64,000 nt of DNA from Roseateles sp. (GTDB lineage: Bacteria; Pseudomonadota; Gammaproteobacteria; Burkholderiales; Burkholderiaceae_C): the NCBI RefSeq assembly GCF_019237615.1, contig NZ_JAFAGT010000048.1, positions 1 to 64,000 of the forward strand. Reading direction: 5' to 3'. The first letter of the stretch is position 1. Each line of letters starts with the position of its first letter. The notes under the pieces are model-generated. The model was not told the DNA's origin. It made no database searches and saw nothing but the letters and a program-made list of their open reading frames with translations. A program made the translations under genes and the position numbers. Shown in pieces: positions 1 through 64,000 of this stretch.

Positions 1-262
1 CCTGCGACTCCGTCGTCAGCATGACGATGGGCGTGAAGCGGTAGGCGGGGCGCTGCTTGACGGCCTTGACGAAGCTGATGCCGTCCATGTTGGGCATGTT
101 GACGTCGCTGATCATCAGGTGGACCTTCTGGCCCGTGAGCTTGTTCAGCGCGTCCTGCCCGTCGCAGGCCTCGATGACGTCGTAGCCCGCACCCCGCAGG
201 GCGATGCCGACGACCTGGCGCAGCGAGGCGGAGTCATCGACGACTAGGATGGTCTTGGCCAT
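1..262 (-). CDS. CheY-like single-domain response regulator (3' end outside window)
   Basis: Phosphorylatable receiver domain of the CheY type, probably passing a phosphate signal from CheA to the flagellar motor or another output. The readable 87 codons start with MAKTILVVDDSAS, giving the acidic pair D9-D10 and the phospho-acceptor D53 in the ISDVNMPNMDG motif. A conserved Thr follows in MLTTES just before the window edge. The ATG lies 8 bases beyond the stop of the chemoreceptor gene, so the two are very likely co-transcribed. The C-terminal third, including the conserved Lys, lies outside the window, so a longer fusion cannot be excluded. Confidence 0.9.
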   Translation of the reverse strand, partial: MAKTILVVDDSASLRQVVGIALRGAGYDVIEACDGQDALNKLTGQKVHLMISDVNMPNMDGISFVKAVKQRPAYRFTPIVMLTTESQ

Positions 263-270
263 GTCGTTCC

Positions 271-1476
271 TCAGAAGAAAGTGATTTCGCTGTCGGCCGG
301 CTGTGCGGCCTGGGCCTTGCCACCGCCCGACGGCTTGCCGACGCGGCCGCGCTCCTCGGCCATCGCATAGCTGCGCTCCAGCTCCTCCAGCATCTCGGCG
401 GCGCTGACCGGCTCCAGTCGCCCGCGGCTTTCGTAGTCGTCGCTCGCGCAGGACATCTGCCCGGGCAGGCGTTCGATGCTCTGCTGCACATGGGCAAGGA
501 TCTGGTTGACGCGGTCCTGGAACTGCAGCTGCACCAGCGCCTCGGACACCTCGCCCTGGATGCCGGCGCTCTCCTGCTGGAGCTGGCGGGTGGCGTCCGC
601 CATGGCCTCGGTCAGGCCGCGCAGCTCGCCGATCACGGCGGCAATGGTCGTGCGTGACTGCTGGGCTGCGGCCTGGTCGTCGCGCCGAGATGCCTCGGAG
701 GCCTGCTGCGTCGCGGTGATGCTGTCGGTGACCCGCGACACGGTGGCCGCGATGCGCGCGCCGGTCTCGCCGGACAGCGCCGAGAGCTTGCGGACCTCCT
801 GAGCGAGCACCGCGAAGCCGCGGCCCGTCTCGCCGGCATGCGCCGCCTCGATGGCCGCGTTGATGGCCAGCAGGTTGGTCTGCGCTGCGATCTGCGCGAC
901 CTGGTTGGCCATGCCGCGCAGCTCCGTGATCAGCGTCGTGAGTTCGCCGATCTGTGCGGCCAGCGCGGCCTTGCCCTGCATGGCCTCCTCTATGGAATCG
1001 ACCAGGCGCACCAGGCGCTGCTCGCAGAGCGCGAACACGGCGGGGCGGCCAGCGTCGGCGCCGGCCGTGGGCTGCAGGCTGGATTCGGTGATGGCAAGCG
1101 TCTGGTCCAGCTTGCCGACGATGCCGCCGAAACGCGTGCTGAGCTCGGTGACGGCGGTCTCCATCTGGCCGCGCGACATGTCGATCTGGCGTGACCAGAC
1201 CGGTGCGAGCGCGGCGCTGAAGTCGCGGTGGCTGTCGACGTAACGCTGCAACTGGCGCTGGGATTGGCGCAGCGCCGCCAGCCAGCTCCACAGCAGCCAC
1301 AGGCCGCCGACCAGCAGCGCGCCGGCCAGCACCGGCCTGGCCATGGCCGGCAGGGCCGGCCCGATGGCCGTTGCTGCGGCGGCCAGCGCGGTCCCGGCCA
1401 GCATGCCAGCAATAACGCGACGTTCGGTTGGCGCCGCGCGCCGCAGGACGGTGGAAATGGGTATCGATGTCATCAT
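271..1476 (-). CDS. Methyl-accepting chemotaxis-type receptor without periplasmic sensor domain
   Basis: 401-residue chemoreceptor-like signal transducer. Two hydrophobic segments (about residues 22-44 and 47-68) are separated by only a few residues, so there is essentially no periplasmic ligand domain and the signal is presumably sensed in the membrane or cytosol. The C-terminal half has the MCP signalling hairpin with the tip sequence [16 protein letters not shown] followed by [14 protein letters not shown]. No clear HAMP domain and no C-terminal CheR-binding pentapeptide are visible; the protein ends EITFF. It sits directly upstream of the cheY-like gene. The start is the first of two adjacent ATGs; the second, three bases later, is equally possible. 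Confidence 0.88.
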
Positions 1477-1807
1477 TTGGACATGTGGGAGGGCGGCGGT
1501 TCGTCCCGCCCCTCCGCAGAGGGCTCAGGGGCATGTGCAATCGCGACGGCGAGACCGAAACGGCCCCGCGCCCGACTCCGCCGGGCTTGCCCCGGACGGG
1601 TGCATCCGCCGCAGGCTATCCAGGGCGGCGTTAATGCCGTATAAAAATTCCGCGTCGATGCCGACGGTTGTGGATTAGTTGCGACGGCGTTCACGCTTTG
1701 CAGGCCCGTCCGGCCGTGCGTGAATGCAAACCCGGCAGTTCCACTGACGGCCGACCACCTTGCGCGGCGCGCCGGCATGGCCGCTGCCGCGACCAGTTAC
1801 AGCGCTG
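1477..1807. other. Intergenic region between chemoreceptor and response regulator
   Basis: 331 bases with no gene I can support. It must carry the promoter of the downstream minus-strand chemoreceptor. An AT-rich island at about 1628-1650 (minus strand TTTTTATAC) is the only likely -10-like patch, beside the near-palindrome GGCGTTAATGCC at about 1624-1636. I could not find a convincing sigma-28 (flagellar) promoter or a terminator. Confidence 0.4.
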
Positions 1808-2506
1808 TCAGGCGTCGATGACCAGCCGGTAGCCCAGGCCGGGCTCGGTGAGCAGATAGCGCGGCTGGGTCGCGTCTGCCTCCAGCCGCTGGCGCAGCTG
1901 ACGCATGTAGATGCGCAAGTAGTGGCCCTGCTCGACCTGGTGCGGTCCCCAGACCTCGCGCAGCAGGGCCTGCGAGGTCACGACGCGGTTGGCGGATTTG
2001 GCGAGCACGGCCAGCAGCCGCCACTGCGTCGCCGTGAGCCGCACCGGCACATCGGCGCGCATCACCGTCATCGCGTCCAGGTCCACCAGCACGTCTCCGA
2101 TGCGCAACTGCTGCAGGCCCGCATCGTTGCGCGTCGTGCGACGCAGCGCCGCCCTCAGGCGGGCGTGCAGCTCGGGGATGCTGAAGGGCTTCACGAGGTA
2201 GTCGTCGGCGCCGGCGTCCAGTGCGGCGACCTTGTCGGTCTCGTTGGAGCGGGCCGACAGCACGAGGATGGGTCGCTGCGACGAGGCGCGCAGGCGGCGT
2301 ATGAGCACCTGGCCATCGAGGTCGGGGAGCCCGAGGTCGACCAGGAAAAGGTCGATGCGCCGGGTGGCGGCGATGGCGATGCCCTCGGTGGCGCTGCCCG
2401 CCTCCTGGACGAGAAAGCCTTCAGCCGCGAGCGTCGCGACCAGGAGCTGACGGATCGGCCCTTCGTCCTCGACGACCAGCACCGTATGGCGATAGCCAGG
2501 TGTCAT
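1808..2506 (-). CDS. OmpR/KdpE-family response regulator (copy 1)
   Basis: 232-residue two-domain DNA-binding response regulator. The receiver has E13-D14, phospho-acceptor D57 in VDLGLPDLDG, and Lys in YLVKPF. The C-terminal winged helix includes TATQWRLLAVLAKSANRVVT and the KdpE-like stretch LREVWGPHQVEQGHYLRIYMRQLR. It is a close paralogue of the next regulator upstream and has exactly the same length. The ATG at 2506 was chosen because it puts the receiver directly at the N-terminus; an upstream in-frame ATG at 2641 would add 45 low-complexity residues. No kdpFABC genes are in the window, so its targets are unknown. Confidence 0.88.
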   Translation of the reverse strand: MTPGYRHTVLVVEDEGPIRQLLVATLAAEGFLVQEAGSATEGIAIAATRRIDLFLVDLGLPDLDGQVLIRRLRASSQRPILVLSARSNETDKVAALDAGADDYLVKPFSIPELHARLRAALRRTTRNDAGLQQLRIGDVLVDLDAMTVMRADVPVRLTATQWRLLAVLAKSANRVVTSQALLREVWGPHQVEQGHYLRIYMRQLRQRLEADATQPRYLLTEPGLGYRLVIDA

Positions 2507-2632
2507 CAGCGCACCTTGGCCGCCGGACGGGCGCGGAGAGGCCGGCGGTGCGCACATGCGGGCCAGCGGAGGGCTGGAGGGGGGTGGGGCAGGTCTCCCG
2601 CCATGACGTCCGTGGTCTAAGAAGCTGTGAAA

Positions 2633-2800
2633 TTTGCGCAACAGGCGCTGGATCCGCCGCGGCGCCCCGGGCCTGGCCGAAATGCGGGAGCGCCGGGCGC
2701 GGCCGGCGGGGCGCGCCAGAGCGTCGGATCCAACGCCAGGTCGCCCACGCCCGATCTGGCGCGGACAACCATGCCCACACCATAGCGCCTGTTGCGTAAA
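2633..2800. repeat. 17-bp inverted repeat (16/17) flanking the inter-regulator region
   Basis: The arm at 2633-2649 reads TTTGCGCAACAGGCGCT. The arm at 2784-2800 is its reverse complement except for one base (TTTACGCAACAGGCGCT on the minus strand), and 13 bases in a row are perfect. The spacer is 134 bases. The arms sit in the 309-base gap (2507-2815) between the two KdpE-like genes. Likely roles are a pair of regulator-binding sites or remnants of the duplication that produced the tandem regulators. I see no transposase or target-site duplication. Nothing else recognisable lies in this gap. Confidence 0.6.
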
Positions 2801-2813
2801 GTCCGCGTAAAAA
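2784..2813 (-). promoter_or_regulatory. Candidate response-regulator operator: TTTACGC direct repeat, 11-bp phase
   Basis: On the minus strand TTTACGC occurs twice with starts 11 bp apart (plus coordinates 2805-2811 and 2794-2800), separated by GGAC. One-turn spaced direct repeats are the usual binding sites of OmpR/KdpE-family regulators, and E. coli KdpE recognises a related T-rich TTTAyA tandem site. The site lies just downstream of regulator copy 2 and about 280 bases upstream of copy 1, so it could control copy 1. No matching -35/-10 pair could be assigned. Confidence 0.4.
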
Positions 2814-2815
2814 CT

Positions 2816-3514
2816 CTAGTCGTCTACAACTAGACGGTATCCAACGCCAGTTTCTGTCAACAGCCGAGTCGGCGGATTGGCGTCCGGCTCCAGGCGGCGG
2901 CGCAACTGGTGGATGTAGACGCGCAGATAGTGGGCGTGCTCCGACTGCCCTGGCCCCCAGACCTCCTGCAGCAGCTGGCGCGTCGTCACGACGCGGTTGG
3001 CATGCTTGGCCAGCAAGGCGAGAAGGCGCCACTGCGTGCCGGTCAGGCGAATGGCCTCGCCGTCGCGGGTTACCGTCTTGGCACTGAGATCGATGACGAC
3101 CGCGCCCAGGCGCAGCGATGTCCGGCCGGCCTGGCTGGTCTGGGCGGCATGCCGCAGCGCCACGCGCAGCCGGGCATGCAGCTCGGCTACACCGAACGGC
3201 TTGATGAGGTAGTCGTCGGCGCCGCTGTCGAGGGCCTCGACCTTCTCACTCTCCTGCGTGCGGCCGGAGAGCACGATGACGGGGCGCTGTGTCCAGCGCC
3301 GCAGTCCCCGTATCAGCTCCAATCCGTCGCGGTCCGGCAGGCCCAGGTCGATCAGGAAGACGTCGATGCGGCGGTTGCCCGCCAGCGTCTCGCCCTTGGC
3401 GGCGCAGTCGGCCTCGTGGACCTGGTAGCCCCCCGCGGTCAGCGCGCCGACCAGCATGGAGCGGATGGCCGGGTCGTCCTCGACGACCAGCACGGTGCAG
3501 GCATCGCGGCTCAC
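2816..3514 (-). CDS. OmpR/KdpE-family response regulator (copy 2), GTG start coupled to kinase
   Basis: 232-residue response regulator with phospho-acceptor D56 in IDLGLPDRDG, Lys in YLIKPF, and a winged-helix effector domain (GTQWRLLALLAKHANRVVT, QEVWGPGQSEHAHYLRVYIHQLR). The start is a GTG at 3514 whose last two bases form part of the TGA stop of the histidine kinase (GTGA overlap), so the pair is translationally coupled and almost certainly forms a cognate two-component system. The family resemblance is to KdpE, but neither kdpFABC nor a K+ transporter is present here. Confidence 0.88.
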   Translation of the reverse strand: MSRDACTVLVVEDDPAIRSMLVGALTAGGYQVHEADCAAKGETLAGNRRIDVFLIDLGLPDRDGLELIRGLRRWTQRPVIVLSGRTQESEKVEALDSGADDYLIKPFGVAELHARLRVALRHAAQTSQAGRTSLRLGAVVIDLSAKTVTRDGEAIRLTGTQWRLLALLAKHANRVVTTRQLLQEVWGPGQSEHAHYLRVYIHQLRRRLEPDANPPTRLLTETGVGYRLVVDD

Positions 3515-5424
3515 GGTGCCTCGTCGTCGTCGGTGATGGGCGCGCAGTCCGGCTGCGGCAGCCACAGCATCACCTGGGCACCCGACTGGTTGCTCAGCTC
3601 CAGCCGGCCGCCATGCAGCTTGGCCACGGCGGCGCAGATGGCCAGGCCCAGCCCGGTGCCACCGCTGGACTGCTGCGAGCCGCGCGTGAACTTCTTCATC
3701 ATGTCCTGCTCCCGGCCGGGCGGGAAGCCCGGGCCGTCGTCCTGCACCACCAGCCGCGCCGCGGCCGTCTCGGCCGTGAAGCCGAGGCGGATCCGGGAGC
3801 CCGCCGGCGCGTGGCGGCCGGCATTCTCGAGCACGTTGCCCAGCAACTGCTCGATCAGCCGCGGGTCGCACCAGAGCAGCGCGTCCGGGTCGCAGGCCAT
3901 GCTGACGCGATGCTCCGCGAGCGTCGCGCCCTGGGCAGTCAGCGCCGCGGAGAAGAGCTCGTCCACAGGGCACCACTCGAGGCTCAGCGGCACGGCGCCG
4001 CCCTCGATCCGCGTCAGGTCGAGCAGATTGTTCATCAGCGTGTGGACGCGGCGCGCCTCGCCGAGCACGCCGCGCAGCAGGCGCTCGCGCAGGGCCGGCG
4101 AGATCACGTCGCGCTGCTCCAGCAGGCTGCTGACCGAGCCGACGATGGTCGTCATGGGGCTGCGGAAGTCGTGCGAGATCGCGGCCAGCAGCGTGTTGCG
4201 CACACGCTCGGTCTCGGCCTCCAGCGCGGAGCTGGTGTTCATGGCCTCCAGCTGCAGGCGCTGCAGCACGACGGCCGCCTTGTCGGCGAAGGCGCGCAGC
4301 AGATTGGCGTCGCCCGAGTCATCCCGCAGAGGCGCCTTGAGCCGGATGGCCAGCACGCCCAGCCGTTCGTGGGTGCCCTGCATAGGCAGGTGCAGCACGA
4401 TCGGGCTGTCACCGGTGGCGACGTGATCTCCCGTCGCGAACACCCGGGCGGCGGTGCCGGGATCGGCGAACTGCAGGCCGGCCACATCGACCGGCCGCAG
4501 CCGGCCCTCGGCATCGGGCAGCAGCAACTCGCCCCAGCCGTCCAGGCTGCTGTCGATGGCGCTCCGCAGCGCCAGCTGCACGTCCTGCGGCGTGGACGCA
4601 CGCACCAGGTCGTAGGACAGGTCGTTGCGCGCCTGGGCGCGCTGGGCGCGCGCCGCCAGTTCGTCGCTCTTGGCGCTGACGTTGGACACCAGCCAGCTGA
4701 TCAGGCAGCCCACGCCCAGCATCACGCCGAAGGTGAAGTAATACTGGGGCCGGAGCTTGACGATGGTCCAGTAGGGCGGCAGCAGGACCAGGTCGTACAG
4801 CAGCACGCTGCCCAGCACGAAGGCGATGGCGCGGCCCATGCCGGCGCGCAGGCCCACCAACGTCGTGCCGGCCATGTAGATCATGACGGTGTTGGCCGGT
4901 TCGAAGTGCTCCCGCATCAACTCGCCGGCCAGCGTGCAGGCCAGCAGCGTCAGCAGTGTCAGCCACCAGGCTTTCAGGGAGGCGCCGCCCATGTAGGTAC
5001 CCAGCCCGCGCGGGTGACGGCGCTCGGCGGTCGCGCGCACGACGTGGAGGCGGACATGGGACAGTTCGTCCGCGCAGAGCGTGGCCAGGCGGGATGACAG
5101 CGAGGCGGCGCCGAGAAAGCCGTCGTGCTGTCGCTGCAGCATCAGCACGGCCCGCTGGCCGCGGCCCAGCCAGGGCCTCAGCGTGTCGAGGACCGCCGCG
5201 GCCGTCATCCGCTCCAGCGTGACCTGCTGCGCCTCGATGCCAGCCGCGCGCGCCTGCGCCAGGGCCTGCGCCGTCGCGGCATCGTCGTCGCTGCCCGCGC
5301 GGGTGAGCACCAGCAGCGTGCAGGAGGCGTCCAGGGCCCTGGCCTTGTCCAGGGCCCGTTCGGCCAGGACTCGGGGGTCCTGGCCGGGCAGCGCGCAGGC
5401 GATGATTTGACGAGATGCGGGCAT
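3511..5424 (-). CDS. KdpD-like membrane sensor histidine kinase lacking the N-terminal KdpD domain
   Basis: 637-residue sensor kinase. Domains in order: a short universal-stress-protein-like segment (about 1-120), a DUF4118-type four-helix membrane block (about 150-260; LTLLTLLACTLAGE, VMIYMAGTTLVGLRAG), a GAF-like region (about 290-400), HisKA with the phospho-acceptor His near residue 417 in AAISHDFRSPMTT, and HATPase_c with N-, G1- and G2-type boxes (NVLENAGRHA, DDGPGFPPG, GTGLGLAI). Typical KdpD is near 895 residues and begins with a Walker-containing KdpD domain, absent here. The ATG at 5424 restores a sensible N-terminus (MPASRQIIACALPG). The stop overlaps the start of regulator copy 2. 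Confidence 0.87.
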   Translation of the reverse strand: MPASRQIIACALPGQDPRVLAERALDKARALDASCTLLVLTRAGSDDDAATAQALAQARAAGIEAQQVTLERMTAAAVLDTLRPWLGRGQRAVLMLQRQHDGFLGAASLSSRLATLCADELSHVRLHVVRATAERRHPRGLGTYMGGASLKAWWLTLLTLLACTLAGELMREHFEPANTVMIYMAGTTLVGLRAGMGRAIAFVLGSVLLYDLVLLPPYWTIVKLRPQYYFTFGVMLGVGCLISWLVSNVSAKSDELAARAQRAQARNDLSYDLVRASTPQDVQLALRSAIDSSLDGWGELLLPDAEGRLRPVDVAGLQFADPGTAARVFATGDHVATGDSPIVLHLPMQGTHERLGVLAIRLKAPLRDDSGDANLLRAFADKAAVVLQRLQLEAMNTSSALEAETERVRNTLLAAISHDFRSPMTTIVGSVSSLLEQRDVISPALRERLLRGVLGEARRVHTLMNNLLDLTRIEGGAVPLSLEWCPVDELFSAALTAQGATLAEHRVSMACDPDALLWCDPRLIEQLLGNVLENAGRHAPAGSRIRLGFTAETAAARLVVQDDGPGFPPGREQDMMKKFTRGSQQSSGGTGLGLAICAAVAKLHGGRLELSNQSGAQVMLWLPQPDCAPITDDDEAP

Positions 5425-5573
5425 CGGGAGGGAAGATCGTTGACGCAGCCCCCGACGTTCCGGTTCGTCCCGAGCGCATTGGCGAATTGCGAGGGCGGAC
5501 TCTAGCGGCAGAAGCTGCAGGATGACGCCTGCCGACCCTGCGCCGGATGTGGAAAACCGCCGCTGCCGGCGTG

Positions 5574-7238
5574 CTAGCGGCAGCCGGCCAGCAGATCCCA
5601 CTCGGGCTTGTAGACGTCGGCGCGCGCGCCGACCCAGCCCATGACGGTGTGGAAGAGGTTGTCGTGCGATGCCGGTTTGTCGCGCAGCGTGGCCAGGCAG
5701 CCGGGCTGGAGCGACGTCGCCAGCGCGCCATCCTCGGGCAGCCACAGGATCATGGGCACATGGGTCTGCTCGGCCGGCGCGATGGCATAGGGCATGCCAT
5801 GCAGGTAGAGGCCGTTCTCGCCGAGGGACTCGCCGTGGTCCGATACGTAGAGCATGCCGGCGTCGAAGCGGGCCTGCTTCGTCTGCAGCCAGGCGATGGC
5901 GCGGGACAGGAGCCGGTCGGTCGTCACCAGGGTGTTGTCGTAGCCGTTGACGACCTGCTCTCGCGGGCACTGCTGCAGCTCGTTGCTGCGGCATTCGGGC
6001 TGGAAGGGCTTGAGGTCGGGCGGCGAACGCTTGAAGTAGGCCGGGCCGTGGCTGCCCATCTGGTGCATGACCAGCACCAGGCCGCGCCGCAGGCGCTCCG
6101 GGTCCAGCGCCGCGATGCGCCGGTCCAGCGCGTGCAGCAGGGCTTCGTCGAAGCATTCCTCGCCGTTGCACATGCCTGCCGGCAGCGGCGTGGCGCCCGC
6201 GGGCAGCTGGGTCGTGAAGTCGTTGGGCACGCGGTCGCACAAGGCCTTGCAGCCGCTCTGGTTGTCCAGCCACAGCACGGCGAGGCCGGCGCGTTGCAGC
6301 ACGTCCAGCAGGTTCTCCTGCGGCTTGTCGGCGTCGAAGGCGGAGTGGCCCTGAGGCGCGAACATGCAGGGCAGCGACGCGGCCGTCGCCGTGCCGCAGG
6401 AGGTGACGTCACCCAGGCTGAAGAGCTGGGTCGCGGGCAGCCTGGACAGCTCGGGGTTGGTGGGCCGTGCGTAGCCGTTGAGGCTGAAGTTCATGGCCCG
6501 CGCCGTCTCGCCGACAACGAGCAGCAGCAGCGGCGGCTTGGCACCTTCGGCGCGCGGCAGCAGGCGGGCGTCCGCACCGATGACGGCCGGCGGGCCCTTG
6601 GGGCCGGCGAGGTTGCGCGCGGCGACGGCGCCGACCGAATAGACGGCGTTCAGCGGCGTCACCATGTAGCGGATGCTCTTGTGGTTGCGCATCGTCGACG
6701 ACAACGTCGCGAACACGCTCAGCGCCAGCAGCACCATCGCGGCCAGGCCAAGGCCGAAGGCTGCGAGGTTGCCGCCCAGGCGATGCCTGAACGCCTGGTG
6801 CGGCGCGCGCGGCCGGCGCAGCAGCCACCAGGCGGGCAGGGCGCCCAGCACCAGCAGGTTCGCCAGAAGCCGCCAGCTGAGCAGGTCGCGGGTCTCGCGC
6901 GCGTCGGTCTGCACCATGTTCACGACCATGCTCGGGTCGAACACGATGCCGTAGGTGCCGATGAAATAGGCGAGCGCGGCGCCGGCCAGCAGCAGCAAGA
7001 CCAGAACGCCCTTGATGAGCCGCGGCCAGGCCAGCAGGCTCAGCACCGCGCCGGTGGCGGCCGTGACCATGCCGGCGAAGGCGAGCAGGAAGCCGGTGCC
7101 CAGGGACAGGGACCGCAACTGCTCCCACAGCGGCCAGTTGGCCAGCAGGCTCATCCACAGGGCGGCCAGCCAGGCCTGGGTCAGGGGACGCGAGATGTCG
7201 GGCTGGAACCAGGCCAGCAGGCGCTTGAGCAGGAGCAT
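5574..7238 (-). CDS. eptA: Lipid A phosphoethanolamine transferase (EptA/MCR type)
   Basis: Inner-membrane enzyme that transfers phosphoethanolamine from phosphatidylethanolamine to lipid A. The N-terminal half has about five membrane helices. The periplasmic sulfatase-like domain has the nucleophile Thr near residue 285 in TSCGTATAASLPCMF, the metal-site motif SDHGESLGENG, and HGMPYAIAPAEQTHVP. Cysteine-rich segments (CKALCDRV, CNGEECF) match the disulfides of the family. The 554-residue form starting at 7238 fits EptA length; an ATG at 7268 is an alternative, while one at 7313 lies within the dnaJ terminator. A two-component system follows 149 bases downstream, suggesting regulated surface modification. 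Confidence 0.87.
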   Translation of the reverse strand: MLLLKRLLAWFQPDISRPLTQAWLAALWMSLLANWPLWEQLRSLSLGTGFLLAFAGMVTAATGAVLSLLAWPRLIKGVLVLLLLAGAALAYFIGTYGIVFDPSMVVNMVQTDARETRDLLSWRLLANLLVLGALPAWWLLRRPRAPHQAFRHRLGGNLAAFGLGLAAMVLLALSVFATLSSTMRNHKSIRYMVTPLNAVYSVGAVAARNLAGPKGPPAVIGADARLLPRAEGAKPPLLLLVVGETARAMNFSLNGYARPTNPELSRLPATQLFSLGDVTSCGTATAASLPCMFAPQGHSAFDADKPQENLLDVLQRAGLAVLWLDNQSGCKALCDRVPNDFTTQLPAGATPLPAGMCNGEECFDEALLHALDRRIAALDPERLRRGLVLVMHQMGSHGPAYFKRSPPDLKPFQPECRSNELQQCPREQVVNGYDNTLVTTDRLLSRAIAWLQTKQARFDAGMLYVSDHGESLGENGLYLHGMPYAIAPAEQTHVPMILWLPEDGALATSLQPGCLATLRDKPASHDNLFHTVMGWVGARADVYKPEWDLLAGCR

Positions 7239-7314
7239 TCGGGCGGTCAGGGGAGGCCGGGGGCGCATTCTCGCGCGCCCGGGGTACAGGGCTGTGACTT
7301 CCGCGGCGAGCATG

Positions 7315-7351
7315 AAAAAGGCCGCGCGCCCCTGACGGGTTGCCGCGGCCT
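7315..7351 (-). terminator. Rho-independent terminator of the grpE-dnaK-dnaJ unit
   Basis: On the minus strand an 8-bp perfect stem AGGCCGCG / CGCGGCCT (plus 7344-7351 and 7320-7327) is followed by five T residues (plus AAAAA at 7315-7319). It begins 18 bases beyond the dnaJ stop. Confidence 0.75.
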
Positions 7352-7368
7352 GATGGCGAGAGGTGGGC

Positions 7369-8520
7369 TTACTTGAACAAGTCCTTCACCCGGTCCGTCC
7401 AGCTCTTGGCATTGGGCGAGTGGCGCTCACCGCCCTTCTTCAGCGACTCGTCCAGCTCCTTGAGCAGCTTCTTCTGGTGCTCGGTCAGCTTGACCGGCGT
7501 CTCCACGGCGATGTGACAGTAGAGGTCGCCGGGGTAGCTGGAGCGCACGCCCTTGATGCCCTTGCCGCGCAGGCGGAAGGTCTTGCCGTGCTGAGTGCCC
7601 TCGGGCAGCTCGATCTCGGCCTTGCCACCCAGCGTCGGCACCTCGATGTTGCCGCCCAGTGCCGCGGTGACCATGGACACCGGCATCGTGCAATGCAGGT
7701 CGTCGCCGTCGCGCTCGAAGATGTCGTGCTGCTTGATGCGGATCTCGATGTAGAGGTCTCCGCTCGGGCCGCCGTTCACGCCGGGCTCGCCATTGCCCGC
7801 CGAGCGGATGCGCATGCCCTCGTTGATGCCGGCCGGGATCTTGACCTCCAGCGTCTTTTGCTTCTTGACCTTGCCCTGGCCGTTGCAGGTCGTGCAGGGC
7901 TCGGGAATGATCTTGCCGGTGCCGTGGCAATGCGGGCAGGTCTGCTGGATGCTGAAGAAGCCCTGGCGCATGTGCACCGTGCCGGAGCCGCCACAGGAGC
8001 CGCAGGTCTTGGCGCTGGTGCCCGGCTTGGCGCCGGAGCCACCGCAGGTCTCGCAGCCTTCCCAGCTGGGGATGCGGATCTGCGTTTCCTTGCCGCGCGC
8101 GGCCTCCTCCAGCGTGATCTCCATCGCGTAGCTGAGGTCGCTGCCGCGGTAGACCTGCTGGCCGCCGCCGCGGCGGCCACCGCCCTGGCCACCACCGAAG
8201 ATGTCGCCGAAGATGTCGCCGAAGGCCTCGGCAAAGCCGCCGAAGCCCTCTGCGCCCGGGCCGCCTCGGCCCGCACCCATGTTGGGGTCAACGCCGGCAT
8301 GGCCGTACTGGTCGTAGGCCGCGCGCTTTTGCGCGTCGGACAGCATCTCGTAGGCCTCCTTGGCCTCCTTGAACTGCTCCTCGGCCTTCTTCGCCCCGTC
8401 GCCCTGGTTGCGGTCGGGGTGGAACTTCATGGCCAGCTTGCGGTAGGCCTTCTTGATGTCGTCCTCGGACGCGTTCTTGGCGACGCCGAGGACTTCGTAG
8501 TAATCGCGCTTGGAAGCCAT
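7369..8520 (-). CDS. dnaJ: Chaperone DnaJ (Hsp40)
   Basis: 383-residue type I J-protein that delivers unfolded clients to DnaK and stimulates its ATPase. An N-terminal J domain carries the HPD triad ([10 protein letters not shown]). A Gly/Phe-rich linker follows. Four zinc-binding repeats come next ([32 protein letters not shown]), then the C-terminal client-binding domain. The start at 8520 ([12 protein letters not shown]) is preceded by a purine-rich AGAGAAG ribosome site and matches the family N-terminus. It is the last gene of the heat-shock operon and is followed by a terminator. Confidence 0.97.
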
Positions 8521-8545
8521 GCTTGCCGCTTCTCTTTTCAAGGGG

Positions 8546-8579
8546 AAAAGCCCGAGGGCGCTAGCGAGCGCTCCCGGGC
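8546..8579 (-). terminator. Hairpin with T-run between dnaK and dnaJ
   Basis: Minus-strand arms GCCCGGGAGCGCT and AGCGCCCTCGGGC (plus 8567-8579 and 8550-8562) form a 13-position stem with one G-T pair and one mismatch, followed by TTTTCCCC. It sits in the 77-base dnaK-dnaJ gap and could attenuate transcription or act as an mRNA processing/stability element, lowering DnaJ relative to DnaK. Confidence 0.5.
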
Positions 8580-8597
8580 CGTGAAGTCATAGGAGGG

Positions 8598-10553
<1,956 letters not shown>

Positions 10554-10585
10554 GGGGTGCTCCTGAGGATTTGGTGATGTGTTCG

Positions 10586-10613
10586 AGTTGTGGATAACTT
10601 GCGCCGTTTCAAG
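10586..10613 (-). promoter_or_regulatory. Possible sigma-32 promoter upstream of dnaK
   Basis: Minus strand CTTGAAA (plus 10607-10613), 13-base spacer, CCACAACT (plus 10586-10593). The -35 is a perfect heat-shock element; the -10 matches CCCCATnT only partly. It lies about 35 bases ahead of the dnaK ATG. Confidence 0.45.
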
Positions 10614-10631
10614 GGAGCGGCAGCGTCTGTA

Positions 10632-11153
10632 TTACTTGGGCGCGGCGACCGTCACGAGTGCGGGCCGCAGCACGCGGTCGGCGATCAGGAAGCCCTTCTG
10701 CAGCACGGTGACCACCGTGTTGGCGTCCTGCTCGGCCGGCACCATGGAGATGGCCTGGTGCTGGTGCGGGTCGAACTTGGCGCCCTGGGCCGGGTTGACC
10801 TCGACGACCTTGTTGCGCTCCAGCGCGCTGGTGAGTTGGCGGCGCGTGGCGTGCACGCCCTCCAGTACCGTCTCGACGGCGGCGCCGGGCGTGGCGATGG
10901 CGGCGTCCAAGCTGTCCATCACCGGCAGCATGGCCTCGGCAAAGCCCTCGACGGCGAACTTGCGGGCCTTGGACAGCTCTTCCTCGCTGCGGCGGCGGGT
11001 GTTCTCCACCTCGGCCTTGGCGCGCAGATAGGCGTCACTCATCTCGGCCAGCCGGCCTTCCAGTTCGGCGATCTTGATCTCGGGGTTCAGTTCGGCAGCC
11101 GTGGGCTCGGGGGCGTTGGCTGCATCTTCGGGCAGGGGGGTCTCGGTGGTCAT
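10632..11153 (-). CDS. grpE: Nucleotide exchange factor GrpE
   Basis: 173-residue cofactor that releases ADP from DnaK. An acidic disordered N-terminus (about 1-25) is followed by the long coiled-coil helix ([31 protein letters not shown]) and the beta-wing domain with [13 protein letters not shown] and [20 protein letters not shown]. Length is normal. It is the first gene of the grpE-dnaK-dnaJ unit and has a clear sigma-32-like promoter just upstream. Confidence 0.96.
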
Positions 11154-11178
11154 GGCATCCAGGATGGGGTTCGCGTCG

Positions 11179-11206
11179 ACATGAGGCGCGATGTCCCGGT
11201 TTCAAG
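11179..11206 (-). promoter_or_regulatory. Sigma-32 heat-shock promoter of grpE-dnaK-dnaJ
   Basis: Minus strand CTTGAAA (plus 11200-11206), 13-base spacer, CCTCATGT (plus 11179-11186). The -35 is a perfect match to the heat-shock consensus and the -10 differs from CCCCATnT at one base. Expected transcript start is about 20 bases upstream of the grpE ATG at 11153. Confidence 0.75.
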
Positions 11207-11233
11207 AGGGGGATTCGAAACGGATTATCCGGG

Positions 11234-11656
11234 TCAACCCGGATCGTCCTCGTCCAGCGAGGCCGACCAGCGCTCCCAGTCCACCAGGCGGCGGCGGTCC
11301 TGCTTGGTCGGGCGGCCCTGGACAATGGCCGCGGCCGGTTCCGGCGCCAGGCGGCGCGCCTCGGCGGCGGCCTCGCGGGCGGTGATGCTGGCCGGTGTCT
11401 CGGCATAGAGCGCCTGCGCCTGCGGCGCCGGGCCGCGCTGGTGGGACAGGCCCAGGACCGAGACCTCCCGCGCCAGCGTGCCGATTCGGATGCTGAGCAG
11501 GTCGCCGACCTTGACATCCCGGGCCGGCTTGACCGGCTGGCCGCCTATGCGCACGCGGCCCAGGTTGATCTCGTCGACGGCCAGCGCGCGGGTCTTGTAG
11601 AAGCGCGCGGCCCAGAGCCATTTGTCCAGGCGCATGCTGGCCGGGGCCTCGCTCAT
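11234..11656 (-). CDS. S4-domain RNA-binding heat-shock protein (HslR/Hsp15-like)
   Basis: 140-residue protein with an N-terminal S4 RNA-binding fold (MRLDKWLWAARFYKTR, INLGRVRIGG, KVGDLLSI) and a basic C-terminal tail. The family includes Hsp15, which binds stalled 50S subunits carrying nascent chains. Its ATG overlaps the hemH stop (ATGA), so it is translationally coupled to hemH. The proximity to grpE fits a heat-stress role, but it does not share the grpE promoter, which lies downstream of it. Confidence 0.85.
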   Translation of the reverse strand: MSEAPASMRLDKWLWAARFYKTRALAVDEINLGRVRIGGQPVKPARDVKVGDLLSIRIGTLAREVSVLGLSHQRGPAPQAQALYAETPASITAREAAAEARRLAPEPAAAIVQGRPTKQDRRRLVDWERWSASLDEDDPG

Positions 11657-12759
11657 TCCCGGGCTCCGGCGGTCAGCGCGCGCACGCGCCGCAGCGCCAG
11701 CGTGTCGGGATGGGGCGCCTCGGTGGGCCAGCCTTGCAGATGGCGCTCGGCCAGGTCCGCCAGCGCGCGCATGCCGTCGGGGCGGTCGTTCAGGCAGGGG
11801 ATGTAGGCAAAGCGCTGGCCGCCGGCGGCGAGGAAGGCAGCGCGAGCCTCCTGGGCGATCTCCTCCAGCGTCTCCAGGCAGTCCACCGCGAAGCCGGGGC
11901 AGATCACGTCGACGGACTTCGTGCCGTCCTTGGCGAGCTTGACGAGGCTGGGCTCGGTGTAGGGCTCCAGCCACTTGGCCTTGCCGAAGCGGCTCTGGAA
12001 GGTCACCTGCCATTCGCCGTCCTTCAGGCCGAGGGCCTCGGCGAGCAGGCGGCCGGTCTTCAGGCATTCGCAGTGGTAGGGGTCCCCCAGGTGCAGCGTG
12101 CGCTCGGGCATGCCGTGGAAGCTCATGACCAGCTTGCCGCCACGGCCCTCGCGCTGCCAGTGCTCGCGCACGCTCCGGGCCAGCGCGCCGATGTAGCCGG
12201 CGTCGTCGTGGTAGCGGTTGACGAAGCGCAGCTCCGGCACATGGCGGGTCTGCAGCACCCAGCGGGCCACGTCGTCGATGACGCTGGCGGTCGTGGCGCC
12301 CGAGTACTGCGGATAGGCGGGCAGCACCAGCACGCGGCGCGCGCCGTCGCGCTTGAGCGCGTCCAGCGTGGCGGCGATGGCGGGCGTGCCGTAGCGCATC
12401 GCGGGAGCCACGCGCACGCGCAGGCCGCGCTCGCCGAGGTAGCCCTGCAGCAGCTTGGCCTGCCTCTCGGTCCAGACCTTGAGTGGCGAGCCTTCGGGCG
12501 TCCAGACGGTGGCGTACTTGGCGGCCGACTTGGCCGGCCGAACGCGCAGGATGACGCCGTGCAGGATGGCGAGCCATAGCAGCCGAGGGATCTCGACGAC
12601 GCGCGGGTCGGCCAGGAACTGGGCCAGGTAGCGGCGCAGCGCCGGTGCGGTAGGCGCGTCGGGCGTGCCGAGGTTGCACAACAGGATGGCGACGTCGCTG
12701 CCCGCGGGGCCAGCGGGCGCGGCGCCGTGGCGCTGCGGCGGTTCGGGGAGGAAGCGCAT
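11653..12759 (-). CDS. hemH: Ferrochelatase
   Basis: 368-residue enzyme inserting Fe2+ into protoporphyrin IX, the last step of protoheme synthesis. Recognisable blocks are AILLCNLGTPDAP at the N-terminus, the catalytic His in VMSFHGMPERT, the DPYHCECLKTGRLL segment, WQVTFQSRFGKAKWLEP, and VICPGFAVDCLETLEEI with the active-site Glu. The ATG at 12759 was chosen because the upstream in-frame extension is low-complexity and overlaps the neighbouring cyclase gene. The gap to that gene is only 8 bases and the downstream S4 gene overlaps the stop, so the three form one transcription unit. Confidence 0.95.
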   Translation of the reverse strand: MRFLPEPPQRHGAAPAGPAGSDVAILLCNLGTPDAPTAPALRRYLAQFLADPRVVEIPRLLWLAILHGVILRVRPAKSAAKYATVWTPEGSPLKVWTERQAKLLQGYLGERGLRVRVAPAMRYGTPAIAATLDALKRDGARRVLVLPAYPQYSGATTASVIDDVARWVLQTRHVPELRFVNRYHDDAGYIGALARSVREHWQREGRGGKLVMSFHGMPERTLHLGDPYHCECLKTGRLLAEALGLKDGEWQVTFQSRFGKAKWLEPYTEPSLVKLAKDGTKSVDVICPGFAVDCLETLEEIAQEARAAFLAAGGQRFAYIPCLNDRPDGMRALADLAERHLQGWPTEAPHPDTLALRRVRALTAGARE

Positions 12760-12767
12760 GGGTGATG

Positions 12768-13733
12768 TCAGCGCCGCGAACGCGGGCCGAAGGGCTGGGG
12801 CTCGGTGTCGTAGAAGTGCAGCACCTCGAAGCGCACGCTGGGCGACTGCTCGTCGCCCGGCGGGCCGCCCAGGCCGATGGTGCCGCTGCCGTGCAGCGTG
12901 CAACTGCCGCGCTTGAGGCTGAGCAGTTCGCCCGAGTCGCCGAAGCGCACATAGGTGCCGTTGTAGGACAGGTCGGTCAGCTCGAAGCTGCTGCCCTGCC
13001 AGTCGATGCGGGCATGCGAGCGCGACACGCGGGCGTCGGTGATGCAGTAGGTGGCCTGCACGCTGCGGCCCAGCACGATGGGCATGGCGCCTATGTCGAA
13101 GACGCGGTCCAGGTCCTGCCAGATCAGGCGCATGCCCTCGGGTTCGTTGGAGCGCATCGGCTCGCCGAACTGCGTGGCGGCGGCGTCGGCGCCGGGCAGC
13201 GGCGTGGCGTCCATGCGGTAGACATGGACGGACTCGACGCGGCCGCGCACGGAGATGCGGTCCAGGCTGCGGAAGCGTCCCTTGGACGCGTGGTGCAGGC
13301 CGGCCAGCACCTCGGCCGTGATGAGGATCTCGCCGTCGCCGGCATGGTCGATGAGGCGGGCGGCGACGTTGACGGCGTCGCCGAAGCAGTCGCCGTTGAG
13401 CTCCACGACCTCGCCGCGCGCCAGCGCCACCTGCAGGCGCAGTGCGAGCAGGGCGAGGTCGTTCTGGCGGCGGGCGCGCTGCACGGTCTTCTCCAGCAGC
13501 TCCTGCATGCGCTGGGCCGCGCGCACGCCGTCGCGCGGCGTCTCGAAGGCGGCCATCAGGCCGTCGCCTAGCGTCTTGATGAGCTGGCCGCCGCTCTCCA
13601 GCACGGCTTCGCTGACCTGGCCCACGGTCTGCGTGACCATGGCACTGGCTTCGGCATTGCCCAGGGACTCGTAGAGCCCGGTGCTGCCTCGCAGGTCGGC
13701 GAAGAGGACGGTGCGTTCGCGGATCGCGGTCAT
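12768..13733 (-). CDS. Class III adenylate/guanylate cyclase domain fused to an FHA domain
   Basis: 321-residue cytosolic fusion. Residues about 5-170 are a class III nucleotide cyclase catalytic domain: metal-binding Asp in VLFADLRGSTGLYE, KTLGDGLMAAFE, and GDCFGDAVNVAARL with the transition-state Asn/Arg pair. Residues about 205-305 are an FHA phosphothreonine-binding domain (IVLGRSVQATYCITDARVSRSHARIDW, YNGTYVRFG). The natural inference is a cyclase whose activity or location depends on a Thr-phosphorylated partner, and this window encodes an intact Ser/Thr kinase at 30327-32702. Whether it makes cAMP or cGMP cannot be read off. Confidence 0.88.
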   Translation of the reverse strand: MTAIRERTVLFADLRGSTGLYESLGNAEASAMVTQTVGQVSEAVLESGGQLIKTLGDGLMAAFETPRDGVRAAQRMQELLEKTVQRARRQNDLALLALRLQVALARGEVVELNGDCFGDAVNVAARLIDHAGDGEILITAEVLAGLHHASKGRFRSLDRISVRGRVESVHVYRMDATPLPGADAAATQFGEPMRSNEPEGMRLIWQDLDRVFDIGAMPIVLGRSVQATYCITDARVSRSHARIDWQGSSFELTDLSYNGTYVRFGDSGELLSLKRGSCTLHGSGTIGLGGPPGDEQSPSVRFEVLHFYDTEPQPFGPRSRR

Positions 13734-13755
13734 GTCGAAAGTTTATCGGGCATGG

Positions 13756-13778
13756 AAAAGGCCGGACGAGCCGGCCTT
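13756..13778 (-). terminator. Terminator downstream of rpoD
   Basis: Perfect 8-bp inverted repeat AAGGCCGG / CCGGCCTT with a 5-base loop (13758-13765 and 13771-13778). On the minus strand it ends in a short T-run. It lies about 55 bases past the rpoD stop and ahead of the cyclase-FHA gene. Confidence 0.65.
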
Positions 13779-13832
13779 GGATCCGTTAGGACGACGGGCT
13801 TCGCTTGCGGCGGCCAACGTCCCCGGCCAACC

Positions 13833-16070
<2,238 letters not shown>

Positions 16071-16385
16071 GCAGGTCCTTCGGGTTTGCGCGGTCAATTC
16101 AGAAATGCAGCAGCCACCGCGGCCTGCCCGGGCTCGGCATCAAACCGGCGGGGCATGGGAGCGGTGGCTTTCGTCGCCGGGTGTCAACCGTATCGGCCGA
16201 GGGACCCTGGCGTGGCGCGAACAAGCTGGCGTGATCGTTTGGAGTGCAGAGGTGGCGGATGTAGTGGCCTTCAAAACTCGTCGGTTGCCTTGTTTCGCAA
16301 GGTGGCCGGGCCCGGCATCTCTCTGCCGTCACTCTTGTTGACGCGCGCGGAAAACACAAGATTATCGGCCAAATTCATCGCGAGG
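16071..16385. other. rpoD leader / dnaG-rpoD intergenic region
   Basis: 315 bases without a gene. It contains the predicted rpoD promoter at its distal end, a roughly 285-base untranslated leader, and a small hairpin CCTTG-TTTCG-CAAGG at 16288-16302. No convincing heat-shock promoter or riboswitch fold was recognised. Confidence 0.5.
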
Positions 16386-16389
16386 TCAA
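16361..16389 (-). promoter_or_regulatory. Sigma-70 promoter for rpoD, overlapping the dnaG stop
   Basis: Minus strand TTGACC (plus 16384-16389), exact 17-base spacer, GATAAT (plus 16361-16366). Both boxes are close to consensus. The -35 overlaps the last codon of dnaG, so rpoD can be expressed independently of dnaG. Confidence 0.65.
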
Positions 16390-18308
16390 AGATCGGGTGG
16401 TTTGGGCGGCGCGACCCCATGCCGCTCGCGCATGCGGGCGAGGGCTTCCAGCGCGCGGCGGCGCTCCTCGTCAGTGGCGCCGCCGCCGCCGGGCAGGGGC
16501 GTCGAGGCGCGCGAGCGCAGGTCGGCGACGGCGCGCGCCAGGTCGCCGGCGGGGTCGGATTCCTCGATGCCCAGCGCCTGGATGTGGCCGGTCAGGCGGC
16601 CCACCGCCTCGCCGAATCCGTCCGCCGCCAGCCCCGCCTGGATCGCCGCCCAGGGGCTGGGGCCGTGGTGGGTCAGCTGGCGTTCCAGCCAATGGACCAG
16701 TGCGCCATGCATGCCCGCCAGCTCGTGGAGCAGGGCGCGGTCCTCGTCCGCGAGCGTCTCCCACAGCTCGCTGTGCTGCAGCAGCAGCCGCACAGCGTTG
16801 TCCATGGGCGTCGACGGCGCGGCTCGCGGGCCGGCGGGGCGGGCCTCCTCGTCACGACCCTTGCGCTTCCAGTCACCCTTGCCCTTCCAGTCACCCTTGC
16901 CCTTCCAGTCGCCCTTGCCCTTCCAGTCGCCCTTGGGCTGCCAGCGCGGCTTCTCCGCCGGTGCGGCCGGCGCCGAGGAGGCCATGGACGGCGCCGGAGC
17001 CGGCTCGCCCAGCCATAGCGCCTGCAGCTCGGCTTCGGGCATCTGGCCCTGCCTGGCCAGCTCGCCGAGCAACTGGCGGCGCAGCAGGCCTTCGGGCAGC
17101 AGGTTCCACAGCGGCCGGGCCTGGTTGAGCATGCGGGCGCGCCCCTCGGGGGTGCCGAGGTCGCAGCCATCGGCGGCGACCAGGCTGAGCTGGCGCGACA
17201 GCGGCACGGCCGTCTCCACGCAGCGCTCGAAGGCCTCTGCGCCGAGTTCGCGGACATAGGAGTCGGGATCGTGTTCGGACGGCAGGAAGAGGAACTTGAC
17301 GGTGTGGGTTTCGGTTGCGTGGGGCAGCGCCGCCTCCAGCGCACGCACGGCGGCGCGGCGGCCGGCGGCGTCGCCGTCGAAGCTGAAGACGACCATGTCC
17401 GTGTGCCGGAAGAGCTTGTGCACATGCTCGGCCGTGCAGGCCGTGCCCAGCGTCGCGACGGCGTTGCCGATGCCGTACTGGGCAAGCGCCACGACGTCCA
17501 TGTAGCCCTCGACGACAAGGGCATAGCCGCGCTGGCGCATGGCCTGGCGACCCTCGTACAGGCCGTAGAGCTCACGCCCCTTGTGGAAGACCGGCGTCTC
17601 GGGCGAGTTCAGGTACTTGGGCTCGCCCTTGTCCAGCACGCGGCCGCCGAAGCCGATGACCTCGCCCTGCACATTGCGGATGGGGAACATGACGCGATCG
17701 CGGAAGCGGTCGTAGCGCTTGGCCTCCTGTCCGGGCTCCACATCGGGCGTGATGACCAGGCCCGACTCAACGAGCTGCGGGTCGTCATACGACGGGAAGC
17801 CGCTTGCCAGCGAGCGCCAGCCCTCGGGCGCGTAGCCCAGGCCGAAACGCGCGGCGATCTGGCCGGTCAGGCCGCGGCCCTTCAGGTATTCGATGGCACG
17901 ATGCGACGCGCGCAGCTGGGCCTTGTAGTAGTCCCCGGCGCGGGCCAGTACCTCGGTGAGGCTGTGCTGCCGGGCCTTCTCGGCCTTGGCACGTTCGCGT
18001 TGCTCGGGACTGCGGTCGTCCTGCGGCACCACCATGCCGACTTGCTGGGCCAGGTCTTCGACCGCCTCGACGAAGCTGGCGCCGGTGTGCTCCATCAGGA
18101 AGCCGATGGCATTGCCGTGCACGCCGCAGCCGAAGCAGTGGTAGGTCTGGCGAACGGTGTTGACGTTGAAGCTGGGCGACTTCTCGCCGTGGAAGGGGCA
18201 CAGGCCCTTGTGGTTGCTGCCGGCCTTCTTCAGCTCGACGTGGCGACCCACCACGTCGAGGATGTCGACGCGGGCCAGCAGGTCCTGGATGAAGCCTTGG
18301 GGAATCAC
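16386..18308 (-). CDS. dnaG: DNA primase DnaG, GTG start, with repeat-bearing hinge
   Basis: 640-residue primase that makes RNA primers at the replication fork. The CHC2 zinc-binding domain is at the N-terminus (CPFHGEKSPSF, CFGCGVHGNAI). The RNA polymerase core with TOPRIM follows (ALVVEGYMDVVALAQYG near residue 266; FSFDGDAAGRRAA). The C-terminal DnaB-interacting helical domain follows a hinge at about 440-500 that contains four GDWKGK-type repeats. The GTG at 18308 gives the expected start (VIPQGFIQDLLARVDIL). The upstream GGDEF-EAL gene ends 10 bases before it; rpsU, the usual neighbour in the rpsU-dnaG-rpoD operon, is absent. Confidence 0.96.
   Translation of the reverse strand: MIPQGFIQDLLARVDILDVVGRHVELKKAGSNHKGLCPFHGEKSPSFNVNTVRQTYHCFGCGVHGNAIGFLMEHTGASFVEAVEDLAQQVGMVVPQDDRSPEQRERAKAEKARQHSLTEVLARAGDYYKAQLRASHRAIEYLKGRGLTGQIAARFGLGYAPEGWRSLASGFPSYDDPQLVESGLVITPDVEPGQEAKRYDRFRDRVMFPIRNVQGEVIGFGGRVLDKGEPKYLNSPETPVFHKGRELYGLYEGRQAMRQRGYALVVEGYMDVVALAQYGIGNAVATLGTACTAEHVHKLFRHTDMVVFSFDGDAAGRRAAVRALEAALPHATETHTVKFLFLPSEHDPDSYVRELGAEAFERCVETAVPLSRQLSLVAADGCDLGTPEGRARMLNQARPLWNLLPEGLLRRQLLGELARQGQMPEAELQALWLGEPAPAPSMASSAPAAPAEKPRWQPKGDWKGKGDWKGKGDWKGKGDWKRKGRDEEARPAGPRAAPSTPMDNAVRLLLQHSELWETLADEDRALLHELAGMHGALVHWLERQLTHHGPSPWAAIQAGLAADGFGEAVGRLTGHIQALGIEESDPAGDLARAVADLRSRASTPLPGGGGATDEERRRALEALARMRERHGVAPPKPPDL
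16866..16937 (-). repeat. Four 18-bp tandem repeats inside dnaG
   Basis: Four consecutive 18-bp units (plus strand CTTCCAGTCRCCCTTGCC, last unit slightly diverged) at 16866-16883, 16884-16901, 16902-16919 and 16920-16937. They encode GDWKGK repeated, the last one read GDWKRK, at about residues 457-481 of DnaG, in the hinge before the DnaB-binding domain. Copy number should vary easily by slippage without breaking the frame. Confidence 0.9.
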
Positions 18309-18318
18309 CCCCGGGATT

Positions 18319-21300
18319 TTAGAGAGGGGTCTGGGTCGGGCTGCGTAACTGCCCGGCCCAGTCGCTGTTGGCGAAGGACTCCATCCAGCCCGGCAGCGCC
18401 ATGGGGTGCATGGCGGGGGCAATGCCGTTGCCCTGGCCCAGGCGGCAGCCCAGGCGCAGCAGCTCGCGGGCATGGGCGCGGCTTTCGACGCCCTTGGCCA
18501 GCACCGCGCAGCCGATGTTGCGCGCCAGGCCGATGACGCCCTCGACGAGGGACAGGTCCTGCGCGTCGCCCAGCATGCCCTGCACATAGCTGCGGTCGAG
18601 CTTGAGGGTGTCGACGGGCAGGCGCTTCAGCGAGCCGAGCCTTGAATAGCCGGCGCCGAAGTCGTCCAGCGCGATACCCACGCCCAGGCTCATGCAACGC
18701 TGGATCAGCGCCTGCGTCGCCGCCGTCTCGACCAGCGCGTCGGCTTCCAGCACGTCCAGGTGCAGCAGCTGTGCGACCTGGGGTGGCTGGCGCTGCATGA
18801 GCTCCTGCAGGCGTTGCGGGAAGTCGTGGCGGCTCAGCTGGCGGGCGCCGACGTTGACGCTGACCGGCAACCCCTTGCCGCCGTTGACGCCGGCACGCGC
18901 CCAGGTCGCGGTCTGCGCGAGGGCCTGTTCGATGACCCAGTCGCCGATCTGCACCGCCAGGCCGGTGGTCTCCACCAGCGGCAGGAAGTGCGCCGGCGCC
19001 AGCACGCCGCGCTCCGGGTGCTGCCAGCGCAGCAAGGCCTCGACGCCCATGACCTGGCCGGTGCGCAGGTCGATCTGCGGCTGGTAGTGCAGCAGCAGCT
19101 CGTCGCCGTCCAGCGCCTTTTGCAGGCGGGCCAGCGCGAGCAGGCTGGCCTCGTCGCGCTGGTCCAGCGTCGGGTCGTGGAACTGCACGCGGCTGCGGCC
19201 GGCATGCTTGGCGCGGTAGAGGGCGTGGCCCGCGTGGCGCAGCAGCGTCTCTGGGTCGGCGTCGTCCTGGGGGTAGAGGGTCGCGCCCATGCTGGCGCCG
19301 ATCTCCAGCGCCAGGCTGTTGCCGACGCGGCTCTCGCGGACGGCCACCGGCGTGGACAGGACGGCCAGCAGCCGGTCGATGCCGCGCTGGGCCTCCTCGG
19401 GCGTCTGTGCGCGCATCAGCACGGCGAACTCGTCGCCATGCAGGCGGGCGAGCTGGTCGGCCGTGTCCGGCGCCGCGCCGCGTGCGCCGCGAAGCGCGGC
19501 CTGCAGCCGGCTGCCGAGCTGCAGCAGCACGGCGTCGGCGACGAGCTGCCCTTGCTCGGCGTTGACGCGGCCGAAGTCGTCCAGGTCGATGACACCGACC
19601 ACCAGCTTGAAGCCGTCGCGGTTGGCGGCGGCCAGCGCCTGCTGCAGCAGGCGCATGAACTCGTCGCGGTTGGGCAGGCCGGTGGCGACGTCGTAGCGCA
19701 GGCTGCGGCGCAGCAGGTCCTGCTGGCGCAGGCTCTCGCCCAGGTCGCTCAGGCTGAGCAGGCGCCATCGCGGGTCGACGCCGTCCGGCTCGGGCACGGG
19801 GCTGAGCTTCACGGCGAAGACGTGGCGGCCACCGTCGTCCAGCTCGGCCTGCAGCTGGCCGCTCCAGCTCAGGCCGGCATTCAGCTCGGCCTGCAGCTCG
19901 GCGGGCTCGTAGCCGCTGCGCTGCAGGTTGGCCACGCTCAGCGGCGTGGCCGGGCGGCCGATCAAGGCCTCGCGCGGTGCATGCAGGATGTCGCAGTAGG
20001 CCGGGTTGGCCTCGACGATGCGCCAATGCATGTCGATGATGGCCAGGCCTTCGCCGGCCTGCTGGAACAGCGTGGCCGCCAGGCGCTCGCGCTCCTCGGC
20101 CGTGTGGCGCCAGCTGATATCGGCCAGCGTCGCGATGAGGCCGCGCGGGCGGCCTCGGCGGTCCCGCAACGGCACATGGGCCTGCAGCTCGTGCCAGCGC
20201 CAGTCGCCGCCGTCGGCGGCCAGGCGCAGCGACAGGCCCAGCTGCTTGCGCTGCCGGTCGGCCAGCAGTTCGCGCAGGGCCCGGCGCACGGGCTCGCGGT
20301 CGCGCGGATGGGCCAGGCGTATCCAGTCCAGCGGCGCGCCGCCCGTCGCGCTGCCGTCGACCGGTGTCGTCAGTGCCACCCAGCGCGCCGAGGCATGACG
20401 GCGGCCCTCGGGCAGCCGCCATTCGGCCAGCGCCAGCCCCTGGGCATCGAGGGCGCTGCGCCAGCCGTCGCGGTCGCGCAACTGATGCCGGGTCAGGCCC
20501 GCGACGAGCAGTGGCAGCAGGGCCAGTGCCGCGCCCAGCGCATAGGCCTCTGGCGTGGCTGGCGCGCCCAGTGCCCACAGGCCCAGCAGGCCGGCGCCGA
20601 GGGCGGCATTGATGCGCGGCGCGGCCTGCAGCGCATGCAGGCACAGCAGCAGATGCGGCAGCAACAGCAGCGCGCCGGCCTGGGGCCACCAGGCCAGGGC
20701 GGCCTGTGCCACGATGGCGGCTGCCGCGAGCCCGTACCCGGGCCGGCGGCTGCCGCGGCGTGGCTGCTGCGTGCTGGCCTGCAGCACGGTGCCCGCGCTC
20801 AGCAGCGCCAGCGCCCAGGCGGCCGCCAGCTCCAGCGCGCCGGCGCCGGCGGCGCCCGCGGAGAGGCCCGCCGCATGCAGGATGCCCAGCGCCAGCAGTC
20901 CGGCCAGGCCCGGCGCGGCGAGCCCGGCGAGCAGGCCGAACAGGCCCACCTCGCGCCAGCCGGTCAGCCGGCCGGTCAGGCGCAGCCGGCGCAGCAGCGC
21001 CCGGTTCAGCACCAGGGCCAGCAGCGGCAGCGCAAGCGCGCTGAGCACGGGGGCGGAGAGCAGCAGCTCCAGCCCGGCGCCGGGTCGGGCCTCGAAGAGC
21101 AACGGCAGGCCGGCGCCCAGCAGCAGGCCGGCCGTCACCAGGGGCAGCGTCCAGGCGTTGAGCCGCCACAGCGCCAGCAGGCCCAGCGCGGCCAGCAGCA
21201 TGGGGATCAACAGGTCCTGGGCCGGCATCGCGCCGGCCGGCTGGGGCAGGCGCAGCATCGGCGGCAAGATGTCCCTGGCCAGTCCCCAGGCGGTAAGCAG

Positions 21301-21477
21301 GCCGCCGCCCAGGCCGGCCAGCGCGGCAAGACCGACCCGACGCAGCCGGCGCCCGCTGCTGCGGTCATGGATGCGACGCGGACCGGAGGGCGGCCTGGTG
21401 GACGGCGGCGCCGGGGCGCTCAGGTCGGCTTCCTGCCCATGGGCGGAGGACTCGGGCGCGCCGGCATGCAGATCCAT
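18319..21477 (-). CDS. Membrane-anchored PAS-GGDEF-EAL protein with degenerate catalytic motifs
   Basis: 1052-residue cyclic-di-GMP signalling protein. About nine hydrophobic helices (residues 45-350) form the membrane sensor part. One or two PAS-like modules follow (about 370-610). The GGDEF domain (about 640-790) has HGDEF in place of GGDEF. The EAL domain (about 800-1040) keeps EALLRW and LDDFGAGYSRL, but the usual AEGVE motif reads AKGVE. The cyclase site is therefore probably inactive and the phosphodiesterase site doubtful, so the protein may act as a c-di-GMP or protein-binding receptor. Its stop is 10 bases upstream of the dnaG GTG. Translation from 21477 is assumed. Confidence 0.9.
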   Translation of the reverse strand: MDLHAGAPESSAHGQEADLSAPAPPSTRPPSGPRRIHDRSSGRRLRRVGLAALAGLGGGLLTAWGLARDILPPMLRLPQPAGAMPAQDLLIPMLLAALGLLALWRLNAWTLPLVTAGLLLGAGLPLLFEARPGAGLELLLSAPVLSALALPLLALVLNRALLRRLRLTGRLTGWREVGLFGLLAGLAAPGLAGLLALGILHAAGLSAGAAGAGALELAAAWALALLSAGTVLQASTQQPRRGSRRPGYGLAAAAIVAQAALAWWPQAGALLLLPHLLLCLHALQAAPRINAALGAGLLGLWALGAPATPEAYALGAALALLPLLVAGLTRHQLRDRDGWRSALDAQGLALAEWRLPEGRRHASARWVALTTPVDGSATGGAPLDWIRLAHPRDREPVRRALRELLADRQRKQLGLSLRLAADGGDWRWHELQAHVPLRDRRGRPRGLIATLADISWRHTAEERERLAATLFQQAGEGLAIIDMHWRIVEANPAYCDILHAPREALIGRPATPLSVANLQRSGYEPAELQAELNAGLSWSGQLQAELDDGGRHVFAVKLSPVPEPDGVDPRWRLLSLSDLGESLRQQDLLRRSLRYDVATGLPNRDEFMRLLQQALAAANRDGFKLVVGVIDLDDFGRVNAEQGQLVADAVLLQLGSRLQAALRGARGAAPDTADQLARLHGDEFAVLMRAQTPEEAQRGIDRLLAVLSTPVAVRESRVGNSLALEIGASMGATLYPQDDADPETLLRHAGHALYRAKHAGRSRVQFHDPTLDQRDEASLLALARLQKALDGDELLLHYQPQIDLRTGQVMGVEALLRWQHPERGVLAPAHFLPLVETTGLAVQIGDWVIEQALAQTATWARAGVNGGKGLPVSVNVGARQLSRHDFPQRLQELMQRQPPQVAQLLHLDVLEADALVETAATQALIQRCMSLGVGIALDDFGAGYSRLGSLKRLPVDTLKLDRSYVQGMLGDAQDLSLVEGVIGLARNIGCAVLAKGVESRAHARELLRLGCRLGQGNGIAPAMHPMALPGWMESFANSDWAGQLRSPTQTPL

Positions 21478-21663
21478 GGCTCAGGCCGTCATCCGGCCTG
21501 CGCCGGCCGGGCTGTGGTGGCGCCGGCGGCGGCATGGGGCGGGCATGGGGCGAATTTCGTCGAGCAGAGCCTGCGCGAGCCTCGGGGGAAACCCGTGAGG
21601 GCGGGCCGCGGACGGTATGACGAAAGGCATGGCGCAGTCTAGTCGCCGCGTCCGCCACAAAGG

Positions 21664-21689
21664 AAAAGGGCCATCCCGTAGATGGCCCT
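21664..21689 (-). terminator. Terminator downstream of the H-NS-like gene
   Basis: Minus-strand stem AGGGCCATC / GATGGCCCT (plus 21681-21689 and 21667-21675) with a five-base loop, followed by TTTT. It lies about 40 bases beyond the H-NS-like stop. Confidence 0.75.
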
Positions 21690-21729
21690 GCTGGTCATAT
21701 GGCGCCGCAGTGGCGCCGGATGGGATGTC

Positions 21730-22026
21730 TCAGACCGCGAAATCGGTCAGCTTGGCGCCGCCGGCGACGGCGGCCTTGAGCCATTTGGGTTGCAGGCCGC
21801 GACCGCTCCAGGTTTCGCCGGTGGCCTGGTTGCGATATTTGGCAGCGACCTTGGAGACCTTGGCCGGTTTGGGCGTGCGCATGCTGAGGTCGGCCACCGT
21901 CAGGCCATATTCGCTCATCAGGGATTTGACCTTGGCAACGGCTTCGCCGCGTTCGCGCTCCTTGGTTTGGCTGATCTGCTCATCAAGCGCCGCGCGTTGG
22001 GCCAGGAGTTCCTTGAGATTGGACAT
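21730..22026 (-). CDS. H-NS-family nucleoid-associated DNA-binding protein
   Basis: 98-residue H-NS-type protein. An N-terminal coiled coil (LKELLAQRAALDEQISQTKERERGEA) mediates oligomerisation. A basic linker (RTPKPAKVSKVAAKYRN) leads to the C-terminal DNA-binding signature TGETWSGRGLQPKWL. Such proteins bind AT-rich DNA and silence promoters. In this GC-rich window, obvious AT-rich targets are its own upstream region and the 61.7 kb and 63.1 kb promoters (inference). Monocistronic, with its own terminator. Confidence 0.93.
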   Translation of the reverse strand: MSNLKELLAQRAALDEQISQTKERERGEAVAKVKSLMSEYGLTVADLSMRTPKPAKVSKVAAKYRNQATGETWSGRGLQPKWLKAAVAGGAKLTDFAV

Positions 22027-22346
22027 GCTGCTATTCCTCTTGCGATTTGACCGGTGAGACTCCCGATGGCGGGCATCGAGGCCTCGGAGGTGCGGGGCGC
22101 GAGGCCCGGCAATTATCTCCGCCAGCGAATTAAATCGCGGACTGGAGATTCAGGCAAGAGTTTTCTTGGGCCGGCGGCAACGGTTTTTGATTCGATGAGG
22201 AAAACCCGGTGTCAATGGGTTTCGCCGCTAGGCGCGCCCTGGAACCGGGGCTCGATACCCCTGCGCCGGCGGCCGGCCACGCAGGCCGCCAGTAATTGCC
22301 ATGACTAATGCCACGGTAGGGCGCAGGGGGCAGAAATAGGCCGGGC
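22027..22346. other. Intergenic region upstream of the H-NS-like gene
   Basis: 320 bases without a supported gene. The part at about 22110-22215 is clearly AT-richer than its surroundings (AATTATC, GAATTAAATC, TTTTTGATTCGATG), consistent with the H-NS-like gene's promoter and possible autoregulation. A GC-rich segment at 22260-22295 resembles a T-arm only superficially, and I do not call a tRNA. Confidence 0.4.
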
Positions 22347-22625
22347 TCAGTTCGACGGCGGCACGTAGCCCGCCACCTGCTCCGCACCGCTGCCGAAGAA
22401 GAATTGCTCCGCCTGACGCATCAGGTATTGGCGGGCGCGCAGATCGGCGAGGTTGAGGCGGTTTTCATTGACGAGCATGGTCTGGTGCTTCATCCAGGCG
22501 GCCCAGGCCTCCTTGCTGACGTTTTCCCAAACTCGCTTGCCGAGTTCCGTGTGGACGGGGTAGGGCGGGAAGTCCAGCCCTTCGGCTTCCTTCTTCAGAT
22601 AGGCGCATTGGACGACGCGGGGCAT
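22347..22625 (-). CDS. yggX: YggX-type Fe(II)-trafficking / oxidative damage protection protein
   Basis: 92-residue member of the YggX family, cytosolic proteins that protect Fe-S clusters from oxidative damage. It has the invariant N-terminal Cys in [19 protein letters not shown], followed by [31 protein letters not shown]. The ATG at 22625 is preceded by an AGGAG ribosome site (minus strand) and matches the family start. It is followed by ArgA 78 bases upstream on the same strand, a common pairing in Burkholderiales. Confidence 0.95.
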
Positions 22626-22703
22626 GGCGGACTCCTGAGACACGAAATGGAAAAACGGCCGGCACTTTAGCGCGCCGACCGTATGGGCAGGCCCGGCGGG
22701 GGC

Positions 22704-24047
22704 TTAGTTGAATCGTTTGACCAGCACCAGCGAGCGGCGGTCCCAGTTGTATTTGCGTTTGCGTTCCTCGGGCAGCCATTCGGGGTCGACCTGCTGGAAG
22801 CCGCGCTTGATGAACCAGTGCATGGTGCGCGTGGTCAGCACGAAGATGCTGTCCAGGCCCGTGGCCTTGGCGCGCTGCTCGATGCGCTTGAGCAGGCGGT
22901 CACCGTCGCCCTGGCCCTGCACCTCGTTGGACACGGTCAGGGCCGCCATCTCGGCCGTGCGCGCTTCGACATAGGGGTAGAGGGCCGCGCAGCCGAAGAT
23001 GACGCCGTCATGCTCGATGACGGTGTAGAGCTCGGCGTCGCGCTCGATCTCGGTGCGGCTGCGCTTGACCAGCGTGCCGTCGCGCTCGAAGGGCTCGATG
23101 AGCTTGATGATGCCGGCCACGTCGTCGGACGTGGCCTCGCGCAGGCTCTCGAGCTTCTCGTCCACGACCATGGTGCCGATGCCGTCGTGGGTGTAGACCT
23201 CCTGCAGCAGTGCGCCATCGATCGCGAACGGGATGATGTGCGTGCGCTCGACGCCGGCGCGGCAGGCCTCGGCGCAATGGCGCAGGTAGAAGGCCACGTC
23301 GGTCGGCTCGGGCGTCGGACTGGCCTTGGCGAGCATGCGGTCGGCGTCCGCCAGGGCCAGCTCGGTGTCTATGGGGCTTTCCGGGTCGCCCGGGTTCTCG
23401 GGAACGCCCGGAACCTCGCAGACGAACAGCAGCTTGTCGGCCTGCAGCGCGATGGCGGTCGACGTGGCCACGTCTTCCATGCTGAGGTTGAAGGCTTCGC
23501 CCGTGGGCGAGAAGCCGAACGGCGACAGCAGCACGATGGCGCCGATGTCGATGGCGCGCTGGATGGCGGCGGCATCCACCTTGCGCACGAGCCCGGAATG
23601 CTGGAAGTCCACGCCGTCGACGATGCCGACCGGCCGGGCGGTCAGGAAATTGCCCGACACGACGCGCACGGTGGCGTTGGCCATGGGCGTGTTGGGCAGG
23701 CCCTGGCTGAAGGCGGCCTCGATCTCGAAGCGCAGCTGGCCGGCGGCCTCCTGGGCGCAGTCCAGCGCGACGGCGTCGGTGATGCGGCGGCCATGGCTGT
23801 AGCGCGGCGTCTGGCCCTTGGCGGCCAACTGCTCGTTGACCTGCGGCCGGAAGCCGTGGACGAGCACGACCTTGATGCCCATCGCATGCAGGATGGCCAG
23901 GTCCTGCACGAAGGCGTTCAGCTTGCCGGCCGCGACCAGCTCGCCCGGCATGCCGACGACGAAGGTCTCGCCGCGGTAGGCGTGGATGTAGGGCGCCACG
24001 GCACGGAACCAGGGCACGAAGGTGTGAGGAAAGACGAGGCCGGTCAT
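22704..24047 (-). CDS. argA: N-acetylglutamate synthase (amino-acid N-acetyltransferase)
   Basis: 447-residue classical ArgA catalysing acetyl-CoA + L-glutamate to N-acetylglutamate, the first step of arginine synthesis. The N-terminal amino-acid-kinase-like domain (about 1-290; VVLVHGFRPQVNEQLAAKG, ILLSPFGFSPTGEAFNL-type motif) binds the feedback inhibitor arginine. The C-terminal GNAT domain has VQGQGDGDRLLKRIEQRA and FIKRGFQQV. The start at 24047 (MTGLVFPHTFVPWFR) was chosen over one 30 bases upstream by similarity to the family N-terminus. Confidence 0.95.
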   Translation of the reverse strand: MTGLVFPHTFVPWFRAVAPYIHAYRGETFVVGMPGELVAAGKLNAFVQDLAILHAMGIKVVLVHGFRPQVNEQLAAKGQTPRYSHGRRITDAVALDCAQEAAGQLRFEIEAAFSQGLPNTPMANATVRVVSGNFLTARPVGIVDGVDFQHSGLVRKVDAAAIQRAIDIGAIVLLSPFGFSPTGEAFNLSMEDVATSTAIALQADKLLFVCEVPGVPENPGDPESPIDTELALADADRMLAKASPTPEPTDVAFYLRHCAEACRAGVERTHIIPFAIDGALLQEVYTHDGIGTMVVDEKLESLREATSDDVAGIIKLIEPFERDGTLVKRSRTEIERDAELYTVIEHDGVIFGCAALYPYVEARTAEMAALTVSNEVQGQGDGDRLLKRIEQRAKATGLDSIFVLTTRTMHWFIKRGFQQVDPEWLPEERKRKYNWDRRSLVLVKRFN

Positions 24048-24132
24048 GTCCGAATTGTGGAGCCTGCGCGGCTGCACTTGACGCTGTCATGTTCGCCGCG
24101 GAGCATCCGTTTTCCACCACACGGAGACTGCG

Positions 24133-24525
24133 ATGAAAGACTACAGCGACGTCTACATGACCCCAGGCGCCTTCAGCTGGAACGAGCTGTCCAGCGCCGA
24201 TCCCAAGGCCGCCCGAGATTTCTACGGCCAGCTGTTCGGCTGGAGTTTCGACACCATGAACCTCGGCGACGGGGACTACCACGTCATCAAGGTTGGCGGA
24301 GTCTCCGTCGGCGGCATGATGACGGCGCAGCGGCCCGGCCCGGCTGCCTGGGGCGCCTATGTCACCGTCGGGAACTGCGATGCGACGGTGGAACAGGCCA
24401 AGGGCCTGGGCGCCAGCGTGCTGGCTGGCCCCTTCGACATTCCCACCGTCGGCCGCATGGCCGTGCTGCAGGACCCGCAGGGCGCCGTCATCCAGGTCAT
24501 CAGCTATTTCCCGCGGACAGCGTGA
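24133..24525 (+). CDS. VOC-family (glyoxalase/bleomycin-resistance fold) protein
   Basis: 130-residue single VOC domain beginning MKDYSDVYMTPGAFSWNELSS with the typical ADPKAARDFYGQLFGWSF helix and an end motif DPQGAVIQVISYF. Such proteins bind metals and small molecules; the substrate cannot be predicted. The start has a GGAGAC ribosome site. It diverges from argA and lies 25 bases ahead of hrpA, so the two plus-strand genes may be co-transcribed. Confidence 0.88.
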   Translation: MKDYSDVYMTPGAFSWNELSSADPKAARDFYGQLFGWSFDTMNLGDGDYHVIKVGGVSVGGMMTAQRPGPAAWGAYVTVGNCDATVEQAKGLGASVLAGPFDIPTVGRMAVLQDPQGAVIQVISYFPRTA

Positions 24526-24550
24526 CGCGCTGCGGGACAATCCCGCCTCA

Positions 24551-27500
24551 ATGAATTCCGAACGATCCGAGAGCCGGCCAGTTCAGCCGGCTCTTTCCAT
24601 TTCCTTTCCCGAAAGCCTGCCGGTCTCGTCGCGACGCGACGAGATCATGGCCGCGATGGCCGAGCACCAGGTCGTCATCGTCTGCGGCGAGACCGGCTCG
24701 GGCAAGACCACGCAACTGCCCAAGATCGCGCTGGCCATGGGACGTGGCCGGCACAACGGTGGCGGCCTCATCGGCCACACCCAGCCGCGGAGGATCGCCG
24801 CCAGCAGCGTGGCCAAGCGCATCGCCGAGGAGCTGAAGACGCCGCTGGGCGACGTGGTCGGCTACAAGGTGCGCTTCCAGGACCGCCTGTCCAAGGGCGC
24901 CTCGGTCAAGCTGATGACGGACGGCATCCTGCTGGCCGAGACGCAGAGCGATCCGCTGCTCAAGGCCTACGACACCCTGATCATCGACGAGGCCCATGAG
25001 CGCAGCCTCAACATCGACTTCCTGCTGGGCTACCTGCGCGAGCTGTTGCCGCGCCGGCCCGACCTGAAGATCGTCGTCACGTCGGCCACCATCGACGCGG
25101 ACCGCTTCGCGCAGCATTTCGCCTCGGCCAAGGGACCGGCACCGGTGCTGATGGTGTCGGGTCGGCTGTTCCCGGTCGAGCAGCGCTATCGCCCGTTCGA
25201 GGAAAGCCGCGAGTACGACCTCAACAACGCCATCACCGACGCGGTGGACGAGCTGTGGCGCGAGGGCGGCGGCGACGTGCTGGTCTTCTTGCCCGGCGAG
25301 CGCGAGATCCGCGAGGCCGCCGAGGCACTGCGCAAGCACCACCCGCCGGGCGTGGACATCCTGCCGCTGTTCTCGCGGCTGTCCGAGGCCGACCAGAACA
25401 AGGTCTTCGAGCCCCACGGCGCGCGGCGCATCGTGCTGGCGACCAACGTGGCCGAGACGTCGCTGACGGTGCCCGGCATCCGCTACGTCATCGACCCGGG
25501 CCTGGCGCGCGTGAAGCGCTACAGCTACCGCAACAAGGTCGAGCAGCTGCTGATCGAGAACATCAGCCAGGCCGCCGCCAACCAGCGCGCCGGCCGCTGC
25601 GGCCGCGTGTCAAACGGCATCTGCGTGCGGCTGTACAGCGAGAAGGAATTCAACGAGCGGCCGAAGTTCACTGACCCGGAGATCCTGCGCAGCAGCCTGG
25701 CCGGTGTCATCCTGCGCATGAAGTCGCTGCACCTGGGCGACGTGGAGCGCTTTCCGTTCCTTGAAGCGCCGCGCCCCAAGGCGATTGCCGACGGCTACCA
25801 GCTGCTGGCCGAACTGGGCGCCACCGACGACGTCAATGAGCTGACGCCCCTTGGCAAGGAACTGTCGCGCCTGCCGCTGGACCCGCGCGTCGGCCGCATG
25901 ATCCTGGAGGCCAAGAACCGCGAGGCACTGACCGAGGTGCTTGTCATCGCGTCCGCCCTCAGTGGCCAGGATGTGCGCGACCGCCCGCAGGAAGCGGCCC
26001 AGGAGGCCGACGAGAAGCACAAGAAGTTCGACGACGAGAAGTCGGAGTTCATGGGCTACCTGAAGCTGTGGAAATGGCTCGGCGACTCCAAGGGCGGCGA
26101 GGGCGAGCACAAGCTCTCCCACCGCAAGCACGAGGCGTTGCTGCGCGAGAACTTCGTCAGCCCGCGCCGGGTGCGCGAGTGGCGCGACGTGCATTCGCAG
26201 CTGCAGACCGTCGTCGCCGAGCACGGCTGGCGGCTCAACCAGAGCCCGGCCACCTATGAGCAGGTGCACCTGTCCATGCTGGCCGGCCTGCTGGGCAACA
26301 TCGGCCAGAAGAGCGACGACGAGGACTGGTATCTCGGCGCGCGCGGCATCAAGTTCTACCGCCACCCGGGCGCCCACCTCAGCAAGAAGCCGGGCCGCTG
26401 GATCGTCGCCGCCGAGCTGGTGGACACGTCGCGGCTGTACGGCCGTGGCCTGGCCAACATCGAGCCGCAATGGCTGCCGCCCATCGCCGGCCACCTGATC
26501 AAGACCCAGCTGCTGGAACCGCATTGGGAGAAGAAGGCCGCCGAAGTGGTGGCGCTCGAGCGGGCGACGCTGTATGGGATCGTGCTCTACAGCAACAAGC
26601 GCGTGAACTTCGGTCGCGTGGACCCCAAGGCGGCGCGGGAGATCTTCATCCGCGAAGGCCTGGTGAACGACGAGCTGCCCGAGGACCTCGCGCGGCAACT
26701 GCCGTTCATCGGCCACAACCGCCGCCAGATCAGCAAGGTCGAGGCGCTGGAGCACAAGTCGCGCCGCCAGGACGTGCTGGTGGACGACGAGCTGATCTAC
26801 GCCTTCTACGACGACAAGCTGCCTGCCCATGTGTTCTCCGGTGCCACGCTGCTGAAGTGGTGGCGCGAGGCCGCCAAGGGCAACGACAAGCTCTTGCAGC
26901 TCAGCCAGGACGAGCTGATGCGCCACGAGGCCGCGGGCGTCACCAGCGAGGCCTTCCCCAAGGTCATCCGCATGGGCGGCGTGGACTGCGCGGCGGCCTA
27001 CCTGCACCAGCCTGGTGACGCGCGCGACGGCCTGACGGTGACCGTGCCCATCTTTGCGCTGAACCAGGTCAGCGAGGAGCGCGCCGAATGGCTGGTGCCC
27101 GGCATGCTGGCGCAGAAGGTGACGGCGCTGCTGAAAAGCCTGCATCAGAAGCCGCGTGCGCGCCTGACTCCCCTGCCGGACTTCGTCGCCGAGTTCATCG
27201 AGCTGAACCAGTTCGCCCAGGGCGGCCTGGTGGAGGTGCTGCTGAAGGCCGTCAAGGAGCGCTCCCAGCTCGCCGTGCAGCGCAACGACTTCAAGCTGGA
27301 GCAGCTGGCTCCGCATCTGTTCATGAACTTCCGCGTCGTCGACGAGCATGGCCGCCAGCTCGGCCAGGGCCGCCAGCTCGCCGCGCTGAAGGCGGAGCTG
27401 GGCGGGCAGGCTCGCTCGGCCTTCCAGGCGCTGGCAGCGCTCAAGCTGCCGACCAGGGAAGACGCGCCCAGGCCGGCGCCCGCACCTGTGGCGGGGAAGG

Positions 27501-28396
27501 GCATCCGTGCCGAGGTCGTCAAGAAGCCGGAGCCGGCGCGCGACGCGAGCCAGGCCTACACGGACTGGACCTTCGGCGAGCTGCCCGAGCTGCTGGAAGT
27601 GCGAAAGGGCGGCCAGACGCTGATCGGCTTCCCCGCGCTGATCGACAAGGGCGCGCATGTCGAGATCGAGGTGTTCGACGAGCCCGAGGTTGCGGCGGCC
27701 AAGCACCGCGCAGGCCTGCGCCGGCTGATCGCGCTGCAGCTCAAGGAGCCGCTGAGGTTCCTTGAGAAGAACATTCCCGACCTGCAGCGCATGTCCGTGC
27801 TCTTCATGGGCCTGGGAACGGCCGAGGAGTTGCGCGACCAGATCATCGGCGTCGCGCTGGACCGCGCCTTCCTGGCCGACCCGCTGCCGACCGACGCGAT
27901 GGGCTTCAGGAAGCGCATCGACGAGGGCCGCAGCCGCCTCAACCTGATTGCGCAGGAGGTGGCCCGCGCCGTCCATGCCGTGCTGCAGGAGCTGGCCAGC
28001 GCCAGCCGCAAGCTCAAGGACTCGCGGCCGGCCAAGGACGTCGGCGACGACGTCGCGGCACAGCTGCAGCGCCTCGTCCCAAAGCGCTTTGCGCTGGACA
28101 CGCCCTGGGCCCAGCTGCAGCACCTGCCGCGGTACCTGAAGGCCGTCACGGCCCGGCTGGACAAGCTGCGCGCCGATGCGGCACGCGACACCAAGCTGAT
28201 GGGCGAGGTCAAGCCGCTGGAGCAGCGTTACACACGCCGGCTTGCCGAGCTCAAGGGCGTGCGCGATGCTCGGCTGGATGACTTCCGCTGGCAGCTTGAG
28301 GAGCTGCGCGTGAGCCTGTTCGCACAGGAGTTGCGCACGCCGCAGCCGGTCAGCGTGAAGCGCCTCGACAAGGTCTGGGCCCAGATCGTGAGCTGA
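24551..28396 (+). CDS. hrpA: ATP-dependent RNA helicase HrpA (DEAH box)
   Basis: 1281-residue DEAH/RHA helicase, the long HrpA form. Walker A is CGETGSGKTTQ near residue 46, then TQPRRIAA, the DEAH motif LIIDEAHERSLN near residue 145, SAT in VVTSATIDADRF, and motif VI NQRAGRCGRV. The central winged-helix, ratchet and OB regions follow, and the long C-terminal DUF3418-type extension (from about residue 700) is present. HrpA rescues stalled ribosomes by acting on mRNA in E. coli. The ATG at 24551 lies 25 bases after the VOC stop; an in-frame extension upstream overlaps the VOC gene and is rejected. Confidence 0.96.
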   Translation: MNSERSESRPVQPALSISFPESLPVSSRRDEIMAAMAEHQVVIVCGETGSGKTTQLPKIALAMGRGRHNGGGLIGHTQPRRIAASSVAKRIAEELKTPLGDVVGYKVRFQDRLSKGASVKLMTDGILLAETQSDPLLKAYDTLIIDEAHERSLNIDFLLGYLRELLPRRPDLKIVVTSATIDADRFAQHFASAKGPAPVLMVSGRLFPVEQRYRPFEESREYDLNNAITDAVDELWREGGGDVLVFLPGEREIREAAEALRKHHPPGVDILPLFSRLSEADQNKVFEPHGARRIVLATNVAETSLTVPGIRYVIDPGLARVKRYSYRNKVEQLLIENISQAAANQRAGRCGRVSNGICVRLYSEKEFNERPKFTDPEILRSSLAGVILRMKSLHLGDVERFPFLEAPRPKAIADGYQLLAELGATDDVNELTPLGKELSRLPLDPRVGRMILEAKNREALTEVLVIASALSGQDVRDRPQEAAQEADEKHKKFDDEKSEFMGYLKLWKWLGDSKGGEGEHKLSHRKHEALLRENFVSPRRVREWRDVHSQLQTVVAEHGWRLNQSPATYEQVHLSMLAGLLGNIGQKSDDEDWYLGARGIKFYRHPGAHLSKKPGRWIVAAELVDTSRLYGRGLANIEPQWLPPIAGHLIKTQLLEPHWEKKAAEVVALERATLYGIVLYSNKRVNFGRVDPKAAREIFIREGLVNDELPEDLARQLPFIGHNRRQISKVEALEHKSRRQDVLVDDELIYAFYDDKLPAHVFSGATLLKWWREAAKGNDKLLQLSQDELMRHEAAGVTSEAFPKVIRMGGVDCAAAYLHQPGDARDGLTVTVPIFALNQVSEERAEWLVPGMLAQKVTALLKSLHQKPRARLTPLPDFVAEFIELNQFAQGGLVEVLLKAVKERSQLAVQRNDFKLEQLAPHLFMNFRVVDEHGRQLGQGRQLAALKAELGGQARSAFQALAALKLPTREDAPRPAPAPVAGKGIRAEVVKKPEPARDASQAYTDWTFGELPELLEVRKGGQTLIGFPALIDKGAHVEIEVFDEPEVAAAKHRAGLRRLIALQLKEPLRFLEKNIPDLQRMSVLFMGLGTAEELRDQIIGVALDRAFLADPLPTDAMGFRKRIDEGRSRLNLIAQEVARAVHAVLQELASASRKLKDSRPAKDVGDDVAAQLQRLVPKRFALDTPWAQLQHLPRYLKAVTARLDKLRADAARDTKLMGEVKPLEQRYTRRLAELKGVRDARLDDFRWQLEELRVSLFAQELRTPQPVSVKRLDKVWAQIVS

Positions 28397-28513
28397 TGCA
28401 CGCAAGCAGCCCATCGCCGCCCGGCAGCGGGAAATCCGTCGCATTTCGACGCCTGCCTGCAAGCTCGACCCGTCTAGGCTGGAGTCCAATGCGGGAATTA
28501 CAACTGTTACAGC

Positions 28514-30316
28514 GTGTCCCAGTTCGCCGTGCCTGAAACCAGCCCCGTCACCCCACCGCTGAGAAGCTTCGGCCGCTTCGAGCTGCGCGCGCTGCAGTCC
28601 AAGAGCGCGCGCAGCCTGATCTGGCGCGTCTTCGACCCGCGCCAGGGCCAGGAGCTGTTGCTGTGCATGCCGCGCGAGAAGCCCAACAGCGTGGCGGCGC
28701 TGGAGCATTGGCTGCGCATGGCCCAGGCCGGCGAGCGCGTGCAGCACCCCAATCTCGCGCCCGTCTTCGAGATCGGCCAGGTCGAGAGCTGGCCCTATGT
28801 GGCCTACGACCGTACGCTGGGCGAGACGCTGGACGAGCGCCTGGCGCGCCAGGCCGCGCCGCTGCCGGTCGACGCCGCAGGCTGGGTGGCCCAGCTGCTC
28901 GAAGGCCTGGCCTTCGCGCACGAGGCCGGCCATGCCCATCGCGACATCCAGGCCGCCAACGTCCTCATCGACGCCAGCGACAAGGTCTGCCTCATCGGCA
29001 TCGAGGTGGCGCAGGAGGTCTTCCCCCCCGGCGTCGACTACGGCACCGTCACGCGCCGCGCGGTGCGCGATTCTGCCGAGGAGGACGTGCTCTGCGTCGG
29101 CCTGCTGCTGCATCGCCTCCTCACCGGCCGGCCGGTGCTGGAGGAGCATGACCTGCAGCAGGTCGTGCAGCAGATGCAGCCTTCCCCCACGCGCCCGGGC
29201 CGCGAGATCGTGCGCCTGGGCTGGGAGACGCCGCACCCCATTCCCGATCCGCTGCGCGCCATCTGCAACCGCGCGACGGACCGCCAGCTGCGCCAGCGCT
29301 ACCACCTGGCACGCAGTTTCTGGCGCGCGCTGGACGGCTGGCGGCAGGCGGCCGCGTACGACGACGGCGGCCCCATCGTGCTGTTGCTGGACAAGCTGCA
29401 GCGTATCGGGCACCTGCCGACGACGGTCGGCGGCCTGCACCGCTTCGCAGCCGGCGCCAGCCTGGAGGCCCAGCATGCGAGCGCGCTGTCCGAGTTCGTG
29501 CTGAAGGACATGGCGCTCAGCCTGGAGCTGGTGCGCCGTGTCAACCTGGCACTCAAGCAGGCGGGCCACCCGGGCGAGACCGTGCTGAACATGCAGCGCG
29601 CCATCCAGATGCTGGGCCTGGACGGACTGCAGTACGCCATCAACGCGCTCAAGCCCTGGCCCGGCCCGCTGCTGCCGCCCGCCGCCGAGCTGCTGCGCCA
29701 GCTGACGACCCGGGTCGGCAAGGCCGCGCTGGCTGCCCAGGCGCTGCGCCCGGCCGGCTATGACGCCGAGGTCGTCCACCTCATCGCCGTCATGCAGAAC
29801 CTCGGCCGCCTGATGGTGCAGTACCACTTCCCGGACGATGCCCAGCAGATCCGCCAGCTGATGGTGCCGCCCGAGCCTACCGAGGACCAGCCCAACCCGC
29901 CCGGCATGAGCGAGCAGGCGGCGGCCTACGCCGTGCTGGGCTGCGACCTGGACGCGCTCGGTGCCGCCGTGGCCCGGCATTGGGGACTGGGCGACGAGCT
30001 GCTGCAGATGATCCGCCGGCAGCCGCTGGGGGCAGCCGTGCACCCGAGCCGCAGCGATGCCGACGTCATCCGCCTGACCTGCAGCCTCGCCAACGAGTTG
30101 GTCGACGCTCAGGACCTGCCCGACGCGCGCCGCCGCCCGGCGCTGGAGGCGGCGACGCGACGCTATGCCAAGGCGCTGGGCATAGGCCTGCGAGAGGTCA
30201 CCGAGGCGCTCAACCCGGGCGCACCCAAGCCGCCCTCGGTGGCGGCATCCCAGCCGTCCGAAGGCGCCGCGCCGGCGGGTTCGCCGCGCGAGCAGCTGTC
30301 GGCCCGCGGGGCCTGA
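28514..30316 (+). CDS. Pseudokinase-HDOD signalling protein
   Basis: 600-residue protein starting at a GTG. Residues about 15-275 follow a Ser/Thr kinase fold but lack key parts: the nucleotide lysine position reads LLLCMPRE, there is no glycine-rich loop, and the DFG motif is replaced by LIGIEV, although HRDIQAANVLID (the catalytic loop) is retained. Residues about 295-490 are an HDOD domain (LKDMALSLELVRRVNLAL, LIAVMQNLGRLMVQYHFP), an HD-GYP-related fold usually lacking phosphodiesterase residues. The tail is Ala/Pro-rich. Its stop is 10 bases before the next gene, an active kinase of the same architecture, so the two probably act together. Confidence 0.87.
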   Translation: MSQFAVPETSPVTPPLRSFGRFELRALQSKSARSLIWRVFDPRQGQELLLCMPREKPNSVAALEHWLRMAQAGERVQHPNLAPVFEIGQVESWPYVAYDRTLGETLDERLARQAAPLPVDAAGWVAQLLEGLAFAHEAGHAHRDIQAANVLIDASDKVCLIGIEVAQEVFPPGVDYGTVTRRAVRDSAEEDVLCVGLLLHRLLTGRPVLEEHDLQQVVQQMQPSPTRPGREIVRLGWETPHPIPDPLRAICNRATDRQLRQRYHLARSFWRALDGWRQAAAYDDGGPIVLLLDKLQRIGHLPTTVGGLHRFAAGASLEAQHASALSEFVLKDMALSLELVRRVNLALKQAGHPGETVLNMQRAIQMLGLDGLQYAINALKPWPGPLLPPAAELLRQLTTRVGKAALAAQALRPAGYDAEVVHLIAVMQNLGRLMVQYHFPDDAQQIRQLMVPPEPTEDQPNPPGMSEQAAAYAVLGCDLDALGAAVARHWGLGDELLQMIRRQPLGAAVHPSRSDADVIRLTCSLANELVDAQDLPDARRRPALEAATRRYAKALGIGLREVTEALNPGAPKPPSVAASQPSEGAAPAGSPREQLSARGA

Positions 30317-30326
30317 AGCTGGCACC

Positions 30327-32702
30327 ATGGCCGACGAACTGCCCCCCCAACTCGGCCGCTTCCGGCTGCTGAAGCGCCTTGGGGAAGGCGCGCAGGCGAC
30401 GGTCTGGCTGGCGCATGACCCACTGCTGGACCGCGAGGTCGCCGTCAAGCTGCTCAAGCCCGCGGCCGAGCCCGGCAGCGTCGACGAATGGCTGCACGAG
30501 GCCCGTGCCGTCAGCCGGCTGACCCATCCCAACATCGTCCCCGTCTTCGAGGCTGACAGCCAGGCCGGGCATTCCTATCTCGTCTTCGAGTACGTGTCTG
30601 GCGGCACGCTGAGCCAGCGCCTGCGCGCCGGCCCGCGGCCAACGGCTGCCGAAGCCGTCACGTTGATGCTGGGCATCCTGGACGGCCTCACCGCCGCCCA
30701 TGCCGCCGGCCTGGTGCACCGCGACCTCAAGCCCAGCAACATCCTGCTCGATGCCAGCGGCCGGCCGCGCGTGATGGACTTCGGCATCGCGGCGCGGGTG
30801 TCCACCGACGCCAGCGCGCCCTCGCGCATCGTCGGCACGCCCGGCTACATCTCTCCCGAGGCTGCGCGTGGCGCGCCGCCGCATCCGCTGATGGACGTGT
30901 TCGCGGCCGCCGTCATGCTGGCCGAGATGCTGAGCGGTCAGCGCCTCAACCAGGACCCCGATCCCTGGCGCGCCGTCCAGCGCGTGCAGACCACCCAGCT
31001 CATGCTGCCTGCGGGCCTGGACGCCGGCGTGGACGACGCACTGCGCGCCATCGTGCAGCGCGGCCTGGCGCGGGAGGCGTCGGCGCGCTGGCCCAGCGCC
31101 GCGCTGCTGCGTGACGCGCTCGCCACCTGGCTGCGCCCCGTCGCCGATCCCGATGCGCAGCAGGACGCGCCTGTGCTGGACTTCCTGCTGCGCCGCATGC
31201 GCCACAAGAGCGACTTCCCGGCTCTGTCCGATGCCATCGGCCGCATCCAGCGCCTGACGCAGTCCGAGCACGAGAGCGTGGCCAACCTGTCCAACGAGAT
31301 CCTGAAGGACGTGGCGCTGACGCAGAAGTTGCTGCGCCTGGTCAACACGGCGCAGTACCGGCATGCGGGCAGCGGCGGCATAGGCACGGTGTCGCGCGCG
31401 GTCGCGCTGATCGGCTTTGCCGGCATCCGCAACCTGGCGCTGAGTCTGGTGCTGCTGGAGCGCATGGAGAACAAGGGCCATGCCAAGCGCCTGCGCGAGG
31501 ACTACCTGCGCTCGCTGATGGCGGCGTCGCTGGCGCGCGAGCTCTGCAGCAACCCGCGCGAGGCCGAGGAGGCCTTCCTCGGCGCCATGTTCCACCACCT
31601 CGGCCGCTCGCTGACCGAGTTCTACTTTCCCGAGGAGGCCGAGGCCGTGCGCCGCCTCGTCGGGCCCACGGAGGACGGCCAGCCCGCCACCAGCGAAGAG
31701 GCCGCATCGGCCCAGGTGCTGGGCATGAGCTACGAGGCCCTGGGCCTGGGCGTGGCCCGCCAGTGGGGCCTGCCCGCCAGCCTGCAGCGCGCCATGCATC
31801 GCCCCGCAGGCGAGGCGCCGCAGCGCCTGCTGGAAGACGCCACCGAGCGCCAGCGCTGGCTGGCGCGCGCGAGCAACGACATGGCGGACCTCATCCTCGA
31901 CACGCCGCCCGAGCAGGCCCATGCCAGGCTGCGTGCCCTGGCCCAGCGCCATGCGCGGGCCCTGGGCCTGAGTGCCGACGCATTCGAGCAGGCCGCCGAC
32001 ACCGCGCGCCAGCATCTCGCGCAGATGACCGAGGCACTGGACCTGCGCCTGCCACGCGACTCGCGCGCCCAGCGCCTGCTCGCGCCGCTGACGCCCTCGA
32101 TGCATGACTCGCTGACCGAGCATGAGCTTGTTCCCACGCTGGTGATGGAGCGCACACAGGACGCCGCCGCCTCGCCCGCGGAGCAGGCCACCCAGCTGCT
32201 GGCAGCCGGCGTGCAGGACATCACCGACGCCATGGTCGACAACTTCCAGCTCAACGCCGTGCTGCGCATGATCCTGGAGACCATCTACCGCGCGCTGGGC
32301 TTTCGCCGCGTCATCTTCTGCCTGCGCGACGCGCGTGGCCAGGCGCTGACGGGGCGGCTGGGCGTCGGCGCCGACGTGGAGCGCCTCGCGCCGTTGCTAC
32401 GGGTGGACCTGACGACCCAGCCGCCGGACCTCATCGCCGCCGTCTGCCTGAAGGGGGTGGACACGCTGATCCAGGATGCCCGCACATCCAACATCACCTC
32501 GCGGCTGCCTGGCTGGTTCCGCGGCGAGCTGCAGGCGCAGAGCTTCCTGCTGCTGCCCCTCTTCCTCAAGGGCTCGCCGCTGGGGCTGATCTACGCGGAC
32601 CATCCTCGGGCCGGCGCCGTGCAGCTGGGCGACAAGGAGTTGTCGCTGCTGCGCACGCTGCGCAACCAGGCTGTCATGGCCTTCCGCCAGGCCACGGGCT
32701 GA
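30327..32702 (+). CDS. Ser/Thr protein kinase-HDOD-GAF signalling protein
   Basis: 791-residue protein. The kinase domain (about 10-270) has all main motifs: LGEGAQATVW, the lysine in EVAVKLLKP, HRDLKPSNILLD, MDFGIAA and GTPGYISPEA. An HDOD domain (about 290-490) has ILKDVALTQKLLRLVN and AMFHHLGRSLTEFYFPEE. A GAF domain (about 630-785) ends the protein (DNFQLNAVLRMILETIYRALGFRRVIFCL, FLKGSPLGLIYADH). No membrane segment is evident, so it is cytosolic. It is 10 bases downstream of the pseudokinase-HDOD gene and likely its partner. Possible targets include FHA proteins such as the cyclase-FHA at 12768-13733 (inference). Confidence 0.92.
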   Translation: MADELPPQLGRFRLLKRLGEGAQATVWLAHDPLLDREVAVKLLKPAAEPGSVDEWLHEARAVSRLTHPNIVPVFEADSQAGHSYLVFEYVSGGTLSQRLRAGPRPTAAEAVTLMLGILDGLTAAHAAGLVHRDLKPSNILLDASGRPRVMDFGIAARVSTDASAPSRIVGTPGYISPEAARGAPPHPLMDVFAAAVMLAEMLSGQRLNQDPDPWRAVQRVQTTQLMLPAGLDAGVDDALRAIVQRGLAREASARWPSAALLRDALATWLRPVADPDAQQDAPVLDFLLRRMRHKSDFPALSDAIGRIQRLTQSEHESVANLSNEILKDVALTQKLLRLVNTAQYRHAGSGGIGTVSRAVALIGFAGIRNLALSLVLLERMENKGHAKRLREDYLRSLMAASLARELCSNPREAEEAFLGAMFHHLGRSLTEFYFPEEAEAVRRLVGPTEDGQPATSEEAASAQVLGMSYEALGLGVARQWGLPASLQRAMHRPAGEAPQRLLEDATERQRWLARASNDMADLILDTPPEQAHARLRALAQRHARALGLSADAFEQAADTARQHLAQMTEALDLRLPRDSRAQRLLAPLTPSMHDSLTEHELVPTLVMERTQDAAASPAEQATQLLAAGVQDITDAMVDNFQLNAVLRMILETIYRALGFRRVIFCLRDARGQALTGRLGVGADVERLAPLLRVDLTTQPPDLIAAVCLKGVDTLIQDARTSNITSRLPGWFRGELQAQSFLLLPLFLKGSPLGLIYADHPRAGAVQLGDKELSLLRTLRNQAVMAFRQATG

Positions 32703-32796
32703 GGCGGGCATGACACCCTGCGGGCTGTAGGGCATTTCCCACAGTCGGTGCCGCCGCACGCTGACGGGTGGGGCGCTGCCCGTCGCGAATACTGGA

Positions 32797-32811
32797 CTTG
32801 CATCCTGCAAG
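32797..32811. repeat. Perfect 15-bp palindrome ahead of the DUF4398 lipoprotein gene
   Basis: CTTGCA-TCC-TGCAAG lies 61 bases upstream of the lipoprotein ATG, just after a -10-like GAATACT at about 32787. It is in the 170-base gap after the kinase gene and is a candidate operator for the DUF4398/OmpA pair. No regulator is suggested by the sequence. Confidence 0.4.
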
Positions 32812-32872
32812 AACCCAGACCCGACGGGCCGCCGATACGCGAACGCCGGGGCTGCAAACCACGGGAGTTCGT

Positions 32873-33241
32873 ATGAATCCCCATTCGATGAACGGCCGGG
32901 CGGGGGTGATGGCGGTATTGGCCGCCGCCGCGCTGGCCGCATGCTCGACGACGGGCGATGCGCCCAAGGCACAGCTGGCCGTGGCCAACGCCGCGGTTGA
33001 CCAGGCCACCGGCAACGCCGCCGAGGCGCCGGCCGAACTGTCCGGAGCTCGTGACAAGCTGGCCCGCGCCAACGCCGCGATGGCCCGCAAGGACTATGTG
33101 GCCGCCCGCCAACTGGCTGACGAGGCCGCCGCCGATGCGGCCCTGGCCCAGGCCAGCGCCCGCTCGGCCCGCTCCAGCCGCGCGCTGGCCGAGGTGCGCG
33201 AAAGCATCCAGCAGCTGCAGGCGCAGCTGAACCCCTCCTGA
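32873..33241 (+). CDS. DUF4398-type lipoprotein
   Basis: 122-residue exported protein with a lipobox (AALAACSTT, lipidated Cys near residue 24). The mature part is Ala-rich and predicted all-helical, with the DUF4398 pattern (ARDKLARANAAMARKDYVAARQLADEAAADAALAQA). The ATG at 32873 follows a GGGAG ribosome site; longer in-frame starts lack a signal peptide. The next gene, 22 bases downstream, has the same helical module fused to OmpA, so the two probably form an envelope pair linking outer membrane and peptidoglycan. Confidence 0.85.
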   Translation: MNPHSMNGRAGVMAVLAAAALAACSTTGDAPKAQLAVANAAVDQATGNAAEAPAELSGARDKLARANAAMARKDYVAARQLADEAAADAALAQASARSARSSRALAEVRESIQQLQAQLNPS

Positions 33242-33263
33242 CCCCCTCGAAAGGACTGCCATC

Positions 33264-34163
33264 ATGCAATCCGCCCGCTTCGCTTCCGCCCTGACCGCCG
33301 CCGCGGCCGCGGCCTTGCTGGCCGGCTGCGCCGGCGCGCCCACCGTCACCCCAGCGCTGCAGCAGGCGCGCGCCAATGTCGGCGCCGCCGAGGCCGACCC
33401 GGCCGTGCTGAAGTACGCCTCGCTGGACGTCAAGAAGGCGGCCGACTCGCTGCGTCGCGCCGAGGAGCTCAGCGCCAGGCGCGAGTCCCTGGCCGACATC
33501 GACTCTGCCGCCTACGTCGCTTCCACCCAGGCCCGCACCGCGATGGCCATAGGCCGGGCGGCGACCGACGAAGAGGCCATCAAGGCCGCCGAGGCCGACC
33601 GCGAACGCGCCCGAGCCGATGCAAACGCCAGGCGTGCCAATGTCGCCCAGGCCCAGGCCGCCAATGCCAGCGCGGACGCCAATGCCGCGCGCCAACAGGC
33701 CGCCGCCGCCAACGCGGACGCCGCCCAGGCCCAGGCCCAGGCCGCTGCGCTGCAGCGGGAGCTGGCCGAGTTGCAGGCCCGGCAGACCGACCGCGGCATG
33801 CTTGTCACGCTGGGCGACGTGCTGTTCGAGTTCGGTCGTGCAGACATCAAGCCCGCGGCGCAGGGCGCCATCGGCAAGCTGGCCGGCTACCTGAACCAGC
33901 ATCCCGATCGCCGCGTGCTGATCGAGGGCTTCACCGACAGCATCGGCAGCGACGCGGTCAACATGGCACTCTCGCAGCGCCGCTCCCAGGCCGTGGCCGA
34001 TGCGTTGCGCGCCCGCGGTGTCGACCCGACCCGCATCGCGACGCGCGGCTACGGCGAGGCTTATCCGGTGGCCGGCAATTCGAGTTCGTCCGACCGCGCG
34101 ATGAACCGTCGCGTCGAGGTCTATATCTCGAACGACGACCAGCCTGTGCGCGCGCGCGGCTGA
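33264..34163 (+). CDS. DUF4398-OmpA-family outer-membrane/peptidoglycan-binding lipoprotein
   Basis: 299-residue protein. The signal peptide ends in a lipobox (LLAGCAG, Cys near residue 22). Residues about 30-180 are an Ala/Gln-rich coiled-coil region of DUF4398 type. Residues about 190-299 are an OmpA C-terminal domain (VLFEFGRADIKPAAQGAIGKLA, IEGFTDSIGSDAVNMALSQRRSQAVADAL) that binds meso-diaminopimelate in peptidoglycan. It pairs with the preceding DUF4398 lipoprotein. Confidence 0.92.
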   Translation: MQSARFASALTAAAAAALLAGCAGAPTVTPALQQARANVGAAEADPAVLKYASLDVKKAADSLRRAEELSARRESLADIDSAAYVASTQARTAMAIGRAATDEEAIKAAEADRERARADANARRANVAQAQAANASADANAARQQAAAANADAAQAQAQAAALQRELAELQARQTDRGMLVTLGDVLFEFGRADIKPAAQGAIGKLAGYLNQHPDRRVLIEGFTDSIGSDAVNMALSQRRSQAVADALRARGVDPTRIATRGYGEAYPVAGNSSSSDRAMNRRVEVYISNDDQPVRARG

Positions 34164-34201
34164 CGGCCGCATCCTGTCATCACTCATCAAAGGAGATCGA
34201 G

Positions 34202-34639
34202 ATGACCCATCTGCATCACACCCCCCGAAGTCGCGGCGCCGCCATCTGGCTCGCCGCCGCGCTGATGGCCATGGGCGGACTGGCCCAGGCCGCCAGCCCC
34301 AAGGCCGGCCATGCCGACCAGTTGCGCATGCGCTACGAGCACGAGAAGGCGGACTGCATGAGCGGGCACACCGGCGAGCCGCGCAACGTCTGCCTGCGCG
34401 AAGCTGCCGCGGCCTATGCCCAGGCCCGTCATGGCCGGCTGGCCCCGCCGAGCGATGGCGGACCCGCGCAATGGGCCCGCAATGCGCTCCTGCGCTGCCA
34501 GTCCCAGCATGGCGAGGATCGCGAGCTTTGCGAACGGCGGGTGCGGGAGGGGCAAGTCAGCGGCAGCGTCGAAGGCGGTGGCCAGATGACGACACTGACC
34601 GTGCGCTCCACTGACATCCCGAAGTCACCGGGCGGCTGA
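34202..34639 (+). CDS. Small exported hypothetical protein
   Basis: 145 residues with a clear signal peptide (AAIWLAAALMAMGGLAQAA, cleavage near residue 31). The mature part is hydrophilic with four Cys in two CX(n)C-type pairs (DCMSGHTGEPRNVC and RCQSQHGEDRELC), suggesting two disulfide hairpins in the periplasm. I do not recognise the family. A GGAGAT ribosome site precedes the ATG. It follows the OmpA-like gene by 38 bases and may share its transcript. It converges with the SRP RNA gene. Confidence 0.78.
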   Translation: MTHLHHTPRSRGAAIWLAAALMAMGGLAQAASPKAGHADQLRMRYEHEKADCMSGHTGEPRNVCLREAAAAYAQARHGRLAPPSDGGPAQWARNALLRCQSQHGEDRELCERRVREGQVSGSVEGGGQMTTLTVRSTDIPKSPGG

Positions 34640-34665
34640 GGCTTGAAGAGGAGGGGGAGGGTGAC

Positions 34666-34754
34666 GAGCCTTACCCCCGGCACTGGTTGCAACGCTTAGG
34701 GCTGCTTGGTTCCCCACCTGACCCGGTTGGGCGCGCTTCCATGCGGGGAGGCCC
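34666..34754 (-). ncRNA. ffs: Signal recognition particle RNA (4.5S RNA)
   Basis: The minus strand carries the universal SRP RNA core: GGGTCAGGTGGGGAACCAAG directly followed by CAGCCCTAAGCG. This is the Ffh-binding internal loop capped by a GGAA tetraloop. Relative to E. coli (GTCCGGAAGGAAGCAGCC) the closing pairs are changed but still pair. The outer arms GGGCCT.CCCC and GGGG..AAGGCTC pair to close the roughly 89-nt hairpin. Ends are estimated from the pairing and may be a few bases longer. With Ffh this RNA targets ribosomes making membrane proteins. A dnaX-recR cluster lies 3 kb away. Confidence 0.85.
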
Positions 34755-34764
34755 GTCGAGCGAG

Positions 34765-34770
34765 ATTCTA
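34765..34770 (-). promoter_or_regulatory. -10 box of the SRP RNA promoter, inside the SirB-like stop
   Basis: Minus strand TAGAAT lies about 10 bases upstream of the predicted RNA 5' end. Its first three bases are the TAG stop codon of the SirB-like gene. A consensus -35 at 17 bases is weak (TCAACC); TTGTCA lies further away at a 24-base gap. Confidence 0.45.
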
Positions 34771-35154
34771 ACCGGGTAGGAACTGTCGGTTGATTGACAA
34801 GTCCATCGCCAGGGCCAGCAGCGCGAGTGCGGTGAGGTAGCCCAGCAGGTGCAGGCGTGCCTGGCTCATCGCCCAGTGGCCGCAAACCATGTAGCCCAGC
34901 AGCGCGACGAGCTTGGCGCCCAGCCACCAGTTGCGCACCGGGTGGTAGCCGATGGCGCCCCACAGGCTCAGCCCCGTGACGACGAGGCAGGCGTTGACGC
35001 CGAACACCAGCACCAGCAGGCGCGCATCCTTGGATACAGCCTGCAGTTGCAGCGTGCCGAACTGGAACAGCAGGCCGCGGACGAAGAACAGGCCCACGCT
35101 GCACCAGGCCAGCAGCACATGCCACTGGACCATCTGCGTGTAGAACCAGGTCAT
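34768..35154 (-). CDS. SirB-family integral membrane protein
   Basis: 128-residue protein with four predicted membrane helices (MVQWHVLLAWCSVGLFFVRGLLF; LLVLVFGVNACLVVTGLSLW; WWLGAKLVALLGYMVCGHWA; LGYLTALALLALAMDL), the arrangement of the SirB family of unknown biochemical function. The ATG at 35154 (MTWFYTQM) was chosen over an upstream ATG that would add a non-hydrophobic tail. Its stop codon forms part of the downstream SRP RNA promoter. Confidence 0.8.
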   Translation of the reverse strand: MTWFYTQMVQWHVLLAWCSVGLFFVRGLLFQFGTLQLQAVSKDARLLVLVFGVNACLVVTGLSLWGAIGYHPVRNWWLGAKLVALLGYMVCGHWAMSQARLHLLGYLTALALLALAMDLSINRQFLPG

Positions 35155-35328
35155 GGGGTCCCTCGTCCAGGGAGTGCCTTGGCCGGCCGTGCAGGCCGTG
35201 CTTCGGCAGTGCTGCAGCTCTTCACCGGGCACGACCCACCCACTGGGTGCCTCATGTCCGCGCCACTGCGGGCCGGCTTGGGAGCGGCCCGGCGTTCGGC
35301 CCGCGGGGCTTCACGCCAGGTAGTCATC

Positions 35329-36441
35329 TCAGCGCAGCGCGAGGTCGTCTTCGCTGAAGCGGATGTCCAGCGGCTCGATCAGCAGCTGCTTCTCGCCGGC
35401 CTCGACCGTGCCGGCCACCCAGGCTCCGATGCCGCAGTCGCGCGCGACCTGCGCGGTGCGCTCGGCGTCCTCGGCCTTCACGAAGATCGCGAAGCCGGCG
35501 CCCATGTTCAGCGTGGAGTACGCCTCGCGGTCGTCCTGGCCGGCCTGCTGCTGGATGAACTCCAGCACGGCGGTCTTGGGCGGCACGGTGTGGATGCGGT
35601 AGGTCAGACTGCTGGGGTGGCGCAGCAGCTTGCGCCAGCCATGGCCCGTGATGTTGGCGCAGTAGTGCGGCGCGATGCCGGCCTTCCACAGCGCCTCGGT
35701 CACCGGTGAGTACAGCGCGGTGGGCGCCAGCAGCGCCTCGCCGTAGGTCAGGCCCGGCTCGATCTCGGTCAGGTAGCCCTGGGGCAGGCGCTCGGCGAGC
35801 TTGCGCGCCAGGCTCAGGCCATTGGCGTGGATGCCGCTGGAGGCCAGCAGGACGATGGCGTCGCCGGCGCCCAGCTTGTCGCCCACCGACAGGCGCTCCT
35901 TGGGGTTGATGAGGCCGGTGCAGGAGGCGGCCAGGTCGATGCGGCCGTCCTCCACGATACCGGCCAGCGCCGGCGTCTCGCCGCCGCCCCAGGCGACCTG
36001 GCAGGTGTCGCAGGCGGCCTTCCAGCCGGCCACCAGCGCCTGCGCGCGCTGCGCGTCGCCGAACCAGTCGCTGCCGCCGGCGGCCCAGTAAGCCTGCACG
36101 ACCAGCGGCGTGGCGCCGACGGTGATCAGGTCGTTGACGGCCATCGCGATGGTGTCCTGCGCGATGCCGGCAAAGAAGCTCCTGCCCGTCAGCCTGGCCA
36201 TCTCGTCGGCCACCAGGGTCTTGGTGCCCAGGCATTCGACGATGGACGCCAGGTAGAACGGCCCCACGTCCACGACATAGGCGGATTCGCCGCGCGACGC
36301 CTTGACCTCGCTGAAGCCGTGGCCGGCAAGGTGGGTCGCGGTGGCGGCGGCGGCGCGCTGGGCCGTGATCTTCAACGGGTCGATCAGGTCGTAGTTGACG
36401 CCGGCTTGGTCGTAGGTGAGGGGGGCAGCGGGGGAGGTCAT
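35329..36441 (-). CDS. Divergent PurM-like (AIR synthase superfamily) protein
   Basis: 370-residue protein of the PurM/PurL/SelD/HypE ATP-binding superfamily. Conserved landmarks are TYDQAGVNYDLID near the N-terminus, GTKTLVADEM, AQDTIAMAVNDLITVGATPLVVQAYW, GGGETPALAG, ASSGIHANGLSLARKL, APTALYSPVTEAL and GHGWRKLLR. Several positions that are highly conserved in true PurM differ: DGVGTK reads ECLGTK, and GGETAEMPG reads GGGETPALAG. It may be a paralogue with another phosphoryl-transfer substrate rather than the purine enzyme itself. It diverges from the gene at 36506 with a 64-base promoter gap. Confidence 0.72.
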   Translation of the reverse strand: MTSPAAPLTYDQAGVNYDLIDPLKITAQRAAAATATHLAGHGFSEVKASRGESAYVVDVGPFYLASIVECLGTKTLVADEMARLTGRSFFAGIAQDTIAMAVNDLITVGATPLVVQAYWAAGGSDWFGDAQRAQALVAGWKAACDTCQVAWGGGETPALAGIVEDGRIDLAASCTGLINPKERLSVGDKLGAGDAIVLLASSGIHANGLSLARKLAERLPQGYLTEIEPGLTYGEALLAPTALYSPVTEALWKAGIAPHYCANITGHGWRKLLRHPSSLTYRIHTVPPKTAVLEFIQQQAGQDDREAYSTLNMGAGFAIFVKAEDAERTAQVARDCGIGAWVAGTVEAGEKQLLIEPLDIRFSEDDLALR

Positions 36442-36505
36442 CCCGCAATTATCGGTGGGCCTTTCACTCGATACCATCCGCCGCCTGTCCGAGGGGGAGA
36501 ACGAC

Positions 36506-37675
36506 ATGCCCAGCCTGGTCATCGCCAACGGGGAACTCTGGCTGCATGCCGACGGCACTGCGCCGCAGCAGATCACGTCGCCGTTCGCGCGCGAGGTCAT
36601 GGAGCGCGACGAGCGCAGCCGGCGCAGTTCGGCGTGGAAGCATGCGCCGCGCGAGCAGCAGACGGGTGTCATCCCCACGCATTCGCTGTGGGGCAGCCAG
36701 GCCGGCGGCATCACGGCGCCGCCGCGCTTCCTGCACGCCTGCTTCGGACCGGACACGCAGACCGTCTACTACGTGCAGCGCGTCGGCGAGGCCGTCGGGC
36801 TGTTTCGCCTGCATGTTCAGGAGCAGCGCGAGGTCCGCCTCTTCCACAAGTCCAAGATCGACATCCGCGGCTTGGCCTACCACGCGGCGCAGAGGCATCT
36901 GATCCTGGGCGTCGGCCACGAGGACGGCACGGCCCAGATCGAGGTCTACGACGAGGAGGGCACGCTCAAGGGCGCGGTCACCGGCGGCGACAGCATCGAT
37001 GCGGCGCCCTCCGTCGTGCCGGGTGCGGGCTCCGCGCTGTTGTTCCAGAGCAGCGGCGTTGCCCGTCACGCGGAACGCGGCTTCGTCAGGGCCGTTGGCC
37101 ATTCGACGCTGTGCCGGCTGGACTACCGCAGCGGCAGCCTGGAGGTGCTGGCCGACGACGCCCGCTACGACTTCCTGGCGCCGCGCATCGACGGAGCAGG
37201 TGCGATCCACGCCATCCGCCGCCCCATCGAGAAGCCTGCCGGCGAGCGCGCCGGCAGCGCGCTGACGGACACGCTGCTGTTCCCGGTGCGGCTGCTGAAG
37301 GCGGTGTTCGGCTTCCTGAACGTGTTCTCCATGATCTACGGCAAGGAGCCGCTGCGCTCCGCCGGTGGGCCGCGCACGCCCGAGCTGGACCAGGATGTGG
37401 GCAAGATCTGGCTGCAGGGCCGCCTCATCGACCTGCAGCGCGTGCGTGACGACCCTCAATACGCCGGCAAGCTGGTGCCGGCCTCCTGGGAGTTGGTGCG
37501 CCGCCGTAGCGGCGGCGACTGGGAGGTGCTGGCCCGCCATGTGCTGAGCTTCGACCTGGCACCCGATGGCGCGGTTGTCTACAGCAACGGCATCGAGGTG
37601 CTGATGCAGCGCGGCGACGCCGCACCGACCCGCCTGGCCCAGCACGAAATCATCGAGTCCGTCGCCGTCGGCTGA
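36506..37675 (+). CDS. Uncharacterised cytosolic protein, probable beta-propeller fold
   Basis: 389 residues, no signal peptide or membrane segment except a hydrophobic patch (LLKAVFGFLNVFSMIYG near 260-280). Repeating short beta-strand patterns (ANGELWLHADG, TQTVYYVQRVGEAVGLFRL, HLILGVGHEDGTAQIEVYDEEG, STLCRLDYRSGSLEVLADDARYDF, DGAVVYSNGIEVLM) suggest a WD40/TolB-like propeller. I do not recognise a specific family. The ATG at 36506 has a strong GAGGGGGAG site. It shares a divergent promoter gap with the PurM-like gene, and dnaX starts 41 bases downstream. Confidence 0.75.
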   Translation: MPSLVIANGELWLHADGTAPQQITSPFAREVMERDERSRRSSAWKHAPREQQTGVIPTHSLWGSQAGGITAPPRFLHACFGPDTQTVYYVQRVGEAVGLFRLHVQEQREVRLFHKSKIDIRGLAYHAAQRHLILGVGHEDGTAQIEVYDEEGTLKGAVTGGDSIDAAPSVVPGAGSALLFQSSGVARHAERGFVRAVGHSTLCRLDYRSGSLEVLADDARYDFLAPRIDGAGAIHAIRRPIEKPAGERAGSALTDTLLFPVRLLKAVFGFLNVFSMIYGKEPLRSAGGPRTPELDQDVGKIWLQGRLIDLQRVRDDPQYAGKLVPASWELVRRRSGGDWEVLARHVLSFDLAPDGAVVYSNGIEVLMQRGDAAPTRLAQHEIIESVAVG

Positions 37676-37716
37676 GCTTCCCGGCGTCACGCGCAGACCC
37701 TCCCTAAAATCCCCCC

Positions 37717-39630
37717 ATGAGCTATCAGGTCCTGGCCCGCAAATATCGTCCGCAGAGTTTCGAGCAGCTCGTCGGCCAGGAGCATGTCGTGCAGGCGCTG
37801 GCCAATGCGCTGACGCAGGGGCGGCTGCACCATGCCTATCTGTTCACCGGCACGCGCGGAGTGGGCAAGACGACGGTCTCGCGCATCCTCGCCAAGAGCC
37901 TGAACTGCACCGGGCCGGACGGCGAGGGCGGCATCACGGCCCAGCCCTGCGGCGTCTGCGCAGCCTGCCGCGACATCGACGCCGGCCGCTTCGTCGACTA
38001 CGTGGAGCTGGACGCGGCGTCCAACCGCGGCGTCGAGGAGATCTCGCAACTGCTGGATCAGGCGGTCTACAAGCCCGTCGTCGGCCGCTTCAAGGTCTAC
38101 ATGATCGACGAAGTGCACATGCTGTCCAATACCGCCTTCAACGCAATGCTGAAGACGCTGGAGGAGCCGCCCGAGTACCTGAAGTTCGTGCTCGCGACGA
38201 CCGATCCGCAGAAGGTGCCGGTCACCGTGCTGTCGCGCTGCCTGCAGTTCAACCTGCGCCCCATGGCCGCGGCCGACGTGCAGAGCCACCTGGGCAGCGT
38301 GCTGGGCGCCGAGAGCGTGCCGGCCGAAGGCGGCGCCCTGCGGCTGCTGTCACGCGCGGCGCGCGGCTCCATGCGAGACGCGTTGTCGCTGACCGACCAG
38401 GCCATCGCCTTCGGCGCCGGCTCGCTGACCGAGGCCGGCGTGCGCCAGATGCTGGGCAGCGTGGACCGCGGCCATGTGACGGCCATCGTCGACGCGCTGG
38501 CGGCGGCCAGTGGCGAGGCCGTCGTTGCCCAGGCCGATGCGCTGCGCGGCGCGGGCCTGTCGGCCGCCGGTACGCTGGAGGATCTGGCCACGCTGTTCCA
38601 GCAGATGGCGCTGGCCCAGGCCGCGCCGACCGCGCTGGACGATGCCGACAACGAGACCGCAGAGATCCGCCGCCTGGCGGCCGCGCTGCCGGCCGACGAG
38701 ATCCAGCTGATGTACAGCATGGCCCTGCACGGCCGCGCCGAGCTGCACCTGGCGCCCGACGAGTACGCGGGCCTGCTGATGGTGCTGCTGCGCATGCTGG
38801 CCTTTCGTCCCGCAGGCACCCAGCCCAAGCCGGTGAAGGCCGCGGCCCTGGTGCGCCCGCCTGCGGTGGCCAAGGCGGTCGTCGCGGTGCCGCTGCCCAA
38901 GGTGGCGCCGCCGCCGGTGACCGCCCCCGTTGCGGTGCACCAGGTGATGCCGTCGGTTGCCGCCCCCGTTGCGCCATCCCAGGTGATACCGCCGGGTGCG
39001 CCCCCCGTTGCGGCACCCCAGGTGGCGCCGCCGGTGGCCGTCGCGTCCGCCGAGTCGGCTGCGCCCAGGCTCAGCGATCGCCTGCGCCCCAAGCCCGTCG
39101 AGTCCCAGGTCGAGGACGAGGCGATGGACTTCGACGGCTCGCCGCCCGACGATGCGCCGCCGCCGTGGATGGAGGCCGACGACGCGCCCGCCGTCGCTGC
39201 GGCCGCCGTGCGCGAAGCGGACGCTCCGCGCCGCGCCGAGTTGCGAGAGACGCAGGAGGGTGCGCAATGGGCCGAGCGCATCGCGGCGCTGAGTCTCGTC
39301 GGCATGACCGGCGAACTGGCCCGCCAGGCCCAGGCGCTGGGCTGCGCCAGCGTCGACGGCCGCGAGGTCTGGACGCTGCGCGTGGAGCGCGAGTCGCTGC
39401 GCGCGCCGGCGCTGGTCGGCAAGCTCGAGGCCGCGCTGAATGCGAAGCTGGTCATCCAGGTCGGCGTGGCCGAGGATTCCATCGCGCTGCGCACGGTGGC
39501 CCGTGCCGAGGCCCAGCAGCGCGCGGCCGAGGACCTTGCCGCCCAGCATGCGATGACGCGCACGCTGCTTTCCCAATTCCCTTCGGCGCGCATCCTGCCC
39601 GGTTCGGTGCAGCCGCTGATCAACTCTTAA
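37717..39630 (+). CDS. dnaX: DNA polymerase III subunit tau/gamma
   Basis: 637-residue clamp-loader subunit. The AAA+ domain has Walker [10 protein letters not shown], a zinc module ([18 protein letters not shown]), Walker [10 protein letters not shown] and the SRC motif VLSRCLQF. Domain III follows, then a long Pro/Ala-rich linker (about 370-500) with a 13-residue repeat, then the polymerase-binding C-terminus. I saw no A-AAA-AAG slippery heptamer, so a gamma form made by frameshifting is unlikely. It is followed by ebfC 10 bases downstream. Confidence 0.96.
38923..39039 (+). repeat. Three 39-bp repeats in the dnaX linker
   Basis: Three successive 39-bp units starting at about 38923, 38962 and 39001, each beginning GCCCCCGTTGCG or a near match. 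They encode [26 protein letters not shown] and [13 protein letters not shown], about residues 403-441 of tau, in the disordered Pro/Ala linker before the DnaB/alpha-binding region. Confidence 0.75.
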
Positions 39631-39640
39631 GGAAAACACC

Positions 39641-39967
39641 ATGATGAAAGGCCAACTCGCCGGCTTGATGAAGCAAGCCCAAGCGATGCAGGACAACCTG
39701 AAGAAGGCGCAGGAAGAACTCGCCAACGTCGAGGTCGAGGGCCAGAGCGGCGCCGGCCTCGTCAAGATCGTCATGACCTGCAAGAACGAGGTCCGCCGTG
39801 TCACCATCGACCCCAGCCTGCTGGCGGACGACAAGGACATGCTGGAAGACCTCGTCGCCGCGGCCTTCAATGACGCGGTGCGCCGCGCCGAGGCCACCAG
39901 CGCCGAGAAGATGGGCAAGCTGACGGCCGGCATGCCGCTGCCTCCCGGCATGAAGTTCCCGTTCTGA
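39641..39967 (+). CDS. ebfC: YbaB/EbfC nucleoid-associated protein
   Basis: 108-residue DNA-binding protein of the YbaB/EbfC family, which forms dimers and coats the nucleoid. It begins [27 protein letters not shown] with the typical central segment [13 protein letters not shown] and ends [11 protein letters not shown]. Two adjacent ATGs are possible starts. The dnaX-ebfC-recR order is conserved widely; the gap to recR is 7 bases. Confidence 0.95.
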
Positions 39968-39974
39968 TTCCGAC

Positions 39975-40556
39975 TTGACTGCGCTCGAGACCCTCATCGA
40001 GGCGCTCAAGCGCCTGCCTGGCGTGGGCCAGAAGTCGGCCCAGCGCATGGCCTATCACCTGCTGCAGCATGACCGGCCGGCCATGCCGCGCCTGGCCGAT
40101 GCGCTGACGGCGGCCGGAGAGCGCATCAAGCATTGCGAGCGCTGCCACACCTTCAGCGAGACGCCAATCTGCAGCGTCTGCGCGGACACCGAGCGCGACG
40201 CGCAGCTCCTGTGCGTCGTCGAGACGCCGGCCGACCAGGCCGCGCTGGAGCGCACCGGCTCCTACCGCGGCTACTACTTCGTGCTGCTCGGCCGGCTGTC
40301 GCCGCTGGACGGCGTCGGCACGCGCCAGATCGGTGCGGCCGAGCTGCTCGCGCGGGCGGGCGAGGCGGGCGTCGAGGAGGTCATCCTCGCGACCAGCTTC
40401 ACCGCCGAGGGCGAGGCCACCGCCCATGTGCTTGCCGAGGCGCTGCGCGCGCGCGGTATCAAGGCAACAAGGTTGGCGCGCGGCGTGCCTGTGGGCAGCG
40501 AACTCGAATACGTGGACCTGGGCACCATTGCCCACGCACTCAGCGACCGCCGATGA
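39975..40556 (+). CDS. recR: Recombination mediator RecR (TTG start)
   Basis: 193-residue RecR that with RecO (and RecF) loads RecA at ssDNA gaps. The helix-hairpin-helix [15 protein letters not shown], a C4 zinc finger [16 protein letters not shown], a TOPRIM region ([39 protein letters not shown]) and the C-terminal Walker-B-like part are all present. The start is a TTG at 39975; no ATG is in frame before the HhH motif. It overlaps the next gene (ATGA). Confidence 0.94.
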
Positions 40557-40960
40557 CGGAGAACACGATGACGATTGCCCAGATCTGCCTGCTGGTTGCC
40601 TGCCTGGTGCCCATGGGCTGTGCCAGCCTGGCCAAGTCCAGGGGCTTCGGCAAGCGCAGGCGCGACGGCGGCTTCGACAACCACCGGCCGCGCGAGTGGC
40701 TGGCCCGGCTGGACGGCTGGCAGGCGCGTGCCAACGCCGCCCAGGCCAACAGCTGGGAGGCGCTGCCCATCTTCGTGGCGGGTCTCTTCGTCGCCCACCA
40801 GCACCAGGTCGCCCAGGCCAGCGTGGATGCGCTGGCCGTTGGCTTCATCGCGGCGCGCCTGGCCTACGTCGGCCTGTACCTGGCCGACAAGCCCACGCTG
40901 CGTTCGCTGCTGTGGAGCGTCGGCCTGCTGGCCTGCGTCGCACTGTTCGTCGTGCGCTGA
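40553..40960 (+). CDS. MAPEG-family membrane protein
   Basis: 135-residue membrane protein with four predicted helices and the family pattern [53 protein letters not shown] members include membrane glutathione transferases, but bacterial ones are mostly uncharacterised. The ATG at 40553 overlaps the recR stop (translational coupling); an ATG at 40568 is an alternative. It converges with mltD. Confidence 0.83.
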
Positions 40961-40970
40961 CGCGACCCGT

Positions 40971-42518
40971 TCAGGGCGTGGCTGCGGCCACGACGGTGCG
41001 GCCCTTGCCGCCCTTGCCACTCGTGGGCCTGGGCGCCTGCTTGGTGGCCACTCGTGTCGGCTTGCCGGCGACCGTCGGCTTGACGGTCGTGTAGACGACG
41101 ATGGCCTGGCCCGGCTTGAAGCGGGCCTTGCTGCCCACCTTGTTCCACTGCGCCACCTGCTCGGCCCCGACCTTGTAGCGTGCCGCCACGCTGGCGACGG
41201 TGTCGGCCTTGCCGGCCTTCAGCGTCAGCCTGCGCGCGGGCGGCGCGTCAGGGGCGAGGTTGAGGCTGGCGGTGTCGGCCAGGCGCTCGGACACATCGTC
41301 GTGCACATGCTCGCCGCGCGGCACCAGCAGCGTGGAGCCGGCCCTGACCAGCATCTTGGGCGGGATGCGGTTGATCTCGCGCAGCAGGCCCTCGGGCATG
41401 CCGTGGCGCTTGGCGGCGTCGGCGGGACTCATGGTCTTGGGCACGACCCAGGCCGTCCAGCTCGCGAGCGGGCCGCTGTGGCGGGCCAGGTTCGCGGCGA
41501 AGGCGCTCGCCTGGTCATAGGGCAGCAGCACCTGCGGCGTGGCGGCGGCCAGGATGACCGGCTTGTTCATCTGCGGGTTGAACTGCTGGAAGGTCTCCAG
41601 CGAGATGCCGGCGAGCTGGGCGGCCAGCGCCACGTCGATGTCGCGGTCCACCTTTACGCTTAGGAAGAAGGGGTGGTTGGCCATCGCCGGCAGCGTGAGC
41701 GCGTAGCGCTCGGGCGCGAAGACGATATTCTTCACGGCCTGCAGCTTGGGTACGTAGTAGCGCGTCTCGTCGGGCATCTTCAGGCTGGCGTAGTCCGTCG
41801 GCAGGCCGGCCTTCAGGTTGCGGGCCACGGCCTTCTGCACGTTGCCTTGGCCCCAGTTGTAGGCGGCCAGCGCGAGATGCCAGTCGCCGAACTGCTTGTA
41901 GAGCCGGCCGAGGTAGTCGAGCGCGGCGCGCGTGGACGCGAGCACGTCGCGACGGTCGTCGCGGAAGATGTTCTGCTTCAGGTCGAAGTCGCGGCCCGTG
42001 GCGGGCATGAACTGCCACATGCCGGTGGCCTTGGCCGACGACACGGCGTGGGTGACGAAGGCGCTCTCGACGAAGGGCAGCAGCGCCAGCTCGGTGGGCA
42101 TGCCGCGCTTCTCGACCTCCTCGACGATGTGGAAGAGGTAGCGGCTGCCGCGCGTGGTCATGCGCTCGACGTAGTCGGGCCGCGCGCTGTACCAGGCCTC
42201 GGCCTTGCGCACCCACTCATCGTCCAGGTCCTCCAGCTGGAAACCCTGGCGCACCCGGGCCCAGAGGTCGGCATTGACGTCCGGGCCGTCGAGGTCGACC
42301 TTCTCGCCGGGGCGCAGGTTGTCCTCCAGCAGCTCGGCCGCTATGGAGCGCGTCGGCGCGGGCGCGGCCTGCGGCATGGGCGCCGGGCTGGGTTCGGCGG
42401 CCGCCGGGGGCGGGGGGGGAGGAAGGGCCGGAGCGGTGAGCTCGGCAGGCGGGTTGGTGGCGCAGCCGGCCAGCAGCGTGGCCAGGGCGAGGGGTGTCAG
42501 TCGGTGGATCAGCTTCAT
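40971..42518 (-). CDS. mltD: Membrane-bound lytic murein transglycosylase D with LysM repeats
   Basis: 515-residue lipoprotein cleaving peptidoglycan glycan strands. The signal peptide has a lipobox (LATLLAGCATN, Cys near residue 19). The SLT domain (about 130-290) has the catalytic Glu in LLPFVESAFVTHAVSSAKATGMWQFMPATG and AYNWGQGNVQKAV. At least two LysM-like modules follow (GLLREINRIPPKMLVRAGSTLLVPR; TVASVAARYKVGAEQVAQWNKV). The start at 42518 overlaps the gloB stop (ATGA). The gloB-mltD order is common in Burkholderiales. Confidence 0.94.
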   Translation of the reverse strand: MKLIHRLTPLALATLLAGCATNPPAELTAPALPPPPPPAAAEPSPAPMPQAAPAPTRSIAAELLEDNLRPGEKVDLDGPDVNADLWARVRQGFQLEDLDDEWVRKAEAWYSARPDYVERMTTRGSRYLFHIVEEVEKRGMPTELALLPFVESAFVTHAVSSAKATGMWQFMPATGRDFDLKQNIFRDDRRDVLASTRAALDYLGRLYKQFGDWHLALAAYNWGQGNVQKAVARNLKAGLPTDYASLKMPDETRYYVPKLQAVKNIVFAPERYALTLPAMANHPFFLSVKVDRDIDVALAAQLAGISLETFQQFNPQMNKPVILAAATPQVLLPYDQASAFAANLARHSGPLASWTAWVVPKTMSPADAAKRHGMPEGLLREINRIPPKMLVRAGSTLLVPRGEHVHDDVSERLADTASLNLAPDAPPARRLTLKAGKADTVASVAARYKVGAEQVAQWNKVGSKARFKPGQAIVVYTTVKPTVAGKPTRVATKQAPRPTSGKGGKGRTVVAAATP

Positions 42519-43300
42519 CGGAATCCGTTCTTCCATTCGCGCAGTGTCGCGAACACGTCGACCGTGCTGGGTACGGCCGGGAGCTTGAGGGGGGCGTGGC
42601 GGCGGGCGGCTTCAAGCAGCGCCGGCTCGGCACAACGAAGGAATGGGTTGATGCGGACCTCGGTGCCGAGGCGGGCCGGCAGCGTCGGCCGGCCGGCGGC
42701 GCGCAAGGCCTCGCAGCGGGCGGTATAGCCGGCCAGCGCCGCATTGCCGGGGTCCACCTCGCGCGCGAAGCGCAGGTTGGACAAGGTGTACTCATGGGCG
42801 CAGCAGACGCGAGTCTCGGGCGGCAGCGCGGCCAGCGACTGCAGCGATGCGTGCATCTGCGCCGGCGTGCCTTCGAAGAGGCGGCCGCAGCCGGCGCTGA
42901 ACAGGGTGTCGCCGCAGAACAGCAATGGACCGTCCAGGCCCGCATCGGCGGCGAAATAGGCGATGTGTCCGGCCGTGTGGCCGGGCACGTCCATGACGGA
43001 GAACCGCAGGCCCAGCAGCGCCACCGTGTCGCCGCCCTGCAGGCGCCGCACCGGCTCGGGCAGGCTCTCATGGACGGGGCCATAGATGGGGCCCTGCAGG
43101 CGCGGGCGCAGTGCGTCGACGCCGCCGACGTGATCGGCGTGGTGATGGGTCAATAGAATGCCGGCGAGCGTCAGGCCCCGGGCATCCAGGGCCGCCAGCA
43201 CCGGCGCGGCATCACCGGGATCGACGACCAGGGCCTCGCGGCCGTTGTCGAGCAGCCAGAGGTAGTTGTCGTCGAAGGCGGGGACAGGCGTGAGCGTCAA
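42515..43300 (-). CDS. gloB: Hydroxyacylglutathione hydrolase (glyoxalase II), TTG start
   Basis: 261-residue metallo-beta-lactamase-fold enzyme hydrolysing S-lactoylglutathione in methylglyoxal detoxification. Metal ligands lie in THHHADHVGG, with PGHTAGHIAYF, FCGDTLFSAGCGRLFEG and CAHEYTLSNLRFA. No ATG is in frame before PVPAFDDNYLWLL; TTG at 43300 (or TTG at 43312, four residues longer) is the likely start. It diverges from the methyltransferase gene with almost no gap, so their promoters must overlap the coding starts. Confidence 0.93.
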   Translation of the reverse strand: MTLTPVPAFDDNYLWLLDNGREALVVDPGDAAPVLAALDARGLTLAGILLTHHHADHVGGVDALRPRLQGPIYGPVHESLPEPVRRLQGGDTVALLGLRFSVMDVPGHTAGHIAYFAADAGLDGPLLFCGDTLFSAGCGRLFEGTPAQMHASLQSLAALPPETRVCCAHEYTLSNLRFAREVDPGNAALAGYTARCEALRAAGRPTLPARLGTEVRINPFLRCAEPALLEAARRHAPLKLPAVPSTVDVFATLREWKNGFR

Positions 43301-43326
43301 ACTGAGCGTCAATGTGGCGCCAACCC

Positions 43327-44058
43327 ATGACAGATAAAGCGCCAAGTATAGATTTGGCAGCCTGGCTGCAGACCCCGCCCGGCCGCCATCTGCTGGCCTG
43401 GGAGCAGACCCAGGTCGACGCGGCCGTGGCCGACCTGTTCGGGTTCCACGCCCTGCAGCTGGGCCTGCCCGAGCTGGCCGGCCTGCAGGCCAACCGCATG
43501 CCGCACCGCTGGCTGGCCGGCCGCGACCTGCTGTGCGACTTCGACGCCTTGCCCTTCGAGAGCGCCAGCCTGGACCTCGTGCTGCTGCCGCATGCGCTGG
43601 AGCTGGCACGCGACGCCCATGCGCTGCTGCGCGAGGTGGAGCGCGTGCTGCGGCCCGAGGGGCGACTCATCGTCTTCGGCCTCAACCCTGCCAGCCTGTG
43701 GAGCCTGCGCCAGAACCTCGGCCGCCTGGGCAGCCGCGGCGAGCCCTATCTGCCGCGCGACGGTGACCCCATCGGCTACTGGCGGCTGCGCGACTGGCTC
43801 AAGCTGCTGGGCTTCGACGTCGAGGCGGCGCGCTTCGGCATCTACCGCCCGCCGCTGCGCTCGGAGGCCTGGCTGCAGCGCTGGCGCTGGGTCGACGGCG
43901 TCGGCTCGCGCTGGTGGCCGGTGCTGGGCGCGGTCTATTTCATCCAGGCGGTCAAGCGCGTGCAGGGCATGCGCATGATCGGTCTGGCCAAGAACTCGCG
44001 CGCGGCGGCCAAGAAGGCGCCTGCCGTCGCGCTGAACAACCATCACAACGAGAAATGA
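43327..44058 (+). CDS. SAM-dependent methyltransferase (class I)
   Basis: 243-residue class I methyltransferase-like protein. The later Rossmann motifs are readable ([48 protein letters not shown]), but the glycine-rich SAM loop is poorly conserved. The family is usually found between gloB and rnhA in this order; the substrate is unknown. The ATG at 43327 ([14 protein letters not shown]) was preferred; an ATG at 43312 adds five residues. Its stop overlaps the rnhA start. Confidence 0.85.
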
Positions 44059-44540
44059 CCGATACCACCAAGCCTGCCGTCGCGATCAAGCGGCCGCAGG
44101 TCATCATCTACACCGACGGCGCCTGCAAGGGCAACCCCGGCCCTGGAGGCTGGGGCGCCTGGCTCAGCAGCGGCGGCCACGACAAGGAGCTCTTCGGCGG
44201 CGAGTCGGGCACGACCAACAACCGCATGGAGCTGACCGCCCCCATCGAGGCGCTGGCCTCGCTCAAGCGCAGCTGCGACGTCATCGTCTACCTGGACAGC
44301 GAGTACGTGCGCAAGGGCATCACCGAATGGATCACCAACTGGCAGCGCCGTGGCTGGAAAACGGCCGACGGCAAGCCGGTGAAGAACGCCGACCTCTGGC
44401 AGCGGCTGGATGCGCTGCGCAAGCTGCACCATGTCGACTGGCGCTGGGTCAAGGGTCATGCCGGCGACCCCGGCAACGAGCGCGCCGACATGCTGGCCAA
44501 CAAGGGCGTGGCCTCGATCGGTAAAGTCCGCGCCACCTAA
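44055..44540 (+). CDS. rnhA: Ribonuclease HI
   Basis: 161-residue enzyme degrading RNA in RNA-DNA hybrids. Catalytic residues lie in [17 protein letters not shown] (Asp), [15 protein letters not shown] (Glu), [11 protein letters not shown] (Asp) and [17 protein letters not shown] (His, Asp). Start overlaps the methyltransferase stop (ATGA). dnaQ, often the next gene in related genomes, is not here; an amidohydrolase follows instead. Confidence 0.97.
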
Positions 44541-44560
44541 GACCCTCAGGGAACCCGCCG

Positions 44561-46567
44561 ATGAAGCTCCTGCTCCCGCTGATCGCGCTGCTGCTGGCCG
44601 GTGCTGCACAGGCCCAGACCTACACGGTGATGTGTGCCAAGGTGGCCTGCGGGCAGCTCAGGGTCGCGGAGTCGGCCGGTCGGCTGGAGGTGGACTACAG
44701 CTACCGCAACAACGGCCGCGGCCCCGACCAGCGGGAAGTGCTGGAGTTCGCGCCCGACGGGGCCTGGACGGCTTACCGCACCGAGGGCGTGTCCACCTAC
44801 GGCGCACGCATCGACGAGAGCTTCGAGCTGAAGGACGGCCGCGCCAGCTGGCGTTCGCCGGTGGACCGCGGCGAGCGACCGGACGCGGGGCGGGACCTCG
44901 TCTATCTGCCGGTGCAGGCCAGCCCGGCCTGGGCCGCGCGCATCGCGCGTACGCTGCTGCAGCGCCCTGGTCAGCGTGCCGCCGCGCTGCCGGTGGGCCA
45001 ACTTGGCATCGAGCGCGTGCAAACGCTCAGGCCCGCCGGTGCGGACTTCGACGTGGGCCTTTATGCCGTCGATGGCCTGGACCTCGAGCCGGGTTATCTT
45101 TGGCTGCGTGAGGATGGCCACGGGCTGTTCGCCAAGGTCGACCCCGGCTGGGGTGGCACGCTGCTGCAGGGCTTCGAGGCCGAGATGGACCGGCTGTCGC
45201 AAGCGCAGAAGGCAGCGCAGCTGGCGCGGCTGGAGCGCCTGGCCAAGACCCTGCCCCAGCCCCTGCCGGGCCTGACGGTCATCGAGGGCGTGCGCTGGTT
45301 CGATTCGCAGGCGGCCGTGCTGCGCGGGCCGTCGGACGTCTTCCTGTTCGAGGGCCGCATCGCGGCCATCGCCAAGCCCGGCAGCTTCGGTAATGTCGGG
45401 CCGGCCCAGCGCATCAGCGGTCGCGGCCGCACGCTGCTTCCCGGCTTCGTCGACATGCATGCCCACCTCGACGCCAGCGCCTTGCTGCTCAACCTGGCCT
45501 CGGGCGTGACGGCGGTGCGCGACGTCGGCAACAGCAATGCCGACCTCGCCGAGCTGCGCGGCCGCATCGCGCGCGGCGAGGTGCTGGGCCCGCTAATCGC
45601 GGCCAACGGCTTCATCGAGGGCAAGAGCCCGTTCTCGTCGCAGGCTGACTTCGTGCCCGACAACCTGCACGACGCGATGGCCGCCATCGACTGGTACGCC
45701 GCCCATGGCTACCGCCAGCTCAAGCTCTACAACTCCATCCGGCCCGAATGGGTGAAGCCCATGGTGGCGCACGCGCGCTCCCTGGGCCTGCGCACCGGCG
45801 GCCATGTGCCGGCCTTCATGACGGCGCGCGAAGCCGTCGAGGCCGGCTACGACGAGCTGCACCACATCAACCAGGTCACGCTGAACTTCCTCGTCGGCAA
45901 GGGCGACGACACGCGCACGCTGCTGCGCTTCAACCTGGTGGGCGACAAGGCGGCCGACCTCAGGCTCAACGACCGTCGCACCCGGGACTTCATCGCGCTG
46001 CTCAAGCAGAAGGGCACCGTCGTCGACGCGACGATGACCGCCTTCGAGGGCACCTACACCCAGCGCCAGGGCCAGCCCAGTCCCAGCTATGCGATGGTGG
46101 CAGCCAACCTGCCGGCCGTGGTCCAGCGCGGCTACCTGTCTGCCGAGGTGGACATGGACGACGCCAAGGCCAGGCGCTGGGGCGCGAGCTGGAAGGTCAT
46201 GATGGAGCTGCTGCGCCGCATGCACGCGGCTGGCATCCCGCTGGTGGCCGGCACCGATGCGACGCCGGGCTTCGCCTTCCAGCGCGAGCTGGAGCTCTAT
46301 GTGCAGGCGGGCATCCCGGCCGCGCAGGTGCTGAAGATCGCCACCTGGAACGGCGCCAAGCACAGCGACCGGCTGGGCGAGATCGGCAGCATCGCGGTGG
46401 CCAAGCGCGCCGACCTGGTGCTGGTGGACGGCGACCCGGTGGCCGACATCCGCGCCATCCGCCGCATCGCGCTGGTCATCCAGGGCGACAAGGCCATGGC
46501 GCCTTCCGCGCTCTACCAGGCCATGGGCATCCTGCCCTTCGTGCCTTCGGCGGAGATCACCAAGTGA
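44561..46567 (+). CDS. Exported amidohydrolase-superfamily enzyme
   Basis: 668-residue periplasmic protein with signal peptide MKLLLPLIALLLAGAAQAQ. Residues about 20-220 form an N-terminal beta-rich region; the rest is a TIM-barrel amidohydrolase with the metal HXH in GFVDMHAHLDAS, further ligands in GGHVPAF and DELHHINQV, and the catalytic Asp in AGTDATPGFAF. Related enzymes are cyclic-imidodipeptidase or prolidase-like. Its stop overlaps the GTG of a peptide-type ABC binding protein, suggesting a role in processing imported peptides or cyclic compounds. Confidence 0.86.
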   Translation: MKLLLPLIALLLAGAAQAQTYTVMCAKVACGQLRVAESAGRLEVDYSYRNNGRGPDQREVLEFAPDGAWTAYRTEGVSTYGARIDESFELKDGRASWRSPVDRGERPDAGRDLVYLPVQASPAWAARIARTLLQRPGQRAAALPVGQLGIERVQTLRPAGADFDVGLYAVDGLDLEPGYLWLREDGHGLFAKVDPGWGGTLLQGFEAEMDRLSQAQKAAQLARLERLAKTLPQPLPGLTVIEGVRWFDSQAAVLRGPSDVFLFEGRIAAIAKPGSFGNVGPAQRISGRGRTLLPGFVDMHAHLDASALLLNLASGVTAVRDVGNSNADLAELRGRIARGEVLGPLIAANGFIEGKSPFSSQADFVPDNLHDAMAAIDWYAAHGYRQLKLYNSIRPEWVKPMVAHARSLGLRTGGHVPAFMTAREAVEAGYDELHHINQVTLNFLVGKGDDTRTLLRFNLVGDKAADLRLNDRRTRDFIALLKQKGTVVDATMTAFEGTYTQRQGQPSPSYAMVAANLPAVVQRGYLSAEVDMDDAKARRWGASWKVMMELLRRMHAAGIPLVAGTDATPGFAFQRELELYVQAGIPAAQVLKIATWNGAKHSDRLGEIGSIAVAKRADLVLVDGDPVADIRAIRRIALVIQGDKAMAPSALYQAMGILPFVPSAEITK

Positions 46568-48126
46568 GGCAGCTGGCCACACTGCTGCTGGCCCTGCCGC
46601 TGATCGCGCAGGCCGATACCACCACGCTGCGCTATTGCGCGGCCGGCAGCCCCAAGACCTTCGACCCGGCGATGACCGACAGCTATGTCGATCATGTGGC
46701 CCACACGCCCGTCTTCGGCACGCTGATCGAACCCAAGCGCGGCACCGATCAGCTCATCCCCGGCCTGGCGGCAAGCTGGAGCATCAGTCCCGACGGCCTG
46801 GCCTACAACTTCGAGCTGCGCCGTGGGGTCGCCTGGCACACCGTCGAGGGCTTCAAGCCCACGCGCGAGTTCAACGCCGACGACGTGCTCTTCACCTTCG
46901 GCCGCCTGCTCAATCGTGACAGCGAATTCGCCAAGGCCTTCCCGAGCGTGTCGCCCTATGTGCTGTCCTTCGGCTGGGAGAAGCTCATCCGCAAGGTCGA
47001 GAAGCTCGGCGACCATCAGGTGCGCATCACGCTGGCCGAGCGCGACGCCTCCTTCCTGTCGGCGTTGAGCTTCACGTTCACGCTGATGCAGTCGGCCGAG
47101 TTGGGCGCGCAACTGCTCAAGGCCGGCACGCCCCAGCGCATTGCACAGATGCCGGTCGGCACGGGACCCTTCCAGCTGAAGAGCTTCCGAGCCGACAGCG
47201 TCATCCGCTATGTGAAGCATCCGACCTGGTGGCGCAGGGGCGAGCGCCCGGTCGTCGACCAGCTCGTCTATGCCGTCACCACCGACGCCAGCGTGCGCGC
47301 CCAGCGCCTCAAGCGCAACGAGTGCGACATCGCCGCCCCCGTCGGTCCTGCTGAGCTTGACGAGCTGAAGAAGGACCCGGCCATCAAGCTCGCCACTGCG
47401 CCGGGCATGAACATCGGCATCCTGGCCTACAACACCCGGCGACCGGCGCTCGCCAAGGTCGAGGTGCGCCAGGCCCTGGACATGGCCATCGACAAGGCCG
47501 CCATCGTTCGCACCGTCTACGGCGACGCGGGCACGCTGGCCACCAGCAACATCGCGGCAGCCAACTGGGCTCACGATGCGACGCTCAAGCCTGCGCCCCA
47601 CGACCCGGCCAAGGCCAGGGCCATGCTGGAGAAGGCTGGCGTGCTGCCGCTGAACATCACGCTGTGGGCCATGCCGGTAGTGCGCAACTACAACCCCAAC
47701 GGCCAACGCATGGCGCAGATGATCCAGGCGGACTGGGCCAAGGTCGGCGTGACGGCGCGCATCGTCACCTACGAGTGGGGCGAGTACCTGCGGCGCATCG
47801 ATGCCGGCGAGCACGACGCGGCCCTGAGCGGCTGGAACAGCGACCCTGAACCCGCCAACACCTTCGGCCAACTCGCCTGCGGCGCCAACAGCGGCACCTT
47901 TTGGTGCAACCCGGCCTACGACAAGCTGCTGGCCGAAGCCCGCCAGACCTTGAAGCAGGAAGAGCGCAAGGCCATTTACGCCAAGGCCCAGCGCATCGCC
48001 ATGCAGGAGCTGCCCTGGACCCCGATAGCCAGCGGGCGCATTGCCGTGCCGGAGCGCGCTGCCGTCAAGGGCTTCATCCTGGATCTGGACGGCGGTACGT
48101 ATTTCGATGGCGTCCTGCCACGCTAA
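46564..48126 (+). CDS. ABC transporter solute-binding protein, peptide/nickel type
   Basis: 520-residue periplasmic binding protein of family 5 (DppA/OppA-like). Signal peptide [16 protein letters not shown]; mature start [17 protein letters not shown]. Family features are [45 protein letters not shown] and the C-terminal [17 protein letters not shown]. The GTG start overlaps the amidohydrolase stop (GTGA), so the two are coupled. No permease or ATPase genes adjoin it, so it must use a transporter encoded elsewhere. Confidence 0.92.
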
Positions 48127-48140
48127 CAAGGAACGACGAG

Positions 48141-48707
48141 ATGAGCATCAAGAGCGACAAGTGGATACGCCGCATGGCGGAGCAGCACGGCATGATCGAG
48201 CCCTTTGAGCCCGGCCAGATCCGTGAGCGCGACGGTCGCAGGATCGTCAGCTACGGCACCAGCAGCTACGGCTACGACATCCGCTGCGCGCCCGAGTTCA
48301 AGGTCTTCACCAACATCCACTCCACGGTGGTGGACCCAAAGAATTTCGACGAGAACAGCTTCGTCGACGTCAACAAGGACGTCTGCATCATCCCGCCCAA
48401 CAGCTTCGCGCTGGCGCGCACGGTGGAGTACTTCCGCATCCCGCGCAACGTGCTGACGGTGTGCCTGGGCAAGAGCACCTATGCCCGCTGCGGCATCATC
48501 GTCAACGTGACGCCCTTTGAGCCCGAGTGGGAAGGTTATGTGACGCTGGAGTTCAGCAACACCACGCCGCTGCCGGCCAAGATATACGCTGGCGAGGGCT
48601 GCGCCCAGGTGCTGTTCTTCGAGAGCGACGAGGTCTGCGAGACCAGCTACAAGGACCGCGGCGGCAAGTACCAGGGACAGGTGGGGGTGACGCTGCCCAA
48701 GGCCTGA
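48141..48707 (+). CDS. dcd: dCTP deaminase
   Basis: 188-residue homotrimeric enzyme converting dCTP to dUTP for thymidylate synthesis. Characteristic segments are the N-terminal [68 protein letters not shown] and the C-terminal [16 protein letters not shown] preceded by GGAACGACGAG. It follows the binding protein by 14 bases, but the functional link is not obvious. Confidence 0.97.
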
Positions 48708-48806
48708 GCGGGCCTCGGGGCTTTCTCGGCCCCTGGCTTCTCGCACGCCTAGGGATGCCGGTGTGCGGGTTACGCTTGCGGTTTCGCCTTTTCGCCGAAC
48801 CGCCTC

Positions 48807-50984
48807 ATGAATCGTCCTTCCCTCTCGCTGCTGGCCGCCGCTGCGCTGGCCGTGACCGCCGCCCATGCCGACGAAGGCATGTGGATGCCCAAGCAACTGC
48901 CACAGATCGCCAAGCCCCTGAAGGCGGGTGGCCTGGCCATGGACCCGGCCAAGCTCAAGGAACTGACCGACTTCCCGATGGGGGCCGTCGTGTCGCTGGG
49001 CGGTTGCACGGCCAGCTTCGTGTCGCCGCAGGGCCTGGTCGTCACCAACCATCACTGCGCCTACGGCAGCATCCAGTACAACTCCAAGCCTGACCGCGAC
49101 CTGCTGAAGAACGGCTTCTATGCGACGACGCTGGCCGACGAGCTGCCCGCGGCGCCGGGCAGTCGCATCTACGTCACCGTCGACATGAAGGACGTCAGCG
49201 CCGACATCCTGAACGACAAGACCCGCGCGCTGACCGGCAAGGCCCGCACCGACGCCATAGAGGCCACCGAGAAGCAGCTCGTGGCCGCCTGCGAGGCCGA
49301 CCAGGGCCACCGCTGCAACGTCTACGCCTTCTTCGGCGGCCTGCAGTACCAACTCATCAAGCAGCTTGAGATCCGCGACGTGCGCCTGGTGCATGCGCCC
49401 GCCACCGGCGTGGGCCTGTTCGGCGGCGACGCCGACAACTGGGTCTGGCCGCGCCACACCGGCGACTACAGCTTCTACCGCGCCTACGTCGGCCCGGACG
49501 GCAAACCGGCCGATTTCAGCAAGGACAACAAGCCCTACGTCCCCAAGCACCACCTGAAGATGGCGAGCAGTCCGCTGAACGACAGCGACTTCGTCATGGT
49601 GGCCGGCTACCCGGGCCGCACCAACCGCCATCGCCTGCCCACCGAGGTGGACTTCGCTTTCGGCTTCGACCAGCCCTCCAAGATCAAGGCCTACGGAGAG
49701 TCCATCGACCTGATCAAGGCCGAGACGGCCGGTCGCCGGGAAGGCGAGATCAAGATGGCCGCCCGCATGCAGGGGCTGCAGAACACCTTCAAGAACTATT
49801 CCGGCCAGCAGCAGAGCTACGAGGGCAGCGACATCCTGGCCCGCAAGACGGCCGAGTTCGACAAGCTCAAGGCCTGGGTCAACGCCGACGCCAAGCGCAA
49901 GGAGCGCTATGGCGCCGACATCGCCGCGGCGGAGAGCCTGATCGCCGAGCGCCAGGCCACCGTGCGCGCCGAGTACCTGATGGGCTACATGTCGCCCGCG
50001 CTGCTGAACTCGGCCCGCCAGCTGTACGAGGTGGCGCATGAGCGCGCCAAGCCCGACGCCGAGCGCAAGAGCGGCTTCCAGGAGCGTGACCTGCCGCGCC
50101 TGCGCGCGGGCCAGCAGTCGCTGGACCGCCGCTACGACGAGCAGACCGACAAGCGCCTGGTGGCCCATTTCCTGGCCCAGTATCTGGCCCAGCCGGTCAA
50201 TACGCTGAATGCCGCCTGGCTGGATGCGCTGGGCCTGAAGGCCGGCCAGGACGAGGCCGCCATCCGCACCCGCCTGGACGCCGTCTATGCCGGCAGCAAG
50301 CTGTCCGACACGCCCACGCGCCTGGCCTGGCTGGGCAAGGAGGCGGCCGCGTTCAAGGCCAGCGACGACGCCTTCATCAAGCTGGCCGTGGCGCTGCATG
50401 CGGACGACGAGCGCCGCGAGGACCGCGACAGGGAACTGGCTGGCCGGCTGCAGAAGGCCTACGCCGGCGTTCAACAGGCCATGATCGACTACCACGCCAG
50501 CCGCGGCGAGGCCGTCTACCCCGATGCCAACAGCACGCTGCGCATCAGCTTCGGCAAGGTGCAGGGCCGCACGCCCGGCAGCGATGGCAGCAACTGGACG
50601 GCGTTCACGACGCTGCGCGGCATCGTCGCCAAGCACCGTGGCCCGGACGAGGCGGGTGGCGAGTTCAACGCGCCGGCTGAGCAGCTCGCCGCAATCAAGG
50701 CACGCAACTTCGGCAAGTACTACGTCAAGTCGCTGGACTCGGTGCCCGTGAACTTCCTGTCCACGCTGGACACGACGGGCGGCAACTCCGGCTCGCCGGT
50801 GCTGAACAAGAACGCCGAGCTGGTGGGCCTGCTGTTCGACGGCACGCTGGACGCCGTCATCTCGGACTGGGACTTCAACTCCAAGATGGTCCGCAGCATC
50901 TGCCTGGATGCGCGCTACATGCTGTGGCAGATGAGCACGGTCGACAAGACGACGCGCCTGCTGGAAGAAATGGGCGTCAAGTAA
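48807..50984 (+). CDS. S46-family dipeptidyl-peptidase (DPP7/DPP11-like)
   Basis: 725-residue exported serine exopeptidase releasing N-terminal dipeptides. Signal peptide MNRPSLSLLAAAALAVTAAHA. The mature N-terminus DEGMWMPKQLP is typical of S46. The catalytic His is in VVTNHHCAYGSIQ and the Ser in TTGGNSGSPVLNKNAELVGLLFDG. The helical insertion spans about residues 280-560. Substrate specificity (DPP7 versus DPP11) was not assigned. Together with the peptide-binding protein and amidohydrolase upstream it suggests peptide scavenging. Confidence 0.93.
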   Translation: MNRPSLSLLAAAALAVTAAHADEGMWMPKQLPQIAKPLKAGGLAMDPAKLKELTDFPMGAVVSLGGCTASFVSPQGLVVTNHHCAYGSIQYNSKPDRDLLKNGFYATTLADELPAAPGSRIYVTVDMKDVSADILNDKTRALTGKARTDAIEATEKQLVAACEADQGHRCNVYAFFGGLQYQLIKQLEIRDVRLVHAPATGVGLFGGDADNWVWPRHTGDYSFYRAYVGPDGKPADFSKDNKPYVPKHHLKMASSPLNDSDFVMVAGYPGRTNRHRLPTEVDFAFGFDQPSKIKAYGESIDLIKAETAGRREGEIKMAARMQGLQNTFKNYSGQQQSYEGSDILARKTAEFDKLKAWVNADAKRKERYGADIAAAESLIAERQATVRAEYLMGYMSPALLNSARQLYEVAHERAKPDAERKSGFQERDLPRLRAGQQSLDRRYDEQTDKRLVAHFLAQYLAQPVNTLNAAWLDALGLKAGQDEAAIRTRLDAVYAGSKLSDTPTRLAWLGKEAAAFKASDDAFIKLAVALHADDERREDRDRELAGRLQKAYAGVQQAMIDYHASRGEAVYPDANSTLRISFGKVQGRTPGSDGSNWTAFTTLRGIVAKHRGPDEAGGEFNAPAEQLAAIKARNFGKYYVKSLDSVPVNFLSTLDTTGGNSGSPVLNKNAELVGLLFDGTLDAVISDWDFNSKMVRSICLDARYMLWQMSTVDKTTRLLEEMGVK

Positions 50985-51040
50985 GGCGCTGCGCCCCGTG
51001 CAAAACCGGTTTCGCGGGGCCGGTTTTCACGTGCAGCGCC
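50985..51040. terminator. Bidirectional terminator between S46 peptidase and YceI
   Basis: Nested inverted repeats: outer GGCGCTGC / GCAGCGCC (50985-50992 and 51033-51040) and inner AAAACCGG / CCGGTTTT (51002-51009 and 51020-51027). Either strand ends the inner stem in a T-run, so it can serve both converging genes. Confidence 0.8.
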
Positions 51041-51044
51041 GGCC

Positions 51045-51617
51045 TCACTCCTTGGCGATGGCTTCCACCTGGATGCGCAGGCCCACGTCCATCTTGAAGC
51101 CGTAGTCCTTGCCCGCAGTGAGGCCGAAGTCCTCGCGGTTGAACGTGCCCGATGCGTCGGCGCCGCACCAGTCCCGCTTGAGCAGGGGATGCGGCATGCA
51201 CTTGAGCTGATGGATGGCCAGCGTCATCGGCTTGCTGCGGCCGTTCAGTGTCAGCTCGCCCACCAGCCGGTTCGGAACGCCGCCGCTCACGCCGTCGAAG
51301 CGGCCCGTGAAGCGGGCACTGGCCGGGTTCTGGCCCAGGTTGAAGAAATCCTTGCCCCGGGCCCAGGCATTCATTGCGTCCAGGCCGAAGTCGATGCTGG
51401 CCAGGTCCATGGTCACCTCCACGCTGCCAGTGCCGTCGGCCTTGTCGTAGACGATGCGGCCGGCGCTCTTGTTGAGCTTGCCGCGCCAGTACGACAGGCC
51501 CATGTGGTCGGCCTCGAAGCTGGGGTAGGTGTGCGTCGGGTCGATCTCGTAGCCGACGGGCGCGCCCTGGGCGAAAGCGGTGGCGAGCAGGGCGGGGATC
51601 AGCGACAGATGCTTCAT
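51045..51617 (-). CDS. YceI-family periplasmic isoprenoid-binding protein
   Basis: 190-residue exported protein with signal peptide MKHLSLIPALLATAFAQGA. The YceI lipocalin-like barrel is recognisable from YEIDPTHTYPSFEADHMGLSYWRGKLNKSAG, VEVTMDLASIDFG and FNREDFGLTAGKDYGFKMDV. Members bind polyprenyl or other amphiphiles in the periplasm. The ATG at 51617 is preceded by a GGAG site and places the signal peptide at the N-terminus. Confidence 0.92.
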   Translation of the reverse strand: MKHLSLIPALLATAFAQGAPVGYEIDPTHTYPSFEADHMGLSYWRGKLNKSAGRIVYDKADGTGSVEVTMDLASIDFGLDAMNAWARGKDFFNLGQNPASARFTGRFDGVSGGVPNRLVGELTLNGRSKPMTLAIHQLKCMPHPLLKRDWCGADASGTFNREDFGLTAGKDYGFKMDVGLRIQVEAIAKE

Positions 51618-51723
51618 TGGGGCTCCTTGGAATCGGGTTTGAAGAGGAGGGGGGCGGTTGCCTGACACTACGACGAAGCGCGCGCCGCGAATTCGACAGG
51701 CGCCCGGAACCTTGCATGCAGAC

Positions 51724-53037
51724 ATGATCGCCCGTTGCCTCCTCACCCTGCTCGCGCTGACCCTGGCAGCCTGTGCGCCGCTGACCCCGCAGAAACCCGC
51801 CGAGAAACGCTACGCCGCCGCCGAACTGCTGGCGCTGCGGCCAGCGGACTTCAGCTGGCCGGCCGCGTCGACCGATGGCGAGCGCGCGCTGCGCGAGGCC
51901 GCGCTGGCCGACATCCGTGCCCGCATCGCACTGCCGCCCGGAGCCGAGCGCGATGCGGCCCTGCCGCGCCTGTTCGAGGCGGTGGCCCAGTACAACCTGG
52001 AGATCGACACCGCGCGGCCGCTGCTGCTCGAGGCGCTGCCGACGCTGGGCGGCCGCGACCCCGAGACCCAGCGCGCACTGCTGACCGCCGCGCACATGCT
52101 CTATCCGGTGGAGGCGGCGCCGCTGATCTGGCCGCTGCTGCCGCAGCTGACAGCCAGCAAGCCCTTTGCCATCGCAGCTTACACGCTCCTGCAGGCCGAT
52201 GCGGGCGCCGCGCCGCGGCTGCGCCTGCTGCTGCCCCAGCAGTTCCCGGGTTGGGCCGACGATGCGCGGTTGAGCGCGCTGATGCAGCGCCTGAACCCCG
52301 GCGTGGACGCGCCGCCGCCGCTGCCCGAGCTGCTGGCCGCTCCATTGAGGCCAGGCTTTCCCGCCCTCATCAGCCTGCAGCGGCCGGGCCGCCGGCAGAT
52401 GGGCCTGGTGCTGGTGCGCGACGCAGATGGCCGCTTCGTACGTGACGCTGCCGGCCAGCTCTTCGCCTCGCCCCAGCTCGCGCTCGCGCGTACCGGCCTG
52501 CCGGGTACCCTCACCAACGGCAATACGCCGCAAGGCCTGTTCACCATCGTCGGCGCCGGCACGGCCACCAACCCCAATATCGGCCCTACGCCCTATCTGC
52601 ACAGCAAGCTGCCCATCGAGGCGACGCCTGCCGAGTTCGAGCATGGCGATGCGGCCGGCGACTGGAGCGAGGCCGCCTACGAGAGCTTCCTGCCGCCCAG
52701 CTGGCGCGGCGCTGCAAGCATCAAGGAAGCCTGGCTGGCTGGCCGCGCCGGCCGCGACGAGCTGCTGGTCCACGGCACGACCCTCAACCCGGCCTACTAC
52801 GCCGGCGCCAGCTACTTCCCTGGCACGCCGCAGCAGGGCTGCATGATTTCCGGCGAGGACTGGGACCCGGCCAGCGGGCGCCTCGTGGCCAGCCGCCAGC
52901 TCACGCTGGCCCAGACCTATGCCGCGGCCGGCCGGCGCGACGACCTGGCAGGCTATCTGATCGTCGTCGAGCTGCCCGGTGAGGGCGCGGTGACGGTGGC
53001 CGAGGCGCTTGCGCTGGTCACGGCGGCCGGGCGTTGA
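51724..53037 (+). CDS. Lipoprotein with L,D-transpeptidase-like C-terminal motif
   Basis: 437-residue exported protein. Signal peptide with lipobox (TLALTLAACAPL, Cys near residue 16). The N-terminal half (about 25-230) is helical, TPR-like. The C-terminal half contains GTLTNGNTPQGLFTIVGAG and LVHGTTLNPAYY followed by PQQGCMISGEDWD. This His...Gly-Cys arrangement resembles the YkuD L,D-transpeptidase active site (H...S/T-x-G-C), but the canonical Arg/Asn after Cys is missing. A divergent peptidoglycan cross-linker is possible but unproven. The next gene starts 13 bases downstream. Confidence 0.78.
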   Translation: MIARCLLTLLALTLAACAPLTPQKPAEKRYAAAELLALRPADFSWPAASTDGERALREAALADIRARIALPPGAERDAALPRLFEAVAQYNLEIDTARPLLLEALPTLGGRDPETQRALLTAAHMLYPVEAAPLIWPLLPQLTASKPFAIAAYTLLQADAGAAPRLRLLLPQQFPGWADDARLSALMQRLNPGVDAPPPLPELLAAPLRPGFPALISLQRPGRRQMGLVLVRDADGRFVRDAAGQLFASPQLALARTGLPGTLTNGNTPQGLFTIVGAGTATNPNIGPTPYLHSKLPIEATPAEFEHGDAAGDWSEAAYESFLPPSWRGAASIKEAWLAGRAGRDELLVHGTTLNPAYYAGASYFPGTPQQGCMISGEDWDPASGRLVASRQLTLAQTYAAAGRRDDLAGYLIVVELPGEGAVTVAEALALVTAAGR

Positions 53038-53050
53038 GGCAGCGGGCGCC

Positions 53051-53596
53051 ATGAGCATCCGTTTCGTCGCCGTTCTCCTTGCGGCCCTGGCCCTCCAGGC
53101 CCGGGCTGCCGACGCGGCCCTCGTGCCCAGTGCCGACGGCCAGGAACTGCTGGACGCAGCCAACGGCCGCGCCTGGTCGCGCTGCGTCGAGGGCATGCGC
53201 TGGGACGGCCGCAGCTGCCAGGGCAAGCCGGCGCTGTTCACGCATGCCGAGGCGCTGGCGATGGCCCGCGCGCGCAGCGAGGCCGAGGGGCGCGCCTGGC
53301 GCGTGCCGCGCGTGCCCGAGCTCAGGCATTTCGGTGACCGCCTGGCGCATGCGCCGGCCGCGCTGGCCCCGGCCGGGCCCGCGGGCTGGCATTGGACGAG
53401 CTCCGCCCGCATCGACAGCGAGGCCGCCAATCCCTATGCCTACCGCAACGTGCAGCGCGGCGCGACCGGGACGCCCATAGACCAGCTGAGGGTGCAGGTG
53501 GGCTGGGCGGTGGACCCGCGCAACGGCGAGGCGCGCGGCGACATGCCGCGGCGCGAGCGGCTGCCGCTGCGCCTGGTGCGCGGCCTGGCGCCCTAG
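53051..53596 (+). CDS. Exported DUF1566-like protein
   Basis: 181 residues with signal peptide (FVAVLLAALALQARAADA). The mature part has the Lcl/DUF1566 pattern: conserved Trp/Cys (AWSRCVEGMRWDGRSCQGKPALFTHAEALA), RAWRVPRVPELRHF and GWHWTSSARID. Such domains are found in surface or secreted proteins with a lectin-like fold. The ATG at 53051 follows the lipoprotein gene by 13 bases, suggesting co-transcription. Confidence 0.75.
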   Translation: MSIRFVAVLLAALALQARAADAALVPSADGQELLDAANGRAWSRCVEGMRWDGRSCQGKPALFTHAEALAMARARSEAEGRAWRVPRVPELRHFGDRLAHAPAALAPAGPAGWHWTSSARIDSEAANPYAYRNVQRGATGTPIDQLRVQVGWAVDPRNGEARGDMPRRERLPLRLVRGLAP

Positions 53597-53729
53597 CGGC
53601 GTCCGTCCGCAACGGCCCAGGCCGCGTTTTCGCCGGATTGGCCCGCGTCGCCCACGGCCCGTCGCAAGGCCGTTGGCGCGCCGTGGCCGCCTTCCTAACC
53701 TGCAGGCCATCCCAGCACAGGAGGCGGCC

Positions 53730-54596
53730 ATGCTGCACATTCAAGACGTCGTCAAGACCTTCGGCCAGCACAACGCGGTGGATGGCGTATCGCTGCGGCT
53801 TGAGCCCGGCGTGGTCGGACTGATAGGCCACAACGGTGCGGGCAAGAGCACGCTGATGCAGATGCTGGCCACGCTGACGCGCCCCACCCGCGGTCGCATC
53901 CTGCTGGACGGGCAGGACATCGTCGCCAGGCCCGAGCTGATGCGCCAGCGCCTGGGCTATCTGCCGCAGGACTTCGGCGTCTATCCGCACCTCACCGCGT
54001 TCGAATTCCTGCAGTACTTCGCTGCCCTCAAGGGCGTGCGGGAGCGCCGGCGCCTGCACGAGGTGCTGGAACTGGTGAACCTGCACGAGCAGGCGCAGCG
54101 GCCGGCGGCTGGGTTCTCGGGCGGGATGCGCCAGCGCCTGGGCATCGCGCAGGCGCTGCTGGGCGATCCTGACGTGCTCATCGTCGACGAGCCCACCGCC
54201 GGCCTGGACCCCGAGGAGCGGCTGCGCCTGCGGCATCTGCTGGGCGACCTGGGGCGCCAGCGCCTCGTCATCGTGTCCACCCACATCGTCTCCGACGTCG
54301 AGAACATGGCGACCCGCCTGGCCATCCTGCGCCGGGGCCGCCTGGTGGCCTTCGAGACGCCGGACGCCTTGCTCGCGCGCGCCGCGGGCCAGGTCTGGAC
54401 GGCGCTGCTTGCGCCCGCCGCCTACGAGGCTCTGCGTGATCAGGTGCAGGTGCTGCAGGCCCAGCCCCAGGGCGATCGGGTGCAGGTACGCATGGCCCAT
54501 CCGTCGCGGCCCTGCGCCGGCGCCGAGCCGGCCCGCGCCAGCCTCGAGGAGGCGCTGATGGCGCAACGCTATGCCGACGCGCGGGTGGCGGCATGA
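53730..54596 (+). CDS. ABC transporter ATP-binding protein
   Basis: 288-residue ATPase of an ABC-2-type exporter. Walker A GHNGAGKSTL, Q-loop YLPQDFGVYPHLT, signature FSGGMRQRLGIA, Walker B LIVDEPTAGLDPEE and H-loop STHIVSDVE are all present. A C-terminal extension (about 215-288) is typical of multidrug/antibiotic-type ATPases. The ATG at 53730 has a GGAGG site. Its stop overlaps the permease start (ATGA). A 133-base gap before it probably holds the promoter. Confidence 0.95.
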   Translation: MLHIQDVVKTFGQHNAVDGVSLRLEPGVVGLIGHNGAGKSTLMQMLATLTRPTRGRILLDGQDIVARPELMRQRLGYLPQDFGVYPHLTAFEFLQYFAALKGVRERRRLHEVLELVNLHEQAQRPAAGFSGGMRQRLGIAQALLGDPDVLIVDEPTAGLDPEERLRLRHLLGDLGRQRLVIVSTHIVSDVENMATRLAILRRGRLVAFETPDALLARAAGQVWTALLAPAAYEALRDQVQVLQAQPQGDRVQVRMAHPSRPCAGAEPARASLEEALMAQRYADARVAA

Positions 54597-56197
54597 ATTC
54601 GACGCTCTGCCAGGCCCTGGTGCTGAACGAATGGCGGCTGCGCAGCCGGCGCGTCAGCAGCCTCGTCATCCTGCTGGCCGTCGTGGCGCTGAGCTGGCTG
54701 ATGGTGCTGGACCCGCGCACCGGCCTGGCCATGATGGTCGTGGGCCGGCAGCGTCTCGCCTACGACAGCCAGGCGTTGGCCTTCGGTACCACCCTCATTG
54801 CTGCGCTGCTGTTCAGCCTGGCGGGCTTCTACCTTGCGCGCGGGCGCAGCCAGCAGGACTTGCGCTGCGGTACCGCCGCCGTGCTGGCCGCCACGCCCGT
54901 GACGAACGCGCAGCTCCTGGGCGCGCGCTGGCTGGGCGCCTTCGGCTTCCTGCTGTCGCTGGGCACGGTGGTGATGCTGACCATCTGGGTGCTGCAACTG
55001 GTGCGCGGCGAGGCGCCGCTGCAGCCCTTGCCCTATCTGCAGATGCTGCTGCTGGGCCTGGCGCCTGGCCTGATGCTGTGCGCCAGCCTGGCCGTTCTGG
55101 CTGATGCCTGGGCGCCGCTGATGGGCCGGCGCGGCGACCTGCTGTACTGGGGGTTGTGGATGCTGCAGTTCGCCTTCATCCCGGTGCTGCTGGGGCAGGG
55201 CGCCGTCGAGCTGAGTGGCTGGCAGGTTTTCGACGTCAATGGCGTGTCGCCGCTGCTCGTCGGCCTGAGCCAACTGCTTGACACGCGCCACGTCAGCGTC
55301 GGCGGCGGCCCCTTCGACGCCGCGCTGCCGGTGCTGCGGATGCCGGCCGGCCTGTGGAGCCGCGAGCTGGTGGCGCTGCGCCTGGGTTCCATGATGCTTG
55401 CCCTGCTGCCGCTGCTGCCCGCGGTGCTGCTGTTCCATCGCCATGCACCCGACCGCGTGAGGCCGCACGCGGCGGGCCGCCAGCGCGGCGCGGCGGCCCT
55501 GCGGTGGCTGCTGGGCCCGCTGCTGCGCCCCTGGAGCCGCGCGCTGGGCCAGCTGCTGGGGGCCGGTGCCCGGCTGCCCGGCGTGCCGGGCCGCTGGCTG
55601 GGCGACCTGGGCTTGCTGCTGCTCGGCCAGCCACTGGCGGCACTGGCGATGTTGGCCGGCGCGCTGGCCTGCGCCTTCGCGCCCGTGGCCGCGCTGCCGG
55701 GCCTGCTGGCGGCGACGCTGTGTGTCTGGGGCGTGGCGATTGCCGACATCGGCTCGCACGATCTGCAGAGCGGCACGCTGGCGCTGGCCTGCGCCGTGCC
55801 CGGCGGCGCGCGCGAGCGCGGCTGGCGCAAGGCCGTGGCGGCCTTGGGCCTGGGCCTGCTGCTGGCGCTGCCGGCGTTGCTGCGCCACGGCGTCGCCGCG
55901 CCGCCGGCCTGTGTGGCTGGCCTGCTCTTCCTCAGCACGGCAGCCACGCTGCTGGGCCGGCTGACCCAGGGGCCACGCAGCTTCCTGGCCTTGTTCCTGT
56001 TCGCGTTCTATCTGGGTCTGCAGAGGACCGGCGTGCCGGCACTGGACCTGCTGGGCCTGGCGGGTGACGCGAGCGTGGCCAGCGCGCTGGGCTATGCGGC
56101 GGCGGCGGTGGCGGGCTTGCTGGCCCTGCTGGTGCCGGACATGAGGCCATGGTCATGGCGCGGCGGCCCGAAACGGCGCAAGATGGGCGAACCATGA
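54593..56197 (+). CDS. ABC-2-type transporter permease
   Basis: 534-residue membrane protein with about 12 hydrophobic segments (for example VSSLVILLAVVALSWLMVL, ALAFGTTLIAALLFSLAGFYLA, LLLGLAPGLMLCASLAVLADAW). The early part has the cytoplasmic segment RCGTAAVLAATPVTNAQLLGARW, typical of ABC-2 permeases. It is translationally coupled to the ATPase upstream and to the small exported protein downstream. The cargo is unknown. Confidence 0.88.
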   Translation: MNSTLCQALVLNEWRLRSRRVSSLVILLAVVALSWLMVLDPRTGLAMMVVGRQRLAYDSQALAFGTTLIAALLFSLAGFYLARGRSQQDLRCGTAAVLAATPVTNAQLLGARWLGAFGFLLSLGTVVMLTIWVLQLVRGEAPLQPLPYLQMLLLGLAPGLMLCASLAVLADAWAPLMGRRGDLLYWGLWMLQFAFIPVLLGQGAVELSGWQVFDVNGVSPLLVGLSQLLDTRHVSVGGGPFDAALPVLRMPAGLWSRELVALRLGSMMLALLPLLPAVLLFHRHAPDRVRPHAAGRQRGAAALRWLLGPLLRPWSRALGQLLGAGARLPGVPGRWLGDLGLLLLGQPLAALAMLAGALACAFAPVAALPGLLAATLCVWGVAIADIGSHDLQSGTLALACAVPGGARERGWRKAVAALGLGLLLALPALLRHGVAAPPACVAGLLFLSTAATLLGRLTQGPRSFLALFLFAFYLGLQRTGVPALDLLGLAGDASVASALGYAAAAVAGLLALLVPDMRPWSWRGGPKRRKMGEP

Positions 56198-56718
56198 CCT
56201 CAGGTCTCACAGGCTGCCTTGCCCGGACGCTAGGCCCGTGCGGCTTGCTGTGCGCGCTGGCCGGCGGCGCCGCGCAGGCCCAGGAGCTGCCGGACTCGCC
56301 GGGCTGCCATGCGGCGCTCAAGGCGCTGAACGACGCGGAGGACGCCCTCATGGACAGCGCGGACGCCGCCCCGCCCGATGCACGGCGCCAGAGCCTGATC
56401 GCTGCACGCCTGCGGCCGCTGCGCCTGCGCGTGGCCGATGCCTGCCTGGGCGGGCTCACCACCTCGCCACCACCGTCCCAGCACACCTGGGTTGCGCCAG
56501 CCTTGCCGGCCCGGTCCGCTGACGTGCTCCCGCGCGTGACGATGCCCGCCCCCGTGACCGTGCCGATGCCGCGCGTCGAGGCACCCGTCACGGTCACGCA
56601 TTGCACGTCGGCCGCTTGCTTCAGCAGCGACGGCGCTACGCTGATCCGCGTCGGCCCGACGCTGGTCGGGCCGCGCGGGAGCTGCACGGTGCAGGGCGTC
56701 TTCGTGAACTGCCCGTGA
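56194..56718 (+). CDS. Small exported protein coupled to ABC-2 permease
   Basis: 174 residues. The start ATG at 56194 overlaps the permease stop (ATGA). Signal peptide (LCALAGGAAQAQ, cleavage near residue 30). The mature part is Pro/Val-rich (MPAPVTVPMPRVEAPVTV) with six Cys including CHAALKAL, CLGGL, THCTSAACF and a C-terminal CTVQGVFVNC. I recognise no family. The tight coupling suggests it works with the transporter as an accessory protein, but this is inference. Confidence 0.75.
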   Translation: MTSGLTGCLARTLGPCGLLCALAGGAAQAQELPDSPGCHAALKALNDAEDALMDSADAAPPDARRQSLIAARLRPLRLRVADACLGGLTTSPPPSQHTWVAPALPARSADVLPRVTMPAPVTVPMPRVEAPVTVTHCTSAACFSSDGATLIRVGPTLVGPRGSCTVQGVFVNCP

Positions 56719-56722
56719 CGGT

Positions 56723-59365
56723 TCAGTAGTCGATGCCCACGCGGATGCCGTAGGTCCGCGGGTCGTTCCAGTAGCCACGCACGAAGCCGCCGCCGTCCTG
56801 GGCCGAGTTCTTGGTCATCTTGTTGGTCGCGTTCAGCACGTAGAGCTCGGCGCGCCAGTACTTCGGCGCCTGCAGCTTGAGGCTGGCATCGATCTTGGTG
56901 AAGGCCTTCTGCGCGTCGGAGATGTGGGCGTTGTCGAGGTTGCGCAGCGTGAAGTACATCTTGTCCTGCCACTTCAGGTTGACCCAGGGCGTCAGCTCCC
57001 AGCCGTCGCCGAGCATGAAGCTCTGCGCGAAGTTGATGCCGAAGCTGTACTTGGGCGACAGCGGCAGGTGGTTGCCGGTAATGTCGTAGATCTGGCGGCC
57101 GGCGAACTCGCGGATGGGACCGCTGTAGGGGGCAGGGCATTCCGGCGCACCCATCTCGGCGCGCACGCCGCAGTTCCAGTCGTCGCTGTACGACGGGTAG
57201 TTCTTCATCTTGCTGTTGATGTAGCTGAAGAACGCGCCCAGCCTCGCGCCGGCCCAGGGCTTGTAGTCGACCTCCAGCTCCAGGCCGGGGATGCTGACCA
57301 CGCCGACGTTGATGGTCTGCCACTTGGTGACGATGTCGCAGGTGGGGTTGTCGTCGGGGCAGGGACCCTCGTGCTTGACCTTGGCGGCGAAGTAATCGCC
57401 TGTGACCTGCATGTCTTTGTAGCGGCTGAAGAAGAAGGTTGCCGCCAGGCTCAGCCGCTTGTTCAGCATCAGGCCCTTGTAGCCCAGCTCGAAGTTGGTG
57501 ACGGTCTCGGGCTTGTAGGGGAAGAAGGTGTACTGCGGGCCGGCCGGGCCGTCCACGCATTCATGACCGCCGCAGCGGTCATCCTTGTCGCCGAAGCCGC
57601 CGGCCTTGTAGCCGCTGGACAGCGAGGTGTAGACCATGTCCAGCGGCGTGATCTGCTTCTGCAGGCCCAGGCGGTAGGTGAACTTCCTCCAGCTCTCCGC
57701 GTGGTCGTTGCCCGCCGGAGGGCCCCATTCGGCATAGGCGCCGGTGCCGGCGAAGGGCCCCATCTGCTCGGTCAGGTCGCGGCCGTTGTGGGCGCGGAAG
57801 CCCGGCTCGCCCGGCGTGCCGGGGTGGAAGAGGCCGTTGTAGTAGGCCGGCGTGGAGCCGTCCCAGCCGCCGAAGACCTGGCCGCCCCGGTCGGTCTTCT
57901 TGTCGCGGCTGAAGCGGCCGCCCAGCGTCGCCGTCCAGGTCGGTGCGAATTTCCAGTCGGCCTGGGCGAAGACGGCCTTGGCGTCGATCTGGCGGTCGGG
58001 CTGGTGATAGAACTGGCTGGTCGGGAAGCCGTAGGGCGCCGTGACGAGCTGTTCCTGCGCATAGTCGATGGCGTTCTTCTCGTGCATCCAGAACAGGCCG
58101 GTGACGAGTTGCAGGCTGTCGTTGTGGTGCTTGAACTGCAGCTCGTGCACGCTGGACTTGTAGGTCGAGCCCAGCGTGATGGAGGTCTCGTCGCGGACAG
58201 GCCAGGTGCCCCAGTCGCCGTCCGGGCCTATGGGCTGGGTGACCGTCACCTGGCGGGACAGCGGGTGGTAGCCGGCGTCGTCGTCGGACTGCTGGGAGCG
58301 CTTCTGGTTGGCCAGTGCAAAGCCGTATTCGATGCTGCTTCGCGGGCCGAGGTTCCAGACCAGGTTGGAGCGCAGCGTGGCGATGGACATGTCGGTCTTG
58401 CCGGGCACGTTGATCTTCACGTCCCATTTGCCGCCGGTGCAGGCCCAGTCGGTGCCGGCGGCCTGGTCGCAGTCCTTCAGCGCGATGTCGCCGGCGCTGT
58501 TGTTCTGGAACTTCTCGTAGGCGAGCAGCCATTCGACATCGTTCGTCAGCTTCAGCCGGCCGGCGATGCGCGCCGCCCACTCGTCACGGTTGTAGTAATA
58601 GCGGCTCTTGGACACCAGAGTGTTGCGGCGCTGGTCCACGTCGGGAATGCCGTCGGCATGGAAGCCATGCTCGGGCATGTCGACGTCGGTGAAGTCCTGC
58701 TGCTGGTTGATCCAGCCGTCGCGCTTGATCTTGCTGACCGTGGCCCGCAGCGCGAGCTTGTCGTTGATCGCGATGTTCTGGATGAGGTTGAGTTGCCGCT
58801 TGCGGTAGTTGCCGAAGTCGACCTCGGCATTGCCGTAGGTGGCGCCGAATTCGGGCTTGGCCGGGATGATGTTGACGCTGCCGCCGGTGGAGTTGCGGCC
58901 GAACAGCGTGCCCTGCGGGCCGCGCAGCACCTCCACCTGTTCCAGGTCGAACATCAGCGCCAGCGCGCCCTGCGGTCGCGGCGAATACAGGCCGCCCACG
59001 TGCAGGCCCACGGCGGGGTCACCGATCTCGGTGAAGTTGGTGGAGCCGACACCGCGGATGTTGATCTGTATGCCCGAGTCGGCGCCGGAAGAGATCTGCA
59101 GATTTGGCACGGTGCCCGACAGGCCGCGCATGTCGTGGATGCCCTCGCGGCTCAGGGCTTCCTGGGTGATGGCGGTGACGGCCACGGGCGTCTTCAGGAG
59201 GCTGGTACTGACACGGGTCGCGTTGACGACCACGGTGGGTAGCTCGTTCTTGGCGTTGTCCTTGTCACCGGCGGCTTCCTGGGCCAGTGCGGGACCGCAG
59301 GCCATCAAGGCGGCGGCCGCCGCGGTCATGGTTCGGTGGCATCCTGCTCGGTTCGATCTCTTCAC
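56723..59365 (-). CDS. TonB-dependent outer-membrane receptor
   Basis: 880-residue receptor. Signal peptide ends ALMACGPALAQ, followed by a TonB-box-like ELPTVVVNATRVS. The plug domain (about 55-170) has LSGTVPNLQIS, IRGVGST and VEVLRGPQGTLFGRNSTGGSVNI. The 22-strand barrel ends in GIRVGIDY (terminal Tyr rather than Phe). The start at 59365 is assumed; an ATG 12 codons later is possible. It lies downstream of the MFS and PfkB genes on the same strand (73-base gap), consistent with outer-membrane uptake of the same carbohydrate. Confidence 0.95.
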   Translation of the reverse strand: MKRSNRAGCHRTMTAAAAALMACGPALAQEAAGDKDNAKNELPTVVVNATRVSTSLLKTPVAVTAITQEALSREGIHDMRGLSGTVPNLQISSGADSGIQINIRGVGSTNFTEIGDPAVGLHVGGLYSPRPQGALALMFDLEQVEVLRGPQGTLFGRNSTGGSVNIIPAKPEFGATYGNAEVDFGNYRKRQLNLIQNIAINDKLALRATVSKIKRDGWINQQQDFTDVDMPEHGFHADGIPDVDQRRNTLVSKSRYYYNRDEWAARIAGRLKLTNDVEWLLAYEKFQNNSAGDIALKDCDQAAGTDWACTGGKWDVKINVPGKTDMSIATLRSNLVWNLGPRSSIEYGFALANQKRSQQSDDDAGYHPLSRQVTVTQPIGPDGDWGTWPVRDETSITLGSTYKSSVHELQFKHHNDSLQLVTGLFWMHEKNAIDYAQEQLVTAPYGFPTSQFYHQPDRQIDAKAVFAQADWKFAPTWTATLGGRFSRDKKTDRGGQVFGGWDGSTPAYYNGLFHPGTPGEPGFRAHNGRDLTEQMGPFAGTGAYAEWGPPAGNDHAESWRKFTYRLGLQKQITPLDMVYTSLSSGYKAGGFGDKDDRCGGHECVDGPAGPQYTFFPYKPETVTNFELGYKGLMLNKRLSLAATFFFSRYKDMQVTGDYFAAKVKHEGPCPDDNPTCDIVTKWQTINVGVVSIPGLELEVDYKPWAGARLGAFFSYINSKMKNYPSYSDDWNCGVRAEMGAPECPAPYSGPIREFAGRQIYDITGNHLPLSPKYSFGINFAQSFMLGDGWELTPWVNLKWQDKMYFTLRNLDNAHISDAQKAFTKIDASLKLQAPKYWRAELYVLNATNKMTKNSAQDGGGFVRGYWNDPRTYGIRVGIDY

Positions 59366-59438
59366 GCTTGGCTCCTTGTTTGTAGTTTGGGCGGCCGCCG
59401 TCCTGGCATGGCCGCCATGACGGGGTTGAGTCGGGAAA

Positions 59439-60671
59439 TCAGGCGCCCGGTCTGGGCTTGGTCGGGGACAGCAACTGCGCCAGCGATACCGTCTCGTTGC
59501 GCACGAGAGGCCTTGCCCAGCCGCTGACGCCGAGGATGTAGGCGAGGGTCAGGAAGACCGTGGACATGGCGGCGCGCAGGCCGAACTGGTCGCCCAGCAC
59601 GCCCACGAGCAGCGGCATGACGGCGCCGCCGAGGATGCCTGTGCACAGTACCCCGGAGAGCGCGCCGTGATGGCGTGGCACGGAGTTCAGCCCCAGCGAC
59701 GAGACGACCGAGAACATCACGGACAGGAAGAAGCCCGACGCCGGGAAGGCCCACAGTGAAACGCCGGCCGGCCCGAACAGTGCCAGCCCCGCGCAGGCCA
59801 GGGCCAGCGTCGTGAAGGCGGCCAGCACGACGCGCGAGTCCAGCAGCTTCAGCAGCAGCAGGCCCAGCAGGCAGCCCAGCGACATCAGGCCCCAGAAGCC
59901 GCCCACCGCGTCGGCGCCGTCGCCGGTGGCCGAGATGCCGTGGTAGGTGGCGAGGAACTGCGACATCCAGTTCGCCAGCGTCTGTTCGGTGCCGACATAG
60001 GCCATGACGCCGAGGAAGAACAGGCGCACGTCGCGGCGGGCCAGCAACTCCTTGTAGGCGGCCCAGCCGCCGCTGCGTTCTTCGTCCGTCAGTTCGACCT
60101 CGGGCAGCGGCAGGGTCTGGTTGGCGACGACCAGCGCGATGAAGCCCGCCGCGAACACCCAGTAAAAGGGCACCCAGGCCAGGCCTTGCGCGGCGGCCCC
60201 GGGCCGCTCCATCAGCAGCTTGAAGGCCAGCGGGCTGAGGAAGGACGCCAGGCCGAAGATGAGCTGGCCCATCACCGAGAAGAAGGCGAAATGCGCCTCG
60301 CCGCCTGCCGTGCGCATCAGCGGGATGATGACGACCTGCAGCAGCGCCATGCCCAGGCCGATGACGAACAGGCCGCCGATGGCTGTGGCATAGCCGGGCC
60401 ACAGCGCGATAGCGAGCGAGCCGCTGAAGTTCAGCGCGAAGGCGACCAGGATGGTCAGCCGCGAGCCCCTGGCCTCGACCAGCATGCCGCCGGGGATGGA
60501 TACCAGGCCGTAGGCCAGGAAGAAGGAGAAGGGCAGGAAGCCCGCCATCGCCAGGCTGAGCTTGAAGTCCTGGATGATGATGGGCATCAGCGGCCCGATC
60601 AGGTTGGTGACGAACGAGATCACGAACCAGATCACCAGGATGTAGCCGACGATGAGGGCGCGGTGCTTCAT
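59439..60671 (-). CDS. FucP/GluP-like MFS sugar transporter
   Basis: 410-residue, about 12-helix permease of the fucose/glucose-galactose MFS branch (FFLAYGLVSIPGGMLVEARGSR in the first half). Conserved acidic and aromatic residues lie in the early helices (LIGPLMPIIIQDFKLSLAMAGFLPFSFF). It probably takes up a monosaccharide or aminosugar by proton symport. It starts 8 bases after the pfkB stop (co-transcribed) and precedes the TonB receptor. Substrate not determined. Confidence 0.9.
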   Translation of the reverse strand: MKHRALIVGYILVIWFVISFVTNLIGPLMPIIIQDFKLSLAMAGFLPFSFFLAYGLVSIPGGMLVEARGSRLTILVAFALNFSGSLAIALWPGYATAIGGLFVIGLGMALLQVVIIPLMRTAGGEAHFAFFSVMGQLIFGLASFLSPLAFKLLMERPGAAAQGLAWVPFYWVFAAGFIALVVANQTLPLPEVELTDEERSGGWAAYKELLARRDVRLFFLGVMAYVGTEQTLANWMSQFLATYHGISATGDGADAVGGFWGLMSLGCLLGLLLLKLLDSRVVLAAFTTLALACAGLALFGPAGVSLWAFPASGFFLSVMFSVVSSLGLNSVPRHHGALSGVLCTGILGGAVMPLLVGVLGDQFGLRAAMSTVFLTLAYILGVSGWARPLVRNETVSLAQLLSPTKPRPGA

Positions 60672-60679
60672 GTTGGGCT

Positions 60680-61630
60680 TCAGGCGGCGACGCAGTCGGC
60701 GAACTCGCCGGCGCGTATGGTCTTGCGCGGGAAGCGCGACAGGATGGCGCGGGCCGTGCGGCAGCCGGCGGCCAGGCCCTGGTCCAGCGTGCCGCCGCGC
60801 AGGCGGGCACTGAGGTAGCCGGCATTGAAGGCGTCGCCCGCGCCGATGGTGTCGAAGATGTTGGCCGGCTCGGCGCCATGCTCGGTGCGCCGGCCGGCCT
60901 CGAAGCCGATGGCGCCGCGGGCGCCGACTTTGACGACGAGGCTGGCGCCGGGCTTGAGCTCGCCGGCGATGAGCGCCAGCGCCGCGTCCAGGTCCTCGGT
61001 GCCCGCAATGCTGCGCGCCTCCAGCTCGTTGATGAGCAGGTGGTCGCAGTGCTGCAGCCAGCCGCGCACCTCAGCGAGGGTGTCCGCATCCCAGCCCTCG
61101 GGTGGCCAGCCGGTGTCCAGCGCCACCCGGTAGCCGCGCGCCGAAGCCTCGGCGAGCAGGTCTTCATAGCGGGCGCGCAGGCCGGTCAGCAGGAAGGGGG
61201 CGGTGAAGAGGGCGATGGCCGGCACCTCGGCGGGCTGCAGATGCTTCAGCACATGCTGGGCCGACAGCTGCTGCAGGTGGCCGTGGGTGGTGAAGAAGTT
61301 GCGGTCGCCGCAGGCATGCATCAGGCCGACGGAGATGGTCGTCTCGACGTCGCAGACCTCGAGGTGGGTGCGCAGGCCCGTGAACTGCTCGGCCAGCCAG
61401 CGGCCGAAGTGGTCGTGGCCGACGGCGGAGATGAGCTGGGTGCGCTGGCCGATGTGGCGGCTTGCCAGCGCGGCGTTGGCGCCGGAGCCGCCGGCCCGCA
61501 GTTCGCTGCGGGGCATCAGCAGCTCGGTGCCGATGGTGGGCCAGCCGTCCAGGGAGCCGAGTACGAGGTCGGCGCCGACGTCGCCGACGATGCTGAGCTG
61601 GGGGCTGAAAAGTGCGCGATCCGTGTCCAT
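60680..61630 (-). CDS. PfkB-family carbohydrate kinase
   Basis: 316-residue ribokinase/fructokinase-like enzyme. The N-terminal substrate motif ELRAGGSGANAALASRHIG and the catalytic motif DTIGAGDAFNAGYL (Asp base) are present. Upstream the ATG at 61630 is only 8 bases from a TATAGT -10 box, so the mRNA appears to be leaderless or nearly so. First gene of a pfkB-MFS-TonB receptor unit. Sugar specificity cannot be inferred from the motifs alone. Confidence 0.92.
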   Translation of the reverse strand: MDTDRALFSPQLSIVGDVGADLVLGSLDGWPTIGTELLMPRSELRAGGSGANAALASRHIGQRTQLISAVGHDHFGRWLAEQFTGLRTHLEVCDVETTISVGLMHACGDRNFFTTHGHLQQLSAQHVLKHLQPAEVPAIALFTAPFLLTGLRARYEDLLAEASARGYRVALDTGWPPEGWDADTLAEVRGWLQHCDHLLINELEARSIAGTEDLDAALALIAGELKPGASLVVKVGARGAIGFEAGRRTEHGAEPANIFDTIGAGDAFNAGYLSARLRGGTLDQGLAAGCRTARAILSRFPRKTIRAGEFADCVAA

Positions 61631-61638
61631 GGGCGGCG

Positions 61639-61698
61639 ACTATAGGAGCCCATCGGACGGTGTGTCAATAAATAAATCCAGTGGATTGAAATATTTAT
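61639..61698 (-). promoter_or_regulatory. pfkB promoter with ROK-type operator (conserved 60-nt module, copy 1)
   Basis: Minus strand, in order: ATAAATAT (61698-61691), AATCCACTGGATT palindrome (61687-61675), TTGACA, 18-base spacer, TATAGT (61644-61639). The palindrome lies just upstream of the -35. The whole module aligns without gaps with 63067-63126 (copy 2). The AT-rich palindrome is the kind of site bound by ROK repressors. It overlaps the 3' end of the ROK gene and ends 8 bases before the pfkB ATG. Confidence 0.7.
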
Positions 61699-62945
61699 CC
61701 GGCCCGCTTTGGCGGTGGCCGGTGGCCCAGCAGTTCGGCCACGTCGGCGTCGCCGCGGCGGTCCTGCTGTAGCACTTCCAGACGTGGCGACAGCATCTCG
61801 TAGATGGGCAGCACGGCGGCGCCGAGGAGGGAGCTGTCGTCCTGGCGGTCGGACAGCACGATGCGGGTCTCGGGCGCCGCCATCCCGCCGCGCACCGAGC
61901 GGTGCCAGGGCAGGGCCAGGCTCACCAGGTGCTCGACGAGGATCTTGGGCGCCGAGCCGCCGATGACGATAGAGCGCGGGTCCAGCATGTTCTCGATCAT
62001 GCAGACGGCATCGCGCAGGCGGTCGGCGGCCTGGCGGCACCAGCGGTGCAGCGCCGTGTCGCCGGGCTGCTGCAGGCGCTGTGCGAGGTCGACGGTCCAG
62101 ACCTCGTGGTCGCTCACACCGATGGCCTCGGCCAGCGAATGCATGGACAGGTAGCGCTCAAGGCAGCCGCGGTTGCCGCAGTAGCAGGGCGTGCCGCCCG
62201 GCATGACCGGCACATGGCCGATCTCGGTCGCGTTGCCGTCGGCGCCCGGGTATGCCGAGCGGCCGATGACCAGGGCGCCGCCCAGGCCCAGGCCCAGGTG
62301 GAGGTAGAAGAAGTCGTCCAGGTGCCTGGCGACGCCGAACAGCGTCTCGCCCAGGGCGCCCGCAACGCTGTCGACGCGGTAGAAGAGGGGCAGGCCGGTG
62401 GCTTCGTGGAGTTCGTCGAGGACGGACAGGTCGTGCCAGCCCTCCAGGGCCGTCGGACCGACGAAGCTGATCTCGGTATGGCCGAGCGGGCCGGGCAGGG
62501 CCACGCCTATGCCCCACAGCCGCTCGTTCGACTCGCGCCGCAGCCGGGCCACCAACTGCAGCATGGCGGCCAGCATCTGCTGGCGATCGCCGGTGTCCAT
62601 CTCCACCTCGCAGCGGTGGCGGATCTCGCCGACGAGGTTGACGAGCGCGGCCGACGCGCGACCGGGCTCCAGGCTGATGCCGATGGCGTTGCCGGCCTGG
62701 GGATTGAGCTCGAAGGCGATGGGCGGCTGGCCCCGGGATTTGTCGACCTTCTGGCGCCTTGACACGATGAGGCCGATGGACTCCAGGTCGTTGGTGATGT
62801 TGGCCACCGTCTGCGGGCTCAGCGACACCATGTCGGCGATGTCCTTGCGCGAGGCGGCGCCCTGCTGGCGGATGAAGTCCAGCACCACGCGGCGGTTGTA
62901 GGGGGCGCTGGACTGTTGGGTGGCTCCTCGGCCGGTGGTTCTCAT
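61695..62945 (-). CDS. ROK-family transcriptional regulator
   Basis: 416-residue regulator. An N-terminal winged helix-turn-helix (about 15-75; VLDFIRQQGAASRKDIADMVSLSPQTVANITNDLE) is followed by a sugar-binding ROK domain with LGLGLGGALVIG and the zinc motif CYCGNRGCLERY. The start at 62945 (MRTTGRGATQ) gives a normal N-terminus; longer starts are possible. It is likely the repressor (or dual regulator) of pfkB-MFS-TonB and of the divergent gene at 63188, through the shared palindrome. Confidence 0.93.
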   Translation of the reverse strand: MRTTGRGATQQSSAPYNRRVVLDFIRQQGAASRKDIADMVSLSPQTVANITNDLESIGLIVSRRQKVDKSRGQPPIAFELNPQAGNAIGISLEPGRASAALVNLVGEIRHRCEVEMDTGDRQQMLAAMLQLVARLRRESNERLWGIGVALPGPLGHTEISFVGPTALEGWHDLSVLDELHEATGLPLFYRVDSVAGALGETLFGVARHLDDFFYLHLGLGLGGALVIGRSAYPGADGNATEIGHVPVMPGGTPCYCGNRGCLERYLSMHSLAEAIGVSDHEVWTVDLAQRLQQPGDTALHRWCRQAADRLRDAVCMIENMLDPRSIVIGGSAPKILVEHLVSLALPWHRSVRGGMAAPETRIVLSDRQDDSSLLGAAVLPIYEMLSPRLEVLQQDRRGDADVAELLGHRPPPKRAG

Positions 62946-63066
62946 GCGTGCGGATGGCGCCCTGGATGGCGCCATGATGATAGTGGGCAGGCTGCTGCCG
63001 GGTCGGTGGCCGCGCGTGGACGGCCGATGCCGGCATTGTGTCCGAGCCGCATGTCAGGGCTTTGAA

Positions 63067-63126
63067 ATAAATATATATAGCCACTGGATTTAAGTATTGA
63101 CGACGCCGGGTGAGCCCTCCTACAGT
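63067..63126 (+). promoter_or_regulatory. Promoter/operator of the terminal gene (conserved 60-nt module, copy 2)
   Basis: Plus strand ATAAATAT (63067-63074), CCACTGGATTTA (63081-63092), TTGACG (63097-63102), 18-base spacer, TACAGT (63121-63126). It is identical in layout to copy 1 and shares CCACTGGATTTA, TATTGAC and CTCCTAYAGTCGC, but the left half of the palindrome (AATCC) has changed to TAGCC. Expected transcript start near 63134 gives a roughly 55-base leader. Confidence 0.65.
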
Positions 63127-63187
63127 CGCGCCGCTCGTGGGCACGACCCTCCCGTGGCGCCAGCCACTGACTTCTGTCGAGGCGAAC

Positions 63188-64000
63188 ATGCAATCTCCCC
63201 GTCTTTCCCGGATCGGCTCCTGCACGCTGCTGGCGTTGCTGGGCGCTTCATCGATGGCCCTGGCGGACGGCAGTGCCCGCCACGCGGAGAAGGCCACGGC
63301 CTTCGTGCGCGACGGCTGGCTGTACACGAACACAGAGACCGCCAGTGGCCAGGCCCTGGTGACGGCTGTCCAGCCGGCGGTCGCCAGCGGTGTCATCCCG
63401 GTGGGCGATGCGCGCGTCTACGGCAAGGTCTTCGACAAGAACCGCAAGCTGACGGTGGCGCAGTGGCAGGCGGTGCTCAGCATGGACGCCTACCCCGAGA
63501 ACGGCACCACCAACTATCAGGACGTCGGGCCCTGGCGCTACTGCGAGGTGGACTACGAGGCCAGTGTCGGCATCTCCGACTACCGCGGCAACACCTTCGG
63601 GCCGGTCGGCGTGACGACGGTCGGCGACTTCCCCGCCTACTTCAAGAACGCCTTCGCGCCCTATGTACTGGGCAAGATCGGCGCGACCAACGCGGACATG
63701 AAGAACTGGGGCGTGCAGGTCACCGGCGTGTCGGCCGGCAATTTCAAGGCCGACGACACGGCGCTGGACCCCTATCCGAATCTGAGCCGTGGCAACGCGA
63801 CCAAGCGCGCGGCCCTGACCAAGATCTGCAAGGCTCTGCAGTCGACCTTCGACACCCAGCAGGACCAGTATGTGATGAGCCACTACGCGCACATCAACAA
63901 CGACAAGCTGCTGCCGGTGCTCGACGCGCTCAAGGGCCTGGGCTTCACGGCTTTCGACAAATACAACCTCGTCGGGCTGGCCTTCCAGGTCCAGGTCAAC
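63188..64000 (+). CDS. Unrecognised exported protein (3' end outside window)
   Basis: Open frame of at least 271 codons from ATG 63188 to the window end with no stop. Signal peptide CTLLALLGASSMALA, cleavage near residue 28. The mature part is rich in Tyr, Trp and Asn/Asp with KATAFVRDGWLYTNTETASGQ, YPENGTTNYQDVGPWRYCEVDYEASVG and a central YVMSHYAHINND. I recognise no family. It diverges from the ROK regulator gene and has the same promoter module as the sugar-kinase operon, so it is probably a secreted or periplasmic component of the same pathway. Confidence 0.85.
   Translation, partial: MQSPRLSRIGSCTLLALLGASSMALADGSARHAEKATAFVRDGWLYTNTETASGQALVTAVQPAVASGVIPVGDARVYGKVFDKNRKLTVAQWQAVLSMDAYPENGTTNYQDVGPWRYCEVDYEASVGISDYRGNTFGPVGVTTVGDFPAYFKNAFAPYVLGKIGATNADMKNWGVQVTGVSAGNFKADDTALDPYPNLSRGNATKRAALTKICKALQSTFDTQQDQYVMSHYAHINNDKLLPVLDALKGLGFTAFDKYNLVGLAFQVQVN

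Follow-up and report, generated by a model that had tools for sequence, protein, structure and literature searches.

Two consecutive genes, both on the forward (+) strand, were found in the window, that is, the whole stretch of 64,000 nucleotides that was analysed. Gene 1 (28514..30316, GTG start) codes for a pseudokinase-HDOD protein of 600 amino acids and gene 2 (30327..32702, ATG start) for an active-type Ser/Thr kinase-HDOD-GAF protein of 791 amino acids, both recognized from their ORFs, Pfam matches and motif alignment. As an earlier note on this DNA had claimed, the ORF coordinates leave a spacer of 10 bases between the stop of the first gene and the start of the second (30317..30326). 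The kinase-fold domain of gene 1 covers about residues 18-280 (28565..29353; Pfam, alignment and AlphaFold2 model) and its HDOD domain, without the HD doublet, residues 302-503 (29417..30022). Pfam detected both above the cut-off (Pkinase 8.9e-12 over residues 65-263, HDOD 9.5e-13) and found nothing in this protein besides kinase-type models and HDOD. Gene 2 contains a kinase domain with its catalytic motifs present at about residues 13-269 (30363..31133; Pfam, alignment and Foldseek), an HDOD domain at residues 298-491 (31218..31799) and a GAF domain at residues 642-785 (32250..32681), with Pfam values of 1.8e-41 (Pkinase, residues 13-219), 2.8e-31 and 6.1e-9, respectively, all above the cut-off. 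The HDOD model (PF08668) scored 48.5 bits in gene 1 and 109 bits in gene 2 with a cut-off of 22.9, so that both are HDOD members, and the architecture proposed before, kinase fold and HDOD common to both and GAF extra in the second, agrees with these matches. No NCBIfam model matched either protein at or above its cut-off. The two proteins share approximately 29-32% identity, and among named relatives the closest to gene 1 are records from Roseateles and Pelomonas, with 80-83% identity. In the source genome (4.80 Mb in 108 contigs), 11 matches to Pkinase and 9 to HDOD were found in all. There was no obvious transmembrane stretch in gene 1 (highest 19-residue Kyte-Doolittle mean 1.45) and no obvious membrane segment in gene 2 (highest 19-residue hydropathy mean 2.04, at residue 359 inside HDOD), and both proteins are probably cytosolic.

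The kinase motifs were compared in an alignment of 66 gene-1 and 61 gene-2 proteins from the same family. In the window, gene 2 has GEGAQATV, VAVK, HRDLKPSN, DFG and SPE all intact, and among the gene-2 rows the beta3 Lys, the HRD Asp and the DFG Asp are kept in 60 or 61 of 61, the odd row being L125. Gene 2 thus retains every catalytic motif, as had been claimed, and has the residues of an active Hanks-type Ser/Thr kinase (Gly-loop, beta3 Lys, HRD Asp, DFG Asp and APE). Gene 1 lacks them as a set: the beta3 Lys and the DFG Asp are absent from all 66 rows, and the activation segment is short. The beta3 Lys is replaced by Cys51 here and by Cys, Thr, Val or others in the relatives (one row is gapped), and the DFG Asp by Gly162 here and by Gly (49), Ala (15) or Pro (2) across the rows; the third DFG position is Glu in 34/66. 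The APE region is lost, and gene 1 is shorter between the DFG position and the alphaF Asp, with a median of 30 residues versus 38 in gene 2. The Gly-loop glycines are gone from the window copy, the first of them being present in 44/66 relatives, and residue 30, at the Gly-loop position, is Lys here (Lys in 52 and Arg in 8 of 60 rows). At the HRD columns, the Asp is kept in 61/66 rows (D144 here) and the His in 63/66, and the catalytic-loop Lys is changed to Gln in 55 of the 66. The Asn after HRD is present in gene 1 of the window, yet it was found in only 7/66 relatives and is no family feature. Judged by these residues, gene 1 is devoid of what is needed for Mg-ATP chemistry, with one catalytic residue conserved. 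The loss of catalytic motifs described in the earlier note therefore stands for the beta3 Lys and the DFG Asp and does not extend to the HRD Asp, and its description of a pseudokinase adjoining an active-type paralogue is upheld by the motif table and Pfam.

Neither gene has the His-Asp metal-binding doublet of the HD/HD-GYP phosphodiesterases. The two columns are occupied by Q (65/66) and N (53/66) in gene 1 and by Q (44/61) and N (48/61) in gene 2, which confirms for both genes the suggestion of HDOD domains without phosphodiesterase residues. SadB, GsmR, HdpA and PSPTO_4229 are described in passages of PMC6543031, PMC11813219 and PMC11004494 as regulatory HDOD proteins without phosphodiesterase activity, and passages of these papers and of PMC6416229 tie HDOD proteins to motility or c-di-GMP. 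The likeness to the pair lies in the HDOD without phosphodiesterase activity and in the regulatory role; in those passages no kinase domain is described for the four proteins, whereas both genes of the pair have a kinase fold.

AlphaFold2 produced a confident kinase-fold model for gene 1 (mean pLDDT 92, pTM 0.88); the model of gene 2 had a pLDDT of 83 and a pTM of 0.46, with stretches below 50 between residues 276-359 and at 593-613. The Foldseek matches listed for the gene 1 model were kinase-fold chains, and the best target-normalised TM score among the 50 matches listed (0.73) corresponded to the kinase-homology domain of MviN (Rv3910; 3uqc_D), which ranked 12 by E-value. The gene 2 model matched PknB at up to 0.88. 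The positions of L33 and V95 of PknB, which we take to be part of the back-to-back dimer face of bacterial kinases (the column of V95 is our assignment), differ between the two genes. At the L33 column, Leu is found in 60/61 gene-2 rows versus 14/66 gene-1 rows, and the column assigned to V95 is Val in 61/61 gene-2 rows and mostly Ala, Arg, Gly or Ser in gene 1, with Val not among the six letters listed.

Distribution of gene 1 with and without gene 2

A search of 200 genomes of the family with gene 1 gave some match at 1e-5 in 142, many of them to the kinase or the HDOD part alone. We examined 81 loci, 80 fetched among the matches listed plus the window; three genomes with a gene-2-type best match (G010, G095 and G187) lie outside these. 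Both genes were present in 48/81 loci from 34 genus codes (counted by hand among the matches listed), and in all 48 they were adjacent and on one strand. The estimated spacing was -22 to +102 bases in 46 of these pairs; the remaining two values, -2189 and 870, come from the automatic start estimate and are unchecked. In some pairs (L070, L087, L092, L093 and L100) the automatically chosen start of gene 2 gives a 4-base overlap with the stop of gene 1. The constant adjacency could reflect the inertia of a tandem duplication. Another 20/81 loci, belonging to 14 genus codes (again counted by hand among the matches listed), had gene 1 without gene 2 beside it, with a contig edge 916 bases downstream in L071 and 1,797 bases downstream in L098, and 13/81 had the gene-2 type without gene 1. 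Gene 1 was broken across frames in 2 of the 68 gene-1 loci (L106 and L111). The survey for the adjacent pair proposed in the earlier note thus found it in 48 genomes of 34 genus codes, beyond close relatives. In a named collection, the best 80 loci of at least 365 relatives comprised 58 with both genes, 20 with gene 1 only and at least 3 kb of sequence downstream, and 2 undecided at contig ends. The pair is present in Rubrivivax gelatinosus (L208) and Roseateles saccharophilus (L168), and Aquabacterium commune (L242) has gene 1 and no gene 2 beside it.

Outside the family the gene-1 type was not seen in a class sample of 369 genomes, 27 of which had a match at 1e-20; 25 of these were from outside the family, and the loci of 19 were read and those of the other 6 were not. 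Similarly, in a phylum sample of 398 genomes, 6 had a match at 1e-40 and, judged by score, the gene-1 type was found only in the genome of the window and in G091, from the same family. Kinase-HDOD(-GAF) proteins from other families of the class are homologous to gene 2 (14/22 listed ORFs match from the kinase through GAF) and differ from it in that the 20 regions fetched showed no adjoining partner of the gene-1 type. One of these regions (L134) contains two adjacent active-type copies, seven proteins lack the GAF part and one (L144) is degenerate.

The upstream neighbour of the pair varies by clade, being hrpA in one (named from the window sequence) and a UvrD helicase in others. Further neighbours were a PurM-like AIRS protein, dnaX, recR, a PhoB/PhoR-like two-component pair and a lytic transglycosylase, and several neighbour clusters had no Pfam match. 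Assigning a pathway from the neighbours was rejected, as the conserved ones looked at are housekeeping genes and give no clue. A defence system was also discarded, given that the matches of PADLOC models to the two proteins fall mainly on the generic kinase domain and that the neighbouring genes have housekeeping functions, and so was a dedicated phosphatase, since none of the four PP2C matches of the genome is on this contig and three of them adjoin other kinases.

The 20 genomes with gene 1 only were searched in full with gene 2 at 1e-30, and in none did a match extend over kinase, HDOD and GAF together. The matches that spanned kinase and HDOD were gene 1 itself, the rest were kinase-only or HDOD-GAF stretches, and two of the genomes (G081 and G185) gave no match whatsoever. 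Several of these assemblies have few contigs (4 in G183, 2 in G060, 3 in G058 and 6 in G081), so that missing sequence is not the general reason for the absence of gene 2. With 20 of the 68 gene-1 loci devoid of gene 2, this is not an obligate kinase-pseudokinase pair.

Gene 1 forms one clade with an SH-aLRT of 100 in a quick tree of 45 of the 65 gene-1 rows, rooted on 18 homologues from the class. A more careful tree was made with 65 gene-1 proteins, 46 labelled as paired and 18 as solo (L071 was unlabelled, and L106, L111 and L118 were left out). The pair/solo state requires 10 changes on this tree, at least 6 of the changes being forced by starred branches (bootstrap 5-95% range 9-10), a count that does not tell gain from loss. 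Support for the early branches, which include some gene-1-only lineages, is weak, and there are long rows; a few of the changes may therefore be something other than losses. Genus code g98 alone contains both a genome with the pair (G199) and one with gene 1 only (G098), which are sister rows at 100/100. Because gene 1 is one clade and its type was not seen outside the family, the changes are most simply read as repeated loss of gene 2 with gene 1 kept.

Conservation of gene 1 and probable losses of the kinase

The selection acting on gene 1 was estimated by Nei-Gojobori dN/dS in hand-picked close pairs, 8 paired and 6 solo comparisons. Values for the pseudokinase domain were 0.04-0.24 in the paired (8) and 0.07-0.40 in the solo copies (6), and for the HDOD domain of gene 1 0.02-0.24 and 0.04-0.45, respectively. 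Three of the six solo pseudokinase values (0.31, 0.35 and 0.40) were above all eight paired ones, and all were well below 1. The constraint on gene 1 may be somewhat relaxed once the kinase is gone.

A first look at chosen residues had suggested equal conservation in paired and solo gene 1, which was rejected by a count of all columns (25/136 against 12/105) over 60 of the 65 rows, 45 paired and 15 solo (L071, L107, L110, L112 and L113 were dropped as contig-edge or long-branch rows). In the 45 paired rows, 136 columns are conserved at 90% or more; of these, 111 remain at or above 75% in the 15 solo rows and 25 fall below. In the reverse direction, 12 of the 105 columns conserved in the solo rows fall below 75% in the paired ones. 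The solo rows are more scattered and often on longer, earlier branches, which confounds this comparison, and the 25 columns in 136 are too weak a signal to shift the odds of the rival models of gene 1 function. Fifteen of the 25 are found at residues 330-515, in or near HDOD, and the set includes Lys30 (Lys in 10/15 solo rows, Arg in the rest) and Gln146. These columns might correspond to a surface used with gene 2, a lead and not a proof.

Loss of the kinase was also found on the side of gene 2. We looked at 20 further HDOD-GAF loci, picked for a match without a clear kinase part or for a weak match. Fourteen had no detectable kinase domain, four had fragments only (L248, L249, L251 and L262) and two were full-length (L266 and L267), L266 with DFS in place of DFG. 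On a quick HDOD tree of 106 rows, 10 of the 14 kinase-less and all four fragment rows fell inside the gene-2 clade (71 of its rows at 97). The other four kinase-less rows (L256, L259, L261 and L263) were apart on a long branch and may belong to a different, older family that never were gene-2 orthologues. The 'no kinase' label requires 5 changes on this tree, 2 of the changes being forced by starred branches, and more than one kinase loss on the gene-2 side is likely. In addition, L125 has a degenerate kinase with the GAF still present and, as with many gene-1 copies, follows a UvrD helicase. Two trees place it at the base of gene 1 (at 96, and at 87 on the HDOD tree); it served as outgroup in the careful tree, where this position is flagged as a long-branch join. 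L144, from another family, has a degenerate kinase as well. Catalysis seems to have been dispensable more than once with HDOD kept, and consequently HDOD would be the likely output, regulated by the kinase fold.

Relation to known pseudokinases

The families of bacterial pseudokinases were reviewed in 2025 (PMC12599244), in a text from which the word HDOD is absent. As described in passages of that review, the MviN-like family ActPs3 has lost all the catalytic motifs and often has a C-terminal transmembrane region; gene 1 keeps the HRD Asp in 61/66 and has a top hydropathy mean of 1.45. MviN itself (Rv3910 of Mycobacterium tuberculosis, whose kinase is PknB) resembles gene 1 as a Hanks-type pseudokinase with an activation-loop deletion and as a non-catalytic regulator, a putative role for gene 1. 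It differs, in the same description, by being transmembrane and from a family without any catalytic motif, whereas gene 1 has no obvious transmembrane stretch and has the HRD Asp, an HDOD domain and an adjoining active-type paralogue. The GLW pseudokinases are described there with GLW in place of HRD and with a transmembrane region (PMC12599244), and gene 1 has H in 63/66 and D in 61/66 at the HRD columns. The proteobacterial DLHK pseudokinases, in that account, share with gene 1 the absence of a transmembrane region, the kept HRD Asp and the degraded Lys and DFG motifs (PMC12599244). They have, however, a conserved Asn after HRD and are often linked to helicase/DNA2, whereas the Asn is present in 7/66 gene-1 rows and the link of gene 1 is to HDOD, its Pfam content being kinase-type models plus HDOD. 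The family features given in those passages do not fit gene 1, which is set apart by these descriptions and, from its sequence, looks like a new pseudokinase family.

A different likeness is to kinases with a relocated lysine of the POMK/WNK type, in which, as in gene 1, there is a basic Gly-loop residue and the beta3 Lys is gone. In POMK, according to the review, an acidic residue at the DFG position is the partner of the Gly-loop Lys (PMC12599244). Gene 1 lacks the metal-binding DFG Asp, its third-position Glu is found in 34/66, and nucleotide binding is hypothetical. It could be imagined that this new pseudokinase family has turned into a metal-independent sensor of a ligand, perhaps a nucleotide, in which Lys/Arg30, Asp144, Gln146 and the invariant Arg54 would form a pocket switching the HDOD output, within a kinase-HDOD architecture that would discard catalysis repeatedly (gene 1, L125, L144 and the fragments L248, L249, L251 and L262) with the fold or the HDOD output kept. 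We regard this proposal as doubtful.

Architectures that combine a kinase with HDOD probably have entries in domain databases. The earlier note knew of no described system with this exact pair, and a literature search among open-licence papers, weak evidence in this respect, found none either.

Possible role of the pair

Gene 1 seems to have a job of its own, because it is kept in several lineages where the intact kinase is missing. The reading that we favour, and to which we give about an even chance, is that gene 1 is a non-catalytic HDOD regulator able to work alone, with the kinase as an optional input, the two genes being tandem paralogues. They would come from one duplication, in this family, of an ancestral kinase-HDOD-GAF gene, after which the upstream copy would have lost the catalytic Lys, the DFG Asp, part of the activation segment and the GAF to become a pseudokinase-HDOD regulator. 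Gene 1 would be a scaffold without catalysis, in which the pseudokinase domain would bind a ligand or a partner and hold HDOD in place as the output, a role suggested by analogy with HDOD proteins affecting motility. Where present, gene 2 would be an optional upstream input, its GAF presumably sensing a small ligand and tuning its kinase, which might phosphorylate gene 1 or a shared HDOD target or act beside gene 1; the physical or phospho-coupling of both is conjectural. Where the kinase is absent gene 1 would work without it. From the sequences, a looser functional link of the two genes where both exist is likely.

The earlier note had suggested the pseudokinase to be an allosteric partner. 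A role that depends on the active paralogue is not supported, given the 20/68 loci without gene 2, the recurrence of this state on the tree, the solo dN/dS below 1 and the two presumed N-lobe dimer-face positions, fixed in gene 2, that gene 1 has not kept. The apparent recurrent loss of the kinase with the pseudokinase kept, together with the kinase losses on the gene-2 side, makes an obligate allosteric partner disfavoured. A gene 1 that exists as allosteric activator or inhibitor of gene 2, forming a heterodimer with it, would fit the adjacent and co-directional arrangement in 48/48 loci with both, the 4-base overlaps (consistent with translational coupling), the fact that the two genes were not found apart within the gene-1-only genomes searched, and a possible contact surface in the 25 solo-weaker columns, 15 of them at residues 330-515. 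Its persistence without gene 2, recurrent and under dN/dS below 1, makes us consider this model unlikely, and the standard heterodimer is further opposed by the dimer Leu column (60/61 versus 14/66) and the column assigned to V95 (Val 61/61 versus mostly other residues), although gene 1 could bind gene 2 by a way other than the back-to-back face.

A definite minority chance belongs to independent functions, in which the genes would be old tandem duplicates that remain neighbours by inertia while the pseudokinase serves another partner. Gene 1 does occur alone, gene-2 types are alone in 13 loci, and the two have only about 30% identity; nevertheless, the adjacency holds though the upstream neighbour differs between clades, and some columns are weaker in the solo copies. 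It is decidedly unlikely that gene 1 works like MviN, as a pseudokinase substrate which, once phosphorylated by gene 2, would recruit a reader protein. The phosphorylated tail of MviN recruits FhaA, as stated in a passage of PMC12599244, and the MviN domain had the highest target-normalised TM score among the 50 Foldseek matches listed (0.73), but no FHA protein was found among the selected pair neighbours scanned, and loci with gene 1 alone would require a different kinase. Finally, the lost catalytic residues and the two loci of 68 with gene 1 broken across frames might indicate a decaying pseudogene, which is scarcely credible against the long open frame in the other listed loci, the dN/dS well below 1 and the confident fold.

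What we describe is a real, conserved pseudokinase-HDOD family beside an active-type paralogue, probably a bacterial pseudokinase regulator, whose pairing with the kinase is not obligate. A role is known for few bacterial pseudokinases. In this case one and the same pseudokinase occurs both together with its active-type paralogue and without it, in one instance inside a single genus code, so that the need for the kinase is directly testable in cultured bacteria, and the pair would provide a first handle on the role of HDOD next to Ser/Thr kinases.

Gene 1 columns and broken copies

Among the relatives of gene 1, the pseudokinase-HDOD gene, 15 columns within residues 330-515 (window 29501-30058) were conserved in the copies paired with gene 2, the kinase-HDOD-GAF gene, and weaker in the solo copies. 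These columns are located in and near the HDOD domain. At two loci from the genomes of relatives, L106 and L111, gene 1 was split across frames. At L106 gene 2 was broken as well, and this hints at an assembly error there.

Gene neighbourhood of the pair

Downstream of the pair, at window 32873-34163, there are two consecutive DUF4398 proteins, of which the second carries an OmpA domain. Elsewhere in the same genome (contigs C14, C22 and C27), three other kinases adjoin genes coding for PP2C-type phosphatases; unlike them, the pair has no gene of this type beside it. In genome G193 the pair (locus L070) is followed on the same strand by a third HDOD protein (L070:13454-15004), akin to residues 275-791 of gene 2, that is, its HDOD-GAF part, and in which HDOD was the sole domain detected by Pfam.

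Degenerate and kinase-less relatives

Several HDOD-GAF proteins (L248, L249, L251 and L262) are preceded by remnants of a former kinase domain. Others, kinase-less (L256, L259, L261 and L263), formed their own long-branched cluster in the HDOD tree and may be a separate HDOD-GAF family. A kinase-HDOD-GAF-like protein from another family of organisms (L144:6896-9292), with the beta3 Lys changed to Arg, HRD to HGA and DFG to GLG, is predicted from its sequence to be an independent pseudokinase. Finally, a degenerate kinase that has kept both HDOD and GAF (L125:8902-11151, preceded by a UvrD helicase) branches, by a long branch, at the base of the gene 1 clade, and is possibly an intermediate form or else a separate conversion.
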